42,188 bases of DNA from an uncultured Bacteroidales bacterium (GTDB taxonomy: Bacteria; Bacteroidota; Bacteroidia; Bacteroidales; WCHB1-69). The DNA is taken from positions 1 through 42,188 of the forward strand of contig CAMKLG010000026.1 of NCBI GenBank assembly GCA_946413585.1, written 5' to 3'. Under the pieces are notes generated by a model. The model was not told where the DNA came from. It saw only the letters and a program-made list of their open reading frames with translations, and made no database searches. Positions 1 to 42,188 of the stretch are shown in pieces. The first letter of the stretch is position 1, and every line of letters starts with the position of its first letter. The position numbers were made by a program, and so were the translations under genes.

Positions 1-127
1 CGTCATCAGTCGCTATATCAGCCAAATGGCGTCTTTCCTACGAGCATGAAGTCCTAGTACAATTTGCTTTTCACTGCCAAAATTAACGAAAACAGGTAGA
101 TGAAGCTGTATTTCTTCTTTGGCATAA

Positions 128-1273
128 TCACTTTATTGCTTGGTTAGGGATACTCGGCAATCCTTGTCTTTGAATATATGAAGAATATTTTTGTTGTATT
201 TTGGTGAAGAACGGAGGTAAGAGACGACCACATCGACAACCTTTTATCTCATTCCATTTTTTGATGGTGAGTTTTCTCAAAGAAAAGCAAATTATTTTCC
301 CATCAATAAATGCCACATAACAGTTATTGATTTTTTCTTGGAATTCTCCTTTAGAAAACTTTATTTCATCCTCTGATTCTGAATTAATTTTTGTCTCATC
401 TATAACATCTCCCTTCAAAAGATATAAATCTTTTTTCTCTCTTATTATATCACAATCAGGACGAATATTGATATAATAGTTATCTTCTATCAAATAAATG
501 TCTCCTGCAAACGGATAATCAGGCAACTTGTTGTTCGGAATAAAACGCTCACATTCTAAAATTTTGCGCACTTCCTCTTTTGTGATGCCTTCCTTTTCCA
601 AACTAATTATATCGTTGTCAAATTCTGGAAAAACAATACGATAAGACAAATTGTTTTGTAATGAATTCATCAATTCCCAATTTTTGTCACCGCCATCATC
701 TTGAATTGCTTTCGTTAGCACTGACGGCCAAAAGGGATGTGTTGAACTCAATTCAGATAGCATAATTGTTTTGGCCTCTCTTGTCGCTTTTTCCCATTCT
801 TTTAACACATATATAGAGGGTGTTGTTTTCAGCCAAGACTCTATTTCTCTGAAGAGTTTTTCTACAGTATCTAATTCATCTTTCTTTTTGATGAAAATGG
901 GGCTGTTTTCTGATGTGATTCCATTTTCTGAAAGAGCCACTTCTATTGTATGTGGGTCTTCATCGCTAAATATGAACAAAGGGATGAAACAAGTTTCCTT
1001 CAGTTTCTTAAGAAATATAATGTTGTCATCAATTGTAGCTTTTGGTATAGGATGCACCCCGCTAAGATTCCAGTCTAAGATCAAAAAACTGATAGAATGA
1101 AGTTTAGAAATAACCTCATCATCGGGTAAGTCCTCAAATTGAAGCAGAGGAATGTGTTTGCTCTCGATGGATTGAACAATTTTTTGAATGCCATTAGGTG
1201 TCTGATTATCATCGTGGATTGCTTCATCAATTACAACACCTATACCTGAAAAAAGCTGTACAATATCAGTCAT
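128..1273 (-). CDS. Receiver-like response protein, third gene of a DNA-methyltransferase/GHKL operon
   Basis: This 381-residue protein has an N-terminal segment that reads like a two-component receiver. It has acidic residues D16/E17 and D21/D22, a hydrophobic strand ending in an aspartate (LILDWNLSG, D67) at the usual phosphoacceptor place, a serine in FSDED (about 103) and lysines at about 129-131 where receivers carry the conserved Lys. The remaining two thirds show no catalytic motif I recognise; the end contains GCRCGRLLPP followed by a basic, Gln-rich stretch. It overlaps the upstream GHKL gene by 8 nt (start 1273, upstream stop at 1266), so translation is probably coupled. I infer that it is phosphorylated or otherwise controlled by the histidine-kinase-like module of that neighbour. 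The stop at 128-130 may reflect a frameshift, because an open protein-like frame continues to 13. The receiver assignment is moderately sure; the output function is unknown. Confidence 0.75.
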   Translation of the reverse strand: MTDIVQLFSGIGVVIDEAIHDDNQTPNGIQKIVQSIESKHIPLLQFEDLPDDEVISKLHSISFLILDWNLSGVHPIPKATIDDNIIFLKKLKETCFIPLFIFSDEDPHTIEVALSENGITSENSPIFIKKKDELDTVEKLFREIESWLKTTPSIYVLKEWEKATREAKTIMLSELSSTHPFWPSVLTKAIQDDGGDKNWELMNSLQNNLSYRIVFPEFDNDIISLEKEGITKEEVRKILECERFIPNNKLPDYPFAGDIYLIEDNYYINIRPDCDIIREKKDLYLLKGDVIDETKINSESEDEIKFSKGEFQEKINNCYVAFIDGKIICFSLRKLTIKKWNEIKGCRCGRLLPPFFTKIQQKYSSYIQRQGLPSIPNQAIK

Positions 1274-3530
1274 TTTCTTCTGAATTTACAAAGTTAATAA
1301 CAAAGTTTGCACCCGAGAGGATTTGTTCTGAAGGAATATCAGCCAACGAAATGGAATACCCCATTCTTTGGAGCAGTTGTCTTGCTATATATAATCCCAA
1401 ACCACGCCCATCCTCTTTTCCTGAATAAAAAGCCTCAAAGATATATGGTTTGTCATCGTCACGGATACCAGGTCCGTTGTCGGAAAAAATAACTTGTTGG
1501 TTTTCTCCATCAAGTGTTATGGTAATCCTTTTTTCCACAATATCGGGCATCGCCAACCAATATACGGCGTTATCAAACAAATTGATAAGTAGTTGCAATA
1601 TAACAGCATCGGTACATTTGGCAATAATTGGTGAACCGATTTTATTTACAGAATAATCTATGTGCTCTCTGTTCAAGGTCCGTTTGTAGATTTTCTCCAC
1701 TTTTTCAAGTAAATCCTCAAAACGAATCGGTCTTCTTCTTTGTTTTGAGGACTTGAACATCAATTGAATATCTCTCATTTGGTCCTTCACGAAAGAGAAC
1801 ATTCCCCTGATGGTGTGAAGCTCATTTTCAATTTGTTCGTATGTCAAGACACCACCGTCAATGTCTTTTATGAGATTGTCTATAGCATCCACTCCTTTGG
1901 TCAGCATCATTGACATATCATGAGAAGCGGTTTCCACGGATAACCCTACGGCAGCAAGATCCACAGTGTTGTTGAGTCCATCCTCATAGAACTTTTGTTC
2001 TATTCTGTAAGAATTTACCAAATCACTATAAATTGCCATCGCCTGCGAATCTCCAGACACATAAGGTTTGAGTTCATCGAACTTAGAAGCTGCAACTTTT
2101 AATTGCTTCATTTTTTGCTCCTTTTGTTGGATAACCCTTTCTTGATATTGTCTATATGCGTGTTGACGAATGAATAATAAGAAAGAGTGCAACAACACGA
2201 TAAAATCTCTCGTTGCATTTCCTTCTTCAATCAACCCTTCGCGATTGGTTTTGTCTTTCAGCCTTGGATTGCCTTGTTTAGATATGTCTACAAATCCTAC
2301 GACTTGATCGTTACTTAGATAATCTCCCGCTCGTCCGATTCCGCGCATTTTATCAATTTCAAGCCAGTCGTTATCAGGATCTCCGTATGGAGCAACTCGG
2401 ATATGATCTCGGTACAAATATATCCTATGCTCTTTTACTATAGCTTTTTCTTTTTTATCCAAAAAATAAGGACTTTCTCTATCCGCTGTAAAATCAAAGA
2501 CAAAAAAATTGAATTTGAAATCACCACAAGTTGTATTTCTAATTTCAGTTTCACCAAATAGATTAAGTTCTGCAAATCGATCTTTGAAGAATTTTAATCC
2601 TGAAATCTGGCTATCTTTGAGAGACAATGTATACGGAGCACCATTTGCCTTGTAGGTGAATTTTCCTTCTTTTTCTATGTAAGAACCATTCGTTATTTTA
2701 AGAACAGCTGAATTTTCTAATAGGGAAGACAACTCTTTAATGGTTTCATCAGAATATAATAACCTATCCCCATTACATTCGAAGCCAATTTCAAATTGAT
2801 CTTCTTTTTTCTTTTCTGAAAAGATTTTCTCAAAAATAGATTCGAGTTTCTGAGACTCAGCATTTACTGTCTTTATCTTGTCGAAGTTCCATTCGCCTTT
2901 TAAATCCGAGATTTCTATTATCGTGCCATGATCATTATCTTTCTCGAATACGGAGTTGTTAACTATGACTCTTCTTTCTATTAAATAAATCGGCATCTGT
3001 TCAGAAACAGGAATGCTAATATCATCAATGAAGAGTTTTTTCTCTTCCCCTCTTTCTGTTAAAAAGTCATCGTCATATTGTGATAAATTGTAATCGATGA
3101 TATATTCCTTATTATGTCCTTCCGGCCTGGTTATGATTCGAATGTTTCTGCCCAGTTTTAATATTGCGAATCTGCCAATACCTTTTTCTCCTTGTATGAT
3201 TCGTTGTTTTTTGGGTGTCGTTTTGACTTCATCTTCATTTTTGTTTTTTTTATTTGGAGTAGCAGGATTCATCCAACTGTCTTCAATTACTTTCATGTCC
3301 ATACCACAACCATTGTCCTCGATTATTATTTTCGAGTTCGGAGTTTTAAATAAGCCATTCTTATTCTTATCAAAGCCAAAGTTGACAAAACTTACTTTGA
3401 CCCAATCTGCATCTGCATCATAAGAGTTCTTAATGAGTTCTGCTAACGCAATTTGCTCATTCTTTATGAGTTGTTCGCCAAGCATGGTGAGCAAACGCGC
3501 GTATGGTCTTATTTTCAATGTCTTATCCAT
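1266..3530 (-). CDS. Dual GHKL ATPase: MORC/Hsp90-like N-terminal module plus histidine-kinase-like C-terminal module
   Basis: The 754-residue product has two complete Bergerat (GHKL) ATP-binding folds. The first has an N-box ELIKNSYDADAD (31-42), G1 box EDNGCGM (71-77) and G2 box GEKGIGRFA (114-122), the pattern of MORC, MutL and Hsp90-type ATPases. The second has N-box NLFDNAVYW (650-658), G1 DNGPGI (684-689) and G2 GRGLGLYIAR (708 on), the pattern of sensor kinases. Between them lies a helical segment with ASHDMS, where His537 could be the H-box histidine. No transmembrane segment or signal peptide is seen, so it should be cytosolic. It starts 3 nt after the methyltransferase stop and overlaps the receiver gene by 8 nt. 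MORC/MutL-like ATPases are known in restriction-modification loci. Coupling such an ATPase to a kinase core suggests that DNA or nucleotide state is sensed and passed to the receiver, which is inference. Confidence 0.88.
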   Translation of the reverse strand: MDKTLKIRPYARLLTMLGEQLIKNEQIALAELIKNSYDADADWVKVSFVNFGFDKNKNGLFKTPNSKIIIEDNGCGMDMKVIEDSWMNPATPNKKNKNEDEVKTTPKKQRIIQGEKGIGRFAILKLGRNIRIITRPEGHNKEYIIDYNLSQYDDDFLTERGEEKKLFIDDISIPVSEQMPIYLIERRVIVNNSVFEKDNDHGTIIEISDLKGEWNFDKIKTVNAESQKLESIFEKIFSEKKKEDQFEIGFECNGDRLLYSDETIKELSSLLENSAVLKITNGSYIEKEGKFTYKANGAPYTLSLKDSQISGLKFFKDRFAELNLFGETEIRNTTCGDFKFNFFVFDFTADRESPYFLDKKEKAIVKEHRIYLYRDHIRVAPYGDPDNDWLEIDKMRGIGRAGDYLSNDQVVGFVDISKQGNPRLKDKTNREGLIEEGNATRDFIVLLHSFLLFIRQHAYRQYQERVIQQKEQKMKQLKVAASKFDELKPYVSGDSQAMAIYSDLVNSYRIEQKFYEDGLNNTVDLAAVGLSVETASHDMSMMLTKGVDAIDNLIKDIDGGVLTYEQIENELHTIRGMFSFVKDQMRDIQLMFKSSKQRRRPIRFEDLLEKVEKIYKRTLNREHIDYSVNKIGSPIIAKCTDAVILQLLINLFDNAVYWLAMPDIVEKRITITLDGENQQVIFSDNGPGIRDDDKPYIFEAFYSGKEDGRGLGLYIARQLLQRMGYSISLADIPSEQILSGANFVINFVNSEEND

Positions 3531-3533
3531 AGT

Positions 3534-4907
3534 CTATTTCTTCATTATCAAAATGTACTCATTCGGATACACCTTCTTGCAATTTGGGTTGTCCAGTTTC
3601 GTGAATTTCCCCGTTTTGACATCTCTCAAGGTGGGCATCAATTTGTGGGGAATGCTTCTCTTGATTACTTCTATTCTGTGTAATCCCGAGTTTTTTAGAA
3701 ATTCGTAGAAAACCTCGGCGGATTTGATATCGACATCCTTAATCTTGGTGTTTCCAATCACAATGCACGCGTGACCGTCAGGAACAAGGATGCGGGCCAT
3801 TTCTGTTGCAACATCTTGCATATCGTTGAAATACTGGGCAACATCTTGCGCAATATGCTTGCTTTTTTGGGCCAATGCATACACGATGTCCTGTGCTTGC
3901 TCACTGCCTCTCACCTCCAAAGAGGTGTTCCCCGAATAGGATGTTCCTATGAATTGCTTTCTGAATTCAGACATGCTGGAAACATACTCCATCCAATAGG
4001 CTGTTAATTGGTGAATGTCCGCATATTCGTATGAGGTCACGTATGGGGGTGATGTGATAATCATGTCAACGGATTCAGACTTGAGTTGTGTTTTACGGGC
4101 ATCCTTCAAAAGAATATCGCAAGGCACATCCAAATAACCCTTTTTGTTTAGATCATTGTAAAACTCCTCATTGCTTTTCATCATTTTCTGGCAATGACGT
4201 TTAAACTCGTCAAACGGATCTGGGATGTTTTTGTTAGGATCCACTTGGGGTTTTGTGCTCGATTGAAGCCAACGGGAACAATTCTTCAAAATGTGAGAGA
4301 TGCAGACATAAAAGAACTCCTTTGTGAAATCTTCAGCTATCAATTCGTGAACTATGTCAAAGAGGAAAGCAATTTTAGATTTTTCTTGAGGCTTGAACCA
4401 ATAGTCAAGTCTCTCGTGCTTTTGTATATCTGAGTAATTTGCTTCGTTAAATTCATCAAACTGCGCAATCAAATTTTCGTATGATAGTTGAAGTGTTTCA
4501 GGAATTATCGGAGTCGTTTTAACTCGAGTGATAAGTTGAGCTACAGGATTGATGTCCGTTCCGATTGAACGTTTCCCATGTACTTTGGCTTCAACTAATG
4601 TCGTTCCACATCCAGCAAACAGATCTGCGATGACATTACAGTTGGCAGGAGAATGATCTTCGATAATTTTTTTCACCACATTGGGTAAGAACTTTGCAGG
4701 ATAACGATGGTATCCATGGGTCAATTGCTCAACTGAGCGAATGCTGTCAAAAGCCCAATCGGGATTAACAGGGATGTCGTCAAAATCAATATAAGTTTTT
4801 TTGATATCCAAATCAGATTGGACAGCACCCGACAACCCTCCCGTTCCCGCGAAAAGGTCTATCACCGTGGGGGTGTCACTCGCTCTATGTGTTTGATTTG
4901 CCAACAT
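3534..4907 (-). CDS. DNA methyltransferase, N4-cytosine/N6-adenine type, with a duplicated motif I at the N-terminus
   Basis: This 457-residue protein has SAM-binding motif I DLFAGCGTT (95-103) after a HGYHRYPAKFLP block (64-75), followed by GTDINPVA (116-123), and the catalytic motif TSPPY (285-289). This is the beta-type N4-cytosine or N6-adenine DNA methyltransferase layout with FxGxGxT and (D/N/S)PP(Y/F). Unusually, residues 15-26 (VIDLFAGTGGLS) look like motif I of a C5-cytosine methyltransferase, so two motif-I sequences lie 78 residues apart. The initiating Met belongs to this C5-like stretch, and no other Met precedes the YPAKF block. The gene heads the three-gene operon. It may mark self DNA or supply the signal read by the GHKL partner. 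No restriction nuclease is visible in the window, so a classical R-M pair is not shown. Target sequence unknown. Confidence 0.9.
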   Translation of the reverse strand: MLANQTHRASDTPTVIDLFAGTGGLSGAVQSDLDIKKTYIDFDDIPVNPDWAFDSIRSVEQLTHGYHRYPAKFLPNVVKKIIEDHSPANCNVIADLFAGCGTTLVEAKVHGKRSIGTDINPVAQLITRVKTTPIIPETLQLSYENLIAQFDEFNEANYSDIQKHERLDYWFKPQEKSKIAFLFDIVHELIAEDFTKEFFYVCISHILKNCSRWLQSSTKPQVDPNKNIPDPFDEFKRHCQKMMKSNEEFYNDLNKKGYLDVPCDILLKDARKTQLKSESVDMIITSPPYVTSYEYADIHQLTAYWMEYVSSMSEFRKQFIGTSYSGNTSLEVRGSEQAQDIVYALAQKSKHIAQDVAQYFNDMQDVATEMARILVPDGHACIVIGNTKIKDVDIKSAEVFYEFLKNSGLHRIEVIKRSIPHKLMPTLRDVKTGKFTKLDNPNCKKVYPNEYILIMKK

Positions 4908-4932
4908 TTATCGCTAATTTAAATGAAGCCCG

Positions 4933-4940
4933 CAAAAATA
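4933..4940 (-). promoter_or_regulatory. -7 element of the methyltransferase operon promoter
   Basis: Reading the minus strand, TATTTTTG fits the Bacteroidota -7 consensus TAnnTTTG and lies 26 nt upstream of the methyltransferase start codon. I do not see a clear -33 TTTG. It implies that the three-gene operon is transcribed from its own promoter rather than only by read-through from the hypothetical gene that ends at 4978. Confidence 0.5.
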
Positions 4941-4977
4941 CGCATTTTTTCTTTTATCTCCGCAGCGTTTTTCCCAA

Positions 4978-5595
4978 TTACAAAATATCCTCCGCCACTT
5001 CTTCCTCGCTTATCGAATACTTCCCCATCAGCCTCTGCACCAGCCAGATGACCTCTTCCTTTTCGAGCTTGTAACTCAAGACATCGTAGTAAGCGGTTGC
5101 TGCGTGGTTCCACTTGTAGGACATCACCGGCCCGGGCTCACGGCCTCTCACGAGAAAGTCGGAGAAGTCGGGCGCTTTCTGCCATTCAGGTAGTGTGCCA
5201 TCGGCTTCAATGGTGAGTTCCAGATAATCGCCGAAGCCCATGTCGTACGGGGGAATCAGGGCGCTGGGGACGTAACCTTGGATCTGCCAAAGCGGTTTCA
5301 TGTCATTGTCATACAAGGTGTAGGTGCCTTCGTCGCGCACCTTTGCCCAAACATGCAAATAGCCATGGCTTTCATCCCAGCCTTTCAGCTTGTGCTCCCT
5401 TAAATCCACCCAAAACTCCAATAGTTTGGTCTTTTCGTCGTACATCGGGGGTGCTAAAGATTCGTCACACTCAAATTCTGACATCAGACCGTCGTCGAAG
5501 GAGACCATCGTGTGATTGTCGCGTTTGTCGTAAGGGATAGAAATCCGGAGGAATCGAACCTCGTTTTCAAGTTTTTCTTTTAATGTTGTACTCAT
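4978..5595 (-). CDS. Hypothetical acidic cytosolic protein
   Basis: This 205-residue protein is rich in Asp, Glu and Trp, with no signal peptide or transmembrane segment. I do not recognise the family. Visible features are a basic start (STTLKEKLENEVRFLRI), a central region of likely beta strands (LLEFWVDLREHKLKGW, YLHVWAKVRDEGTYTLY, then QGYVPSALIPPYD) and an acidic helical tail (EKEEVIWLVQRLMGKYS then SEEEVAEDIL). It lies 70 nt upstream of the methyltransferase start on the same strand. However, it has a higher GC content by eye than the operon and has its own promoter with a leader hairpin, so membership in the defence-like module is unproven. The ATG at 5595 is supported by the leader and an open frame with normal codon use. 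Confidence 0.75.
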   Translation of the reverse strand: MSTTLKEKLENEVRFLRISIPYDKRDNHTMVSFDDGLMSEFECDESLAPPMYDEKTKLLEFWVDLREHKLKGWDESHGYLHVWAKVRDEGTYTLYDNDMKPLWQIQGYVPSALIPPYDMGFGDYLELTIEADGTLPEWQKAPDFSDFLVRGREPGPVMSYKWNHAATAYYDVLSYKLEKEEVIWLVQRLMGKYSISEEEVAEDIL

Positions 5596-5701
5596 AGGTT
5601 TATGTTTTTGGTTTATAAATAGTGGTCAAATGACTGGTTGTTTTTCGATGTTCTTTGTCTTTTTTTGTTTCCTTTCAAATATTTTGTTTTCAACACGTTA
5701 T

Positions 5702-5729
5702 AACCACAAACAAATAATTGCTTGTGGTT
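5702..5729 (-). promoter_or_regulatory. Leader hairpin upstream of the hypothetical gene
   Basis: An inverted repeat has 12-nt arms (5702-5713 and 5718-5729) and a 4-nt loop. As minus-strand RNA, the single non-Watson-Crick position becomes a G-U pair. It begins only a few bases after the -7 element at 5732-5739, so the transcript would start in or next to this stem. It could stabilise the 5' end or act as an operator. No U-run follows, so it is not an intrinsic terminator. Confidence 0.45.
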
Positions 5730-5731
5730 TG

Positions 5732-5768
5732 CAAATATACATTATTTTAATATTCGAAAACAAAAACA
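5732..5768 (-). promoter_or_regulatory. Bacteroidota-type promoter for the hypothetical gene
   Basis: On the minus strand, TATATTTG (5732-5739) matches the -7 consensus TAnnTTTG. A TTTG lies about 21 nt further upstream within a T-rich run, in the right range for a -33 box. The predicted start of transcription is near 5726, giving a leader of about 130 nt before the ATG at 5595. Confidence 0.5.
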
Positions 5769-5809
5769 AAAAAAAGACTTGAAAAAATTTTGTTCCCATG
5801 CGTAATGAT

Positions 5810-5849
5810 GTTTACAGGCTTACACGCTTACGGGCTTACTGGCTTACTG
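5810..5849. repeat. Tandem 8-bp repeat (GCTTACNN)
   Basis: Four consecutive octamers, gcttacac, gcttacgg, gcttactg and gcttactg, occupy 5818-5849. They are preceded by a degenerate unit gtttacag at 5810-5817. The array lies in the 421-bp spacer between the hypothetical gene and the methyltransferase-like membrane protein and does not code for anything convincing. Confidence 0.85.
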
Positions 5850-5858
5850 GCAAGGGGT

Positions 5859-5898
5859 TGGCAAGTATATGGCAAGTATATGGCAAGTATATGGCAAG
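5859..5898. repeat. Tandem 11-bp repeat (TGGCAAGTATA)
   Basis: Three exact copies of TGGCAAGTATA start at 5859, 5870 and 5881, followed by a partial fourth at 5892. Further GGCAA words follow to about 5960. It is directly next to the octamer array, so two minisatellites with different unit lengths adjoin. The rest of this spacer (5596-6016) holds the promoter and hairpin described separately, and I see nothing else in it. Confidence 0.88.
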
Positions 5899-6016
5899 CT
5901 CAACCAAGGCTTTGGACTTGGCAAATTCTTGGCAACTACTGTATGACTACTTGCCTGATACTTGGGTAAGAGGGTCGAGCACTTTGCCCGAAACTTTGAT
6001 GCGGCGGTGAGGGATG

Positions 6017-6508
6017 TCACCCTTTTGGCCAAAACCTTCCCGTCCGCCGGCAGTATTCCTCGTACTCCGTGCCGAAGTCTCGGAGGAGGCGTTTTTCCTC
6101 GCTGCGGACCTGCAGGAGCATGATGGCGATGAAGGCCGCGAAGACCAGCAAGGCCTGCCAGGTCCAAAGGCAGAAGCAGACGCCGGCGTAATAGACAAAA
6201 CTGCCGGTCAACATGGGGTTGCGGCTCATACGGTAGGGACCTTCGGTCATCAGATGGCGGGTGCGGGGCGCGACCTCGTGTCCGAAGGCATCCATCGGGT
6301 TGCCGTCGCCTTTGTGCCGCATATAGACGATGGACCAGACACTTAGCGCGATGCCTAGTACCGCAAACACTACGGCAATCACTATCCGCCAGACAGGTAT
6401 CCCCCAAAAATCGGGTCTGCCAGAGGCCAGCCACATTACGGTCGGAATCAACAGCACGAACATCAAACCGCCGAGTACGTAGCCGGCAATTTCTCTCAGT
6501 TTCTTCAT
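6017..6508 (-). CDS. Isoprenylcysteine carboxyl methyltransferase-like (ICMT/PEMT family) membrane protein
   Basis: The 163-residue protein has hydrophobic segments at about 8-30, 40-62 and 103-134. It carries the family signature EGPYRMSRNPM (89-99), with SAM-contacting residues typical of ICMT/phospholipid-methyltransferase-like proteins, then RSEEKRLL and GTEYEEYCRRTGRFWP near the C-terminus (the EE and Tyr-Arg motifs of the family). Bacterial members methylate lipids or other small hydrophobic substrates; the substrate here is unknown. The start lies 1 nt after the stop of the ThrE-like gene, so the two are almost certainly co-translated. A 196-residue open frame overlapping this gene on the same strand is Arg/Pro-rich and is a frame shadow. 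Confidence 0.85.
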   Translation of the reverse strand: MKKLREIAGYVLGGLMFVLLIPTVMWLASGRPDFWGIPVWRIVIAVVFAVLGIALSVWSIVYMRHKGDGNPMDAFGHEVAPRTRHLMTEGPYRMSRNPMLTGSFVYYAGVCFCLWTWQALLVFAAFIAIMLLQVRSEEKRLLRDFGTEYEEYCRRTGRFWPKG

Positions 6509-6509
6509 A

Positions 6510-7775
6510 TTACGTGATTATTCGTTTGTCTGATTTCTTCTTCCCCCGCATCAGCCCCCGCCCGATCCGGTTTTTGCCGTTCATCTCCATCACCGCCAAA
6601 ATACCGAAGGCGATGGCCACGGTGACCTTCAATGCCACGAAGCCGGTCCCGACGGCGGCGGAGTATTCGTTGGCGACGATGTTGTAGCTGGTCCAGAAGA
6701 TGCCCGCGCCGGGCACCAGCGGGAAAATGCCACAGATAAGGAACACCGTGACGGGACATTTGCGCAGGATGGACAACAATAACGCCGTGAAGGCGACTTG
6801 CGCGGTGGCGAAGAAGACCACGAAGGGCACCGACAGGTCCGTGTGGCGCACCAAGATGAGGTAAAGCAGCCAGCCCAGCATGCCGCATAATCCGCTGTCG
6901 AGGTAATACTTACGGGGAACACCAAAGAGTACGGCAAAGGCCAACGTGCCGACAAAGGCCGCTATCAGCTGGACGAACATTCCTGCTGTCTCTGGGGCCG
7001 CTGCCAGATTCTCCATGAGTTGCATCTTTCCAGCCACGGTTTCGTCTAAGAGAAAGGCCAATGCCACGCCCATGGCTATGCAAAAGAAGACGAGCAAGGC
7101 ATCCAACAGGCGCGTGATGCCCGCAATGTAGTCCTCGTTGGCGATGTCGCGGATGCCGTTGGTGAAAGGCACTCCCGGTATCAGCGGAATGATGGCCCCG
7201 ATGATCATGTTGCTCAGGTGCGTGCCTAAGCCTAATTTGTACATCACCCCGCAGATCACGGTAGCCAACAAACCGCCCGTGATGTTGCTTGCGATGCGCG
7301 AAAGGTGCTGGGAACCGACATACAGCAGATAGCACCAGAGCACCAGTCCCGCGATAAACGCCACGAGACAGTCAGCAAAACCGCCGCCGAAGATGATGCA
7401 AAAGGCTGCGCTGCCGAACGCCGATGCTGCCACCTGTTCCCATATGGGCTTGTGTCTCATGTCCCGGATTTTTTTCAGTCGCTGTTCCAGTTGCTCCAAA
7501 TCGCACTTGCCTTCTGTCACCTCACGGGATAACTGGTTCACCGCCACCACCTTGTCGAGACTCGCGCCCTTGATGGGGATAAACTTCGTGCGGGCGAACC
7601 CTTTCGCTGTGGCCATGATGCCGTTGCTGAGCACAAAAAAGCTCTCGTCATCTACACCGTAATGTCCGGCGATGCGCCGCATGGTCTCGTCCACGCGCGA
7701 AATCTCCGCCCCGTTCTCCAAGAGGATGCTGCCGGCCTCGTAGGCCAAGTCCATGATTTTGCTGTTGTCGTCCAT
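6510..7775 (-). CDS. Threonine/serine exporter family protein (ThrE-type, fused two-part form)
   Basis: The 421-residue protein joins both halves found separately as YjjP and YjjB in enterics. The N-terminal cytosolic segment (1-115), with ENGAEISRVDETM and the FFVLSNGIMATA block, is the ThrE/DUF1212 hallmark. About five membrane segments follow at 115-260, and a second set of about four to five makes up the ThrE_2-like half (270-405). The C-terminus is basic (KKKSDKR). The family exports small neutral amino acids or, for YjjPB, succinate, so the substrate cannot be chosen from sequence. The start lies 14 nt after the stop of the WG-repeat gene and the stop abuts the ICMT-like gene, suggesting one transcript. 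Confidence 0.88.
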   Translation of the reverse strand: MDDNSKIMDLAYEAGSILLENGAEISRVDETMRRIAGHYGVDDESFFVLSNGIMATAKGFARTKFIPIKGASLDKVVAVNQLSREVTEGKCDLEQLEQRLKKIRDMRHKPIWEQVAASAFGSAAFCIIFGGGFADCLVAFIAGLVLWCYLLYVGSQHLSRIASNITGGLLATVICGVMYKLGLGTHLSNMIIGAIIPLIPGVPFTNGIRDIANEDYIAGITRLLDALLVFFCIAMGVALAFLLDETVAGKMQLMENLAAAPETAGMFVQLIAAFVGTLAFAVLFGVPRKYYLDSGLCGMLGWLLYLILVRHTDLSVPFVVFFATAQVAFTALLLSILRKCPVTVFLICGIFPLVPGAGIFWTSYNIVANEYSAAVGTGFVALKVTVAIAFGILAVMEMNGKNRIGRGLMRGKKKSDKRIIT

Positions 7776-7789
7776 AGTCTGTCGTATTT

Positions 7790-9217
7790 TTATCTCCGCT
7801 TCTCATGCCACTCCCGAAGCTTTTGCATCTCCTCCTCCGTGAAGGTGCTGTTTCCGTAGCGGTCGATGAAACCTCTGAGACCCTTCCAGGAGTCTGGCGG
7901 ATAGCCCCCCACCATAAACCAACCGTTCGCTTTTGGCGAAGTGATATAAGCGTATGGTCCTGAGATTATTAACTGGCCTTGCTCATCAATCAGGGTGGTT
8001 TGGCCGTCACCCGTATTCACATATCCATACCCATCTCCTCCAAATATCGGAGTTTCATATTGGCACGGCACAATCAGTTCAAAGTTTCGGTTGACGAATC
8101 CCCACTTGCCGTTGCGCTTCACAGGAATCATGGAGATGTAGGGCATTAGTTCCTCCTCATACTCCATTCCTTCAAATGCATCCACCTTTCTGCCTTGTCG
8201 ATCGTAGATATCGCATGTCGCGTTCCAATCCTGATCACGATTCAGTATCGCAATGCGCTCGCCGGATTCACTTAGGATACAGTCGTCAAAGGAAGAAACC
8301 AGAATTTCCCCTTTTCTGTTGAGTAACTGACTTTTTTCCCCTGGAATTACAAGTTCAATAATATCCGATTTTGGAAAAAAACACAGGTATGATGCTTTGT
8401 AAAGGAAAGGGACCACCACATTGTTCGCCGAATCCACCACGCCCCACTTTCCTCCCTGACGTGCAGCGAAATAGCCCATATCCGAGCCCCAAATCATTTC
8501 GTACTTGCATGGGATGATTTCCTGTCCTGTGACAGAAAGCACACCGTATAAGTCTTGCCTTTCTGCTTTAAGATAATGATCGTTGTAAGCGTACAAGAGA
8601 TTATAGACAAAAGGTATCACGGTGTCGCCGTGATGGTTGACTGCACCGGCAACCTTTTCATTCCTTTTTTCAATGATAAAAAGGTCTGGACCGGCTATTC
8701 TCACCTGGTCATACTGGCAGGGCAGTATCTCGCGACCAGTAGAATCCACCACACCCTCTTTTCCGTCCATATCTGTTAATACGATCATCCCGTACTCAAA
8801 AAAGTCATCAACCTCCTCCACATCGTACCATACCCTGCCGTCATATTTCGGGGGTATCACCCATTCCAGTTTCCGGTTCATGAAGCCTAAAAGGCTATCT
8901 TTCATCACGAAGATCAGGTCGGAATGCTCTTGGAAAAGGATGTCGCTGTACTCGCAGGGTAAAATCTGTCTCCCATAATCGTCAATAATGCCAAAACGGT
9001 TTGGCCATGCTTTCTTTGCATTATCGTCCGAGCGTACACACACGATTATCCAGCCGTGGCGGTCGAGGTAATCGAAGTAATCGTATTTCCGGAGAGAGTC
9101 GCCGAGTTGCTGCAGCCGTGCCTTGCTCTCTTCGGGCGGCAGCGGTGCAGTCGGTTTTGTCTGCGCCCATGAGAGGAATGGGAGCAGAAGGATTGCGATG
9201 ATGAGGGTGCGGTTCAT
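7790..9217 (-). CDS. Exported WG-repeat protein, short paralogue
   Basis: I place the start at the ATG at 9217 (MNRTLIIAILLL...) rather than 12 codons upstream. It gives a normal signal peptide ending SWAQ, and the paralogue at 9889-11667 starts at the same place. The mature protein consists of WG-type beta repeats of the form G(V/I)VDxxGxxILPCxYD, seen at least five times (for example FGIIDDYGRQILPCEY, GVVDSTGREILPCQY and GFVNRNFELIVPCQY). Such repeats form beta-propeller-like or beta-solenoid binding surfaces and carry no known enzyme activity. The C-terminus stops at TFTEEEMQKLREWHEKRR, without the TonB domain of the paralogue. ThrE-like gene follows after 14 nt. Periplasmic or surface location is inferred. 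Confidence 0.88.
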   Translation of the reverse strand: MNRTLIIAILLLPFLSWAQTKPTAPLPPEESKARLQQLGDSLRKYDYFDYLDRHGWIIVCVRSDDNAKKAWPNRFGIIDDYGRQILPCEYSDILFQEHSDLIFVMKDSLLGFMNRKLEWVIPPKYDGRVWYDVEEVDDFFEYGMIVLTDMDGKEGVVDSTGREILPCQYDQVRIAGPDLFIIEKRNEKVAGAVNHHGDTVIPFVYNLLYAYNDHYLKAERQDLYGVLSVTGQEIIPCKYEMIWGSDMGYFAARQGGKWGVVDSANNVVVPFLYKASYLCFFPKSDIIELVIPGEKSQLLNRKGEILVSSFDDCILSESGERIAILNRDQDWNATCDIYDRQGRKVDAFEGMEYEEELMPYISMIPVKRNGKWGFVNRNFELIVPCQYETPIFGGDGYGYVNTGDGQTTLIDEQGQLIISGPYAYITSPKANGWFMVGGYPPDSWKGLRGFIDRYGNSTFTEEEMQKLREWHEKRR

Positions 9218-9231
9218 GATGGGTGATCTAA

Positions 9232-9300
9232 GGTGATTATCTCCGCGTATCACACGGATCTACACGTATTAATCTGCGTTAATCTGCGAGTTCTGCGGGA
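9232..9300. repeat. Phrase-like intergenic repeat with ATCTGCGTTA/ATCTGCGAG words
   Basis: The spacer reads as successive degenerate words ATCTCCGCG, ATCACACGGATCT, TTAATCTGCG, TTAATCTGCG and AGTTCTGCGGG. This low-complexity pattern has no open frame of its own. Words such as ctccgcgttatttacactgattt also appear near 24675-24698, suggesting a dispersed family. Confidence 0.5.
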
Positions 9301-9307
9301 GAAAAGC

Positions 9308-9799
9308 TTATTCCGGCAACGACTTGGCCAGATAGGACTTCAGCGTCCCTTTGTCGCGCATCTTGAGGAACTGCTCCGCACCTTTGTCTTTTCCAAGCTC
9401 TTTCTTGTACTTCACATAGTAATCAAGCGCAGTGTTCACACCGGCAAAACAGCCTTCCAGCTGGCTGTCATCCTTCTGTTGGATGGCATACTGTCCCCAG
9501 CCACCGAGGAACAGTAACAGGAGGTTTCCGTCCTCGAATTTCATCACATCGGTGTTCAGCACCATGTGTACATCGGGGGTGCCGGAGAGCCACCATAGCG
9601 CGTATGATGCTATATCCTTACGCTGCGCATCGCTCGGGGAATGGGTTTTCAACCAGTCGATGCAGTTCATGGCAGCTTCCGTGTATTTGGCATACTCGGA
9701 CTTTTCAATGTCACCGGGAATTTCCGGGACAACAAACTTCTGTGCGCTCACGCTTTGCGCGAGGAGCAGGCTGAAAATGATAACGGCAATTTTTTTCAT
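9308..9799 (-). CDS. Small exported hypothetical protein between the two WG-repeat genes
   Basis: The 163-residue product begins with a clear signal peptide (MKKIAVIIFSLLLAQSVSAQ, cleavage after AQ). The mature part is mostly helical, with two cues for pairs of packed helices: AMNCIDWLKTHSPSD and CFAGVNTALDYYVKYKKE. I do not recognise the family and see no catalytic motif. Spacers of about 90 nt separate it from both WG-repeat neighbours on the same strand. It has probably moved or been duplicated with them, but no second copy is present in the window. Periplasmic localisation is inferred from the signal peptide. Confidence 0.78.
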   Translation of the reverse strand: MKKIAVIIFSLLLAQSVSAQKFVVPEIPGDIEKSEYAKYTEAAMNCIDWLKTHSPSDAQRKDIASYALWWLSGTPDVHMVLNTDVMKFEDGNLLLLFLGGWGQYAIQQKDDSQLEGCFAGVNTALDYYVKYKKELGKDKGAEQFLKMRDKGTLKSYLAKSLPE

Positions 9800-9888
9800 A
9801 TCAAGAATTTTTTGGGTTTATACTATTATGATGCAAAAAAGTCAAAAGGTTGCAGTTGAGTTGAAAATTTTTAGCGCAAATAGAATGA

Positions 9889-11667
9889 TTACTTGCCCGC
9901 ATCCTCTTCTTTGTCACCTCGGAACGTGACAGGCACCTGCATGAAGCAGCGGACGGGCAATCCTTGATTTGTGCCGGGCTTCCACTTTGGCATCTGTTTG
10001 AGGACGCGGACCACCTCTTCGTCGCAGGAGGGGAAGAGCGGCACTTTGATGGTGACTTGTCCGACCTGTCCGTCCTTTTCCACCGAAAACTCGGCGAGCA
10101 CCGTGCCGGAGATATCGTTGCTGCTGGCGTCCTGAGGATACTGTATCGTTCTCGCGAGATAGGCATTCAGGGAATCTGGACCACCGGGGAATTCGGGCCA
10201 AGTCTCTAACAACCGGGGTAAATCCCTTTCATTCTCAAACAATTCCTCATATGATCCTTTTATTTGAAGTAGATCCCTTTCTGTAAAAGTGCTGTTGCCG
10301 TAACGGTCAATGAAACCTATCAAGCCTTCCAAGTAGATGGGAGATATAGGATAGGACTCGACCTGAAACCAGCCGTTCACGGAAGGGCAAATCCATTGGT
10401 AAGGGCCTTTTATTAGCGGTTCGCCCTGCTCGTCAAAAAGAACCAAAGGAAGATCGGTGGCTGTGGAGGTGGCGTAACCGTAGCCGTAATCGCCGCTTAC
10501 AGGGCTGTCATACAAGCACGGTACAACCAGTTGAAAGTCGCGGTTGACGAATCCCCATTTGCCATTGCGGTTTACAGGGATCATGGTTTTGTCATTCACC
10601 CATTTGGAACCGACAAATTCGATGTTGTTGTAAGCATCTACCATTTTGCCATTGCGGTCATATATTTTGCAAAACAAGTGGTCTTGTGTGGATGTGTTTT
10701 CACCCCAAACCGCAATTTGTTTGCCAGAGATACCCGGAATACTGTATTCGTATGAGGGAACTAACACTTTGCCGTTTTTGTCGAGCAATTGTCTTCTGCC
10801 GTTCTCCTGCAATAACTCAAACATATCTAACTTACTGATAATATGTATGTTTTGTGCTGGCATAAACGGAACTACAAGATTATTCAACGAATCCACCACA
10901 CCCCATTTGCCGTTTTGTTTCACAGCGAAAAGTCCTTTCTCATAATTCCAAATCTGTTCATATACAAAAGGAAGGATTTCCTGTCCAGAGGTTGTGATTA
11001 CCCCATATAAACCTTTTTTTTTCGCTTCAATATACTGGTCTCCAAGAAAATGCAGATGTTCATATACAAACGGAATCATAATGTGGCGGCGTCTGTTGAG
11101 TGCTCCGTAACGATTCTCATAATAGGTCAAAAGCAGATTTTGTCCGGCAATTTCCACCCAATTGTATTGGCAGGGCAGTATCTCGCGACCTGCAGAATCC
11201 ACAACGCCATACTTCTGAGTTAGGTCAGACGTCACCAACATCCCATATTGGAAATAGTCGTCACACTCCATAGAGCACCAGTCTTCTGCTTCGAATTTTG
11301 GCGGTATCACCCATTGCAGCTGCCGGTTCATGAAGCCTGCCGAGTGACTATTCTTCGCCACCATAATCAGGTCGGAATGCTTTTGAAAACGGATGCAATA
11401 GTACTCGCACGGCAGAACAATCTGCCCTTTGTCGTTAATGATTCCATAATCAGACGAATAGATGCGATGATTGGTTTTCGTCACTTTCTCCACCACCATC
11501 CAACCGTGTCGGTCGAAGTTTTTAAATCCATCGTATCTCCCCAAAGAATCTCCGAGCTGCTGCAGCCGCGCCTTGCTCTCTTCGGGCGGCAACGGTGCAG
11601 TAGGCTTTGTCTGCGCCCACGCCAGCAGCGGGAGCAATAAGATTGCGATGATGAGGGTGCGGTTCAT
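9889..11667 (-). CDS. Exported WG-repeat protein with a TonB-type C-terminal domain, long paralogue
   Basis: This 592-residue protein starts with the same signal peptide as its neighbour (MNRTLIIAILLLPLLAWAQ). About seven WG-type repeats follow (for example YGVVDSAGREILPCQY, YGVITTSGQEILPFVY and WGFVNRDFQLVVPCLY). From about residue 490 it has a TonB C-terminal domain: WPEFPGGPDSLNAYLARTI, then a segment with ISGTVLAEFSVEKDGQV, and finally MPKWKPGTNQGLPV and VPVTF. In Bacteroidota such domains occur on many exported proteins outside classical TonB and may bind outer-membrane partners or cell-wall material. No TonB-like N-terminal transmembrane anchor is present apart from the cleavable signal. 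The fusion suggests a periplasmic adaptor. DNA at the 5' end is nearly identical to the short paralogue, pointing to recent duplication or gene conversion. Confidence 0.9.
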   Translation of the reverse strand: MNRTLIIAILLLPLLAWAQTKPTAPLPPEESKARLQQLGDSLGRYDGFKNFDRHGWMVVEKVTKTNHRIYSSDYGIINDKGQIVLPCEYYCIRFQKHSDLIMVAKNSHSAGFMNRQLQWVIPPKFEAEDWCSMECDDYFQYGMLVTSDLTQKYGVVDSAGREILPCQYNWVEIAGQNLLLTYYENRYGALNRRRHIMIPFVYEHLHFLGDQYIEAKKKGLYGVITTSGQEILPFVYEQIWNYEKGLFAVKQNGKWGVVDSLNNLVVPFMPAQNIHIISKLDMFELLQENGRRQLLDKNGKVLVPSYEYSIPGISGKQIAVWGENTSTQDHLFCKIYDRNGKMVDAYNNIEFVGSKWVNDKTMIPVNRNGKWGFVNRDFQLVVPCLYDSPVSGDYGYGYATSTATDLPLVLFDEQGEPLIKGPYQWICPSVNGWFQVESYPISPIYLEGLIGFIDRYGNSTFTERDLLQIKGSYEELFENERDLPRLLETWPEFPGGPDSLNAYLARTIQYPQDASSNDISGTVLAEFSVEKDGQVGQVTIKVPLFPSCDEEVVRVLKQMPKWKPGTNQGLPVRCFMQVPVTFRGDKEEDAGK

Positions 11668-11701
11668 GAGGGTTTATTACTGAAATTACGCTCAATAACG
11701 G

Positions 11702-12103
11702 TTAAATCAATGTTAAAGTGCTGAATGTCTTGGCGAAACTTGTCACGCCTTCTTGAATTCGCAGTTTCGTTTTGGGTGATGGTTTGCGGTAGCCAGTTAC
11801 ATAATGGCTCAATTGTTTGCAATTTATGCCGGTGGCTTTTGAGAGTCCTGTGAGTGTGAACGGTGAATATTTGAGAAAAGAGACAGTGTCGAAGACATAT
11901 TCGAATTCTAAATTGTCAAAATCGAAAGATTTTCCGGCGGCGGCAAATTCCTGCTTCATCTCTTCTTTACATTTGAGAAAATCGCTTTTTGCCTCCTCGA
12001 TAGTCTTCCCTTGACCGAGCAGCATGAAATCCAACGATTCGTCATCCGTGTAGATATCGTAATCCAAATCCTTTCCTGTTTCTATTATTGCTTTGACCTT
12101 CAT
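11702..12103 (-). CDS. hicB: HicB-family antitoxin with C-terminal helix-turn-helix
   Basis: The 133-residue protein has a degenerate RNase-H-like HicB fold at 1-60 (YDIYTDDESLDFMLLGQGKTIEEAKSDF, the usual GxGxTxxEA pattern). A helix-turn-helix follows at about 82-125 (LTGLSKATGINCKQLSHYV and a TGYRKPSP segment). HicB antitoxins bind and neutralise the HicA ribonuclease and repress their own promoter through the DNA-binding tail. Its toxin partner lies 18 nt upstream, as expected for a hicAB operon, but carries an in-frame stop. The antitoxin frame itself is intact. It may persist as a repressor or as protection against a related toxin. Confidence 0.85.
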   Translation of the reverse strand: MKVKAIIETGKDLDYDIYTDDESLDFMLLGQGKTIEEAKSDFLKCKEEMKQEFAAAGKSFDFDNLEFEYVFDTVSFLKYSPFTLTGLSKATGINCKQLSHYVTGYRKPSPKTKLRIQEGVTSFAKTFSTLTLI

Positions 12104-12121
12104 ATTTATAGTTTTATTTCA

Positions 12122-12307
12122 TTATAAATTCACTCCTGCCATTTTGAGAATTTTGCTCAATGTTCCGGTTTTCACTTCCTGTGACTTGTGATGCCCCGTT
12201 TTGAACATTTTCTATGTAATTGGGCTATACCATATAGGATGATCGCTGTTGTCAATAGGGTAACATCCTGCTTTTCTCAATTTCTTTTCAAGTTCTGAAT
12301 ACTTCAT
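12122..12307 (-). pseudogene. hicA: HicA toxin gene interrupted by an in-frame amber codon
   Basis: Minus-strand translation from the ATG at 12307 gives MKYSELEKKLRKAGCYPID and IWYSPIT, then a TAG at 12212-12214 (codon 32). The same frame continues KMFKTGHHKSQEVKTGTLS and ends ILKMAGVNL before TAA at 12122. The full length, 61 codons, fits a HicA double-stranded-RNA-binding-fold ribonuclease. The region after the stop contains the histidines and the TGTLxxILKxAG motif of the family, which carry the catalytic centre. The truncated 31-residue product cannot be an active toxin. The promoter TATCTTTG at 12331-12338 remains, so the antitoxin can still be transcribed. It is too short to be recognised by ordinary ORF calling. 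Confidence 0.82.
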
Positions 12308-12330
12308 TTTCACTGATTAATTTAACGCGG

Positions 12331-12338
12331 CAAAGATA
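12331..12338 (-). promoter_or_regulatory. -7 element of the hicAB promoter
   Basis: The minus strand reads TATCTTTG, a strong match to the Bacteroidota -7 consensus, 24 nt before the hicA start codon. The remaining spacer up to the nitroreductase gene is A/T-rich with no other feature. Confidence 0.5.
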
Positions 12339-12360
12339 GAAAAAAAACTAACATACAGGG

Positions 12361-13524
12361 CTACCGCCTTCTCGCGCTCACAATTTTCCCGATATATTCG
12401 TGGTGGACGCCGGCGGGGAAGTTTTCGTAACGTTTGCGCGGGATTTCCTCGAACCCTCTTTGATCGAACGGACCGCGGTACATGATTTCGCATTCATACA
12501 CTTCACGAGCCTCCAAGTAGTAAGGTGTACCATGCTCAGTATAAGCTACATGCAAGCCCAATGCCGCAGCCTTGTCGCCGTCGCGGCCGCTGTGCGTACC
12601 CATGTACTCGAGCACGTCTTTGCGATCCTCGTCGAAGACCATCACGGTGAAGTACTGATAACGCTCCATGAACTCGTAAGTATAGCGGGCGGGTGCCACA
12701 TACACGGTGATGGTGCTGAGGTTGTGCTGCCAAATGTTGCCCAACGCGCCCCAGCCGATGGTCATCGCATTGTGACGACGCACATCGCCGGAAGCCAACA
12801 GCAGTCCGTTGCCCTTGAACCATACAAACGGATTGATGTTTGCCGATTTTGTGTAGTCAAATTCCACGAAATCAGACTCTTGGATAGGACGATTCTCGAC
12901 CTCGGGCTGTTTTCCGCCATACGTGTTATAGGAGATATTTTCGGGTTTCCACTTGTCTTTGGGTTTGTTCTCGCCGGCGGGGTAGCCAATGACGATGGTG
13001 TTGAGCGGGATGAGGGTTTCGGGCAACTTCAGGATGGCGGAGACATCCTTGCAACGATTCTGATCAGGGTAGGTCCCTGTCCAAACGGCTCCGAGTCCCA
13101 ACGCATTGGCAGCCAACAAGATGTTCTCGGTGGCGGCGGAGCAATCCTGTACCCAGAACTCGCGGGCATCGCCGTTGAGAGCTTTCTTCAAATCGCCACA
13201 CACCACGATGGCAAGGGGTGCTTTCGCAGCCATGCCCGCATAAGGGTTGGCCTTGGCCAGCGCTTTCAGCTGCACCTTGTCGGTGACGACCACGAAATGC
13301 CACGGTTGACGGTTCACGGCGGAGGGAGCCGCCATACCCGCCCGCAGCAACTGCTCGATCACCGACGCATCCACGGGCTTGTCCAAATAGCTGCGCACGG
13401 ATGTCCGCGTGGCGATATTGTCTAATACCGCGTTATGGATATTGCCCGTATTTTGGGCGTTTGCATCGGTTCCCGCGGTTAAAATAGTCGTAAAAACCAA
13501 AATGGCCATAATATGTTTTTTCAT
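12361..13524 (-). CDS. Exported nitroreductase fused to a flavin-reductase-like domain
   Basis: The 387-residue protein has a signal peptide (MKKHIMAILVFTTILTAGTDANAQ), then a nitroreductase domain (about 30-205) with RTSVRSYLDKPV, APSAVNRQPWHFVVV and NALGLGAVWTGTYP, the FMN-binding pattern of the family. From about 235 there is a flavin-reductase-like FMN-binding split barrel (ASGDVRRHNAMTIGWGALG to the end). Two FMN-binding folds in one exported chain are unusual, since both families are mostly cytosolic. Electron donors would have to be different in the periplasm, or the flavin may be delivered by an ApbE-type route; this is inference. No covalent flavinylation motif is evident. A 341-residue open frame on the other strand is a shadow of this GC-rich gene. 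Confidence 0.85.
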   Translation of the reverse strand: MKKHIMAILVFTTILTAGTDANAQNTGNIHNAVLDNIATRTSVRSYLDKPVDASVIEQLLRAGMAAPSAVNRQPWHFVVVTDKVQLKALAKANPYAGMAAKAPLAIVVCGDLKKALNGDAREFWVQDCSAATENILLAANALGLGAVWTGTYPDQNRCKDVSAILKLPETLIPLNTIVIGYPAGENKPKDKWKPENISYNTYGGKQPEVENRPIQESDFVEFDYTKSANINPFVWFKGNGLLLASGDVRRHNAMTIGWGALGNIWQHNLSTITVYVAPARYTYEFMERYQYFTVMVFDEDRKDVLEYMGTHSGRDGDKAAALGLHVAYTEHGTPYYLEAREVYECEIMYRGPFDQRGFEEIPRKRYENFPAGVHHEYIGKIVSARRR

Positions 13525-13547
13525 CTTTTTGAATATTTTTTAAGCTG

Positions 13548-13555
13548 CAAAATTA
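13548..13555 (-). promoter_or_regulatory. -7 element of the nitroreductase-fusion promoter
   Basis: TAATTTTG on the minus strand fits TAnnTTTG and lies 24 nt before the start codon at 13524. A -33 box is not clear. Confidence 0.4.
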
Positions 13556-13628
13556 CAAAATTACGAATAAACTGGATTGTTATATAAACGATATGCGCAT
13601 CTCCTCACAAACGAGACATCTCCTCGTG

Positions 13629-14624
13629 CTACTGTTGTCCCAAAAATCTTAAAAACTCCGTCATAATCTTCGGCATAGGATATTTGGCAAGGGTGGAAAA
13701 ATCTACAACCTTTTGGTTGTCAGATGCTTTCGGAAACTTTGCAACGGACTTGACATAAAAGTCCGCGTGTATGATTTGGTGGCTGAGCACTTCGCGAAGA
13801 CGGACAGTAGGCTCTCCGAAGGAGTTGTCCTCCCCAGCGGTTTCCACAAGCGGAAACTGATACATGTTCTTCCAGATGTCGGAGCCGGTGCGCCGTTCGA
13901 TAATGGTCTGGTTGTCAGAAATATAGACAGTGTAGTGAAAAAAACGGTGCCGCTGCTCTGTCTTTTTCTTCTTCACAGGCAACACTTCCGTAAGCTGGTT
14001 TTTCAACGCGTAACAGTTTGTGGCAAAGGGACATTCGCTGCATTTCGGATTTTTCGGGGTGCAGTGCGTTGCCCCAAAGTCCATGGCAGCTTGGTTGAAG
14101 ATGCCGGGGTTGTTGCGGTCAATGTGCGTCTCGCAGATTTCCGTAATCCGCTTTACCACAGCAGGTTGCGATATATCGTCACATACACCGAAGATGCGAC
14201 TGACAATGCGAATCACGTTGCCATCTACAGCAGGGTAAGGCTGATGGAAAGCGATGGAGGCAATAGCTGCAGCGGTATATGGTCCAATTCCTTTGAGTGC
14301 CAAGATGTTATCGTAGTCATTGGGAAACTTTCCGCCGTGCCGCGACATGATTTCCTGCGCGGCAGCGTGCATATTGCGGGCGCGAGAGTAGTAGCCTAAT
14401 CCTTGCCACACTCGCAGCACCTTTTCTTCTTCAGCCTCTGCTAACGCTTTGACATTCGGAAAGTTATCGATAAATTGCAAATAATAATCCCAACCCTGCT
14501 GCACGCGGGTTTGCTGCAGAATGATTTCGGAAACCCATATCTTGTAGGGGTCGGCTTCGCCGCGCCAGGGCAAGTCACGCTGGTGCTCTTCGTACCAACC
14601 GATAAGCGTGTCGGCGAATGCCAT
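13629..14624 (-). CDS. mutY: A/G-specific adenine glycosylase
   Basis: MutY removes adenine mispaired with 8-oxoguanine. The 331-residue protein shows catalytic Glu33 in WVSEIILQQTRV, the helix-hairpin-helix LKGIGPYTAAA (110-120), catalytic Asp134 in PAVDGNVIRI and the four cysteines of the [4Fe-4S] loop (C188, C195, C198, C204; C-X6-C-X2-C-X5-C). The C-terminal part (about 225-325) matches the NUDIX-like 8-oxoG recognition domain, though shorter than in E. coli (RRTGSDIWKNMYQFPLVE). It begins 1 nt after the stop of the OmpA-like lipoprotein gene, so the two genes are probably translationally coupled. Confidence 0.95.
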   Translation of the reverse strand: MAFADTLIGWYEEHQRDLPWRGEADPYKIWVSEIILQQTRVQQGWDYYLQFIDNFPNVKALAEAEEEKVLRVWQGLGYYSRARNMHAAAQEIMSRHGGKFPNDYDNILALKGIGPYTAAAIASIAFHQPYPAVDGNVIRIVSRIFGVCDDISQPAVVKRITEICETHIDRNNPGIFNQAAMDFGATHCTPKNPKCSECPFATNCYALKNQLTEVLPVKKKKTEQRHRFFHYTVYISDNQTIIERRTGSDIWKNMYQFPLVETAGEDNSFGEPTVRLREVLSHQIIHADFYVKSVAKFPKASDNQKVVDFSTLAKYPMPKIMTEFLRFLGQQ

Positions 14625-14625
14625 G

Positions 14626-15615
14626 TTAGTTATTCTGTATCAGTTGGAAAAGTTGATCCAAATTGGGCGTAAGGATAATTTCCGTGCGGCGGTTCTTAGC
14701 TCTTGCTTCGGGCGTATTGTTCTCATCCAAAGGAAGATACTCGCTTCTACCCGAGGCCGACAGACGTGTGGGCGCGATATTGCCGCTCTGCAGCAACGCC
14801 TTCACCACGGAAGTGGCGCGCATCACGCTCAAATCCCAGTTGTCTTTGATTTGACCACTGCCACGATAGGGCACGTTGTCGGTATGACCTTCGATGAGCA
14901 CGGAGATTTCCGGCTCATTTTCAAGTACTTTCGCCAAATTCTGGATGGCTTGCAAGCCCTGCTCGTTGATGGTCCAGCTTCCAGAGGCAAACAGCAATTT
15001 GTCGTCCATGGAGACATACACTTTGCCGTCTTTTTCATGCACGTTCAGACCGCTGCCTTCGAAACCTTTCAATGCATTGCTGACCTTCTCCTTCAGTGCC
15101 TTCACCTCAGCATCCTTCTGCGCCAAAATAGCTTGCATCTCATTGATACGCTGCTCTTTAACTGCCAACTCCGCACGAGACTTCGCCAAGGAGTCCTGTT
15201 GCGCGTAAAGCATTTTCTCCTTCACAGACATCTCATCTTTATATTTATCGAGATTGCCCAATAAGTCGTTAATAGTACTTTGGTTATTAGCGGACAAATC
15301 AGCAAAATTTTTTAACAAATCGTCATAATCCTTTTTTGCTTTTTCATACTCCCGTTCGGCACTTCTGGCTTGGCGGTAGAGTCGTAGGGTATCGGCACGC
15401 AACTGCTCAGCCTCAGCGGTTAAAGCACTCACCTGACCATTCAAGGCCTTTTTAGCATCTTGACAACTCTGATTCTCAGAGGTCATAAAGGTCAATTCAT
15501 CTTGACATCGTTGTTGCTTGAGCAAAAGCTCGTTATATTTCTGTTTAGCAACACAACCCGAAAACGTGGCGATTGCCACGACTAAAATTGTTAATTTAAC
15601 GACACTATTTTTCAT
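14626..15615 (-). CDS. OmpA-family peptidoglycan-binding lipoprotein with coiled coil
   Basis: The 329-residue product has a lipoprotein signal with lipobox TFSG-C (C21), then a long coiled coil (about 25-185, rich in Glu, Lys and Leu heptads), and an OmpA-like C-terminal domain (about 195-320). That domain has LLFASGSWTINEQGLQAI, VLIEGHTDNVPY, RATSVVKALLQSG and a terminal NRRTEIILTP, the residues that bind diaminopimelate in peptidoglycan. It should be a periplasm-facing lipoprotein linking membrane and cell wall. A TATTTTTG promoter element lies 28 nt upstream (15643-15650). The gene runs directly into mutY. Confidence 0.9.
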   Translation of the reverse strand: MKNSVVKLTILVVAIATFSGCVAKQKYNELLLKQQRCQDELTFMTSENQSCQDAKKALNGQVSALTAEAEQLRADTLRLYRQARSAEREYEKAKKDYDDLLKNFADLSANNQSTINDLLGNLDKYKDEMSVKEKMLYAQQDSLAKSRAELAVKEQRINEMQAILAQKDAEVKALKEKVSNALKGFEGSGLNVHEKDGKVYVSMDDKLLFASGSWTINEQGLQAIQNLAKVLENEPEISVLIEGHTDNVPYRGSGQIKDNWDLSVMRATSVVKALLQSGNIAPTRLSASGRSEYLPLDENNTPEARAKNRRTEIILTPNLDQLFQLIQNN

Positions 15616-15642
15616 AATTTCAAACTATTCTCGCTATTCCTG

Positions 15643-15650
15643 CAAAAATA
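15643..15650 (-). promoter_or_regulatory. -7 element of the ompA-like/mutY promoter
   Basis: Minus-strand TATTTTTG fits TAnnTTTG, 28 nt upstream of the lipoprotein ATG. It probably drives both the lipoprotein gene and mutY. Confidence 0.45.
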
Positions 15651-15714
15651 CGGTATATTTCGACCTCTTTTTTGTCGAAAACAGAAAGATATAAACAATT
15701 GATTTTGAATAAAA

Positions 15715-16317
15715 TTATAGGGCGACAACCTCCGTCATAGACACTTTTCGAAGTGCATCCGCGATACGATCGGCATCGCGCTGACGCACAGAAATAGTAT
15801 AGGTACAACGCATATCACTTTGTCGATCAAGTACTTGTATTTCAGGATCCTTGAGAATCTGCATAATGTCATTCATCTTGACATATTCGAAAACCACACG
15901 AAATTGCTCCTGAATAGTACGTTCTTCGATAACGGCCGCATCCAGAGCTTCTTTCGCAGCCACCTTGTATGCATTCTGCAATCCACTGACACCCAGTTTG
16001 ATACCACCAAAATAACGAACCACAATCACTAGTGTGTTGGTCAAATCCTTTGAAAGTAGCTGACCATAAATAGGTCGTCCAGCGGTACCTGAAGGCTCAC
16101 CATTATCGTTCAAACGATACGCATCTTTGTGAGGACCAAGGATATAGGCATAACAGTGATGCCGCGCGTCCCAATGCTTCTTTTGGATTTCCGTCAAGCG
16201 CGCTTTCACATCTTGTTCATTCTGAACAGGAAATGCGTATGCCAGAAACTTGCTACGTTTTTCGCTATAACTCCCTTCCGATGGCTTTGCTATGGTTTTA
16301 TAGGTATCTTCGAACAT
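15715..16317 (-). CDS. YigZ/IMPACT family protein
   Basis: The 200-residue protein has the UPF0029 N-terminal fold with the signature DNGEPSGTAGRPI (about 71-83), followed by TNTLVIVVRYFGGIKLGVSGL. These are the diagnostic blocks of the YigZ/IMPACT family. The C-terminal ACT-like half (about 140-195) is also present. Bacterial members are proposed to bind nucleic acid or ribosomes, and no enzymatic activity is established. It overlaps the ribD 3' end by 20 bp (16298-16317), so it is probably co-transcribed as the last gene of a DUF4340-ribD-yigZ operon. Confidence 0.92.
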   Translation of the reverse strand: MFEDTYKTIAKPSEGSYSEKRSKFLAYAFPVQNEQDVKARLTEIQKKHWDARHHCYAYILGPHKDAYRLNDNGEPSGTAGRPIYGQLLSKDLTNTLVIVVRYFGGIKLGVSGLQNAYKVAAKEALDAAVIEERTIQEQFRVVFEYVKMNDIMQILKDPEIQVLDRQSDMRCTYTISVRQRDADRIADALRKVSMTEVVAL

Positions 16318-17260
16318 ACATCAACTGATTATCGTCAATTTTCACAACTTTTTCGGGGATTTCAGGAACCTGGGGTGCTCTTAGTCCTTTTCCCCAACAT
16401 TGATTTCCGACCAAAATCCGCGCTTCATCCCACAATCCGATGTTCAAGAATCTCTCCAATATTTTCTTTCCTCCTTCAATGATAACAGACTGGATTTTAA
16501 GATTATACAGTTGCTGAATGGCCTCTCCGGCCTTCTCAGAAAGTGGTGTATAGGGCAAATCGGCTATCATATCCGTACCACGTTGCATCACAAAGCGTTG
16601 TGGGTCTTTTCCAGGATATTCTCGAGTAGTGAGTTGCGGACGGTCGTTGCGCATCGTATTATACCCCACCAAAATGGCATCCTCTTCACTGCGCCACTTG
16701 TGTGTCAATACCTTCAACGCGGGATTCGTTATCCAGTAAGAGGTTGGTTCTGAACCACTTCGGTCGATATCCATGAAACCGTCACGAGTTTGCGCCCACT
16801 TGAGGATGATATAAGGTCGATGTTGCTGATGGAAAGTGAAGAATCGTTTGTTAAGTTCCTCACAATCAGCTTTGCAGACATTCTCCACCACCTCAACACC
16901 GGCTTCACGCAATTTTTTCACCCCTGCTCCATTCACTTTGTCGTGATAGTCGATGGAACCAACCACCACTTTGGGAATTCCATAGCGGATAATCGCATCG
17001 GCGCATGGCGGTGTTTTCCCAAAATGCGAACAAGGCTCTAAATTCACATAGAGCGTGCTCTCTTTCAGCAACTCAGTGTCTTTCACAGAGTTAATCGCAT
17101 TCACTTCTGCATGCGCCTGACCACATTGATGATGATAACCTTCGCCAATAATCTTGTCATTATGCACAATCACAGCACCCACCATCGGGTTCGGACTCGT
17201 CTTGCCCAACCCCAAAGCGGCCAATTGCAGACACCGTTGCATGTAAAGTTCGTCGCTCAT
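16298..17260 (-). CDS. ribD: Bifunctional riboflavin deaminase/reductase RibD
   Basis: RibD performs two successive steps of riboflavin synthesis: deamination of the pyrimidine ring and reduction of the ribosyl chain. The deaminase domain (1-145) has the zinc site HAEVNA (H50, catalytic E52) and PCSHFGKTPPC (C77, C86). The reductase domain (about 146-320) begins PYIILKWAQTRDGFM and contains the RSEEDAILVGYNTMRNDRPQ block and IIEGGKKILERFL. At 320 residues it is shorter than E. coli RibD (367) but both domains look complete. Its start is directly after the upstream DUF4340 gene stop (0 nt). No FMN riboswitch is visible, and no other rib genes are nearby. Confidence 0.95.
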   Translation of the reverse strand: MSDELYMQRCLQLAALGLGKTSPNPMVGAVIVHNDKIIGEGYHHQCGQAHAEVNAINSVKDTELLKESTLYVNLEPCSHFGKTPPCADAIIRYGIPKVVVGSIDYHDKVNGAGVKKLREAGVEVVENVCKADCEELNKRFFTFHQQHRPYIILKWAQTRDGFMDIDRSGSEPTSYWITNPALKVLTHKWRSEEDAILVGYNTMRNDRPQLTTREYPGKDPQRFVMQRGTDMIADLPYTPLSEKAGEAIQQLYNLKIQSVIIEGGKKILERFLNIGLWDEARILVGNQCWGKGLRAPQVPEIPEKVVKIDDNQLMYVRRYL

Positions 17261-18343
17261 CTACTGCTGTTTCTTGAGGAAATAGGAAAGTGGCTGATTC
17301 TGGCGGTCGAAATGGTAATACTGACACTGTACCAGATTTTTGGTGTTGCCGTTTAACACTGCATAGAATTTGTCGCGATTGTAAGGCTCTTCATCTGCAC
17401 GTTCCATACCTCCAACAATCGCATCCAAATAGTAGGGATCCAACTCCAATTTCCGATACATATCCAACGTGGTTTTCTTTCCATCCACGTCTATTAAAGT
17501 AATGGTTTTGAAGTGGTTATACTTGATAATGGAGTCTTTGGCACCCTCAGACATATTGGAAACATAGATTTCGTAATTCTTATCGCGATATTCGGCCAAC
17601 ATATCGAGCAACTTCACGGTATCATAATCAGGAATCAACTCATTATGAACATTATAGAGACTGAAAAAGCGCGGTCCAACCTTTTCCACATAGAAGGACT
17701 CTTCGTGATTTTCAAAGTCTTCCACCTGTAACGATTGTATGCGAGTGATTTTGGTGCTGAAAAGGTCACAATTGTACCAATCGACGGGTTTGAAAGAGTA
17801 ATACGGGGTAAGAAAGCCTCGGAAACCAGGGATATAGACAATGCAGGGTTCATCAAAGCCCTCCAAAATGGCAAAATTAGCCATATTATCCATGGTGGCA
17901 GGTCCCATGTAATAAGTTTTCACATTGCGCTCTTTCTTGAAAAACGGAATACCAAAAATCGTGAATTTCGGGGCGTTTTGGTAAATTTCCACTTTGACGG
18001 CATTCACAGACATCATCTTGTTGATGTTCGACTGGGCTGTTTTGGCCACCGTCTGCTGCAAGGTGACATTATGGATGGTGGTAAGCAACTCCTCTATCTT
18101 CTGCGGCATTGCCTTGATAGAATCCTGCACGTACCAGCCATCGTCCCGACGTACCAACAGAGTGTATTCTCCATTCATGTCGGCGATGAAAACCTTGGTG
18201 ATATTGTTGGTGTCTTTCACCGCAAAAAGATCTGATTTAGGTTGATTTCCAATACGTATTACATTGGTTTTCACCAAGATAAAAAACAGGCAACCTATTA
18301 ACAACAGACAGCCAAGAATGATGACAATTGTTTTTTTCTTCAT
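17261..18343 (-). CDS. DUF4340-type membrane-anchored protein
   Basis: The 360-residue protein has one N-terminal hydrophobic anchor (about 5-25, KTIVIILGCLLLIGCLFFILV) and a large extracytoplasmic region. That region matches the DUF4340 pattern: an early DTNNITKVFIAD strand, WYVQDSIKAMPQKIEELL, then YYMGPATMDNMANFAILEG and PCIVYIPGFRG. The function of the family is not established; some members occur with ABC-type gliding or secretion loci, which are absent here. It lies directly upstream of ribD and is probably the first gene of that transcript. The start is the only Met giving the anchor. Confidence 0.8.
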   Translation of the reverse strand: MKKKTIVIILGCLLLIGCLFFILVKTNVIRIGNQPKSDLFAVKDTNNITKVFIADMNGEYTLLVRRDDGWYVQDSIKAMPQKIEELLTTIHNVTLQQTVAKTAQSNINKMMSVNAVKVEIYQNAPKFTIFGIPFFKKERNVKTYYMGPATMDNMANFAILEGFDEPCIVYIPGFRGFLTPYYSFKPVDWYNCDLFSTKITRIQSLQVEDFENHEESFYVEKVGPRFFSLYNVHNELIPDYDTVKLLDMLAEYRDKNYEIYVSNMSEGAKDSIIKYNHFKTITLIDVDGKKTTLDMYRKLELDPYYLDAIVGGMERADEEPYNRDKFYAVLNGNTKNLVQCQYYHFDRQNQPLSYFLKKQQ

Positions 18344-18361
18344 TATGGTTTTGAATTAGAG

Positions 18362-19612
18362 TTATTTATTTGCTTCTATCACTTTTTCCGCCTTGTCGAT
18401 TTCGTGTTGCAATTTTGTTGGCAGTTCACTATCCTTCATGCATTGATGGCAGCGCATGTCAAGCGTGTACATACGACCAATGCAGTAGTTGGAATGTTTG
18501 CAACCGCTCTTAGTCACCTCACCAGAGTGAAGCTTGTTCACGAAATCGGTATCGTGGACGAGCGCACGAGCCATTTGGAACGCCACGAATCCAGAGTCGA
18601 GCACCTTCTCCATATCCTCTTTGTTGACCATACCACCCACGTAAATCAGCGGCATCTTCACCGCTTGGCGGAATTTCATAGCAGTATCGTAGAAGTAGGC
18701 ATCCTTGTAGGGTACTGTGGGTATCATTATACGGCCGCCGAAGAACAGACCGAACTTCAGCCACCAGAACTTCTTGAAATCCATATAGTAAGCAAGGGTT
18801 TTCAGAGGCATAGCACCACGCATCACATGCATCGGAGCCTTGCTGACGAAACCAGCGGTGAGTACCAATGCATGTACACCTAATTTCTCCAATTCCTGCG
18901 CCACTTTAATGCATTCATCCTCCTTCATGCCGGTACGGAAACCATCGAACATGTTGGTTTTCACTACGATAGCCATATCGTCTTTGGCCTCCTCCATCAC
19001 GCGGGTAATCACACGACGCATGAAACGCATACGATTTTCGAGAGAACCGCCATACTCGTCACGACGGTGATTGGTATAGGGCGAGAGGAACTGGCTGATG
19101 AGGTAGCCATGTCCTGCGTGCACCTCAATACAATCGAAACCGGCACGACGACAAAGATCAACTGCCTTCCCGAAATCATCCACAATCTGATCAATGTCCT
19201 TGATAGTCATCTTGCGGGTGAACGTAGGCGAGTAGAGGTTGAAACGTCCCGACGGGGAGAGCGGTTTTTCGCCGCAAGTCGCGCGATGCGTCATGTTGCC
19301 ACAGTGCCCAATCTGAATGGAGGCTTTCGCGCCCTCCGCATGGATAGCATCAGTCAATTTTTTCAGTTCCGGAACAATCTCCTCGCGCAACCAAAGCTGC
19401 CCTTCGAAAGAGAGTCCGCTACGACTCACTGAGGCGTATGCTACAGTAGTCATGCCGATGCCGCCACGAGCCACCGCCGTGTGATAGTTAAACAAAGCTT
19501 CCGATGGCGCATTCTTAACCGCCATATTTTCAAAAGCAGCGGAACGTATCGTTCTGTTTCTCAATGTTATAGGCCCAATTTGACAGGGCGTGAAAATGTT
19601 GGATTCAATCAT
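18362..19612 (-). CDS. NADH:flavin oxidoreductase / Old Yellow Enzyme family
   Basis: The 416-residue protein is an FMN-binding TIM barrel. It has the N-terminal IFTPCQIGPITLRNRTIRSA, the active-site IQIGHCGN, FDCIEVHAGHGYLISQFLSPYTNHRRDEYGG-type block (split here between about 160 and 195) and GGMVNKEDMEKVLDSGFVAFQMARALVHD for FMN phosphate binding. The C-terminus has C...C pairs (KSGCKHSNYCIGRMY and DMRCHQC), in the position used by the iron-sulfur-containing members, although the FAD/NAD half of the long enzymes is absent. The substrate cannot be predicted. A G/T-rich low-complexity stretch lies upstream at 19617-19651. Confidence 0.92.
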   Translation of the reverse strand: MIESNIFTPCQIGPITLRNRTIRSAAFENMAVKNAPSEALFNYHTAVARGGIGMTTVAYASVSRSGLSFEGQLWLREEIVPELKKLTDAIHAEGAKASIQIGHCGNMTHRATCGEKPLSPSGRFNLYSPTFTRKMTIKDIDQIVDDFGKAVDLCRRAGFDCIEVHAGHGYLISQFLSPYTNHRRDEYGGSLENRMRFMRRVITRVMEEAKDDMAIVVKTNMFDGFRTGMKEDECIKVAQELEKLGVHALVLTAGFVSKAPMHVMRGAMPLKTLAYYMDFKKFWWLKFGLFFGGRIMIPTVPYKDAYFYDTAMKFRQAVKMPLIYVGGMVNKEDMEKVLDSGFVAFQMARALVHDTDFVNKLHSGEVTKSGCKHSNYCIGRMYTLDMRCHQCMKDSELPTKLQHEIDKAEKVIEANK

Positions 19613-19616
19613 TGTG

Positions 19617-19651
19617 GGTTTAAGGTTTAAGGTTTATGGTTTAGAGGTTTA
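19617..19651. repeat. G/T-rich tandem words (GGTTTAA)
   Basis: The words ggtttaaggtttaaggtttatggtttagaggttta form imperfect 7- to 8-bp repeats in the short spacer between the oxidoreductase start and the next gene. No coding content is seen. Confidence 0.6.
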
Positions 19652-19664
19652 CGTCCATCTTATT

Positions 19665-20222
19665 TCAGAACCGGTAACGAACACCAAGCGAAAAACTATA
19701 AAGATAAGAGGTATAATCTCCCTGACTTATTCCGAAGACATTAATCATTGGGCGCCAGTCAACGCTGATGTTAATCGGTGTTTTAAATTCGTATTCCAAA
19801 CCAATTTGAGCACCGATAGGAAGACCTAACTTTCTGTAGGTTACCAATTTGCCGTGTTTATCGTAATGAGGACTGTCGAAAAATTCGCCGTAGCCCCAAC
19901 TCACGCCAATGGCCGCACCAGCGTACCAATAGAAACTGGGGAGAATATCCATAATCCAATCATAAGCAAGCACCGCCTGAACGCGCCCATAGGTGTAGCG
20001 ACGGTCAGAAGAAGTACCGTCTTCATTATACATGATGCCTTTTTGGGTAATGAAAGGCGTGACTCCGGCATCAAATTCAACCATTCCGGAGTTGGAGGCA
20101 ACTGGATGCTGAAGGGAGAGCTCGAAATTATATCCAACACGGGTACCGAAGGAGTTGGATTGCGCTGTAGCGCTTATGACTGTTATGCAAATAATTGCGA
20201 TTGTGGTTAAAAGGTTTTTCAT
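19665..20222 (-). CDS. Small outer-membrane beta-barrel protein
   Basis: I choose the ATG at 20222 (MKNLLTTIAIICITVISATAQ), which gives a signal peptide, rather than 12 codons upstream. The 185-residue product consists of alternating aromatic/glycine beta strands (FGTRVGYNFELSL, AVLAYDWIMDI, AGAAIGVSWGYGEFF, GAQIGLEYEF) and ends LYSFSLGVRYRF. The C-terminal Phe is the usual outer-membrane insertion signal. It fits an eight-stranded OmpW/OmpX-size barrel. The function is unknown, and it stands alone on the minus strand. Confidence 0.85.
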   Translation of the reverse strand: MKNLLTTIAIICITVISATAQSNSFGTRVGYNFELSLQHPVASNSGMVEFDAGVTPFITQKGIMYNEDGTSSDRRYTYGRVQAVLAYDWIMDILPSFYWYAGAAIGVSWGYGEFFDSPHYDKHGKLVTYRKLGLPIGAQIGLEYEFKTPINISVDWRPMINVFGISQGDYTSYLYSFSLGVRYRF

Positions 20223-20240
20223 TTTTGGGAATTTAAAGGT

Positions 20241-20276
20241 TATAGGGTCGAGGGTCAAAGGGTTAGGGTCAGAATT
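20241..20276. repeat. GGGTCGAGGGTCAA phrase repeat
   Basis: The spacer contains tatagggtcgagggtcaa followed by agggttagggtc. Its reverse complement (TTGACCCTCGACCCT) occurs exactly at 38240-38254 in another spacer, so this is a dispersed low-complexity sequence shared by two loci. Confidence 0.7.
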
Positions 20277-21042
20277 TAAAGATTCGGAGGGCGTTTTCTG
20301 TGGTGCGCTCCATCACCTCATTCACGGGAACCTCCATAATTTCGGCAATTTTGGCTGCGATAAGCGGTATATAGCTGCTTTCGTTGGGTGTACCGCGGTG
20401 CGGGGTAGGCGCGAGATAGGGCGCATCGGTCTCCAGCACAATGTGATCCAAACCTATCTTCGGAATCAACTCCTGCAACTTGCTGTTCTTAAAGGTCACG
20501 ATACCACCGATGCCGATGACAAATCCGTGTTTCGCTGCCCATTCTGCTTCCTGAATGCCACCTGAAAAACAGTGTAAAACCCCTGACAATGAGCCAGTTT
20601 CGTATTGATTCAGAATCGGAATGGCCTCGCTGTAACCATTACGGATATGTAACGACAGCGGCAACTTGCGATCGTGAGCCCAGTCGAGCTGCCGTTTGAA
20701 CACGATCTGCTGTTCCTGCTCGAAATCGCGATCGTGGTAGTAGTCAAGACCGATTTCGCCAATACCGACGATGTTGCGGTCTTCAATATGAGTTTCCAGC
20801 TCTGCCAGTTCCTCTTCGTAGTTTTCGCGCACGTCAGAAGGGTGCAATCCTACAAGTCCGAAGATGTTATTCGGGAACATTTCCACTGCTTCGGCAATCA
20901 TCGGCGGAGTCTGCACATTCACGCAGGCGAGGAGCACCTTCTCCACATGAGCGTCCACTGCCCGCTGAATCACTTCGCGGAAGTTTTCAGGATAGTACTC
21001 GCGGTACAAATGGGCGTGGGTATCGATGTAGTAATTTGTCAT
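20269..21042 (-). CDS. TatD-family metal-dependent hydrolase (DNase)
   Basis: The protein is 257 residues from the ATG at 21042. An upstream GTG at 21069 is inside a repeat and is not needed. It shows the metal-binding DTHAHLY (H9, H11), VGIGEIGLDYYHD (Glu and Asp in the usual place), LHIRNG, GVLHCFSGG and LETDAPYLAP, the full TatD signature set. The family has 3'-5' exonuclease or deoxyribonuclease activity in several bacteria. The start is preceded by AAAGAAC and AAAGAAAA, which resemble weak Bacteroidota ribosome-binding regions. The palindromic repeat element described separately lies in its 5' region. Confidence 0.93.
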   Translation of the reverse strand: MTNYYIDTHAHLYREYYPENFREVIQRAVDAHVEKVLLACVNVQTPPMIAEAVEMFPNNIFGLVGLHPSDVRENYEEELAELETHIEDRNIVGIGEIGLDYYHDRDFEQEQQIVFKRQLDWAHDRKLPLSLHIRNGYSEAIPILNQYETGSLSGVLHCFSGGIQEAEWAAKHGFVIGIGGIVTFKNSKLQELIPKIGLDHIVLETDAPYLAPTPHRGTPNESSYIPLIAAKIAEIMEVPVNEVMERTTENALRIFKF

Positions 21043-21062
21043 TTTTCTTTGTTCTTTGTTTG

Positions 21063-21180
21063 CCCCCACACTGCGCTATCGCTTGTATGGGGTTCTTATC
21101 GCCCCCACACTGCGCTATCGCTTGTGTGGGGTTAATTGCACTTCGTGCGTTTTGCCTCTCCGAGGCTGCTTAAGGAATTG
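21063..21180 (+). repeat. Multi-hairpin palindromic intergenic element, copy 1 (duplicated first hairpin)
   Basis: Two tandem units CCCCACAC-N13-G(T/G)ATGGGG-like hairpins lie at 21063-21092 and 21102-21131; the second has a perfect 8-bp stem. These are followed by a GCAC-TTC-GTGC hairpin (21138-21148) and a GCCTC-TCC-GAGGC hairpin (21154-21166), then ctgcttaaggaattgatg. Related copies occur at 26992-27060 and 28165-28240. All three lie in the same orientation upstream of minus-strand genes. Confidence 0.8.
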
Positions 21181-21184
21181 ATGT

Positions 21185-22570
21185 TTATATACTATTATTT
21201 GAATTGTCACTGATGAAGAAAACTTGGCGTTGGGTAAAGAGGAGGATGGCGGCAAGGACGGCACCGAGGACATCAGAGATTGTCAAGGAAATCCAGACAC
21301 CGTTGAGTCCGTTCCAGCCGAGTTTCACGTAAAGCATCGGGATAAGGATACTCATCGGGACCAGGAAGATGACCTGGCGGGAAAGGCTTGTGACAATGGC
21401 CACCCACGGTTTGTCGATGGATTGGAAAAAGTTGGAGTTGACAATGGTAAAACCGATAAGCGGAAACATCACCATGCTGTAACGCAAGGCAACGCGACCC
21501 AGATCAATGAGGTGCGAGTCGGTGGTGAAGGCGCGCATCATGGTGCCCGGGATCAGGCAAGAAATCACGCTGCCCGCAAAACCAATGGCCACGCAAATTC
21601 TCATGGTTAGCCCGTAAACATGTTTGAGACGGTGTCCGTGACCCGCTCCGTAGTTGTAACCAGCGATAGGTTGCATACCCTGACAAACACCGATAATCAC
21701 GAGAACCAAGAAGTTGCCGTACGTGTTACAAATGCCGTATGCGCCCACCGCGTAATCACCACCATAGCGCAACAGCTGACTGTTAAGGATGGCGACCACC
21801 CCAGCTGCAGCCAAGTTCATAAAGAACGGGCTCAAGCCTATCATGGTGATATTCTTGAAAATATAGCCTTTCGGCTTCCATGCGTGCGCTTTGAAACGGA
21901 TGAACGACGACGGTTGCACAAAATGCAGGATAGAGACCACCGCCATGCAGAAAATGGAGATGGTGGAGGCAATCGCAGCACCTTTGATACCCATATCCAG
22001 CGCAAAGATGAAAATCGGGTCGAGAATCATATTGAGAATAGCACCGCCTGCCATAATCAGCATCGCCTTTGTGGGATAGCCCGATGCGCGAATCAAACCG
22101 GTGAGGTTGAAAGCCACAGTAATCAGGAACATGCCTGGCAGAATGTAAATCATGTACTCGCGGGCGTACGCAATCGTTTCGGGGGTTGCACCGAACATCA
22201 TCAGGATTTTATCCAAGAAAAGATAGCAAAACGTTAGAACGCAGGATCCTAATAATACTGTGAATATCAAGCTGTTGCCTAAGATATTCTCTGCCCATTC
22301 GTTGTCTTTTTTGCCCAAAACAATAGACATACGCGAAGCAGAACCCACTCCTATGAGTGCTCCAAAAGCGTGGATAATGTTCATCAATGGCATGGTGATG
22401 ACCAATCCGGCAATGGCTAACGCTCCCACACCGCGCCCAATAAAAACACGGTCAACAATGTTATATACAGAAGCAATTACCTGACTGATGACCGCCGGCA
22501 GGGCATAAACCCACAGCAAATGCCCAATATCTTTCGTTTCAAGTTCCTTTGTTCTATCTAACGTTTCCAA
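21185..22570 (-). CDS. MATE-family multidrug/toxin efflux transporter
   Basis: The 461-residue protein has twelve predicted membrane helices in two related halves. The MATE patterns appear in the first half (LPAVISQVIASVYNIVDRVFIGR near 28-50 and GSASRMSIVLGKKD near 78-91) and in the middle (ICNTYGNFLVLVIIGVCQGMQPIAGYNYGAG, about 275-305). The family couples Na+ or H+ entry to the export of cationic drugs or metabolites; the substrate is not predictable. It is divergent from the methylmalonyl-CoA mutase gene. Confidence 0.93.
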   Translation of the reverse strand: METLDRTKELETKDIGHLLWVYALPAVISQVIASVYNIVDRVFIGRGVGALAIAGLVITMPLMNIIHAFGALIGVGSASRMSIVLGKKDNEWAENILGNSLIFTVLLGSCVLTFCYLFLDKILMMFGATPETIAYAREYMIYILPGMFLITVAFNLTGLIRASGYPTKAMLIMAGGAILNMILDPIFIFALDMGIKGAAIASTISIFCMAVVSILHFVQPSSFIRFKAHAWKPKGYIFKNITMIGLSPFFMNLAAAGVVAILNSQLLRYGGDYAVGAYGICNTYGNFLVLVIIGVCQGMQPIAGYNYGAGHGHRLKHVYGLTMRICVAIGFAGSVISCLIPGTMMRAFTTDSHLIDLGRVALRYSMVMFPLIGFTIVNSNFFQSIDKPWVAIVTSLSRQVIFLVPMSILIPMLYVKLGWNGLNGVWISLTISDVLGAVLAAILLFTQRQVFFISDNSNNSI

Positions 22571-22640
22571 TATTCTATACCTTATATTTTAAGCCCGCGA
22601 AAATACACTTTTTTTGCGAAACCTAAAGCCATATTCAAGA

Positions 22641-22671
22641 TTGGCAACTATGCAAAAAAATTGTATCTTTG
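22641..22671 (+). promoter_or_regulatory. Promoter of the methylmalonyl-CoA mutase small-subunit gene
   Basis: TTGG at 22641 and TATCTTTG at 22664-22671, with 19 bp between them, fit the Bacteroidota -33/-7 pattern (TTTG, TAnnTTTG) closely. The start codon is at 22693, so the leader is short, about 15 nt. Confidence 0.7.
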
Positions 22672-22692
22672 CCGCCTTAATATAAAAGGAAT

Positions 22693-24540
22693 ATGAACGA
22701 CGAAAAATTATTCACCGAATTCCCGCCCGTGACCACGGAGCAGTGGGAAGCAACCATCAATAAAGACCTCAAAGGGGCTGATTATGAGAAAAAATTAGTC
22801 TGGAGAACCGATGAAGGTTTCCAAGTTCGCCCCTATTATCGTGCTGAAAATCTGAAGGATTTGGACTACCTGAAGACCATGCCAAACGAATTTCCCTATA
22901 CGCGCGGCACAAACCCGCACGACAATTCCTGGGAAATCGTACAAGAAGTGGAAGAATCAGATCCTGCCAAGGCTAACGCCATCGCAGTGGATGCCCTCAA
23001 ACGCGGCGCAACCTGCATCGCCTTCAATGCGACCAATGCAGATAACGCTACTGCTTTGGAAACTTTGCTGAAAGGTATCGATCTGAATGTCAACGGAGTA
23101 CAGTTCAACCACGTAAAGAGTTACCTCGATTTGATGAAGAACTTCGTCGCTTACGTGGAAAAAAACAACTTCGATAAAGAAAAAGTGCAAGGCAGCATCA
23201 ACTTCGATCCGCTGACCTATCGCCTCAAACACAATAAATTCTGGAAATCCGCTGAAGAAGATATGCAGCAGGCCCTCCAATTGCTGGAAATGAACGGCTG
23301 CATGAGAAACTTCAAGGTCATCAACGTGAACGGCATCACACTGCACAACGCTGGTGCAACCATCGTGCAAGAACTGGCTTACACGCTCAATATGGCCAAC
23401 GAATACTTGGCTTTTTGCACCGAAAAGGGTCTTAAACCTGAAAAAGTGGCATCTCGCATGCAACTCACCCTCTCTGTAGGCTCCAATTATTTCATGGAAA
23501 TCGCGAAATTGCGTGCTGCCCGTCTGCTCTGGTCCACAATGGTGGCTCAGTACAAACCCAAATGCGACTGCGCGTACAAAATCCATATCAATACCGTTGC
23601 ATCTACTTGGAACAAAACCCTTTACGACCCATACGTTAACATGTTGCGCAGCACTACTGAAGGTATGTCTGCCGCTATTGGCGGTTCAGATTCCATTTCT
23701 CTGCAACCGTTCGATGTGGCTTACAAGGAATCCGACGAGTTCTCTCGCCGCATCTCCCGCAACGTACAGGTCATCCTCAAAGAGGAAGCTTTCATGGATC
23801 GTGTGGTGGATCCCGCCGCAGGTTCTTACTACATTGAGAATCTCACCAATTCCATCGCAGAAAATGCTTGGAAATTGTTCCAAAGTGTTGAGCAACAAGG
23901 CGGTGCCCTCAAAGCCATCGAAGACGGCACGATGAAAGCCGCTATCGAAGAGAGTTGCCAAAAACGCGATATGAACATCGCCACTCGCCGCTATATCTTG
24001 CTGGGTACCAACCAATATCCGAACATCAACGAGATGATGGCCGACAAGATTGAACGCATAGTCAAAGATGAAAACGAAGGGTTGAAGACTTATCGCGGTG
24101 CCATGGCGTTCGAAGAACTGCGTTTGGAAACGGAAAAATACGCCAAGATCAACCATCGCCCTTCCGTCTATTTGCTGAAACTCGGTAATCTGGCTATGCG
24201 TCAGGCACGTGCTGGTTTCATCACCAACTTCTTCGGATGCGCTGGTTATCAGATTGTTGAGCCTGCAGGTTTCGCTACTGTCGAAGAAGGTGTGAAGGCT
24301 GCTGGCGAGGCAAAGCCCGACCTCATCGTGGTATGCAGCTCCGACGACGAATACGCCACCCTCGGTGTGGAAGCCGCTCAACAGTGCAAGGCTCAATATC
24401 CGAATACACCGTTCCTCGTGGCTGGCAACCCTACCGAATGCCTCGATGCACTCAAAGCCGCAGGCACCGACGACTTCATCCACGTGAGAGTCAACATTTT
24501 GGAATCTTTGAGAAAATATAATCAGCTGTTGCTGAAATAA
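22693..24540 (+). CDS. mutA: Methylmalonyl-CoA mutase small (beta) subunit
   Basis: The 615-residue protein is the non-catalytic small subunit of the B12-dependent mutase that interconverts succinyl-CoA and methylmalonyl-CoA in propionate metabolism. Diagnostic blocks are RPYYRAENLKDLDYLKT near the start, IHINTVASTWNKTLYDPYVNMLRSTTEGMSAAIGGSDS around 300-338, and PAAGSYYIENLT. The C-terminal B12-binding-like domain (about 500-615) lacks the DxHxxG cobalamin motif, as in other small subunits. The gene for the large, cobalamin-binding subunit (mutB) normally follows directly, but a strong terminator and a SIMPL-domain gene follow here instead. A heterodimer would need mutB elsewhere in the genome. 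Confidence 0.95.
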   Translation: MNDEKLFTEFPPVTTEQWEATINKDLKGADYEKKLVWRTDEGFQVRPYYRAENLKDLDYLKTMPNEFPYTRGTNPHDNSWEIVQEVEESDPAKANAIAVDALKRGATCIAFNATNADNATALETLLKGIDLNVNGVQFNHVKSYLDLMKNFVAYVEKNNFDKEKVQGSINFDPLTYRLKHNKFWKSAEEDMQQALQLLEMNGCMRNFKVINVNGITLHNAGATIVQELAYTLNMANEYLAFCTEKGLKPEKVASRMQLTLSVGSNYFMEIAKLRAARLLWSTMVAQYKPKCDCAYKIHINTVASTWNKTLYDPYVNMLRSTTEGMSAAIGGSDSISLQPFDVAYKESDEFSRRISRNVQVILKEEAFMDRVVDPAAGSYYIENLTNSIAENAWKLFQSVEQQGGALKAIEDGTMKAAIEESCQKRDMNIATRRYILLGTNQYPNINEMMADKIERIVKDENEGLKTYRGAMAFEELRLETEKYAKINHRPSVYLLKLGNLAMRQARAGFITNFFGCAGYQIVEPAGFATVEEGVKAAGEAKPDLIVVCSSDDEYATLGVEAAQQCKAQYPNTPFLVAGNPTECLDALKAAGTDDFIHVRVNILESLRKYNQLLLK

Positions 24541-24565
24541 TTTCGACAATTCTATAAAAACACGT

Positions 24566-24598
24566 AAGAGGGTGTATCGTTGGATACACCCTCTTTTG
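24566..24598 (+). terminator. Intrinsic terminator after mutA
   Basis: A perfect 13-bp stem, AAGAGGGTGTATC with its complement, has a GTTG loop and is followed by a short T run. It lies 26 nt after the mutA stop codon. This strongly suggests that transcription ends here. Confidence 0.92.
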
Positions 24599-24719
24599 CA
24601 ATAGTCATAGTCTAATGTCATAGTCACCGCACCACCGTCACAAATCACAAATCAACACAATAATTCCTCTACCTCCGCGTTATTTACACTGATTTCTAAA
24701 CATTCAAAATACATCGAAT

Positions 24720-25457
24720 ATGAAAAACAAATGGGTTCCAATCGCGATTATCGCTAGTATCGGATTGTTCTTGGCCGCTATAGCCATCGGCGTGGCCTAT
24801 TATCAAACCAAAAAACCGCAGAAAACGGTCTCCATCGTAGGTTTGGCAGAGAAAGACTTCACCTCCGACCTTATCGTTTGGGAATTCGAATTTTCCGCCA
24901 AAGGTGCGGACATGAAGGAAGCTTACGCCAACCTCAAAGAACAAAGTGAAGTGGTAAAAGCTTACCTCAAAAAAGCGAACATTCCTGAAAAGGAAATCGA
25001 CTTTAAGAAGGTTTCCACCCGCACCAACTACCGTTCTTTCTACGATGCCAACAACCGCTGGCACGAAGAATTCGACGGCTACATCGCTGAACAGGTGGTG
25101 CGCATCGAGTCACACGACATCGACAAAGTGGAGGCTCTTACCCGTGACATCTCTGAACTCTATGACCAAAACATCATGATTGAGAATCACAATCCTGAAT
25201 ATTATTACACGAAACTGGCCGATTTGAAGCTGCAAATGCTTGCTGAGGCCTCCCAAGATGCGAAAAACCGTGCCGAAACCATTACCAAGAGCGCTGGTGC
25301 GAAGTTAGGCGACCTCAAGAGTGCCAACATGGGCGTGTTCCAAATCACAAAACCCAACTCTTCCGAGGAAGACTACACCTGGGGCGGTGCTTTCAACACC
25401 TCATCCAAGGAAAAACGCGCCAGCATTAACATGCGGTTGACCTATTACGTGAAATAA
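24720..25457 (+). CDS. SIMPL-domain (DUF541) membrane-anchored protein
   Basis: The 245-residue protein has one N-terminal membrane segment (about 7-27) and a SIMPL domain. The domain opens KTVSIVGLAEKDFTSDLIVWEFEFSA, where family members carry a similar VxGxGxxxxxPD-type strand, and has VKAYLKKANIPEKEIDF, later AEASQDAKNRAETITKSAGAKLGDL and a C-terminal INMRLTYYVK. The function of the family is uncertain; some members associate with signalling kinases or affect stress survival. It follows the mutA terminator by about 120 nt and ends before its own hairpin terminator, so it is probably transcribed alone. The promoter is not clear. Confidence 0.88.
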   Translation: MKNKWVPIAIIASIGLFLAAIAIGVAYYQTKKPQKTVSIVGLAEKDFTSDLIVWEFEFSAKGADMKEAYANLKEQSEVVKAYLKKANIPEKEIDFKKVSTRTNYRSFYDANNRWHEEFDGYIAEQVVRIESHDIDKVEALTRDISELYDQNIMIENHNPEYYYTKLADLKLQMLAEASQDAKNRAETITKSAGAKLGDLKSANMGVFQITKPNSSEEDYTWGGAFNTSSKEKRASINMRLTYYVK

Positions 25458-25480
25458 CTCTTATTTTACGACACCCCCAT

Positions 25481-25520
25481 TGTGGAGATGTTGTGCGCAA
25501 CGTCTCCACACATTTTATAT
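25481..25520 (+). terminator. Intrinsic terminator after the SIMPL gene
   Basis: TGTGGAGATGTTG and GCAACGTCTCCACA form a stem of about 13 bp with one G-U pair and a 3-nt loop, followed by the T-rich cattttatat. It is 24 nt after the SIMPL stop codon. Confidence 0.7.
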
Positions 25521-25532
25521 CCGCATTTTTTA

Positions 25533-25540
25533 TATTTTTG
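25533..25540 (+). promoter_or_regulatory. -7 element of the ridA promoter
   Basis: TATTTTTG, preceded by an A/T-rich region with a possible -33 TTTTA, fits the Bacteroidota promoter. The ridA start is at 25564, 24 nt downstream. Confidence 0.5.
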
Positions 25541-25563
25541 CGCTTTCAAAATTTTAACCCATT

Positions 25564-25938
25564 ATGAAGAAAGTCATCCATACCAACAATGCACCGGCCG
25601 CCATCGGCCCTTACAGCCAAGCTATTGAAGCCAACGGAATGCTGTTTATCTCCGGTCAAATTCCCGTAAATCCCGCCAACGGCACTGTACCTGAGGGAAT
25701 TACCGCTCAAACTGAGCAAGTGATGAAGAACATCGCTGCTATCCTCGAAGAAGCTGGCTACACCTTCGACAACGTGGTGAAAACGACCTGTCTGCTCAGC
25801 GACATCGCCAATTTTGCCGCTATGAACGAGGTTTATGCTACCCGCTTCCCTTCCAATCCGCCGGCTCGTGCCGCCTTCGCTGTGCGCGACCTTCCCAAAG
25901 GCGTAATGGTCGAAATCGAAGTCATCGCTGTAAAATAA
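25564..25938 (+). CDS. ridA: RidA/YjgF family enamine/imine deaminase
   Basis: The 124-residue protein hydrolyses reactive enamine/imine intermediates such as 2-aminoacrylate released by PLP enzymes. The family blocks are IGPYSQAIEANGMLFISGQIPVNP near the start, EQVMKNIAAILEEAGYTFDNVVKTTCLL, PARAAFAVRDLP (with the conserved Arg that binds the carboxylate) and GVMVEIEVIAV at the end. Length is typical. It is followed by a terminator shared with the convergent ubiA-type gene. Confidence 0.96.
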   Translation: MKKVIHTNNAPAAIGPYSQAIEANGMLFISGQIPVNPANGTVPEGITAQTEQVMKNIAAILEEAGYTFDNVVKTTCLLSDIANFAAMNEVYATRFPSNPPARAAFAVRDLPKGVMVEIEVIAVK

Positions 25939-25957
25939 AGCATTGCGAGTCCTAACG

Positions 25958-25990
25958 AAAAAACGTGACGAATAATCGTCACGTTTTTTT
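25958..25990. terminator. Bidirectional terminator between ridA and the UbiA gene
   Basis: ACGTGACGA and TCGTCACGT form a perfect 9-bp stem with an ATAA loop, flanked by an A tract on the left and a T tract on the right. It can therefore work in both directions. The T tract touches the stop codon of the minus-strand UbiA-type gene (stop at 25990-25992). Confidence 0.92.
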
Positions 25991-26979
25991 TAGCTGATTA
26001 ACGAACAAATAATGAATATAATGCTTGCAAATTGAAGAATATTGCGAGCAAGATACCATCGGATAGCGAACCATTCGAGATGTTTCTCTTGAATCATATC
26101 CCAATGTTCCATAGGTCCGTACCATTTTTTTCGGTCAAACTCACGCTCAGGATGGTAACAAAATTGGATCAACAGGTAAAAAAGAGCGATAGATAAAGGA
26201 AGAATGAGGAATATCGCGCTGAAAAAAGGATGCAGATATTTGAATATCAGCGATATAAGAAGTATGAGATACGGAGTGAAGTTGAAGATAGCAGAAGCGA
26301 AAAGTTTCCACCTCGCAGTTTTCATGACCTCCGCCAATGTTTTCTTGCCCACTTTTTGATCGGCAGTGGCATCCATGATGGAGTGCGTATATAATATATT
26401 TACAACCCACAGCCCGACGGCCAACGAGACGACGAACACCTCTGTGGTGAATAGACCGCACGCCGCATAATAGACCCCCGCCATCAACAACGGTCCGAAA
26501 ATGATGCCCGTAACCAATTCACCCAAACCATGATAGCAAAAGCGAATCGGTTTACCGGAATAGAAAAAACCAAGGAATCCAGCCGCAAATGCGATGTAAA
26601 GCGGTGTTAGTCCGCGCGTTACGAAAACAATGCAGCCCAACAGCAACGCAGCCAACCCAAAAAGGGATGCTACGATAAACAGCTGTTTCGGAGTAGCTTC
26701 ACCAGAATAAAGATAGGGACTTTTGGCCGTACGGGCACGTTGTCCCTCAGAAGCTGTCTGCTCGCGAACCTCCTCACTATGAAACTGATAATCAAAGTAA
26801 TCGTCGAAAAGGTTTACAGAAAGATGCGCCAACATCACCCCGATGACCGCCACGATGCTCAATCCAATGGAAAAGTTTTCATTCCCCACTGCCATAAACA
26901 CAGCTACTAACGCAGGCAGTGCACTCTGCGGCAACGCGACAGCACGCGCATTTTGGATCCAATAAAGGAGTTTTTTCAT
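25990..26979 (-). CDS. UbiA-superfamily prenyltransferase (MenA-like)
   Basis: From the ATG at 26979 the protein has 329 residues; an upstream GTG at 27009 falls in the repeat and is disfavoured. It has about eight membrane helices and the two aspartate-rich motifs of the superfamily: HLSVNLFDDYFDY (first, NxxxD) and DATADQKVGKKTLAEVM (second). LYSGEATPKQLF, GFFYSGKPIRFCYHGLGEL and GIIFGPLLMAGVYY resemble 1,4-dihydroxy-2-naphthoate polyprenyltransferases of menaquinone synthesis. Many UbiA relatives act on other aromatic substrates, so the substrate is tentative. No other men genes are in the window. A palindromic repeat occupies its 5' region. Confidence 0.88.
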   Translation of the reverse strand: MKKLLYWIQNARAVALPQSALPALVAVFMAVGNENFSIGLSIVAVIGVMLAHLSVNLFDDYFDYQFHSEEVREQTASEGQRARTAKSPYLYSGEATPKQLFIVASLFGLAALLLGCIVFVTRGLTPLYIAFAAGFLGFFYSGKPIRFCYHGLGELVTGIIFGPLLMAGVYYAACGLFTTEVFVVSLAVGLWVVNILYTHSIMDATADQKVGKKTLAEVMKTARWKLFASAIFNFTPYLILLISLIFKYLHPFFSAIFLILPLSIALFYLLIQFCYHPEREFDRKKWYGPMEHWDMIQEKHLEWFAIRWYLARNILQFASIIFIICSLIS

Positions 26980-26991
26980 TTTTTTGACTGT

Positions 26992-27060
26992 CCCCACACT
27001 GCGCTTCACTTGTATGGGGTTATTAAAATCTTGTCCCTTCGGGACTATTTAATGAATTAT
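26992..27060 (+). repeat. Multi-hairpin palindromic intergenic element, copy 2
   Basis: CCCCACAC at 26992-26999 pairs with GTATGGGG at 27012-27019, and GTCCC-TTC-GGGAC at 27033-27045 forms a second hairpin, followed by tatttaatgaatta. It shares the first hairpin sequence with the 21063 copy and the same order, with the tail diverged. It sits directly upstream of the UbiA-type gene start. Confidence 0.75.
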
Positions 27061-27067
27061 TTTCTAC

Positions 27068-27094
27068 AAAAAAACCACCTGTATGGACAGATGG
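27068..27094 (-). terminator. Intrinsic terminator after tRNA-Glu
   Basis: On the minus strand CCATCTGT-CCAT-ACAGGTGG (8-bp stem, one G-U type pair) is followed by seven T residues. It lies 10 nt downstream of the tRNA 3' end. Confidence 0.88.
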
Positions 27095-27104
27095 CCTTGT
27101 TTTG

Positions 27105-27176
27105 TACTGCGTACGAGAATCGAACTCGTATTGCAAGATTGAGAATCTTGATTCCTAACCGTTAGAAGAACGCAGC
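27105..27176 (-). tRNA. tRNA-Glu (anticodon CTC)
   Basis: The minus-strand 72-nt sequence folds as a cloverleaf. The acceptor stem is GCTGCGT/ACGCAGT (with a G-U first pair), the anticodon stem CAAGA/TCTTG with loop TTCTCAA (anticodon CTC), and the T arm ACGAG-TTCGATT-CTCGT. The discriminator base is A, and CCA is not encoded (CAA follows). The D arm contains TCTAACGGTTAGGAA. It reads GAG codons. A TATTTTTG promoter element lies upstream (27192-27199) and a terminator downstream, so it is a single-gene transcript. Confidence 0.93.
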
Positions 27177-27191
27177 AGTTGAAATCGGCGG

Positions 27192-27199
27192 CAAAAATA
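27192..27199 (-). promoter_or_regulatory. -7 element of the tRNA-Glu promoter
   Basis: TATTTTTG on the minus strand fits TAnnTTTG, 15 nt upstream of the mature tRNA 5' end. Confidence 0.45.
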
Positions 27200-27297
27200 C
27201 ACTTTTTTTTGATACGACGATATATGGATGCAAAATTTTTATTGGGAGGCATCTGCGTCCCGCAAATATGACCCTGGAAAGGCACCGATGCACGTCT

Positions 27298-28146
27298 CTA
27301 CAACGGCCTCACCATCCCTTGCAACAATTTAATCTCCTCCGCCCACAACGTCTCATCTGGAGTCTCAAGAATCAACGGCATATTGTCGAAACGTGAATCT
27401 TGCATGAAACGTTCGAAAAACTCCATGCCAAGAAGACCCTTGCCGATACTGTCGTGGCGATCCACGCGACTACCAAACTCCTTCTTCGTATCATTGAGAT
27501 GGACAGCTCTCAAATAGTTCGCACCAATGGTTTCGTCAAACTCCTGCCATGTCTGCTTGTAACCCTCTTCAGTTTTGAGGTCATAACCTGCAGAGTAGGT
27601 ATGACAAGTGTCTATACATACGCCTACGCGACTCTTATCTTCCACTTTATCAATGATATAGGCAATATGTTGAAAACTAAAGCCGACATTGGTGCCCTGA
27701 CCTGCCGTGTTTTCAATAACAGCAGTCACGCCGGTCGTTTTGTCCAATGCCATATTGATGCTCTCCGCAATCAACGTCAAACAGGCTTCGAGGGAGATTT
27801 GTTTGAGATGACTGCCAGGGTGGAAATTAAGCATTTTTAACCCTAATTGCTCGCAACGTTGCATCTCTTCGAAGAACGACTTCCGGGATTTTTCCAGACC
27901 TTCCGGATCGGGACTGCCGAGATTGATGAGGTAGCTATCATGGGGCAACACATAATCAGAGGAAATACCTGATTTCTCGAGGTTCTCCTTGAAAGCTGAT
28001 ATGGATTTCTCGCTCAATGGGGTGGTAAACCACTGCCGTTGATTCTTGGTGAACAGGGCAAACGCAGTTGCACCCACCTGCATGGCATTCAACGGGGCAT
28101 TCTCCACGCCACCGGATGCACTAACGTGCGGACCTATGTATTTCAT
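27298..28146 (-). CDS. nfo: Endonuclease IV (AP endonuclease)
   Basis: The 282-residue TIM-barrel enzyme cleaves the backbone 5' to abasic sites in base-excision repair. The metal and substrate motifs are all present: [10 protein letters not shown] at the start, [75 protein letters not shown] and a C-terminal LILETP. Length is typical (280-285). It is the third repair-type gene in the window, with mutY and tatD. A degenerate palindromic element lies just upstream. Confidence 0.96.
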
Positions 28147-28164
28147 ATTATTTTTTTTCGTTTT

Positions 28165-28240
28165 GATTCCAGGGATTGCGCTTCGTTTACCCCCTGCTAC
28201 CGAGCTTTTGCCCCTGTCGAGGCTGATTAAGGAAGTAGCT
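28165..28240 (+). repeat. Multi-hairpin palindromic intergenic element, degenerate copy 3
   Basis: The stretch contains tgcgcttcgttta, ttttgcccctgtcgaggctg and attaaggaagtag. This matches the tail of the 21063 copy (ttttgcctctccgaggctg then cttaaggaattg) with the GCC-loop-GGC hairpin retained and the first CCCC hairpin lost or degenerate. It lies upstream of the nfo start in the same orientation as the other two copies. Confidence 0.6.
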
Positions 28241-28273
28241 TGTTATATATTAGGATTATCCATTCCCTATTCT

Positions 28274-29311
28274 CTAATCCCTTAACCGGATATCCACAAC
28301 ACCTTCTTTGTCGGTGACATTACCGATAACGTAGGCTTTCTCTCCAAGCTCGTTAAACATCTTGACAGTGCGGTCTGCGTCTTTCGAATCAACCATCAAA
28401 ACCATACCGATACCCATGTTGAAGACGTTGAACATTTCGCGATGGTTGATTTTGCCGTACTTCTCGAGGAACGGGAAGATGGCGGGCATTTCCCAATTGT
28501 GTTCATCCACGAAAATGCCTTGTCCTTCACGCAGTGCGCGTGGGATATTTTCGTCGAAACCGCCACCCGTGATGTGACAGATAGCGTGAATATCAACATT
28601 TTTTAACACTTCTAAAACGGGCTTCACGTAGATGCGCGTCGGGGTGAGGAGCACATTACCAAGCGTATCTGGAAGGGTGTCATATTTCTTGTTGAGATCC
28701 AATTGGTTGTCTTTGAAGACAATCTTGCGCACGAGAGAGAAACCGTTGGAATGAACGCCGCTGGAAGCCAGACCGATGAGCACGTCACCGACTTTGACTT
28801 TGGAGCCGTCGATAAGTTTGGATTTCTCAACTGCACCCACTGTGAAACCAGCGATGTCGTATTCGTCCACATCGTACATATCGGGCATCTCCGCCGTTTC
28901 GCCGCCGATGAGTGCGCAATTGGACATCACACAACCGTCGGCCACGCCTTTGACAATAGCCTCAATTTTAGTGGGTTCATTCTTGCCCACCGCAATGTAA
29001 TCCAAGAAGAAAAGGGGTGCCGCGCCTTGCGCGAGTACGTCGTTCACGCACATAGCCACCGCATCCTGGCCGATGGTGTCGTGGCGATCCATCATGAACG
29101 CCAGCTTCAGTTTGGTGCCCACGCCGTCGGTACCACTAACCAGAACGGGTTCCTTGTAGCCGAGGGAGGCGAGATCGAACATGCCGCCGAAACTGCCGAT
29201 GTTACCCATCATGCCAGGACGGTTGGTGCGGGAAATATGTTTCTTGATGAGGCGCACTGACTCATAGCCAGCCTCTAATTGTACACCTGCTTCTTGATAT
29301 GCTTTTGACAT
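28274..29311 (-). CDS. purM: Phosphoribosylformylglycinamidine cyclo-ligase (AIR synthetase)
   Basis: PurM closes the imidazole ring in purine synthesis using ATP. The 345-residue protein has [36 protein letters not shown], the [11 protein letters not shown] signature with the following [23 protein letters not shown] and [13 protein letters not shown]. Bacteroidota versions often carry the same [17 protein letters not shown] block seen near 295-310. Other pur genes are not adjacent. Its ATG is 21 nt downstream of the queA stop on the same strand, so it may be read from the queA promoter. Confidence 0.97.
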
Positions 29312-29332
29312 AGTTTATCGTATTAAAAAACG

Positions 29333-30406
29333 TTAAATAATCAACATGGCATCGCCGTAAGTGAGGAAGCGATATTTCTCAGCTACTGCCTCTTTGTAGG
29401 CTTTCATCACAAACTCGTAACCGCCGAACGCCGCCACCATCATCAGCATGGAACTTTGCGGAGCATGGAAGTTGGTAATCATGGCATTAGCTACCTTGAA
29501 TCGATAAGGCGGATAAATGAACTTGTTGGTCCACATATCCTCTTTTCCGTTCATTTCGGTGGTTTTCACCATTCCGGTATCATAGACGGAAGATTCAAGA
29601 GCCTTCATTGTGGTAGTACCTACCACGACAATTTTGTGCCCCGCTTTTTTCGTCTCGTTGATTTTGTCGGCGACTTCCGCACGAATAATCATGCGTTCAG
29701 AGTCAGGTTTATGCTTCGACAAATCTTCAACATCAATATCGTTAAAATTACTTAATCCGGCGTGCAACGTGATGTAGGTACGTTCAATACCTTTGATTTC
29801 CATTTTAGAAAGCAGGAAACGGCTGAAGTGGAAACCTGCAGCGGGAGCCACCACAGCACCCTCTTCCGTAGCGTAGATGGTCTGATAGTCGTCTTCGTCT
29901 GACGGCTCAATATCACGCAAACGTTGAATGTCGTTGGGCAGCGGGGTCGTACCAATCTCCATCAGCTTTTTCTTGAAAGCGTCGTGATCGCCGTCGAAAA
30001 GGAAGCGTAACGTACGACCGCGCGAGGTCGTGTTGTCGATAACCTCTGCCACCAAGCTGTCGTCTTCAGTAAAAGACAATTTGTTTCCGATACGGATTTT
30101 GCGAGCTGGATCCACCAGCACATCCCACAAACGACTCTCTTCATCCAATTCTCTTAGCAGAAAAACACGAATTTGGGCGCGAGTCTGTTCCTTCTCGCCG
30201 AACATCAACGCTGGGAAGACGCGAGTGTTGTTCATCACGAACAAATCCCCGTCGTCGAAGTAGTCAATAACATCCTTAAATAACTTATGCTCAATGGTTT
30301 GCGTCTTTCTATTGAGCACCATTAAGCGAGCCTCATCACGCTCTTTCACTGGATGCAGAGCAATCAATTCCTGAGGCAAATAATACTTGAATTCAGATAA
30401 TTTCAT
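29333..30406 (-). CDS. queA: S-adenosylmethionine:tRNA ribosyltransferase-isomerase
   Basis: QueA transfers the ribosyl part of SAM to preQ1-tRNA to give epoxyqueuosine. I start it at the ATG at 30406 ([19 protein letters not shown]); the upstream TTG at 30427 overlaps the promoter. The 357-residue product has [45 protein letters not shown], the [15 protein letters not shown] block and [18 protein letters not shown], the full family pattern. The -7 element TATTTTTG lies at 30424-30431, only about 18 nt before the start. Confidence 0.96.
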
Positions 30407-30423
30407 CAACAAAAATTTAGCGT

Positions 30424-30431
30424 GCAAAAAT
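30424..30431 (-). promoter_or_regulatory. -7 element of the queA promoter
   Basis: Minus-strand TATTTTTG, followed by GCACGC, fits the Bacteroidota consensus. Its position supports the ATG at 30406 as the queA start, because an upstream TTG start would lie inside the promoter. Confidence 0.5.
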
Positions 30432-30517
30432 ACAATATTTTTATGCCTTTGTCAAGAGTTTTTTTTAGAAAAAATTCTTAAAAAATGCTAAAAGAAAAAC
30501 ACTTCGCCAAATACCCA

Positions 30518-30539
30518 TTGACAGTGTACTGTTTGTCAA
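30518..30539. promoter_or_regulatory. Dyad-symmetric sequence in the pepT promoter region, possible operator
   Basis: The 22-bp block runs from TTGACA to TGTCAA and encloses the ACAGT-GT-ACTGT inverted repeat. It lies just upstream of TACTTTTG (30547-30554), the likely -7 element of pepT, so a repressor or activator bound here would overlap the polymerase site. No binding protein can be named. Confidence 0.4.
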
Positions 30540-30616
30540 AAATTATTACTTTTGCTCTTCTTGTTTTAAAACGAAAGTTGATAAAGTAAATATTTAATAA
30601 CCAAATAATTACAATT

Positions 30617-31828
30617 ATGAAGGATATTCTTTTGCAACGTTTTTCCAAGTATATTTCTTACGCTACGACCGCAGATCCCAATTCAGAGACCTATCCGAGC
30701 ACGCAAGCACTTTTGGATTTCGCCGATGTGATGGTGGAAGAGTTGAAAAATATTGGTATGACGGAAGTTACCAAGGATGCTCACGGGTATGTCACCGCTT
30801 TGCTGCCTTCCAATACTACGGAAAAACAACCTGTCATCGGCTTCATGGCGCACCTCGACACCGCACCCGACATGCCCGGCATCGCTGCTCCCGTCATCAT
30901 CCCCAACTACGACGGCGGAACCATCGTCTTGGATAAGGAATCTAACACGGTTCTTTCTCCCGAAGAGTTTCCCGAATTGCTGGATTACAAGGGGTTAACG
31001 ATCCTGACCACCGATGGAAAGACTTTGCTCGGAGCTGACGACAAAGCTGGTGTGGCGGAGATTGTCTGCGCGATGGAATACCTCATCCAACATCCTGAAA
31101 TCAAGCACGGCGACATTAAAGTGGCTTTCTCTCACGACGAGGAAGTGGGCAACGGCGTGAAATTTTTCGATGTGGAAGCTTTTGGTTGCGATTATGCTTA
31201 CACGATGGACGGCGGTGCCATTGGCGAACTGGAATTCGAGAATTTCAATGCTGCCGGTGCCAATATCCACATCCAAGGCAAAAACATCCATCCGGGCTAT
31301 GCCAAGAACAAGATGGTAAATTCACAACTTATTGCAATGGAACTCAACAACTTACTACCTGCTGCACAACGTCCCGAACACACGCAGGATTACGAAGGGT
31401 TCTATTTGCTCACGCACATCGAAGGCACCGTGGAGGAAACGAAAATGTCTTACATCATCCGCAACCACGACCGCGAACTGTTCGAATCGCAGAAAAAATT
31501 TATGCAGGATGCCGTTAACTTCTTGAATATCAAATATAACAACTGCATAACTTGCGAAATCAAGGATCAATATTACAACATGCGCGAAAAAGTGGAACCC
31601 GTCTATTACGTGGTGGAACGTGCCGTGAAAGCAATGAAAGAAGCCGACGTGGAGCCGGTCATCGTGCCCATCCGCGGCGGTACCGACGGCGCCAACCTCT
31701 CGTTCCGTAACTTGCCTTGCCCCAATATCTTCGCAGGTGGTCACAACTTCCACGGTAAATACGAATATGTGCCGTTGGAATCCATGGTGAAGGCCACAGA
31801 AGTGATCGTAAACATTGCAAAATGTTAA
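30617..31828 (+). CDS. pepT: Peptidase T (tripeptide aminopeptidase)
   Basis: PepT is an M20 zinc aminopeptidase that releases the N-terminal residue from tripeptides in the cytosol. The 403-residue protein has the first metal site GFMAHLDTAPD, the bridging LLGADDKAGVAEIV, catalytic SHDEEVGNG, YTMDGG, RGGTDGANLSF and the last metal histidine in FAGGHNFHGKYEYVP. Length matches the family (about 405-410). The -7 element TACTTTTG is at 30547-30554, giving a leader of about 55 nt. Confidence 0.96.
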   Translation: MKDILLQRFSKYISYATTADPNSETYPSTQALLDFADVMVEELKNIGMTEVTKDAHGYVTALLPSNTTEKQPVIGFMAHLDTAPDMPGIAAPVIIPNYDGGTIVLDKESNTVLSPEEFPELLDYKGLTILTTDGKTLLGADDKAGVAEIVCAMEYLIQHPEIKHGDIKVAFSHDEEVGNGVKFFDVEAFGCDYAYTMDGGAIGELEFENFNAAGANIHIQGKNIHPGYAKNKMVNSQLIAMELNNLLPAAQRPEHTQDYEGFYLLTHIEGTVEETKMSYIIRNHDRELFESQKKFMQDAVNFLNIKYNNCITCEIKDQYYNMREKVEPVYYVVERAVKAMKEADVEPVIVPIRGGTDGANLSFRNLPCPNIFAGGHNFHGKYEYVPLESMVKATEVIVNIAKC

Positions 31829-31848
31829 TACGGTATCCTTTCGCCTCT

Positions 31849-31876
31849 GTAGAGACACGATTTATGTCATCCCTAC
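31849..31876. repeat. Degenerate GTAGAGAC...CTAC palindrome
   Basis: GTAGAGACACG, then atttatgtcat and CCCTAC, resembles the perfect palindrome at 36276-36303, with mismatches in the right arm. It sits between pepT and valS; no U run follows, so it is not clearly a terminator. Confidence 0.45.
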
Positions 31877-31922
31877 AAAGGCCGACCGAAATAACCGCCT
31901 AACCTTTTAACCTAAAAAAATG

Positions 31923-31930
31923 TATCTTTG
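31923..31930 (+). promoter_or_regulatory. -7 element of the valS promoter
   Basis: TATCTTTG is an exact match to the element found before mutA and before the lipoprotein at 38311. The leader to the valS ATG at 31986 is about 50 nt. Confidence 0.6.
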
Positions 31931-31985
31931 CCGTTCATTTTAAAAATGGCAAAAAAAATCGATTAAATACTTAATAAACAGTTAT

Positions 31986-34625
31986 ATGGCTACAGAAATC
32001 AATACCAAATACGACCCGATTGCCGTGGAGGACAAATGGTATAAGTTTTGGATGGACAACCATTTCTTCCATTCTGAACCTGACAGCAGACCGGCATACG
32101 CCATCGTAATTCCACCGCCAAATGTGACTGGCGTGCTACACATGGGTCACATGCTCAACAACACTCTTCAAGATGTGATGATTCGTCGCGCCCGCATGAA
32201 GGGCTTCAACGCCGTTTGGGTGCCCGGCACTGACCACGCCTCTATCGCTACGGAAGCTAAAGTGGTGAATTATCTCAAAGAGCAAGGCATTGACAAAAAG
32301 GATCTTACACGTGACGAATTCCTGAAACATGCTTGGGAATGGAAAGAGAAATACGGTGGTATCATCCTTAAGCAACTCCGCAAATTAGGTGCTTCTTGCG
32401 ACTGGGAACGCACCAAGTTCACAATGGACCCCGAAATGTCGGAAGCCGTGACAGACGTGTTTGTGGATCTCTACAATAAAGGCAAAATTTACCGCGGCGT
32501 GCGAATGGTCAACTGGGACCCGAAAGCACTGACCGCTGTCTCTGACGAAGAGGTGATTTACAAGGAGTTACAATCAAAACTCTATTATGTTCGCTATCAG
32601 ATTGAAGGTGAGGAGAACGAGTACATCACCATCGCGACCACCCGTCCGGAAACCATCCTCGGCGATACGGCCATCTGTATGCACCCTGAGGATGAGCGTT
32701 ATGCCAAGTACAAAGGCAAACGAGCCATCGTTCCTATCGTAAACCGCTCTATTCCTTTGATTTACGACGAATATGTAGAACGTGAATTCGGTACTGGTGC
32801 GTTGAAAATCACGCCGGCACACGACATTAACGACTACAACCTTGGCATCAAACACCATCTGGAGACTATCAACATCTTCAACGACAACGGCACACTGAAC
32901 GAGAACGCGCAGTTCCTTGTCGGCATGGATCGTTTCGAGGCACGCAAAGCCATCATCCCGTTGTTGGAAGAGGCTGGAAACCTCGTCAAAATCGAAGATT
33001 ACACCAATAAAGTCGGATTTTCTGAACGTACGAATGAGGTCATCGAGCCGAAACTTTCCATGCAATGGTTCTGCAAGATGGGCGAACTTGCAAAACCCGC
33101 CCTCGATGCGGTCATGAACGGCGACATCAAGTTCCATCCCGAAAAGTTCAAAAACACCTACGCACACTGGATGGAGAACATCAAAGATTGGTGCATTAGC
33201 CGCCAGCTTTGGTGGGGTCACCGCATCCCGGCATGGTATTTGCCAAACCACGAATTTGTGGTGGCGCATAATATCGATGAGGCGTTGGAGATTGCCCGTC
33301 AGAAATTCCCCGAATTGAATCTGACTATCAACGACTTAAAGCAGGATGAGGATGTGATGGACACCTGGTTTTCTTCATGGTTGTGGCCGATTTCCGTCTT
33401 CGATGGCATCCGCAATCCCGACAATGCGGAAATCAACTATTACTATCCGACGGCCGTGTTGATCACCGCTCCCGACATCATCTTCTTCTGGGTGGCGCGT
33501 ATGATCATGGCTGGGCTGGAATGGCGTGGCCAAATCCCATTTAAGGATGTCTATTTCACTGGTACTGTGCGAGATAAGCTTCACCGCAAAATGTCGAAAC
33601 AACTTGGCAACTCTCCCGACCCCATCATGTTGATGGAGAAATACGGTGCCGACGGCGTGCGTTTCGGTATGTTGCTCAGCTCACCTGCCGGCAACGACCT
33701 GCTGTTCGACGAATCGTTGTGCGAACAGGGCCGCAACTTCAGCAACAAGCTGTGGAACGCTTTCCGTCTGGTCAGAGGCTGGGAGGTGGATGACAATCTG
33801 CCACAACCGCTGCACACCGCTACCGCCATCCAATGGATGCACGAGCGCCTTACCGAGGTGTTCCACGGAATGCAATGGCATGTTCAACGCTATCGTATCT
33901 CCGAAGCATTGATGATCATCTATAAGCTCGTGTGGGACGATTTCTGCTCCTGCTTCCTCGAAGTGGTGAAGCCCGGTTTCCAACAACCCATCGACGGCAA
34001 AACCTACCGTGACATCATCGACATTTTCGAAATGCTGATGCAATTCCTGCATCCGTTCATGCCATTCATCACCGAAGAGCTGTGGCAAACAATGCGCCAA
34101 AGAGGTGAAAAAGAGTCCATTATGATGACTCAAATGCCAGTGTTGGATGCCGAAATGAATCAGAAAGTGCTGGACGACTTCGCCGCTACCCGCAAGGTAA
34201 TCGAGCAGGTGCGCCGCATCCGCACAGAGAAGAACATCGCGCAAAAACACGCTTTGATCCTCAAGGTCTATACCTCTCCCGAACACGCCAACGCTGCCAC
34301 CGATTCCGTCATCGCGAAACTCTGTAACTTGGAAAAGATTGAGTATCTTGAAACCAAGGATATTGACGGCGCATCCTTCATTGAGAACAACATTCAATAT
34401 TCCATTCCGTTGACCGGTTTGGTGGATGCCTCTGAAGAGATCAAGAAATTGGAGGCCGACCTGCAATATGCGGAAGGTTTCCTGCAGACGGTGATGAAGA
34501 AGCTCTCCAACGAGCGTTTCGTGAACAATGCGCCGCAGAATGTGGTCGATATTGAGCGTAAGAAGAAGGCCGACGCAGAGGAGAAAATCCGCATCATCAA
34601 AGAGCAATTAGCGAAACTGAAATAG
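31986..34625 (+). CDS. valS: Valyl-tRNA synthetase
   Basis: ValS charges tRNA-Val and edits misactivated threonine. The 879-residue class I enzyme has the HIGH motif as HMGH (52-55) in [16 protein letters not shown], an editing (CP1) domain with [13 protein letters not shown] and a [12 protein letters not shown] block, the KMSKS-type motif [12 protein letters not shown] (around 535) and the helical anticodon domain. The C-terminal coiled-coil tRNA-binding arm (about 815-879) ends [18 protein letters not shown] replaces KMSKS, a change in the motif's last position only. A 54-residue membrane-protein gene follows after 1 nt. Confidence 0.97.
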
Positions 34626-34626
34626 T

Positions 34627-34791
34627 ATGAAAGCAGTATTACGCTACTTTCTCATCTTGGCAGCCTTGCTGATACCCATCACCTTCTCCAGTCTGAAAGA
34701 CCGATTCCCGATGGTGCTGGGCATCACATTGGGCGTGACGCTTGCCTATTGGGGAATGTATTTTTGGATGAAGAAGAAAGGGAAGGAATAG
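34627..34791 (+). CDS. Small two-helix membrane protein coupled to valS
   Basis: ATG at 34627 begins 1 nt after the valS stop and gives 54 residues: a first hydrophobic segment MKAVLRYFLILAALLIPITF, a basic turn SSLKDRFP, a second hydrophobic segment (MVLGITLGVTLAYWGMYFW) and a lysine-rich end (MKKKGKE). This is the layout of a small inner-membrane protein with both termini probably inside. I do not recognise a family. Its 1-nt spacing and the terminator at 34871 make co-translation with valS likely. It is too short for usual ORF calling. The next 140 bp hold only the terminator. Confidence 0.65.
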   Translation: MKAVLRYFLILAALLIPITFSSLKDRFPMVLGITLGVTLAYWGMYFWMKKKGKE

Positions 34792-34870
34792 GAAGGCTTA
34801 AACAATTGACTTAAACATAGACTAATGACTGTTAGCCTATGGAGGAATCTTATCAAAAATTAATAGCTAA

Positions 34871-34908
34871 AAAAGGAGAACGCAATTGACCACGTTCTCC
34901 TTTTTTTA
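34871..34908. terminator. Intrinsic terminator of valS operon, shared with the convergent permease gene
   Basis: AAGGAGAACG and CGTTCTCCTT form a 10-bp stem with a 10-nt loop, with A residues before and seven T residues after. It serves the plus-strand valS transcript. The A run on the left could terminate the minus-strand permease transcript ending at 34932. Confidence 0.85.
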
Positions 34909-34931
34909 TATAAAACTGCGGGAACGAATCA

Positions 34932-36161
34932 TTATTCGAACCGAACCGCGCTCACAGGCGAAATTTTCTTGCTGATAATCCATGCAGGGATGACCAAAAC
35001 GAGCATACAAGCGACGAAAACGCCTGCGTTGAGCAATAAAACTTCTCCAAGGTTGAACTTTATAGGCACAAAATTGACATAATAAGTGTCAGGATCGAGC
35101 TTGATGAGGTGTGTTTTCTGTTGCAGCCACCCAAATCCAAGACCGATGGCATTTCCTACAAGCATTCCTTTGAAAAGCGTGCGACCCGCCACCATGAGAA
35201 AGGTTTGAACCACATGTTTCGTCTTCATTCCCAAGGTTTTAATAATACCAATGAGGCGAGTTTGCTCTAACACAATAATGAAAAATATGGACATCATCGT
35301 GATCATACACACGCAAGTGGTAATCATAAGCAGCACGGAAACGTTAGTATCGAATAGCGCAATCCAATCGAAAATTTCAGGGTAAATCTGTTTCACGGTT
35401 TCAGCTTTCAGGTTGATATCTATCTGATGATGAAGCTGTTCGCCAACCTCATCAATGTTATGGTAGTCTCGGGTGAGCACTTCTACCCCACTCACCTGTT
35501 GCGAATCCCAATCGTTGAGTTTTTGCACGTGCCGCAAATCTACCAATGCGAATTTGGTGTCATATTCGGGCAATCCGGTTTCATAAATTCCTGACAATAT
35601 GAAACTTCTCTGCCTTGGTGGGTCTTGTACGAAATAGGTTCTCACCTTATCGCCGACTCTGATTTGCAACTTATCAGCCAACCGTTTAGAAAGGATAATG
35701 TGATGGTCAGCGGTAGTGTCGTTAAGGTGTAAAGTATCGCCTTCCAATAAGTTATGGGAAAACTTCTTCCCATCAAAAGACTTATCCACGCCTTTGAGCA
35801 CGATGCCCTCCACCTGATCCGCCGTTTTGATGATGCCCACTTTAGTGGCATAGGGTTGGACTTCCACCACTTCAGGATTACCATTTAGTATTCCTAACAG
35901 CGTGTCATTCAACGTGATAGGGATTTGCTCAAAAGAATAGTTACGGTCATAATGTGAAATGCGTATGTGTTGTCCCATGGATACCACCTTATCTTCAATC
36001 ACTTGCTTATATCCGGTCGTTATCCCTATGGCTATCAGCATGATAACAACGCCCAACGCCACACCAAAAACCGAAAGCCGGATGATGGGTTTGGCGAAAC
36101 GGTTGCCCTTTTCGCGCAGAATGCGACGGGCTAATTGCCAGTGGAATGAGAACTGAGACAT
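34932..36161 (-). CDS. LolC/LolE-type ABC transporter permease (FtsX family)
   Basis: The 409-residue protein has one N-terminal membrane segment (about 27-50), a large periplasmic MacB-like domain (about 55-265) and three C-terminal helices with the FtsX signature LEQTRLIGIIKTLGMKTKHV. The start reads FHWQLARRILREKGNRFAKP. Such permeases, paired with a LolD-type ATPase, move lipoproteins from the inner membrane. The ATPase gene is not in the window, so it must be encoded elsewhere; Bacteroidota often keep these genes apart. The C-terminus ISPVSAVRFE is typical of this family. Confidence 0.9.
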   Translation of the reverse strand: MSQFSFHWQLARRILREKGNRFAKPIIRLSVFGVALGVVIMLIAIGITTGYKQVIEDKVVSMGQHIRISHYDRNYSFEQIPITLNDTLLGILNGNPEVVEVQPYATKVGIIKTADQVEGIVLKGVDKSFDGKKFSHNLLEGDTLHLNDTTADHHIILSKRLADKLQIRVGDKVRTYFVQDPPRQRSFILSGIYETGLPEYDTKFALVDLRHVQKLNDWDSQQVSGVEVLTRDYHNIDEVGEQLHHQIDINLKAETVKQIYPEIFDWIALFDTNVSVLLMITTCVCMITMMSIFFIIVLEQTRLIGIIKTLGMKTKHVVQTFLMVAGRTLFKGMLVGNAIGLGFGWLQQKTHLIKLDPDTYYVNFVPIKFNLGEVLLLNAGVFVACMLVLVIPAWIISKKISPVSAVRFE

Positions 36162-36164
36162 TGG

Positions 36165-36252
36165 CTGTTAGCTGTTAGCTATTAGCTGTTGGCTGTTGGC
36201 TATTAGCAGGGTTTTTCCTGAAAGCCAATGGCTAAAAGCCAATAGCAGTATC
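36165..36252. repeat. GCTGTTGGCT/GCTATTAGC phrase repeat with inverted right half
   Basis: Repeats of gctgttagct, attagctgttggct and gttggctattagc fill 36165-36210. An inverted counterpart follows (gaaagccaatggctaaaagccaatagc) to about 36250, so a long imperfect hairpin can form. The same words recur at 37369-37403, on the other side of pta. Confidence 0.75.
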
Positions 36253-36275
36253 AGACAGATGAGAATAAAAACACA

Positions 36276-36303
36276 GTAGAGACAGGATGAGCCCTGTCTC
36301 TAC
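36276..36303. repeat. Perfect palindrome GTAGAGACAGG...CCTGTCTCTAC
   Basis: An 11-bp perfect inverted repeat with a 6-nt loop lies between the phrase repeat and the pta stop codon. It may act as a bidirectional 3' end or as part of a dispersed repeat family, because similar words occur at 31849-31876 and near 27290. Confidence 0.75.
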
Positions 36304-36319
36304 CATGTAGGATTATCGA

Positions 36320-37327
36320 TTAAAAAGTATTACCAGCGGCTTGGCAAGCGGTGATGGCCACGAGGCTGACGATGTCCTCAACGGAGCAACCGCGGGAAAG
36401 GTCGTTGATAGGAGCCGCCATACCTTGCATGACAGGACCTACAGCATCAGCACCGGCAAAACGCTGCACCAGTTTGTAAGCGATGTTACCGGTTTCCAAT
36501 GACGGGAATACCAGCACATTAGCCTTACCTGCGACAGGGCTGCCCGGAGCCTTCTGAGCACCCACTGACGGGATGATAGCGGCATCAGCCTGCAACTCAC
36601 CATCAATCACGAGGTTAGGATCCATTTCTTTCGCGATGCGGGTAGCATTCACCACTTTGTCAACGAGTTCGTGTTTTGCAGAACCCTTGGTAGAGAAGCT
36701 CAACATAGCCACGCGCGGTTCAATGCCTGCGATAGTACGAGCGGTTTGAGCCGTAACGACTGCAATCTGAGCAAGTTTGTTCTCATCCGTGTTCGGGTCA
36801 GCAGCACAGTCAGCGAACACCATCACGCCATCATCACCCCATTTTTTGTCTTGGAAGCACATGATGAATGCGCCGGAAACGACAGAAATGCCAGGTAAAG
36901 TCTTAACAATTTGGAAAGCAGGACGGAGCACATCGCCCGTAGCGTGTTGAGCACCAGTCACTTCTCCATCCACATCTTTGTTCTTTATGAGCAAGGTGGC
37001 TAAATAAAGCGGATCTTCCACTTTCTTGAGCGCTTCCTCCATGGTCATACCCTTATTTTTGCGGATTTCATACAGCATATTCGCATAAAAATCCTTTTTG
37101 GGATTGTTAAGCGGGTCAATGATGTCCGCTTTTGCGATATTTTTAAGGCCCCATTCAGCAGCCTTGGCCTCGATGTTGGCCTTGTTGCCCAACAGTGTGA
37201 TAGCAGCGTAACCATTCTCAATGATAATGTCCGCAGCTCTTAAGTTTCTTTCTTCTTCGCCTTCCGCCAAAACGATGCGTTTGTTGGCTTTCTTGGCATT
37301 TTCTTTGATTTTGTCGATAATGTTCAT
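36320..37327 (-). CDS. pta: Phosphate acetyltransferase (short form)
   Basis: Pta converts acetyl-CoA to acetyl phosphate for acetate and ATP formation with AckA. The 335-residue protein is the short, catalytic-domain-only class. Visible blocks are RIVLAEGEEERNLRAADII, GAQHATGDVLRPAFQIVKT, VMVFADCAADPNTDENKLAQIA, MLSFSTKGSAKHELV, DGELQADAAIIPSVGAQKAPGSPVAGKANVLVFPSLE (split over about 230-275) and a final SLVAITACQAAG. AckA is not adjacent. The promoter has TTG, 17 bp and TACCTTTG (37413-37420), well placed for a leader of about 80 nt. Confidence 0.96.
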   Translation of the reverse strand: MNIIDKIKENAKKANKRIVLAEGEEERNLRAADIIIENGYAAITLLGNKANIEAKAAEWGLKNIAKADIIDPLNNPKKDFYANMLYEIRKNKGMTMEEALKKVEDPLYLATLLIKNKDVDGEVTGAQHATGDVLRPAFQIVKTLPGISVVSGAFIMCFQDKKWGDDGVMVFADCAADPNTDENKLAQIAVVTAQTARTIAGIEPRVAMLSFSTKGSAKHELVDKVVNATRIAKEMDPNLVIDGELQADAAIIPSVGAQKAPGSPVAGKANVLVFPSLETGNIAYKLVQRFAGADAVGPVMQGMAAPINDLSRGCSVEDIVSLVAITACQAAGNTF

Positions 37328-37368
37328 TGTTTGTCTTTTTGTTTATTTGTTAAAATAATAGTATTCGT

Positions 37369-37403
37369 TTGGCTGCTAGCCATCAGCTGCTAGCTTTTGG
37401 CTA
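37369..37403. repeat. GCTGCTAGC phrase repeat upstream of pta
   Basis: The words ttggctgctagccatcagctgctagcttttggctaa match those of the 36165-36252 block. It lies between the pta start and its -7 promoter element, so it forms part of the pta leader. Confidence 0.7.
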
Positions 37404-37412
37404 ATGCGGCGG

Positions 37413-37441
37413 CAAAGGTACATAAAATATGGATATGCAAT
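37413..37441 (-). promoter_or_regulatory. Promoter of pta
   Basis: On the minus strand TTG is followed by 17 bp and TACCTTTG (37413-37420), a good Bacteroidota promoter. Transcription would start near 37406 and pass through the phrase repeat before the ATG at 37327. Confidence 0.6.
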
Positions 37442-37493
37442 AAAATCATTATCCATTTCGTTATTTATTTTGATTAAACAAAATAGAAAAACT

Positions 37494-38183
37494 ATGAAAC
37501 TGATAAACAACATTTTATCCCTGTTTTATCCGAGGCTATGCGCTGCTTGTGGAGATGCACTGCAGCAAAATGAATCTTGTCTTTGTTTGAATTGTATGTT
37601 GCATCTTCCTGAAACAGAATTTCATAAGAATCATTTCAATCCGTTGAGACAAGTGTTCGACGGGCGCGTACCCGTGGAGGAGGTGACGGCCTTGATGAGC
37701 TATAAAAAAGCGAATAAAACACAAAAAATCTTACATAATCTCAAATATCATGGTCAGAAAGAGATTGGAGCTGTATTAGGCGAACACTTTGGGGGTCAAT
37801 TGATTACAGAAGAACGTTATCGAAGCATCCAATACATTCTTCCCATCCCCTTGCATCCGAAGAAACAACGGAAAAGAGGTTACAACCAAAGCGAATGGAT
37901 TGCGAAAGGACTCTCAAAAGGGATGGGCATCCCTTATCTGACGGACGTTCTGGTGCGCACGCAATTCACAGACACCCAAACGCGAAAAAGTCGTTTCGCG
38001 CGTTGGCAGAATGTGGAGGAAGTGTTTGCGGTGCAAAATCCTGAAAAAGTGGCATTTACGCACGTATTGTTGTGCGATGATGTGCTCACCACCGGCGCCA
38101 CCATGGAGGCCGCCATACGAAAACTACTGGAGGTGGAAGGGGTGCGCGTCAGCGTGGTCACCCTCGCCGCCACTATGTTGTGA
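37494..38183 (+). CDS. ComF-family phosphoribosyltransferase-like protein
   Basis: I start it at the ATG at 37494 (MKLINNILSLFYPRLCAACG), 30 codons after the most upstream possible start; the upstream part is poorly coding. The 229-residue product has an N-terminal zinc-finger-like cysteine set (C16, C19, C29, C31 and C34). The linker region contains KTQKILHNLKYHGQKEIG and YILPIPLHPKKQRKRGYNQSE, and a C-terminal PRPP-binding motif VLLCDDVLTTGATMEAAI follows. ComF proteins are needed for DNA uptake during competence in several bacteria. No other com genes are seen here. Confidence 0.93.
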   Translation: MKLINNILSLFYPRLCAACGDALQQNESCLCLNCMLHLPETEFHKNHFNPLRQVFDGRVPVEEVTALMSYKKANKTQKILHNLKYHGQKEIGAVLGEHFGGQLITEERYRSIQYILPIPLHPKKQRKRGYNQSEWIAKGLSKGMGIPYLTDVLVRTQFTDTQTRKSRFARWQNVEEVFAVQNPEKVAFTHVLLCDDVLTTGATMEAAIRKLLEVEGVRVSVVTLAATML

Positions 38184-38290
38184 CTTTGAACTTTGAACTT
38201 TGAACTTTGGCTTTGACTTTGACTTTGAACTCTACTCCCTTGACCCTCGACCCTTAACACATTAACCAATAACCTATAACCATTAACCAT
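38184..38290. repeat. ACTTTGAA tandem words and GACCCTCGACCCT phrase repeat
   Basis: gactttgaactttgaactttgaactttggctttgactttgactttgaa gives a 7- to 8-bp tandem pattern (38184-38230). It is followed by ttgaccctcgaccct (38240-38254), which is shared with 20244-20258 in inverted orientation, and by ttaaccaataacctataaccattaacc. No gene is present. Confidence 0.8.
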
Positions 38291-38298
38291 TAAAAATG

Positions 38299-38306
38299 TA
38301 TCTTTG
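38299..38306 (+). promoter_or_regulatory. -7 element directly before the lipoprotein start codon
   Basis: TATCTTTG ends 4 nt before the ATG at 38311. In Bacteroidota the transcript begins about 5 to 8 nt after this element, so the mRNA would be nearly leaderless. Confidence 0.6.
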
Positions 38307-38310
38307 CAGC

Positions 38311-38511
38311 ATGAAAAAGAGAATGATTATCGGAATATTGTTTTGCACAATACTGTGTGTATCAACATCTTGTGCAAAAAAAGTGGTTGGCGTAAGACCA
38401 CATCGTCGCGACCGTAATTGCGGATGCGAGAACCTGCGTTCCACCCCAATGGGACATGATTTGGCGGTGATGGACGATAAGACGATGAAGTACGATGAAG
38501 CGATGAAGTAA
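38311..38511 (+). CDS. Small lipoprotein
   Basis: The 66-residue protein begins MKKRMIIGILFCTILCVSTSC, a lipoprotein signal with the cysteine at position 21. The remaining 45 residues are basic and Cys-containing (RRDRNCGCENLRS), then an acidic end with DDKTMKYDEAMK. I do not recognise a family. The more upstream Met (38296) lies inside the promoter, so the ATG at 38311 is the better start. The DUF4369 gene follows after 9 nt, so they are probably co-transcribed. Confidence 0.75.
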   Translation: MKKRMIIGILFCTILCVSTSCAKKVVGVRPHRRDRNCGCENLRSTPMGHDLAVMDDKTMKYDEAMK

Positions 38512-38520
38512 GATAGAGCG

Positions 38521-39297
38521 ATGAAAAGAATTTTGTTATTGCTGATATTGGCCGTGAGTTTGGCGGCTTGTTCTGACCGAAAAACTTCGGTAACGATTGA
38601 AGGTGACCTGACCAATGCAGGAAATCAAATGATTCGTTTGGCCTTAATCACAGCCGACGGTATGGACATATTGGATTCCGTCAATATGCGAAATGGCCAC
38701 TTTTCCTTCAAGATTTCATCTGAAGATGAGCGCATTAAAGAACGTGAGAATGCTCCGATGATGTTCCAGCTCTTCCTGTCGAACGAGAATGGATTGGCCA
38801 CGATGGCGAAGAAAGGGGAACATCTGAAAATTACTGCTGATGCGCAGGATTTGACCCGCACTTACCATATCTCCGGCGGTGAAGAGGCGGTATTGATGTA
38901 TCAGTTAGACAGTGCGTTAGCCTCGTTTGTGGTGCCCTCGGAAAAGCTATATGAAGTTTATCAACAAAACATAGACAATGACTCCGTTCGCGCGGATATT
39001 GAGGCGCAATATGTGAAAATGTTAAACCATCATCGTGAATATCTGTTGAATTTCATCGACAATCATCCGAACAACATGGCTTCCTATATTGCCTTCTATC
39101 AAAGTTACAATCGACGTAATTTCTTTGACCTGTATCGGGATTTAGATATTCTGAAACAGATAAACACCAATATATCAAAGGTTTATCCTGAAAGTGAATA
39201 CGTAAAGGCGATGATGAATATGGTCGAAATGGTGGAAATGCGCATGTCAGCATCAGCTCCGCAGAATAATCAAGACCAAGCGGATACCGTCCGTTAA
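38521..39297 (+). CDS. DUF4369-type lipoprotein
   Basis: The 258-residue protein has a lipoprotein signal (MKRILLLLILAVSLAAC, C17). The N-terminal part (about 20-120) matches DUF4369: a strand VTIEGDLTNAGNQMIRLALI, then DILDSVNMRNGHFSFKI, which is common before thioredoxin domains in Bacteroidota. The thioredoxin domain itself is absent. Instead, a helical C-terminal part (about 125-258) follows, with FIDNHPNNMASYIAFYQ, seen also in related DUF4369 proteins. It should be a periplasm- or surface-facing lipoprotein of unknown function. Confidence 0.85.
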   Translation: MKRILLLLILAVSLAACSDRKTSVTIEGDLTNAGNQMIRLALITADGMDILDSVNMRNGHFSFKISSEDERIKERENAPMMFQLFLSNENGLATMAKKGEHLKITADAQDLTRTYHISGGEEAVLMYQLDSALASFVVPSEKLYEVYQQNIDNDSVRADIEAQYVKMLNHHREYLLNFIDNHPNNMASYIAFYQSYNRRNFFDLYRDLDILKQINTNISKVYPESEYVKAMMNMVEMVEMRMSASAPQNNQDQADTVR

Positions 39298-39351
39298 ACT
39301 TTTTGCCCGCAAAACAGTTTTATCGTTGTTAATCACTAAAAAATTGCAAGG

Positions 39352-39813
39352 ATGAAAAACGTTTTGAAAACATTTGGATTGATGCTGTTCTGCGTCTGTT
39401 TCTCCTGTGCCGTTTTCGCACAGTCGGAAAGCATGGGCAAACTGTTCAACAAGTACGAAAAGAAACGTCATTTCGAGAAATTTGAATATGGAGAGCAGAA
39501 GCCCGTTTGGCTGAACCTCATCGCACACAACGCCTCTTTCGTTAAAATCCTCACCTGCGATGCCAAACCTAAATCCCACAAATACAAGAAGTTCAACCAG
39601 GATATCCGAAAATCGATGGAGAATTTCAACATCGTCTTCGAACTTAACGAAGGCGACTATCTGTTGAAGATTTGCGCCTCTGAAAAGGACGGGAGAGGTT
39701 GCTCCGATTACGTGGTTGTTAGTCGATTAGGCGACAAAGAGCGGGTAATTTGGCTCTATGGAAGAACGAATCTGAAGAAATTTATCGACTACGTTAGGGA
39801 TTCGTTGATGTAA
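39352..39813 (+). CDS. Small exported protein, possibly DUF4252-like
   Basis: The 153-residue product has a signal peptide (MKNVLKTFGLMLFCVCFSC and AVFAQ). The mature part has a SMGKLFNKYEKKRHFEKFEY start, a central strand-rich stretch (FNIVFELNEGDYLLKICASE) and a helical end (NLKKFIDYVRDSLM). This resembles the small Bacteroidota DUF4252-type proteins in length and layout, but the match is weak and I cannot confirm it. Two cysteines remain after cleavage (positions about 69 and 102). It ends at the shared terminator with hutI. Confidence 0.7.
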   Translation: MKNVLKTFGLMLFCVCFSCAVFAQSESMGKLFNKYEKKRHFEKFEYGEQKPVWLNLIAHNASFVKILTCDAKPKSHKYKKFNQDIRKSMENFNIVFELNEGDYLLKICASEKDGRGCSDYVVVSRLGDKERVIWLYGRTNLKKFIDYVRDSLM

Positions 39814-39814
39814 T

Positions 39815-39846
39815 AAAAAATCCCCCTCGTCCGAGGGGGATTTTTT
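39815..39846. terminator. Bidirectional terminator between the small exported protein and hutI
   Basis: TCCCCCTC and GAGGGGGA form an 8-bp stem with a GTCC loop, flanked by an A tract on the left and a T tract on the right. The hutI stop codon (TAA, 39845-39847 on the minus strand) lies inside the tract, so the two convergent genes share the signal. Confidence 0.93.
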
Positions 39847-41098
39847 AATGTCGTTTGCCGTTCAGGAAAATCTGTTCCACCTTGTTGCTTCCGAACGCGT
39901 AGTTCATGTAGTAGAGAGTGTCCATCGGCTTGGTAATGAAGAAGTTGGCGATTTTGCCTTTCGTAATAGTGCCTAGCTCGCGCCAAACGTCCATGGCGTA
40001 GGCCGTATTGATGGTGGTGGCGTTGACCGTCTCTTCGGGCAGCATCTTGTACATGACGGAACCCATGGCGAAGACCAACTGCATATTGCCGGACGGACAG
40101 GAGCCAGGGTTGAAGTCGGAGGCCAATGCGACCGGCAGACCGCCTTCGATCATCTTGCGGATGGGGGCACATTGCATGCCGAGGAAGAAGGCCGCGCCAG
40201 GCAATACCGTGGGCATCGTTTCGCTCTTGTAGAGTGCCTTAATTTCCTCATCACCAGTGTATTCCAAATGGTCAACAGACAACGCATTGTACTTCACGCC
40301 GACTTGGATACCGCCAGAGCAAGCCATCTCGTTGGCATGGATTTTCGGGCGCAGACCATATTTGATGCCTTGCATCAGGATGCGCTCGGTCTGCTCCACG
40401 GTGAAGAAGCCCTTGTCGCAGAAAACGTCCACAAAATCAGCGAGTTCCTCTGCAGCCACCATCGGAATCATCTCATTGATAATGAGATCCACATAGCCGT
40501 CGGGGTCGTCTTTATAAAGCAGCGGTACCGCGTGCGCGCCGAGGAAATTGGCCTTGATAGTGAGCGGGGAGTTCTCTTTCAGCTTGCGAATGACACGCAG
40601 CATCTTGAGCTCGTCCTCAGTGGTAAGACCGTAGCCGCTCTTGATCTCGCACGCGCCCGTGCCGAAAGAGGCCATCTCCTCCAACCGTTGCCAAGCCTGG
40701 TCGTAGAGCTCCTCCTCGGAGGTTTCGTGCAGCCGTTTCGCGGAGTTGAGAATGCCGCCACCGCGTTTGAAAATCTCCTCGTAGCTCAAGCCCTTGATTT
40801 TGTCAATGTACTCCACCTCGCGGCTGCCCGCATACACGATGTGCGTGTGCGAATCGCAGAAGGAGGGGAACACGAACTTGCCCGTAGCGTCGATTTCCTC
40901 GATGGGCTCCTTGATTTTCTTCAGGATGTCGGGGTTGAAGTCCTCCATCTTGCCGAACTCCTTGATTTTGTCGCCCTCGGTGAGGAGGTAGGCGTTGTCG
41001 ATGACGGGGAGGTTCTGCATCTCCTTGCCGGCGCGGAACTTGATGGATTTGGGTTCCGCCTGCACTAATTGCTTTATGTTTTTTACTAAAATTGCCAT
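39845..41098 (-). CDS. hutI: Imidazolonepropionase
   Basis: HutI hydrolyses imidazolone-5-propionate to N-formimino-L-glutamate in histidine degradation. The 417-residue amidohydrolase has the metal site FCDSHTHIVYAGSR, EIKSGYGLTTEDELKML (substrate block), ANFLGAHAVP, KIHANEMACSGGIQVG, LSVDHLEYTGDE and ALASDFNPGSCPSGNMQLV, all family signatures. A promoter-like ACACTTTG stands about 27 nt upstream and a palindrome lies behind it (41144-41158). No other hut genes are in the window. Confidence 0.96.
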   Translation of the reverse strand: MAILVKNIKQLVQAEPKSIKFRAGKEMQNLPVIDNAYLLTEGDKIKEFGKMEDFNPDILKKIKEPIEEIDATGKFVFPSFCDSHTHIVYAGSREVEYIDKIKGLSYEEIFKRGGGILNSAKRLHETSEEELYDQAWQRLEEMASFGTGACEIKSGYGLTTEDELKMLRVIRKLKENSPLTIKANFLGAHAVPLLYKDDPDGYVDLIINEMIPMVAAEELADFVDVFCDKGFFTVEQTERILMQGIKYGLRPKIHANEMACSGGIQVGVKYNALSVDHLEYTGDEEIKALYKSETMPTVLPGAAFFLGMQCAPIRKMIEGGLPVALASDFNPGSCPSGNMQLVFAMGSVMYKMLPEETVNATTINTAYAMDVWRELGTITKGKIANFFITKPMDTLYYMNYAFGSNKVEQIFLNGKRH

Positions 41099-41143
41099 AG
41101 TAGGTAAGATTTAAATGGATGCGCCAAAGTGTATAGGCAATTA

Positions 41144-41158
41144 CTCGCATTATGCGAG
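41144..41158. promoter_or_regulatory. Palindrome CTCGCAT-TATGCGAG upstream of hutI
   Basis: A 7-bp inverted repeat with no unpaired loop base to speak of lies between the lipoprotein stop (41167) and the hutI promoter-like element (41125-41134). It lacks a T run, so it looks more like an operator than a terminator, possibly controlling hutI. Confidence 0.35.
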
Positions 41159-41166
41159 GTTGTCCG

Positions 41167-41964
41167 TTAGTTCACTTTTGTCATGCTAAAGTTGGCAACG
41201 TAGGTGGTGCCGTCATCGTGAGCACGCAACGCCGTCCACAACATCACGCCGTCCTTGATGGATGCGATTTCCCACCATTCGCGGTTCTCCACCTGACCTT
41301 CACCATTGTTCATCCAGCGTGTACAAAGCAGGTTGCCGTCTACGAAATATTCGGAAAAGGAATTCACATCGCTCACCCATTGGCCATCTTCCGTCTGGCG
41401 ATAATAAACGTAGGTGCCGTCGGTCTTGTACTCCCAGCGGTGGAGCTCACCGTCGTCAAATTCGGAGCCTTCCTGACTGGAGATACGGCCTTCCCAAAGA
41501 CCGATAACATCGTTTTTATAATCAACTGTAACGCGTTTCAGGATGACGTCTTCCTCGGGATAGTTGAATGCGTTCCCATTCGTGTGTAAAGTTGCCTTGA
41601 AGTGGCATGACATCTCGTTGTCTGTAATGGAATTGACAATGTATTTAAAAACAACTGTTTTGGCCTCGTTGATCTGTGCAGTGACCGTCACAACGCTGTC
41701 GGCAATTTGGAGGTCGCATTCCAAATAGGGATCCCATTTAGCATCCGTCTGGGTGTAATCAGATCTTGATGCGCTAAGGACTGCTTTTGTGTCGGAGACG
41801 AAGGTGATAATCATTTTCTCGTTGGTCAGCGCGGGCCAGCCATTGATTTCAGCCTGTATCCATTTGCCAATCAGTTTGTCAGACAGTTTTTCCTTGTTTT
41901 TGTCTTTGTCGCATCCGCAGAGGATGGTGGCCGCAACAGCCAGCATTAATAATACTTTCTTCAT
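41167..41964 (-). CDS. Lipocalin-like lipoprotein
   Basis: The 265-residue protein has a lipoprotein signal (MKKVLLMLAVAATILCGC, Cys at position 18) and then two lipocalin-like segments of roughly 115 residues. Each begins with a G-x-W strand (LIGKWIQAEING near 37 and VIGLWEGRIS near 153) followed by beta strands rich in Thr, Val and aromatic residues. Proteins of this sort are common lipoproteins in gut Bacteroidota, without a known function. A -7 element TACTTTTG lies at 41990-41997, 26 nt before the start. Confidence 0.8.
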   Translation of the reverse strand: MKKVLLMLAVAATILCGCDKDKNKEKLSDKLIGKWIQAEINGWPALTNEKMIITFVSDTKAVLSASRSDYTQTDAKWDPYLECDLQIADSVVTVTAQINEAKTVVFKYIVNSITDNEMSCHFKATLHTNGNAFNYPEEDVILKRVTVDYKNDVIGLWEGRISSQEGSEFDDGELHRWEYKTDGTYVYYRQTEDGQWVSDVNSFSEYFVDGNLLCTRWMNNGEGQVENREWWEIASIKDGVMLWTALRAHDDGTTYVANFSMTKVN

Positions 41965-41989
41965 AATGTAACTTTATTTTTTATGGCTG

Positions 41990-41997
41990 CAAAAGTA
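41990..41997 (-). promoter_or_regulatory. -7 element of the lipocalin-like lipoprotein promoter
   Basis: Minus-strand TACTTTTG, 26 nt before the start codon, matches TAnnTTTG. It lies in the short A/T-rich spacer before the partial peptidase gene. Confidence 0.5.
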
Positions 41998-42069
41998 CAA
42001 AAAATAATTATGGGGACCTCTATTTTTACTCTTTCAAAAACTATCAAGCCGGATTTATAAAGCCTGAGT

Positions 42070-42188
42070 CTATTTCTGCATCGTCGTCGGATGCATATCA
42101 ACGCGGGTGTAGATTTCGGGGTGGAAGTACTTCTTCATGAATTCGACCATCTCTTTCTTGGTAACCGAATTGACGATGTTGTCGTATT
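42070..42188 (-). CDS. C-terminal end of an M16-type (insulinase-family) peptidase, partial
   Basis: The last 119 bases translate on the minus strand to a 38-residue C-terminal fragment (about YDNIVNSVTKKEMVEFMKKY, then FHPEIYTRVDMHPTTMQK) and a TAG at 42070-42072. The words TKKEMVEFMKKY and TRVDMHP are typical of the end of periplasmic M16 zinc peptidases of Bacteroidota, where the last helix and strand lie. The start and catalytic part are outside the window. Low sequence coverage limits certainty. Confidence 0.55.
   Translation of the reverse strand, partial: YDNIVNSVTKKEMVEFMKKYFHPEIYTRVDMHPTTMQK

Follow-up and report, generated by a model that had tools for sequence, protein, structure and literature searches.

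A Methyltransferase, Histidine Kinase, and Response Regulator Operon Probably Linked to Restriction-Type Defence in an Uncultured Bacteroidales Bacterium

Layout of the Locus

The window (the whole stretch of DNA analysed, 42,188 nt) is contig C26 (CAMKLG010000026.1), from base 1, of a draft genome of an uncultured Bacteroidales bacterium (G000; GCA_946413585.1; 125 contigs, 87.77% complete, 5.6% contaminated). Three intact open reading frames on the minus strand encode an amino-type DNA methyltransferase (MT; 3534–4907, 457 aa), a GHKL clamp joined to a histidine kinase (HK; 1266–3530, 754 aa), and a response-regulator-like protein (RR; 128–1273, 381 aa). MT and HK are separated by 3 nt and HK and RR overlap by 8 nt; the co-directional arrangement, coordinates, and gaps of the original prediction were thus reproduced. 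The start of a C5-methyltransferase gene (MPKKKYSFIYLF...; 87–125, minus strand) survives as a stub 2 nt past the RR stop. On the other side lies UP (4978–5595, minus strand; 205 aa, without a Pfam match), a marker of the flanking hotspot that stands outside the system proper.

The RR stop is 127 nt from the contig edge. Because the contig begins at base 1, a missing downstream nuclease cannot be read from the window: the earlier remark that no nuclease is visible holds for the window itself, and the absence may be an effect of the contig end; several relatives run into restriction genes. Presumably the restriction part of this locus either sits past the contig edge or was lost.

The Kinase

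Pfam sees just two domains in HK, HATPase_c_3 (residues 27–157, 4.8e-20) and HATPase_c (residues 644–745, 3.1e-19). The model folds into a MORC/MutL/Hsp90-like ATPase clamp (residues 8–467; 2130–3509, minus strand), which matches the Morc3 ATPase cassette, followed by DHp and catalytic domains (residues 530–752; 1275–1943, minus strand) with the phosphoacceptor H537 at 1920–1922. All 17 ATPase-motif positions are kept in 28 of 28 HKs and H537 in 27 of 28; the next residue is D or E in 26 of 28. Predicted fold, Pfam domains, and conserved motifs agree with the earlier reading of HK as a MORC/Hsp90-like GHKL module plus a histidine kinase.

This arrangement of HATPase_c_3, a His-bearing DHp, and HATPase_c is that of the HEF_HK kinases. 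The HEF_HK profile (PF19191) gave no match at E ≤ 1 in HK and none in G000; the kinase of L049 (26% identical to the window HK, E 8e-52) passes it (26.3 vs. 24.1 bits), and those of L043 and L044 match below the cut-off only. In PADLOC, HK has a partial REase_II match only (residues 16–146, 2.3e-7).

The Methyltransferase

MT matches Pfam N6_N4_Mtase (PF01555, E 2.5e-18) and, over residues 49–427, PADLOC MTase_II (2.1e-59). In alignment A3, motif I (FAGCGTT) occupies residues 97–103 and motif IV (TSPPY) residues 285–289. In beta-class amino methyltransferases motif IV precedes motif I; by this customary definition MT, with the two motifs the other way round, departs from the classic beta order, and the beta-type label given to MT earlier does not fit.

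The 5′ end of MT (about 26 codons; 4830–4907, minus strand) is chimeric: it stems from the beginning of a C5-methyltransferase gene, since these codons match the opening of the Dcm gene in G006 (here "Dcm" means a Pfam DNA_methylase match or membership of the same BLAST cluster). Window positions 4830–5110 share 96% DNA identity with L082, where the same start opens a longer Dcm-like gene; a similar gene in L087 is DNA_methylase by Pfam. All 10 relatives in A3 lack the first 26 or so residues; L041 has them.

The Response Regulator and Its Output Domain

No Pfam domain scores above cut-off in RR, and PADLOC and NCBIfam give no match at E ≤ 1. Residues 1–150 (824–1273, minus strand) are predicted to form a (beta-alpha)5 receiver. 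After exclusion of 3 with another output type from the 33 RRs collected, D67 (1073–1075) is conserved in 30 of 30, position 16 is D or E in 30 of 30, position 17 is D or E in 28, position 103 is S or T in 29, and K131 is kept in 27. The receiver with phosphoacceptor-type D67 that was originally claimed, and the receiver fold on which that claim depended, are both supported by the predicted structure.

The C-terminal domain (residues 250–372; 158–526, minus strand) carries a near-universal Cys-Asp pair (C274, at 452–454, and D275) and has a MazF-like predicted fold, a call that depends on a single, moderately confident model (mean pLDDT 73.6). RR has no Pfam match to MazF (PF02452); hhalign gave E values of 0.069–0.24 in four comparisons with the C-terminus, against 0.11 for a receiver control, and no MazF entry stands among the best 50 Foldseek matches listed. 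By eye, the C-terminus also lacks the MazF beta1-beta2 loop, which bears the catalytic Arg. RR as a MazF toxin was set aside: the likeness is one of fold alone, and profile comparison lends it no support.

The Response_reg_2 profile (PF19192) has no match above the Pfam cut-off in RR or in G000. The RR C-terminus aligns with that of eight Response_reg_2 proteins (hhalign E 7.9e-8 and 2.1e-9 in two comparisons); the match spans the C-terminal region only, the receiver halves stay unaligned, and the receiver relation passes through other RRs. By these alignments the two C-terminal regions are evidently homologous. An RR subfamily represented by L047 and L048 has no convincing hhalign match to RR alignment A1 (probability 2.2%, E 0.021) and retains the Cys-Asp motif.

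Conservation and Spread

Relatives were picked for the similarity of their HK (or RR), and there are several near-duplicates among them. A contig scan of genomes gave 14 loci, comprising nine clear relatives (L002–L010) and five weak partial ones that were left aside (L011–L015); further loci came from plasmid, phage-labelled, IMG/VR, and other genome sets. In the plasmid scan 421 records matched and three were opened (H1, H4, and H16). Viral-contig scans with HK or MT as query gave no relative; with RR as query they gave one. HK matches at E ≤ 1e-30 occur in 4 of 104 family genomes and 12 of 395 sampled phylum genomes, both counts including the organism's own; of the 11 other phylum genomes, eight were opened (all except G519, G294, and G397), of which three hold MT-type loci (L042–L044) and the rest distant HKs.

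Nineteen loci, the window included, pair an amino-type MT with HK, and in all 19 MT stands directly before HK. RR directly follows HK in 18 of the 18 uncut loci of this type, the nineteenth (L008) ending within HK, so the three genes do co-occur elsewhere in the order originally described. MT-type loci extend from Bacteroidota as far as Bryobacterales, and also occur on an Allorhizobium plasmid and on two virus-labelled contigs; L042 has only the end of MT, truncated near the contig start, and L038 is an unverified phage-labelled 6-kb scaffold. The number of independent cases is reduced, with L003, L004, and L005 near-identical in MT and HK, and L002 close to L009. More distant relatives carry a Dcm where MT would otherwise be (L045, L047, and L048, and L080–L082 at the window's own site).

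Between homologous genes with computable dS, whole-gene dN/dS is 0.02–0.12 (window–L002 HK, which is near saturation, and RR; L003–L004 MT and HK; L004–L005 all three genes; L002–L009 MT and HK; window–L041 MT); window–L002 MT and every window–L009 value are saturated, and exchanged genes, such as the window–L041 RRs (25% identity, dN/dS 0.47), do not bear on selection. All three genes thus appear to be under purifying selection. Because the gene order recurs in 18 of 18 loci and dN/dS is this low, a chance association is excluded; conservation of the operon is well supported, and the operon is apparently mobile.

Exchange Points

Our comparisons indicate that RR is exchanged at a fixed point and that a separate exchange took place at the MT/HK border. 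The window and L041 come from the same genus and occupy the same chromosomal site; their DNA is 89.6% identical across UP and the whole of MT, to window position 3535. Beyond this border HK is 31% and RR 21–25% identical. L003 matches L004 at 95% identity throughout HK, and the similarity ends 56 nt inside RR, the same base at which L003–L005 similarity ends; for L002–L009 and window–L009 it ends 50 nt inside RR. L004 and L005 have RRs that are 99% identical, and their sequences part 60 nt past RR. The RR tree rejects the HK clades of window, L002, and L009 (p-AU 2.7e-4) and of L003, L004, and L005 (p-AU 5e-47), values that are descriptive, the clades having been named after the junctions were seen and the trees being quick ones.

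Genes Downstream of RR

The association with restriction genes proposed earlier recurs in the RR flanks of several relatives, as LlaJI/McrBC-like, HNH, type III, and Schlafen-helicase genes ("McrB-like" below denotes AAA_5 and/or PADLOC PDC-M26A or the same cluster, the McrB name being our own reading). RR is followed in L009 by two Dcm genes, an McrB-like gene, and a 740-aa protein without a Pfam match; in L003 by Dcm, McrB-like, and DUF2357+PDDEXK_7 genes; in L004 by HNH_2, an unknown gene, McrB-like, and a DUF2357-cluster protein; in L002 by McrB-like, a Schlafen-AlbA_2 protein, and a DUF2357-cluster protein; and in L041 by Dcm, a NOV_C protein, McrB-like, and a large partner. L005 has what looks by eye like a D12-type methyltransferase, together with a protein that matches HARE-HTH below the cut-off and REase_II weakly; L006 has a Schlafen group 3 helicase (PDC-S41). 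In L040 the triad lies between the two parts of a type III system, with Mod before MT and a ResIII helicase after RR. Other flanks hold an HmaC/DUF499-type ATPase (L010), a transposase-like gene (L007, by eye), a protein without clear family (L036), AlbA_2 and AAA genes on the opposite strand (L042), or a DUF4365 protein (L050); L043 has no same-strand gene closely downstream, and the contigs of L017, L038, L044, and L008 end too early to show cargo.

Cargo differs from locus to locus, and in some it is not restrictive (L007, L043, L010, L036, and L050), an observation that counts against a defence reading. Likewise, L004 and L005 carry different cargo behind RRs that are 99% identical, so that RR is not bound to one nuclease. 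We also considered whether RR type dictates the nuclease: the type-B RRs of L003 and L009 are both immediately followed by Dcm, but this sets two loci against five of type A, and the L004/L005 pair speaks against it.

The Chromosomal Site and Its Scars

UP was matched in 10 of 40 genus genomes, in 11 copies, and the neighbours of 10 were viewed (all but that of G020, 37% identity). They are MT-HK-RR in the window and G021; Dcm-HK-RR in G006, G010, and G017 (Dcm by eye), continuing in G006 into an AAA_5 protein and RE_LlaJI (24.4 vs. 23.6 bits); Dcm, running to the contig end, on contig C80 of G000; an AbiLi-like ATPase gene in G013, with a similar gene in G009 by eye; a DUF5131 gene and a Schlafen helicase (PDC-S41) in G014; and HNH in G002. 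By these neighbours the UP site is a hotspot for restriction-modification (R-M) and other defence systems.

A stub in L002 resembles that of the window, and in L009 a full-length Dcm-like open reading frame (MPRKKYTFIDLFAG...) begins 2 nt past RR, the same distance as the window stub; an ancestor may thus have had a Dcm gene behind its RR. At 92.7% identity, the final 55 bases of the window match DNA that lies roughly 50 nt ahead of the G014 Schlafen helicase. Together with the helicase after RR in L006, this suggests that a Schlafen helicase possibly lies past the contig edge. The Schlafen-helicase protein of L083 has no match in the window's own assembly (87.77% complete), where the tail DNA finds a second match at chance level only.

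Relation to Known Systems

To our knowledge the triad matches none of the named systems Detocs, BREX, or Dnd. In PADLOC-DB neither HK nor RR has a full-length profile match, and MT does match MTase_II. The combination was first taken to be unknown, which does not hold: an R-M-linked kinase–regulator pair was published in 2021 (Bellieny-Rabelo et al. 2021, PMC8011034). In that description, kinases with HATPase_c_3, HEF_HK, and HATPase_c adjoin a receiver-like gene and are enriched near R-M genes, methyltransferases often lie upstream of the HEF_HK/Response_reg_2 pair, and Response_reg_2 proteins have no further known domain, a gap that the C-terminal Cys-Asp domain fills.

The window operon shares with this family the kinase architecture (HATPase_c_3, DHp, HATPase_c), the receiver-like neighbour gene, the upstream methyltransferase, the R-M neighbourhood, and a common C-terminal RR region. 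It differs in that HK and RR miss PF19191 and PF19192, in its amino-type methyltransferase (PMC8011034 stresses C5 enzymes), and in the length of RR (381 aa vs. 525–575 in the eight aligned Response_reg_2 proteins). The triad looks like a divergent branch of the HEF_HK/Response_reg_2 family, outside its published profiles. New here are the output domain and its motif, the RR exchange, the exchange at the MT/HK border, the chimeric MT start, and the shared defence hotspot.

Two other precedents are more distant. As in the paraMORC and MORC proteins of R-M operons (Iyer, Abhiman and Aravind 2008, PMC2292703), a GHKL+S5 clamp lies near methylases and nucleases; unlike these, as far as the available part of that paper describes them, the window clamp continues into a histidine kinase, and the words "receiver" and "two-component" are absent from that part. 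LlaJI, in the available part of its description, consists of four genes, with no kinase or regulator among them (O'Driscoll et al. 2006, PMC1459862); the L009 cargo (two C5 methyltransferases, an AAA ATPase, and a fourth large protein) and RE_LlaJI of G006 resemble it, whereas the window itself shows no such cargo. The accessible portion of PMC12839542 holds no description of the module, and a literature search, with subscription journals and bioRxiv largely outside its scope, found no later or functional work on the family.

Proposed Function and Alternatives

Our preferred reading, to which we give a probability of roughly 60%, is that the triad supplies the signalling and self-marking functions of a restriction-type defence locus and is a divergent branch of the 2021 R-M-associated two-component family. 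The HK clamp would engage or sense DNA, for example unmodified or incoming DNA, and its state would gate autophosphorylation of H537; phosphate would then move from H537 to D67 of RR, whose C-terminal domain would switch on or assemble the adjoining restriction genes, with MT shielding host DNA. The domain architecture, the conserved active residues, the order of the operon, and the restriction genes close by in relatives come from sequence or model; DNA sensing, phosphotransfer, the RR target, and a defence phenotype are what we infer. The failure of the window proteins to match PF19191/PF19192, and an own genome without a demonstrated nuclease, count against this reading.

A bolder version, speculative and on the unlikely side, is phosphorelay-gated immunity, in which the MORC/MutL clamp is the sensor, the MazF-fold Cys-Asp output of RR (modelled, and perhaps an enzyme or a nucleic-acid reader) licenses interchangeable restriction cassettes, and RR is swapped whole under the same kinase.

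Among the rivals, an epigenetic switch, the two-component pair controlling how active an orphan methyltransferase is, or its expression, rather than defence, would account for a constant MT-HK-RR core with changing cargo and for purifying selection on MT; it seems improbable, given that the flanks of relatives are often defence genes, that the site is an R-M/defence hotspot, and that MT is exchangeable or replaced by Dcm. We also doubt that the locus is a decaying remnant, an inactive or selfish modification-signalling fragment that stayed behind in this genome once the restriction half had gone: the Dcm stub 2 nt past RR, the chimeric MT start, and the failure to find the flank-suggested Schlafen-type gene in the assembly would suit such decay, but the three frames are intact and close to conserved relatives, and the assembly is incomplete (87.77%), with a contig ending at the locus. 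Phosphorelay-controlled abortive infection, with the MazF-fold C-terminal enzyme of RR (an RNase or other) as effector and a separate nuclease unneeded, has little to recommend it, given the lack of MazF similarity by profile or among the best 50 Foldseek matches listed, the loop with the catalytic Arg missing by eye, the single model (mean pLDDT 73.6), and the restriction genes that come after RR in several relatives.

Restriction is usually viewed as constitutive, with methylation as the sole self signal. If phosphorelay gating were true, restriction would become inducible through a DNA-clamp kinase sited between a methyltransferase and swappable cassettes, and bacterial MORC-like proteins would gain a testable role. 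The near-invariant H537, D67, C274, and D275, together with the exchange points, are direct experimental handles on the 2021 family. Tandem TTAGTGGGTAACT repeats past RR were considered as RR operators and set aside; they also occur at other gene junctions in one genome, and we treat them as a junction element.

Genomic Context

A flanking gene encoding a 205-aa protein, here termed UP (window positions 4978-5595, minus strand), also occurs at loci L080-L087 and L041, and marks a defence hotspot in the genus. The place beside it, in the window and at these loci, is taken in turn by R-M two-component loci, by genes for an AbiLi-like ATPase or a Schlafen helicase, and by an HNH gene. The window's own assembly contains another copy of UP (contig C80, locus L087), followed at the contig end by a gene for a C5-methyltransferase-like protein (Dcm); this second UP copy could be a paralogue or derive from a contaminating relative.

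One locus at the window's chromosomal site has the order Dcm-HK-RR-AAA-RE_LlaJI (L082:4253-7743). In the alignment, its kinase (HK) has Glu rather than His at the phosphoacceptor position, which may represent either a true variant or a misalignment. The methyltransferase-kinase-regulator triad of L040 (whole locus) is flanked by a type III Mod gene on one side and a ResIII helicase gene on the other, and is apparently nested inside a type III system. On contig C134 of genome G342 (L042, L051/L054), an HK-RR pair of the window type lies ~10 kb from a genuine HEF_HK/Response_reg_2 pair, with a Dcm-cluster gene between them.

Repeats Downstream of the Regulator

Tandem repeats of TTAGTGGGTAAST, spaced 21-22 nt apart, separate the regulator gene (RR) from the genes after it (cargo) at three loci, with three exact copies each in L003:11429-11484 and L004:6115-6170 and two in L005:6725-6758. 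Three further genomes checked had no exact copy; in G522, G523, and G524, 4 of 7, 1 of 4, and 0 of 2 exact copies, respectively, lie elsewhere in the genome.
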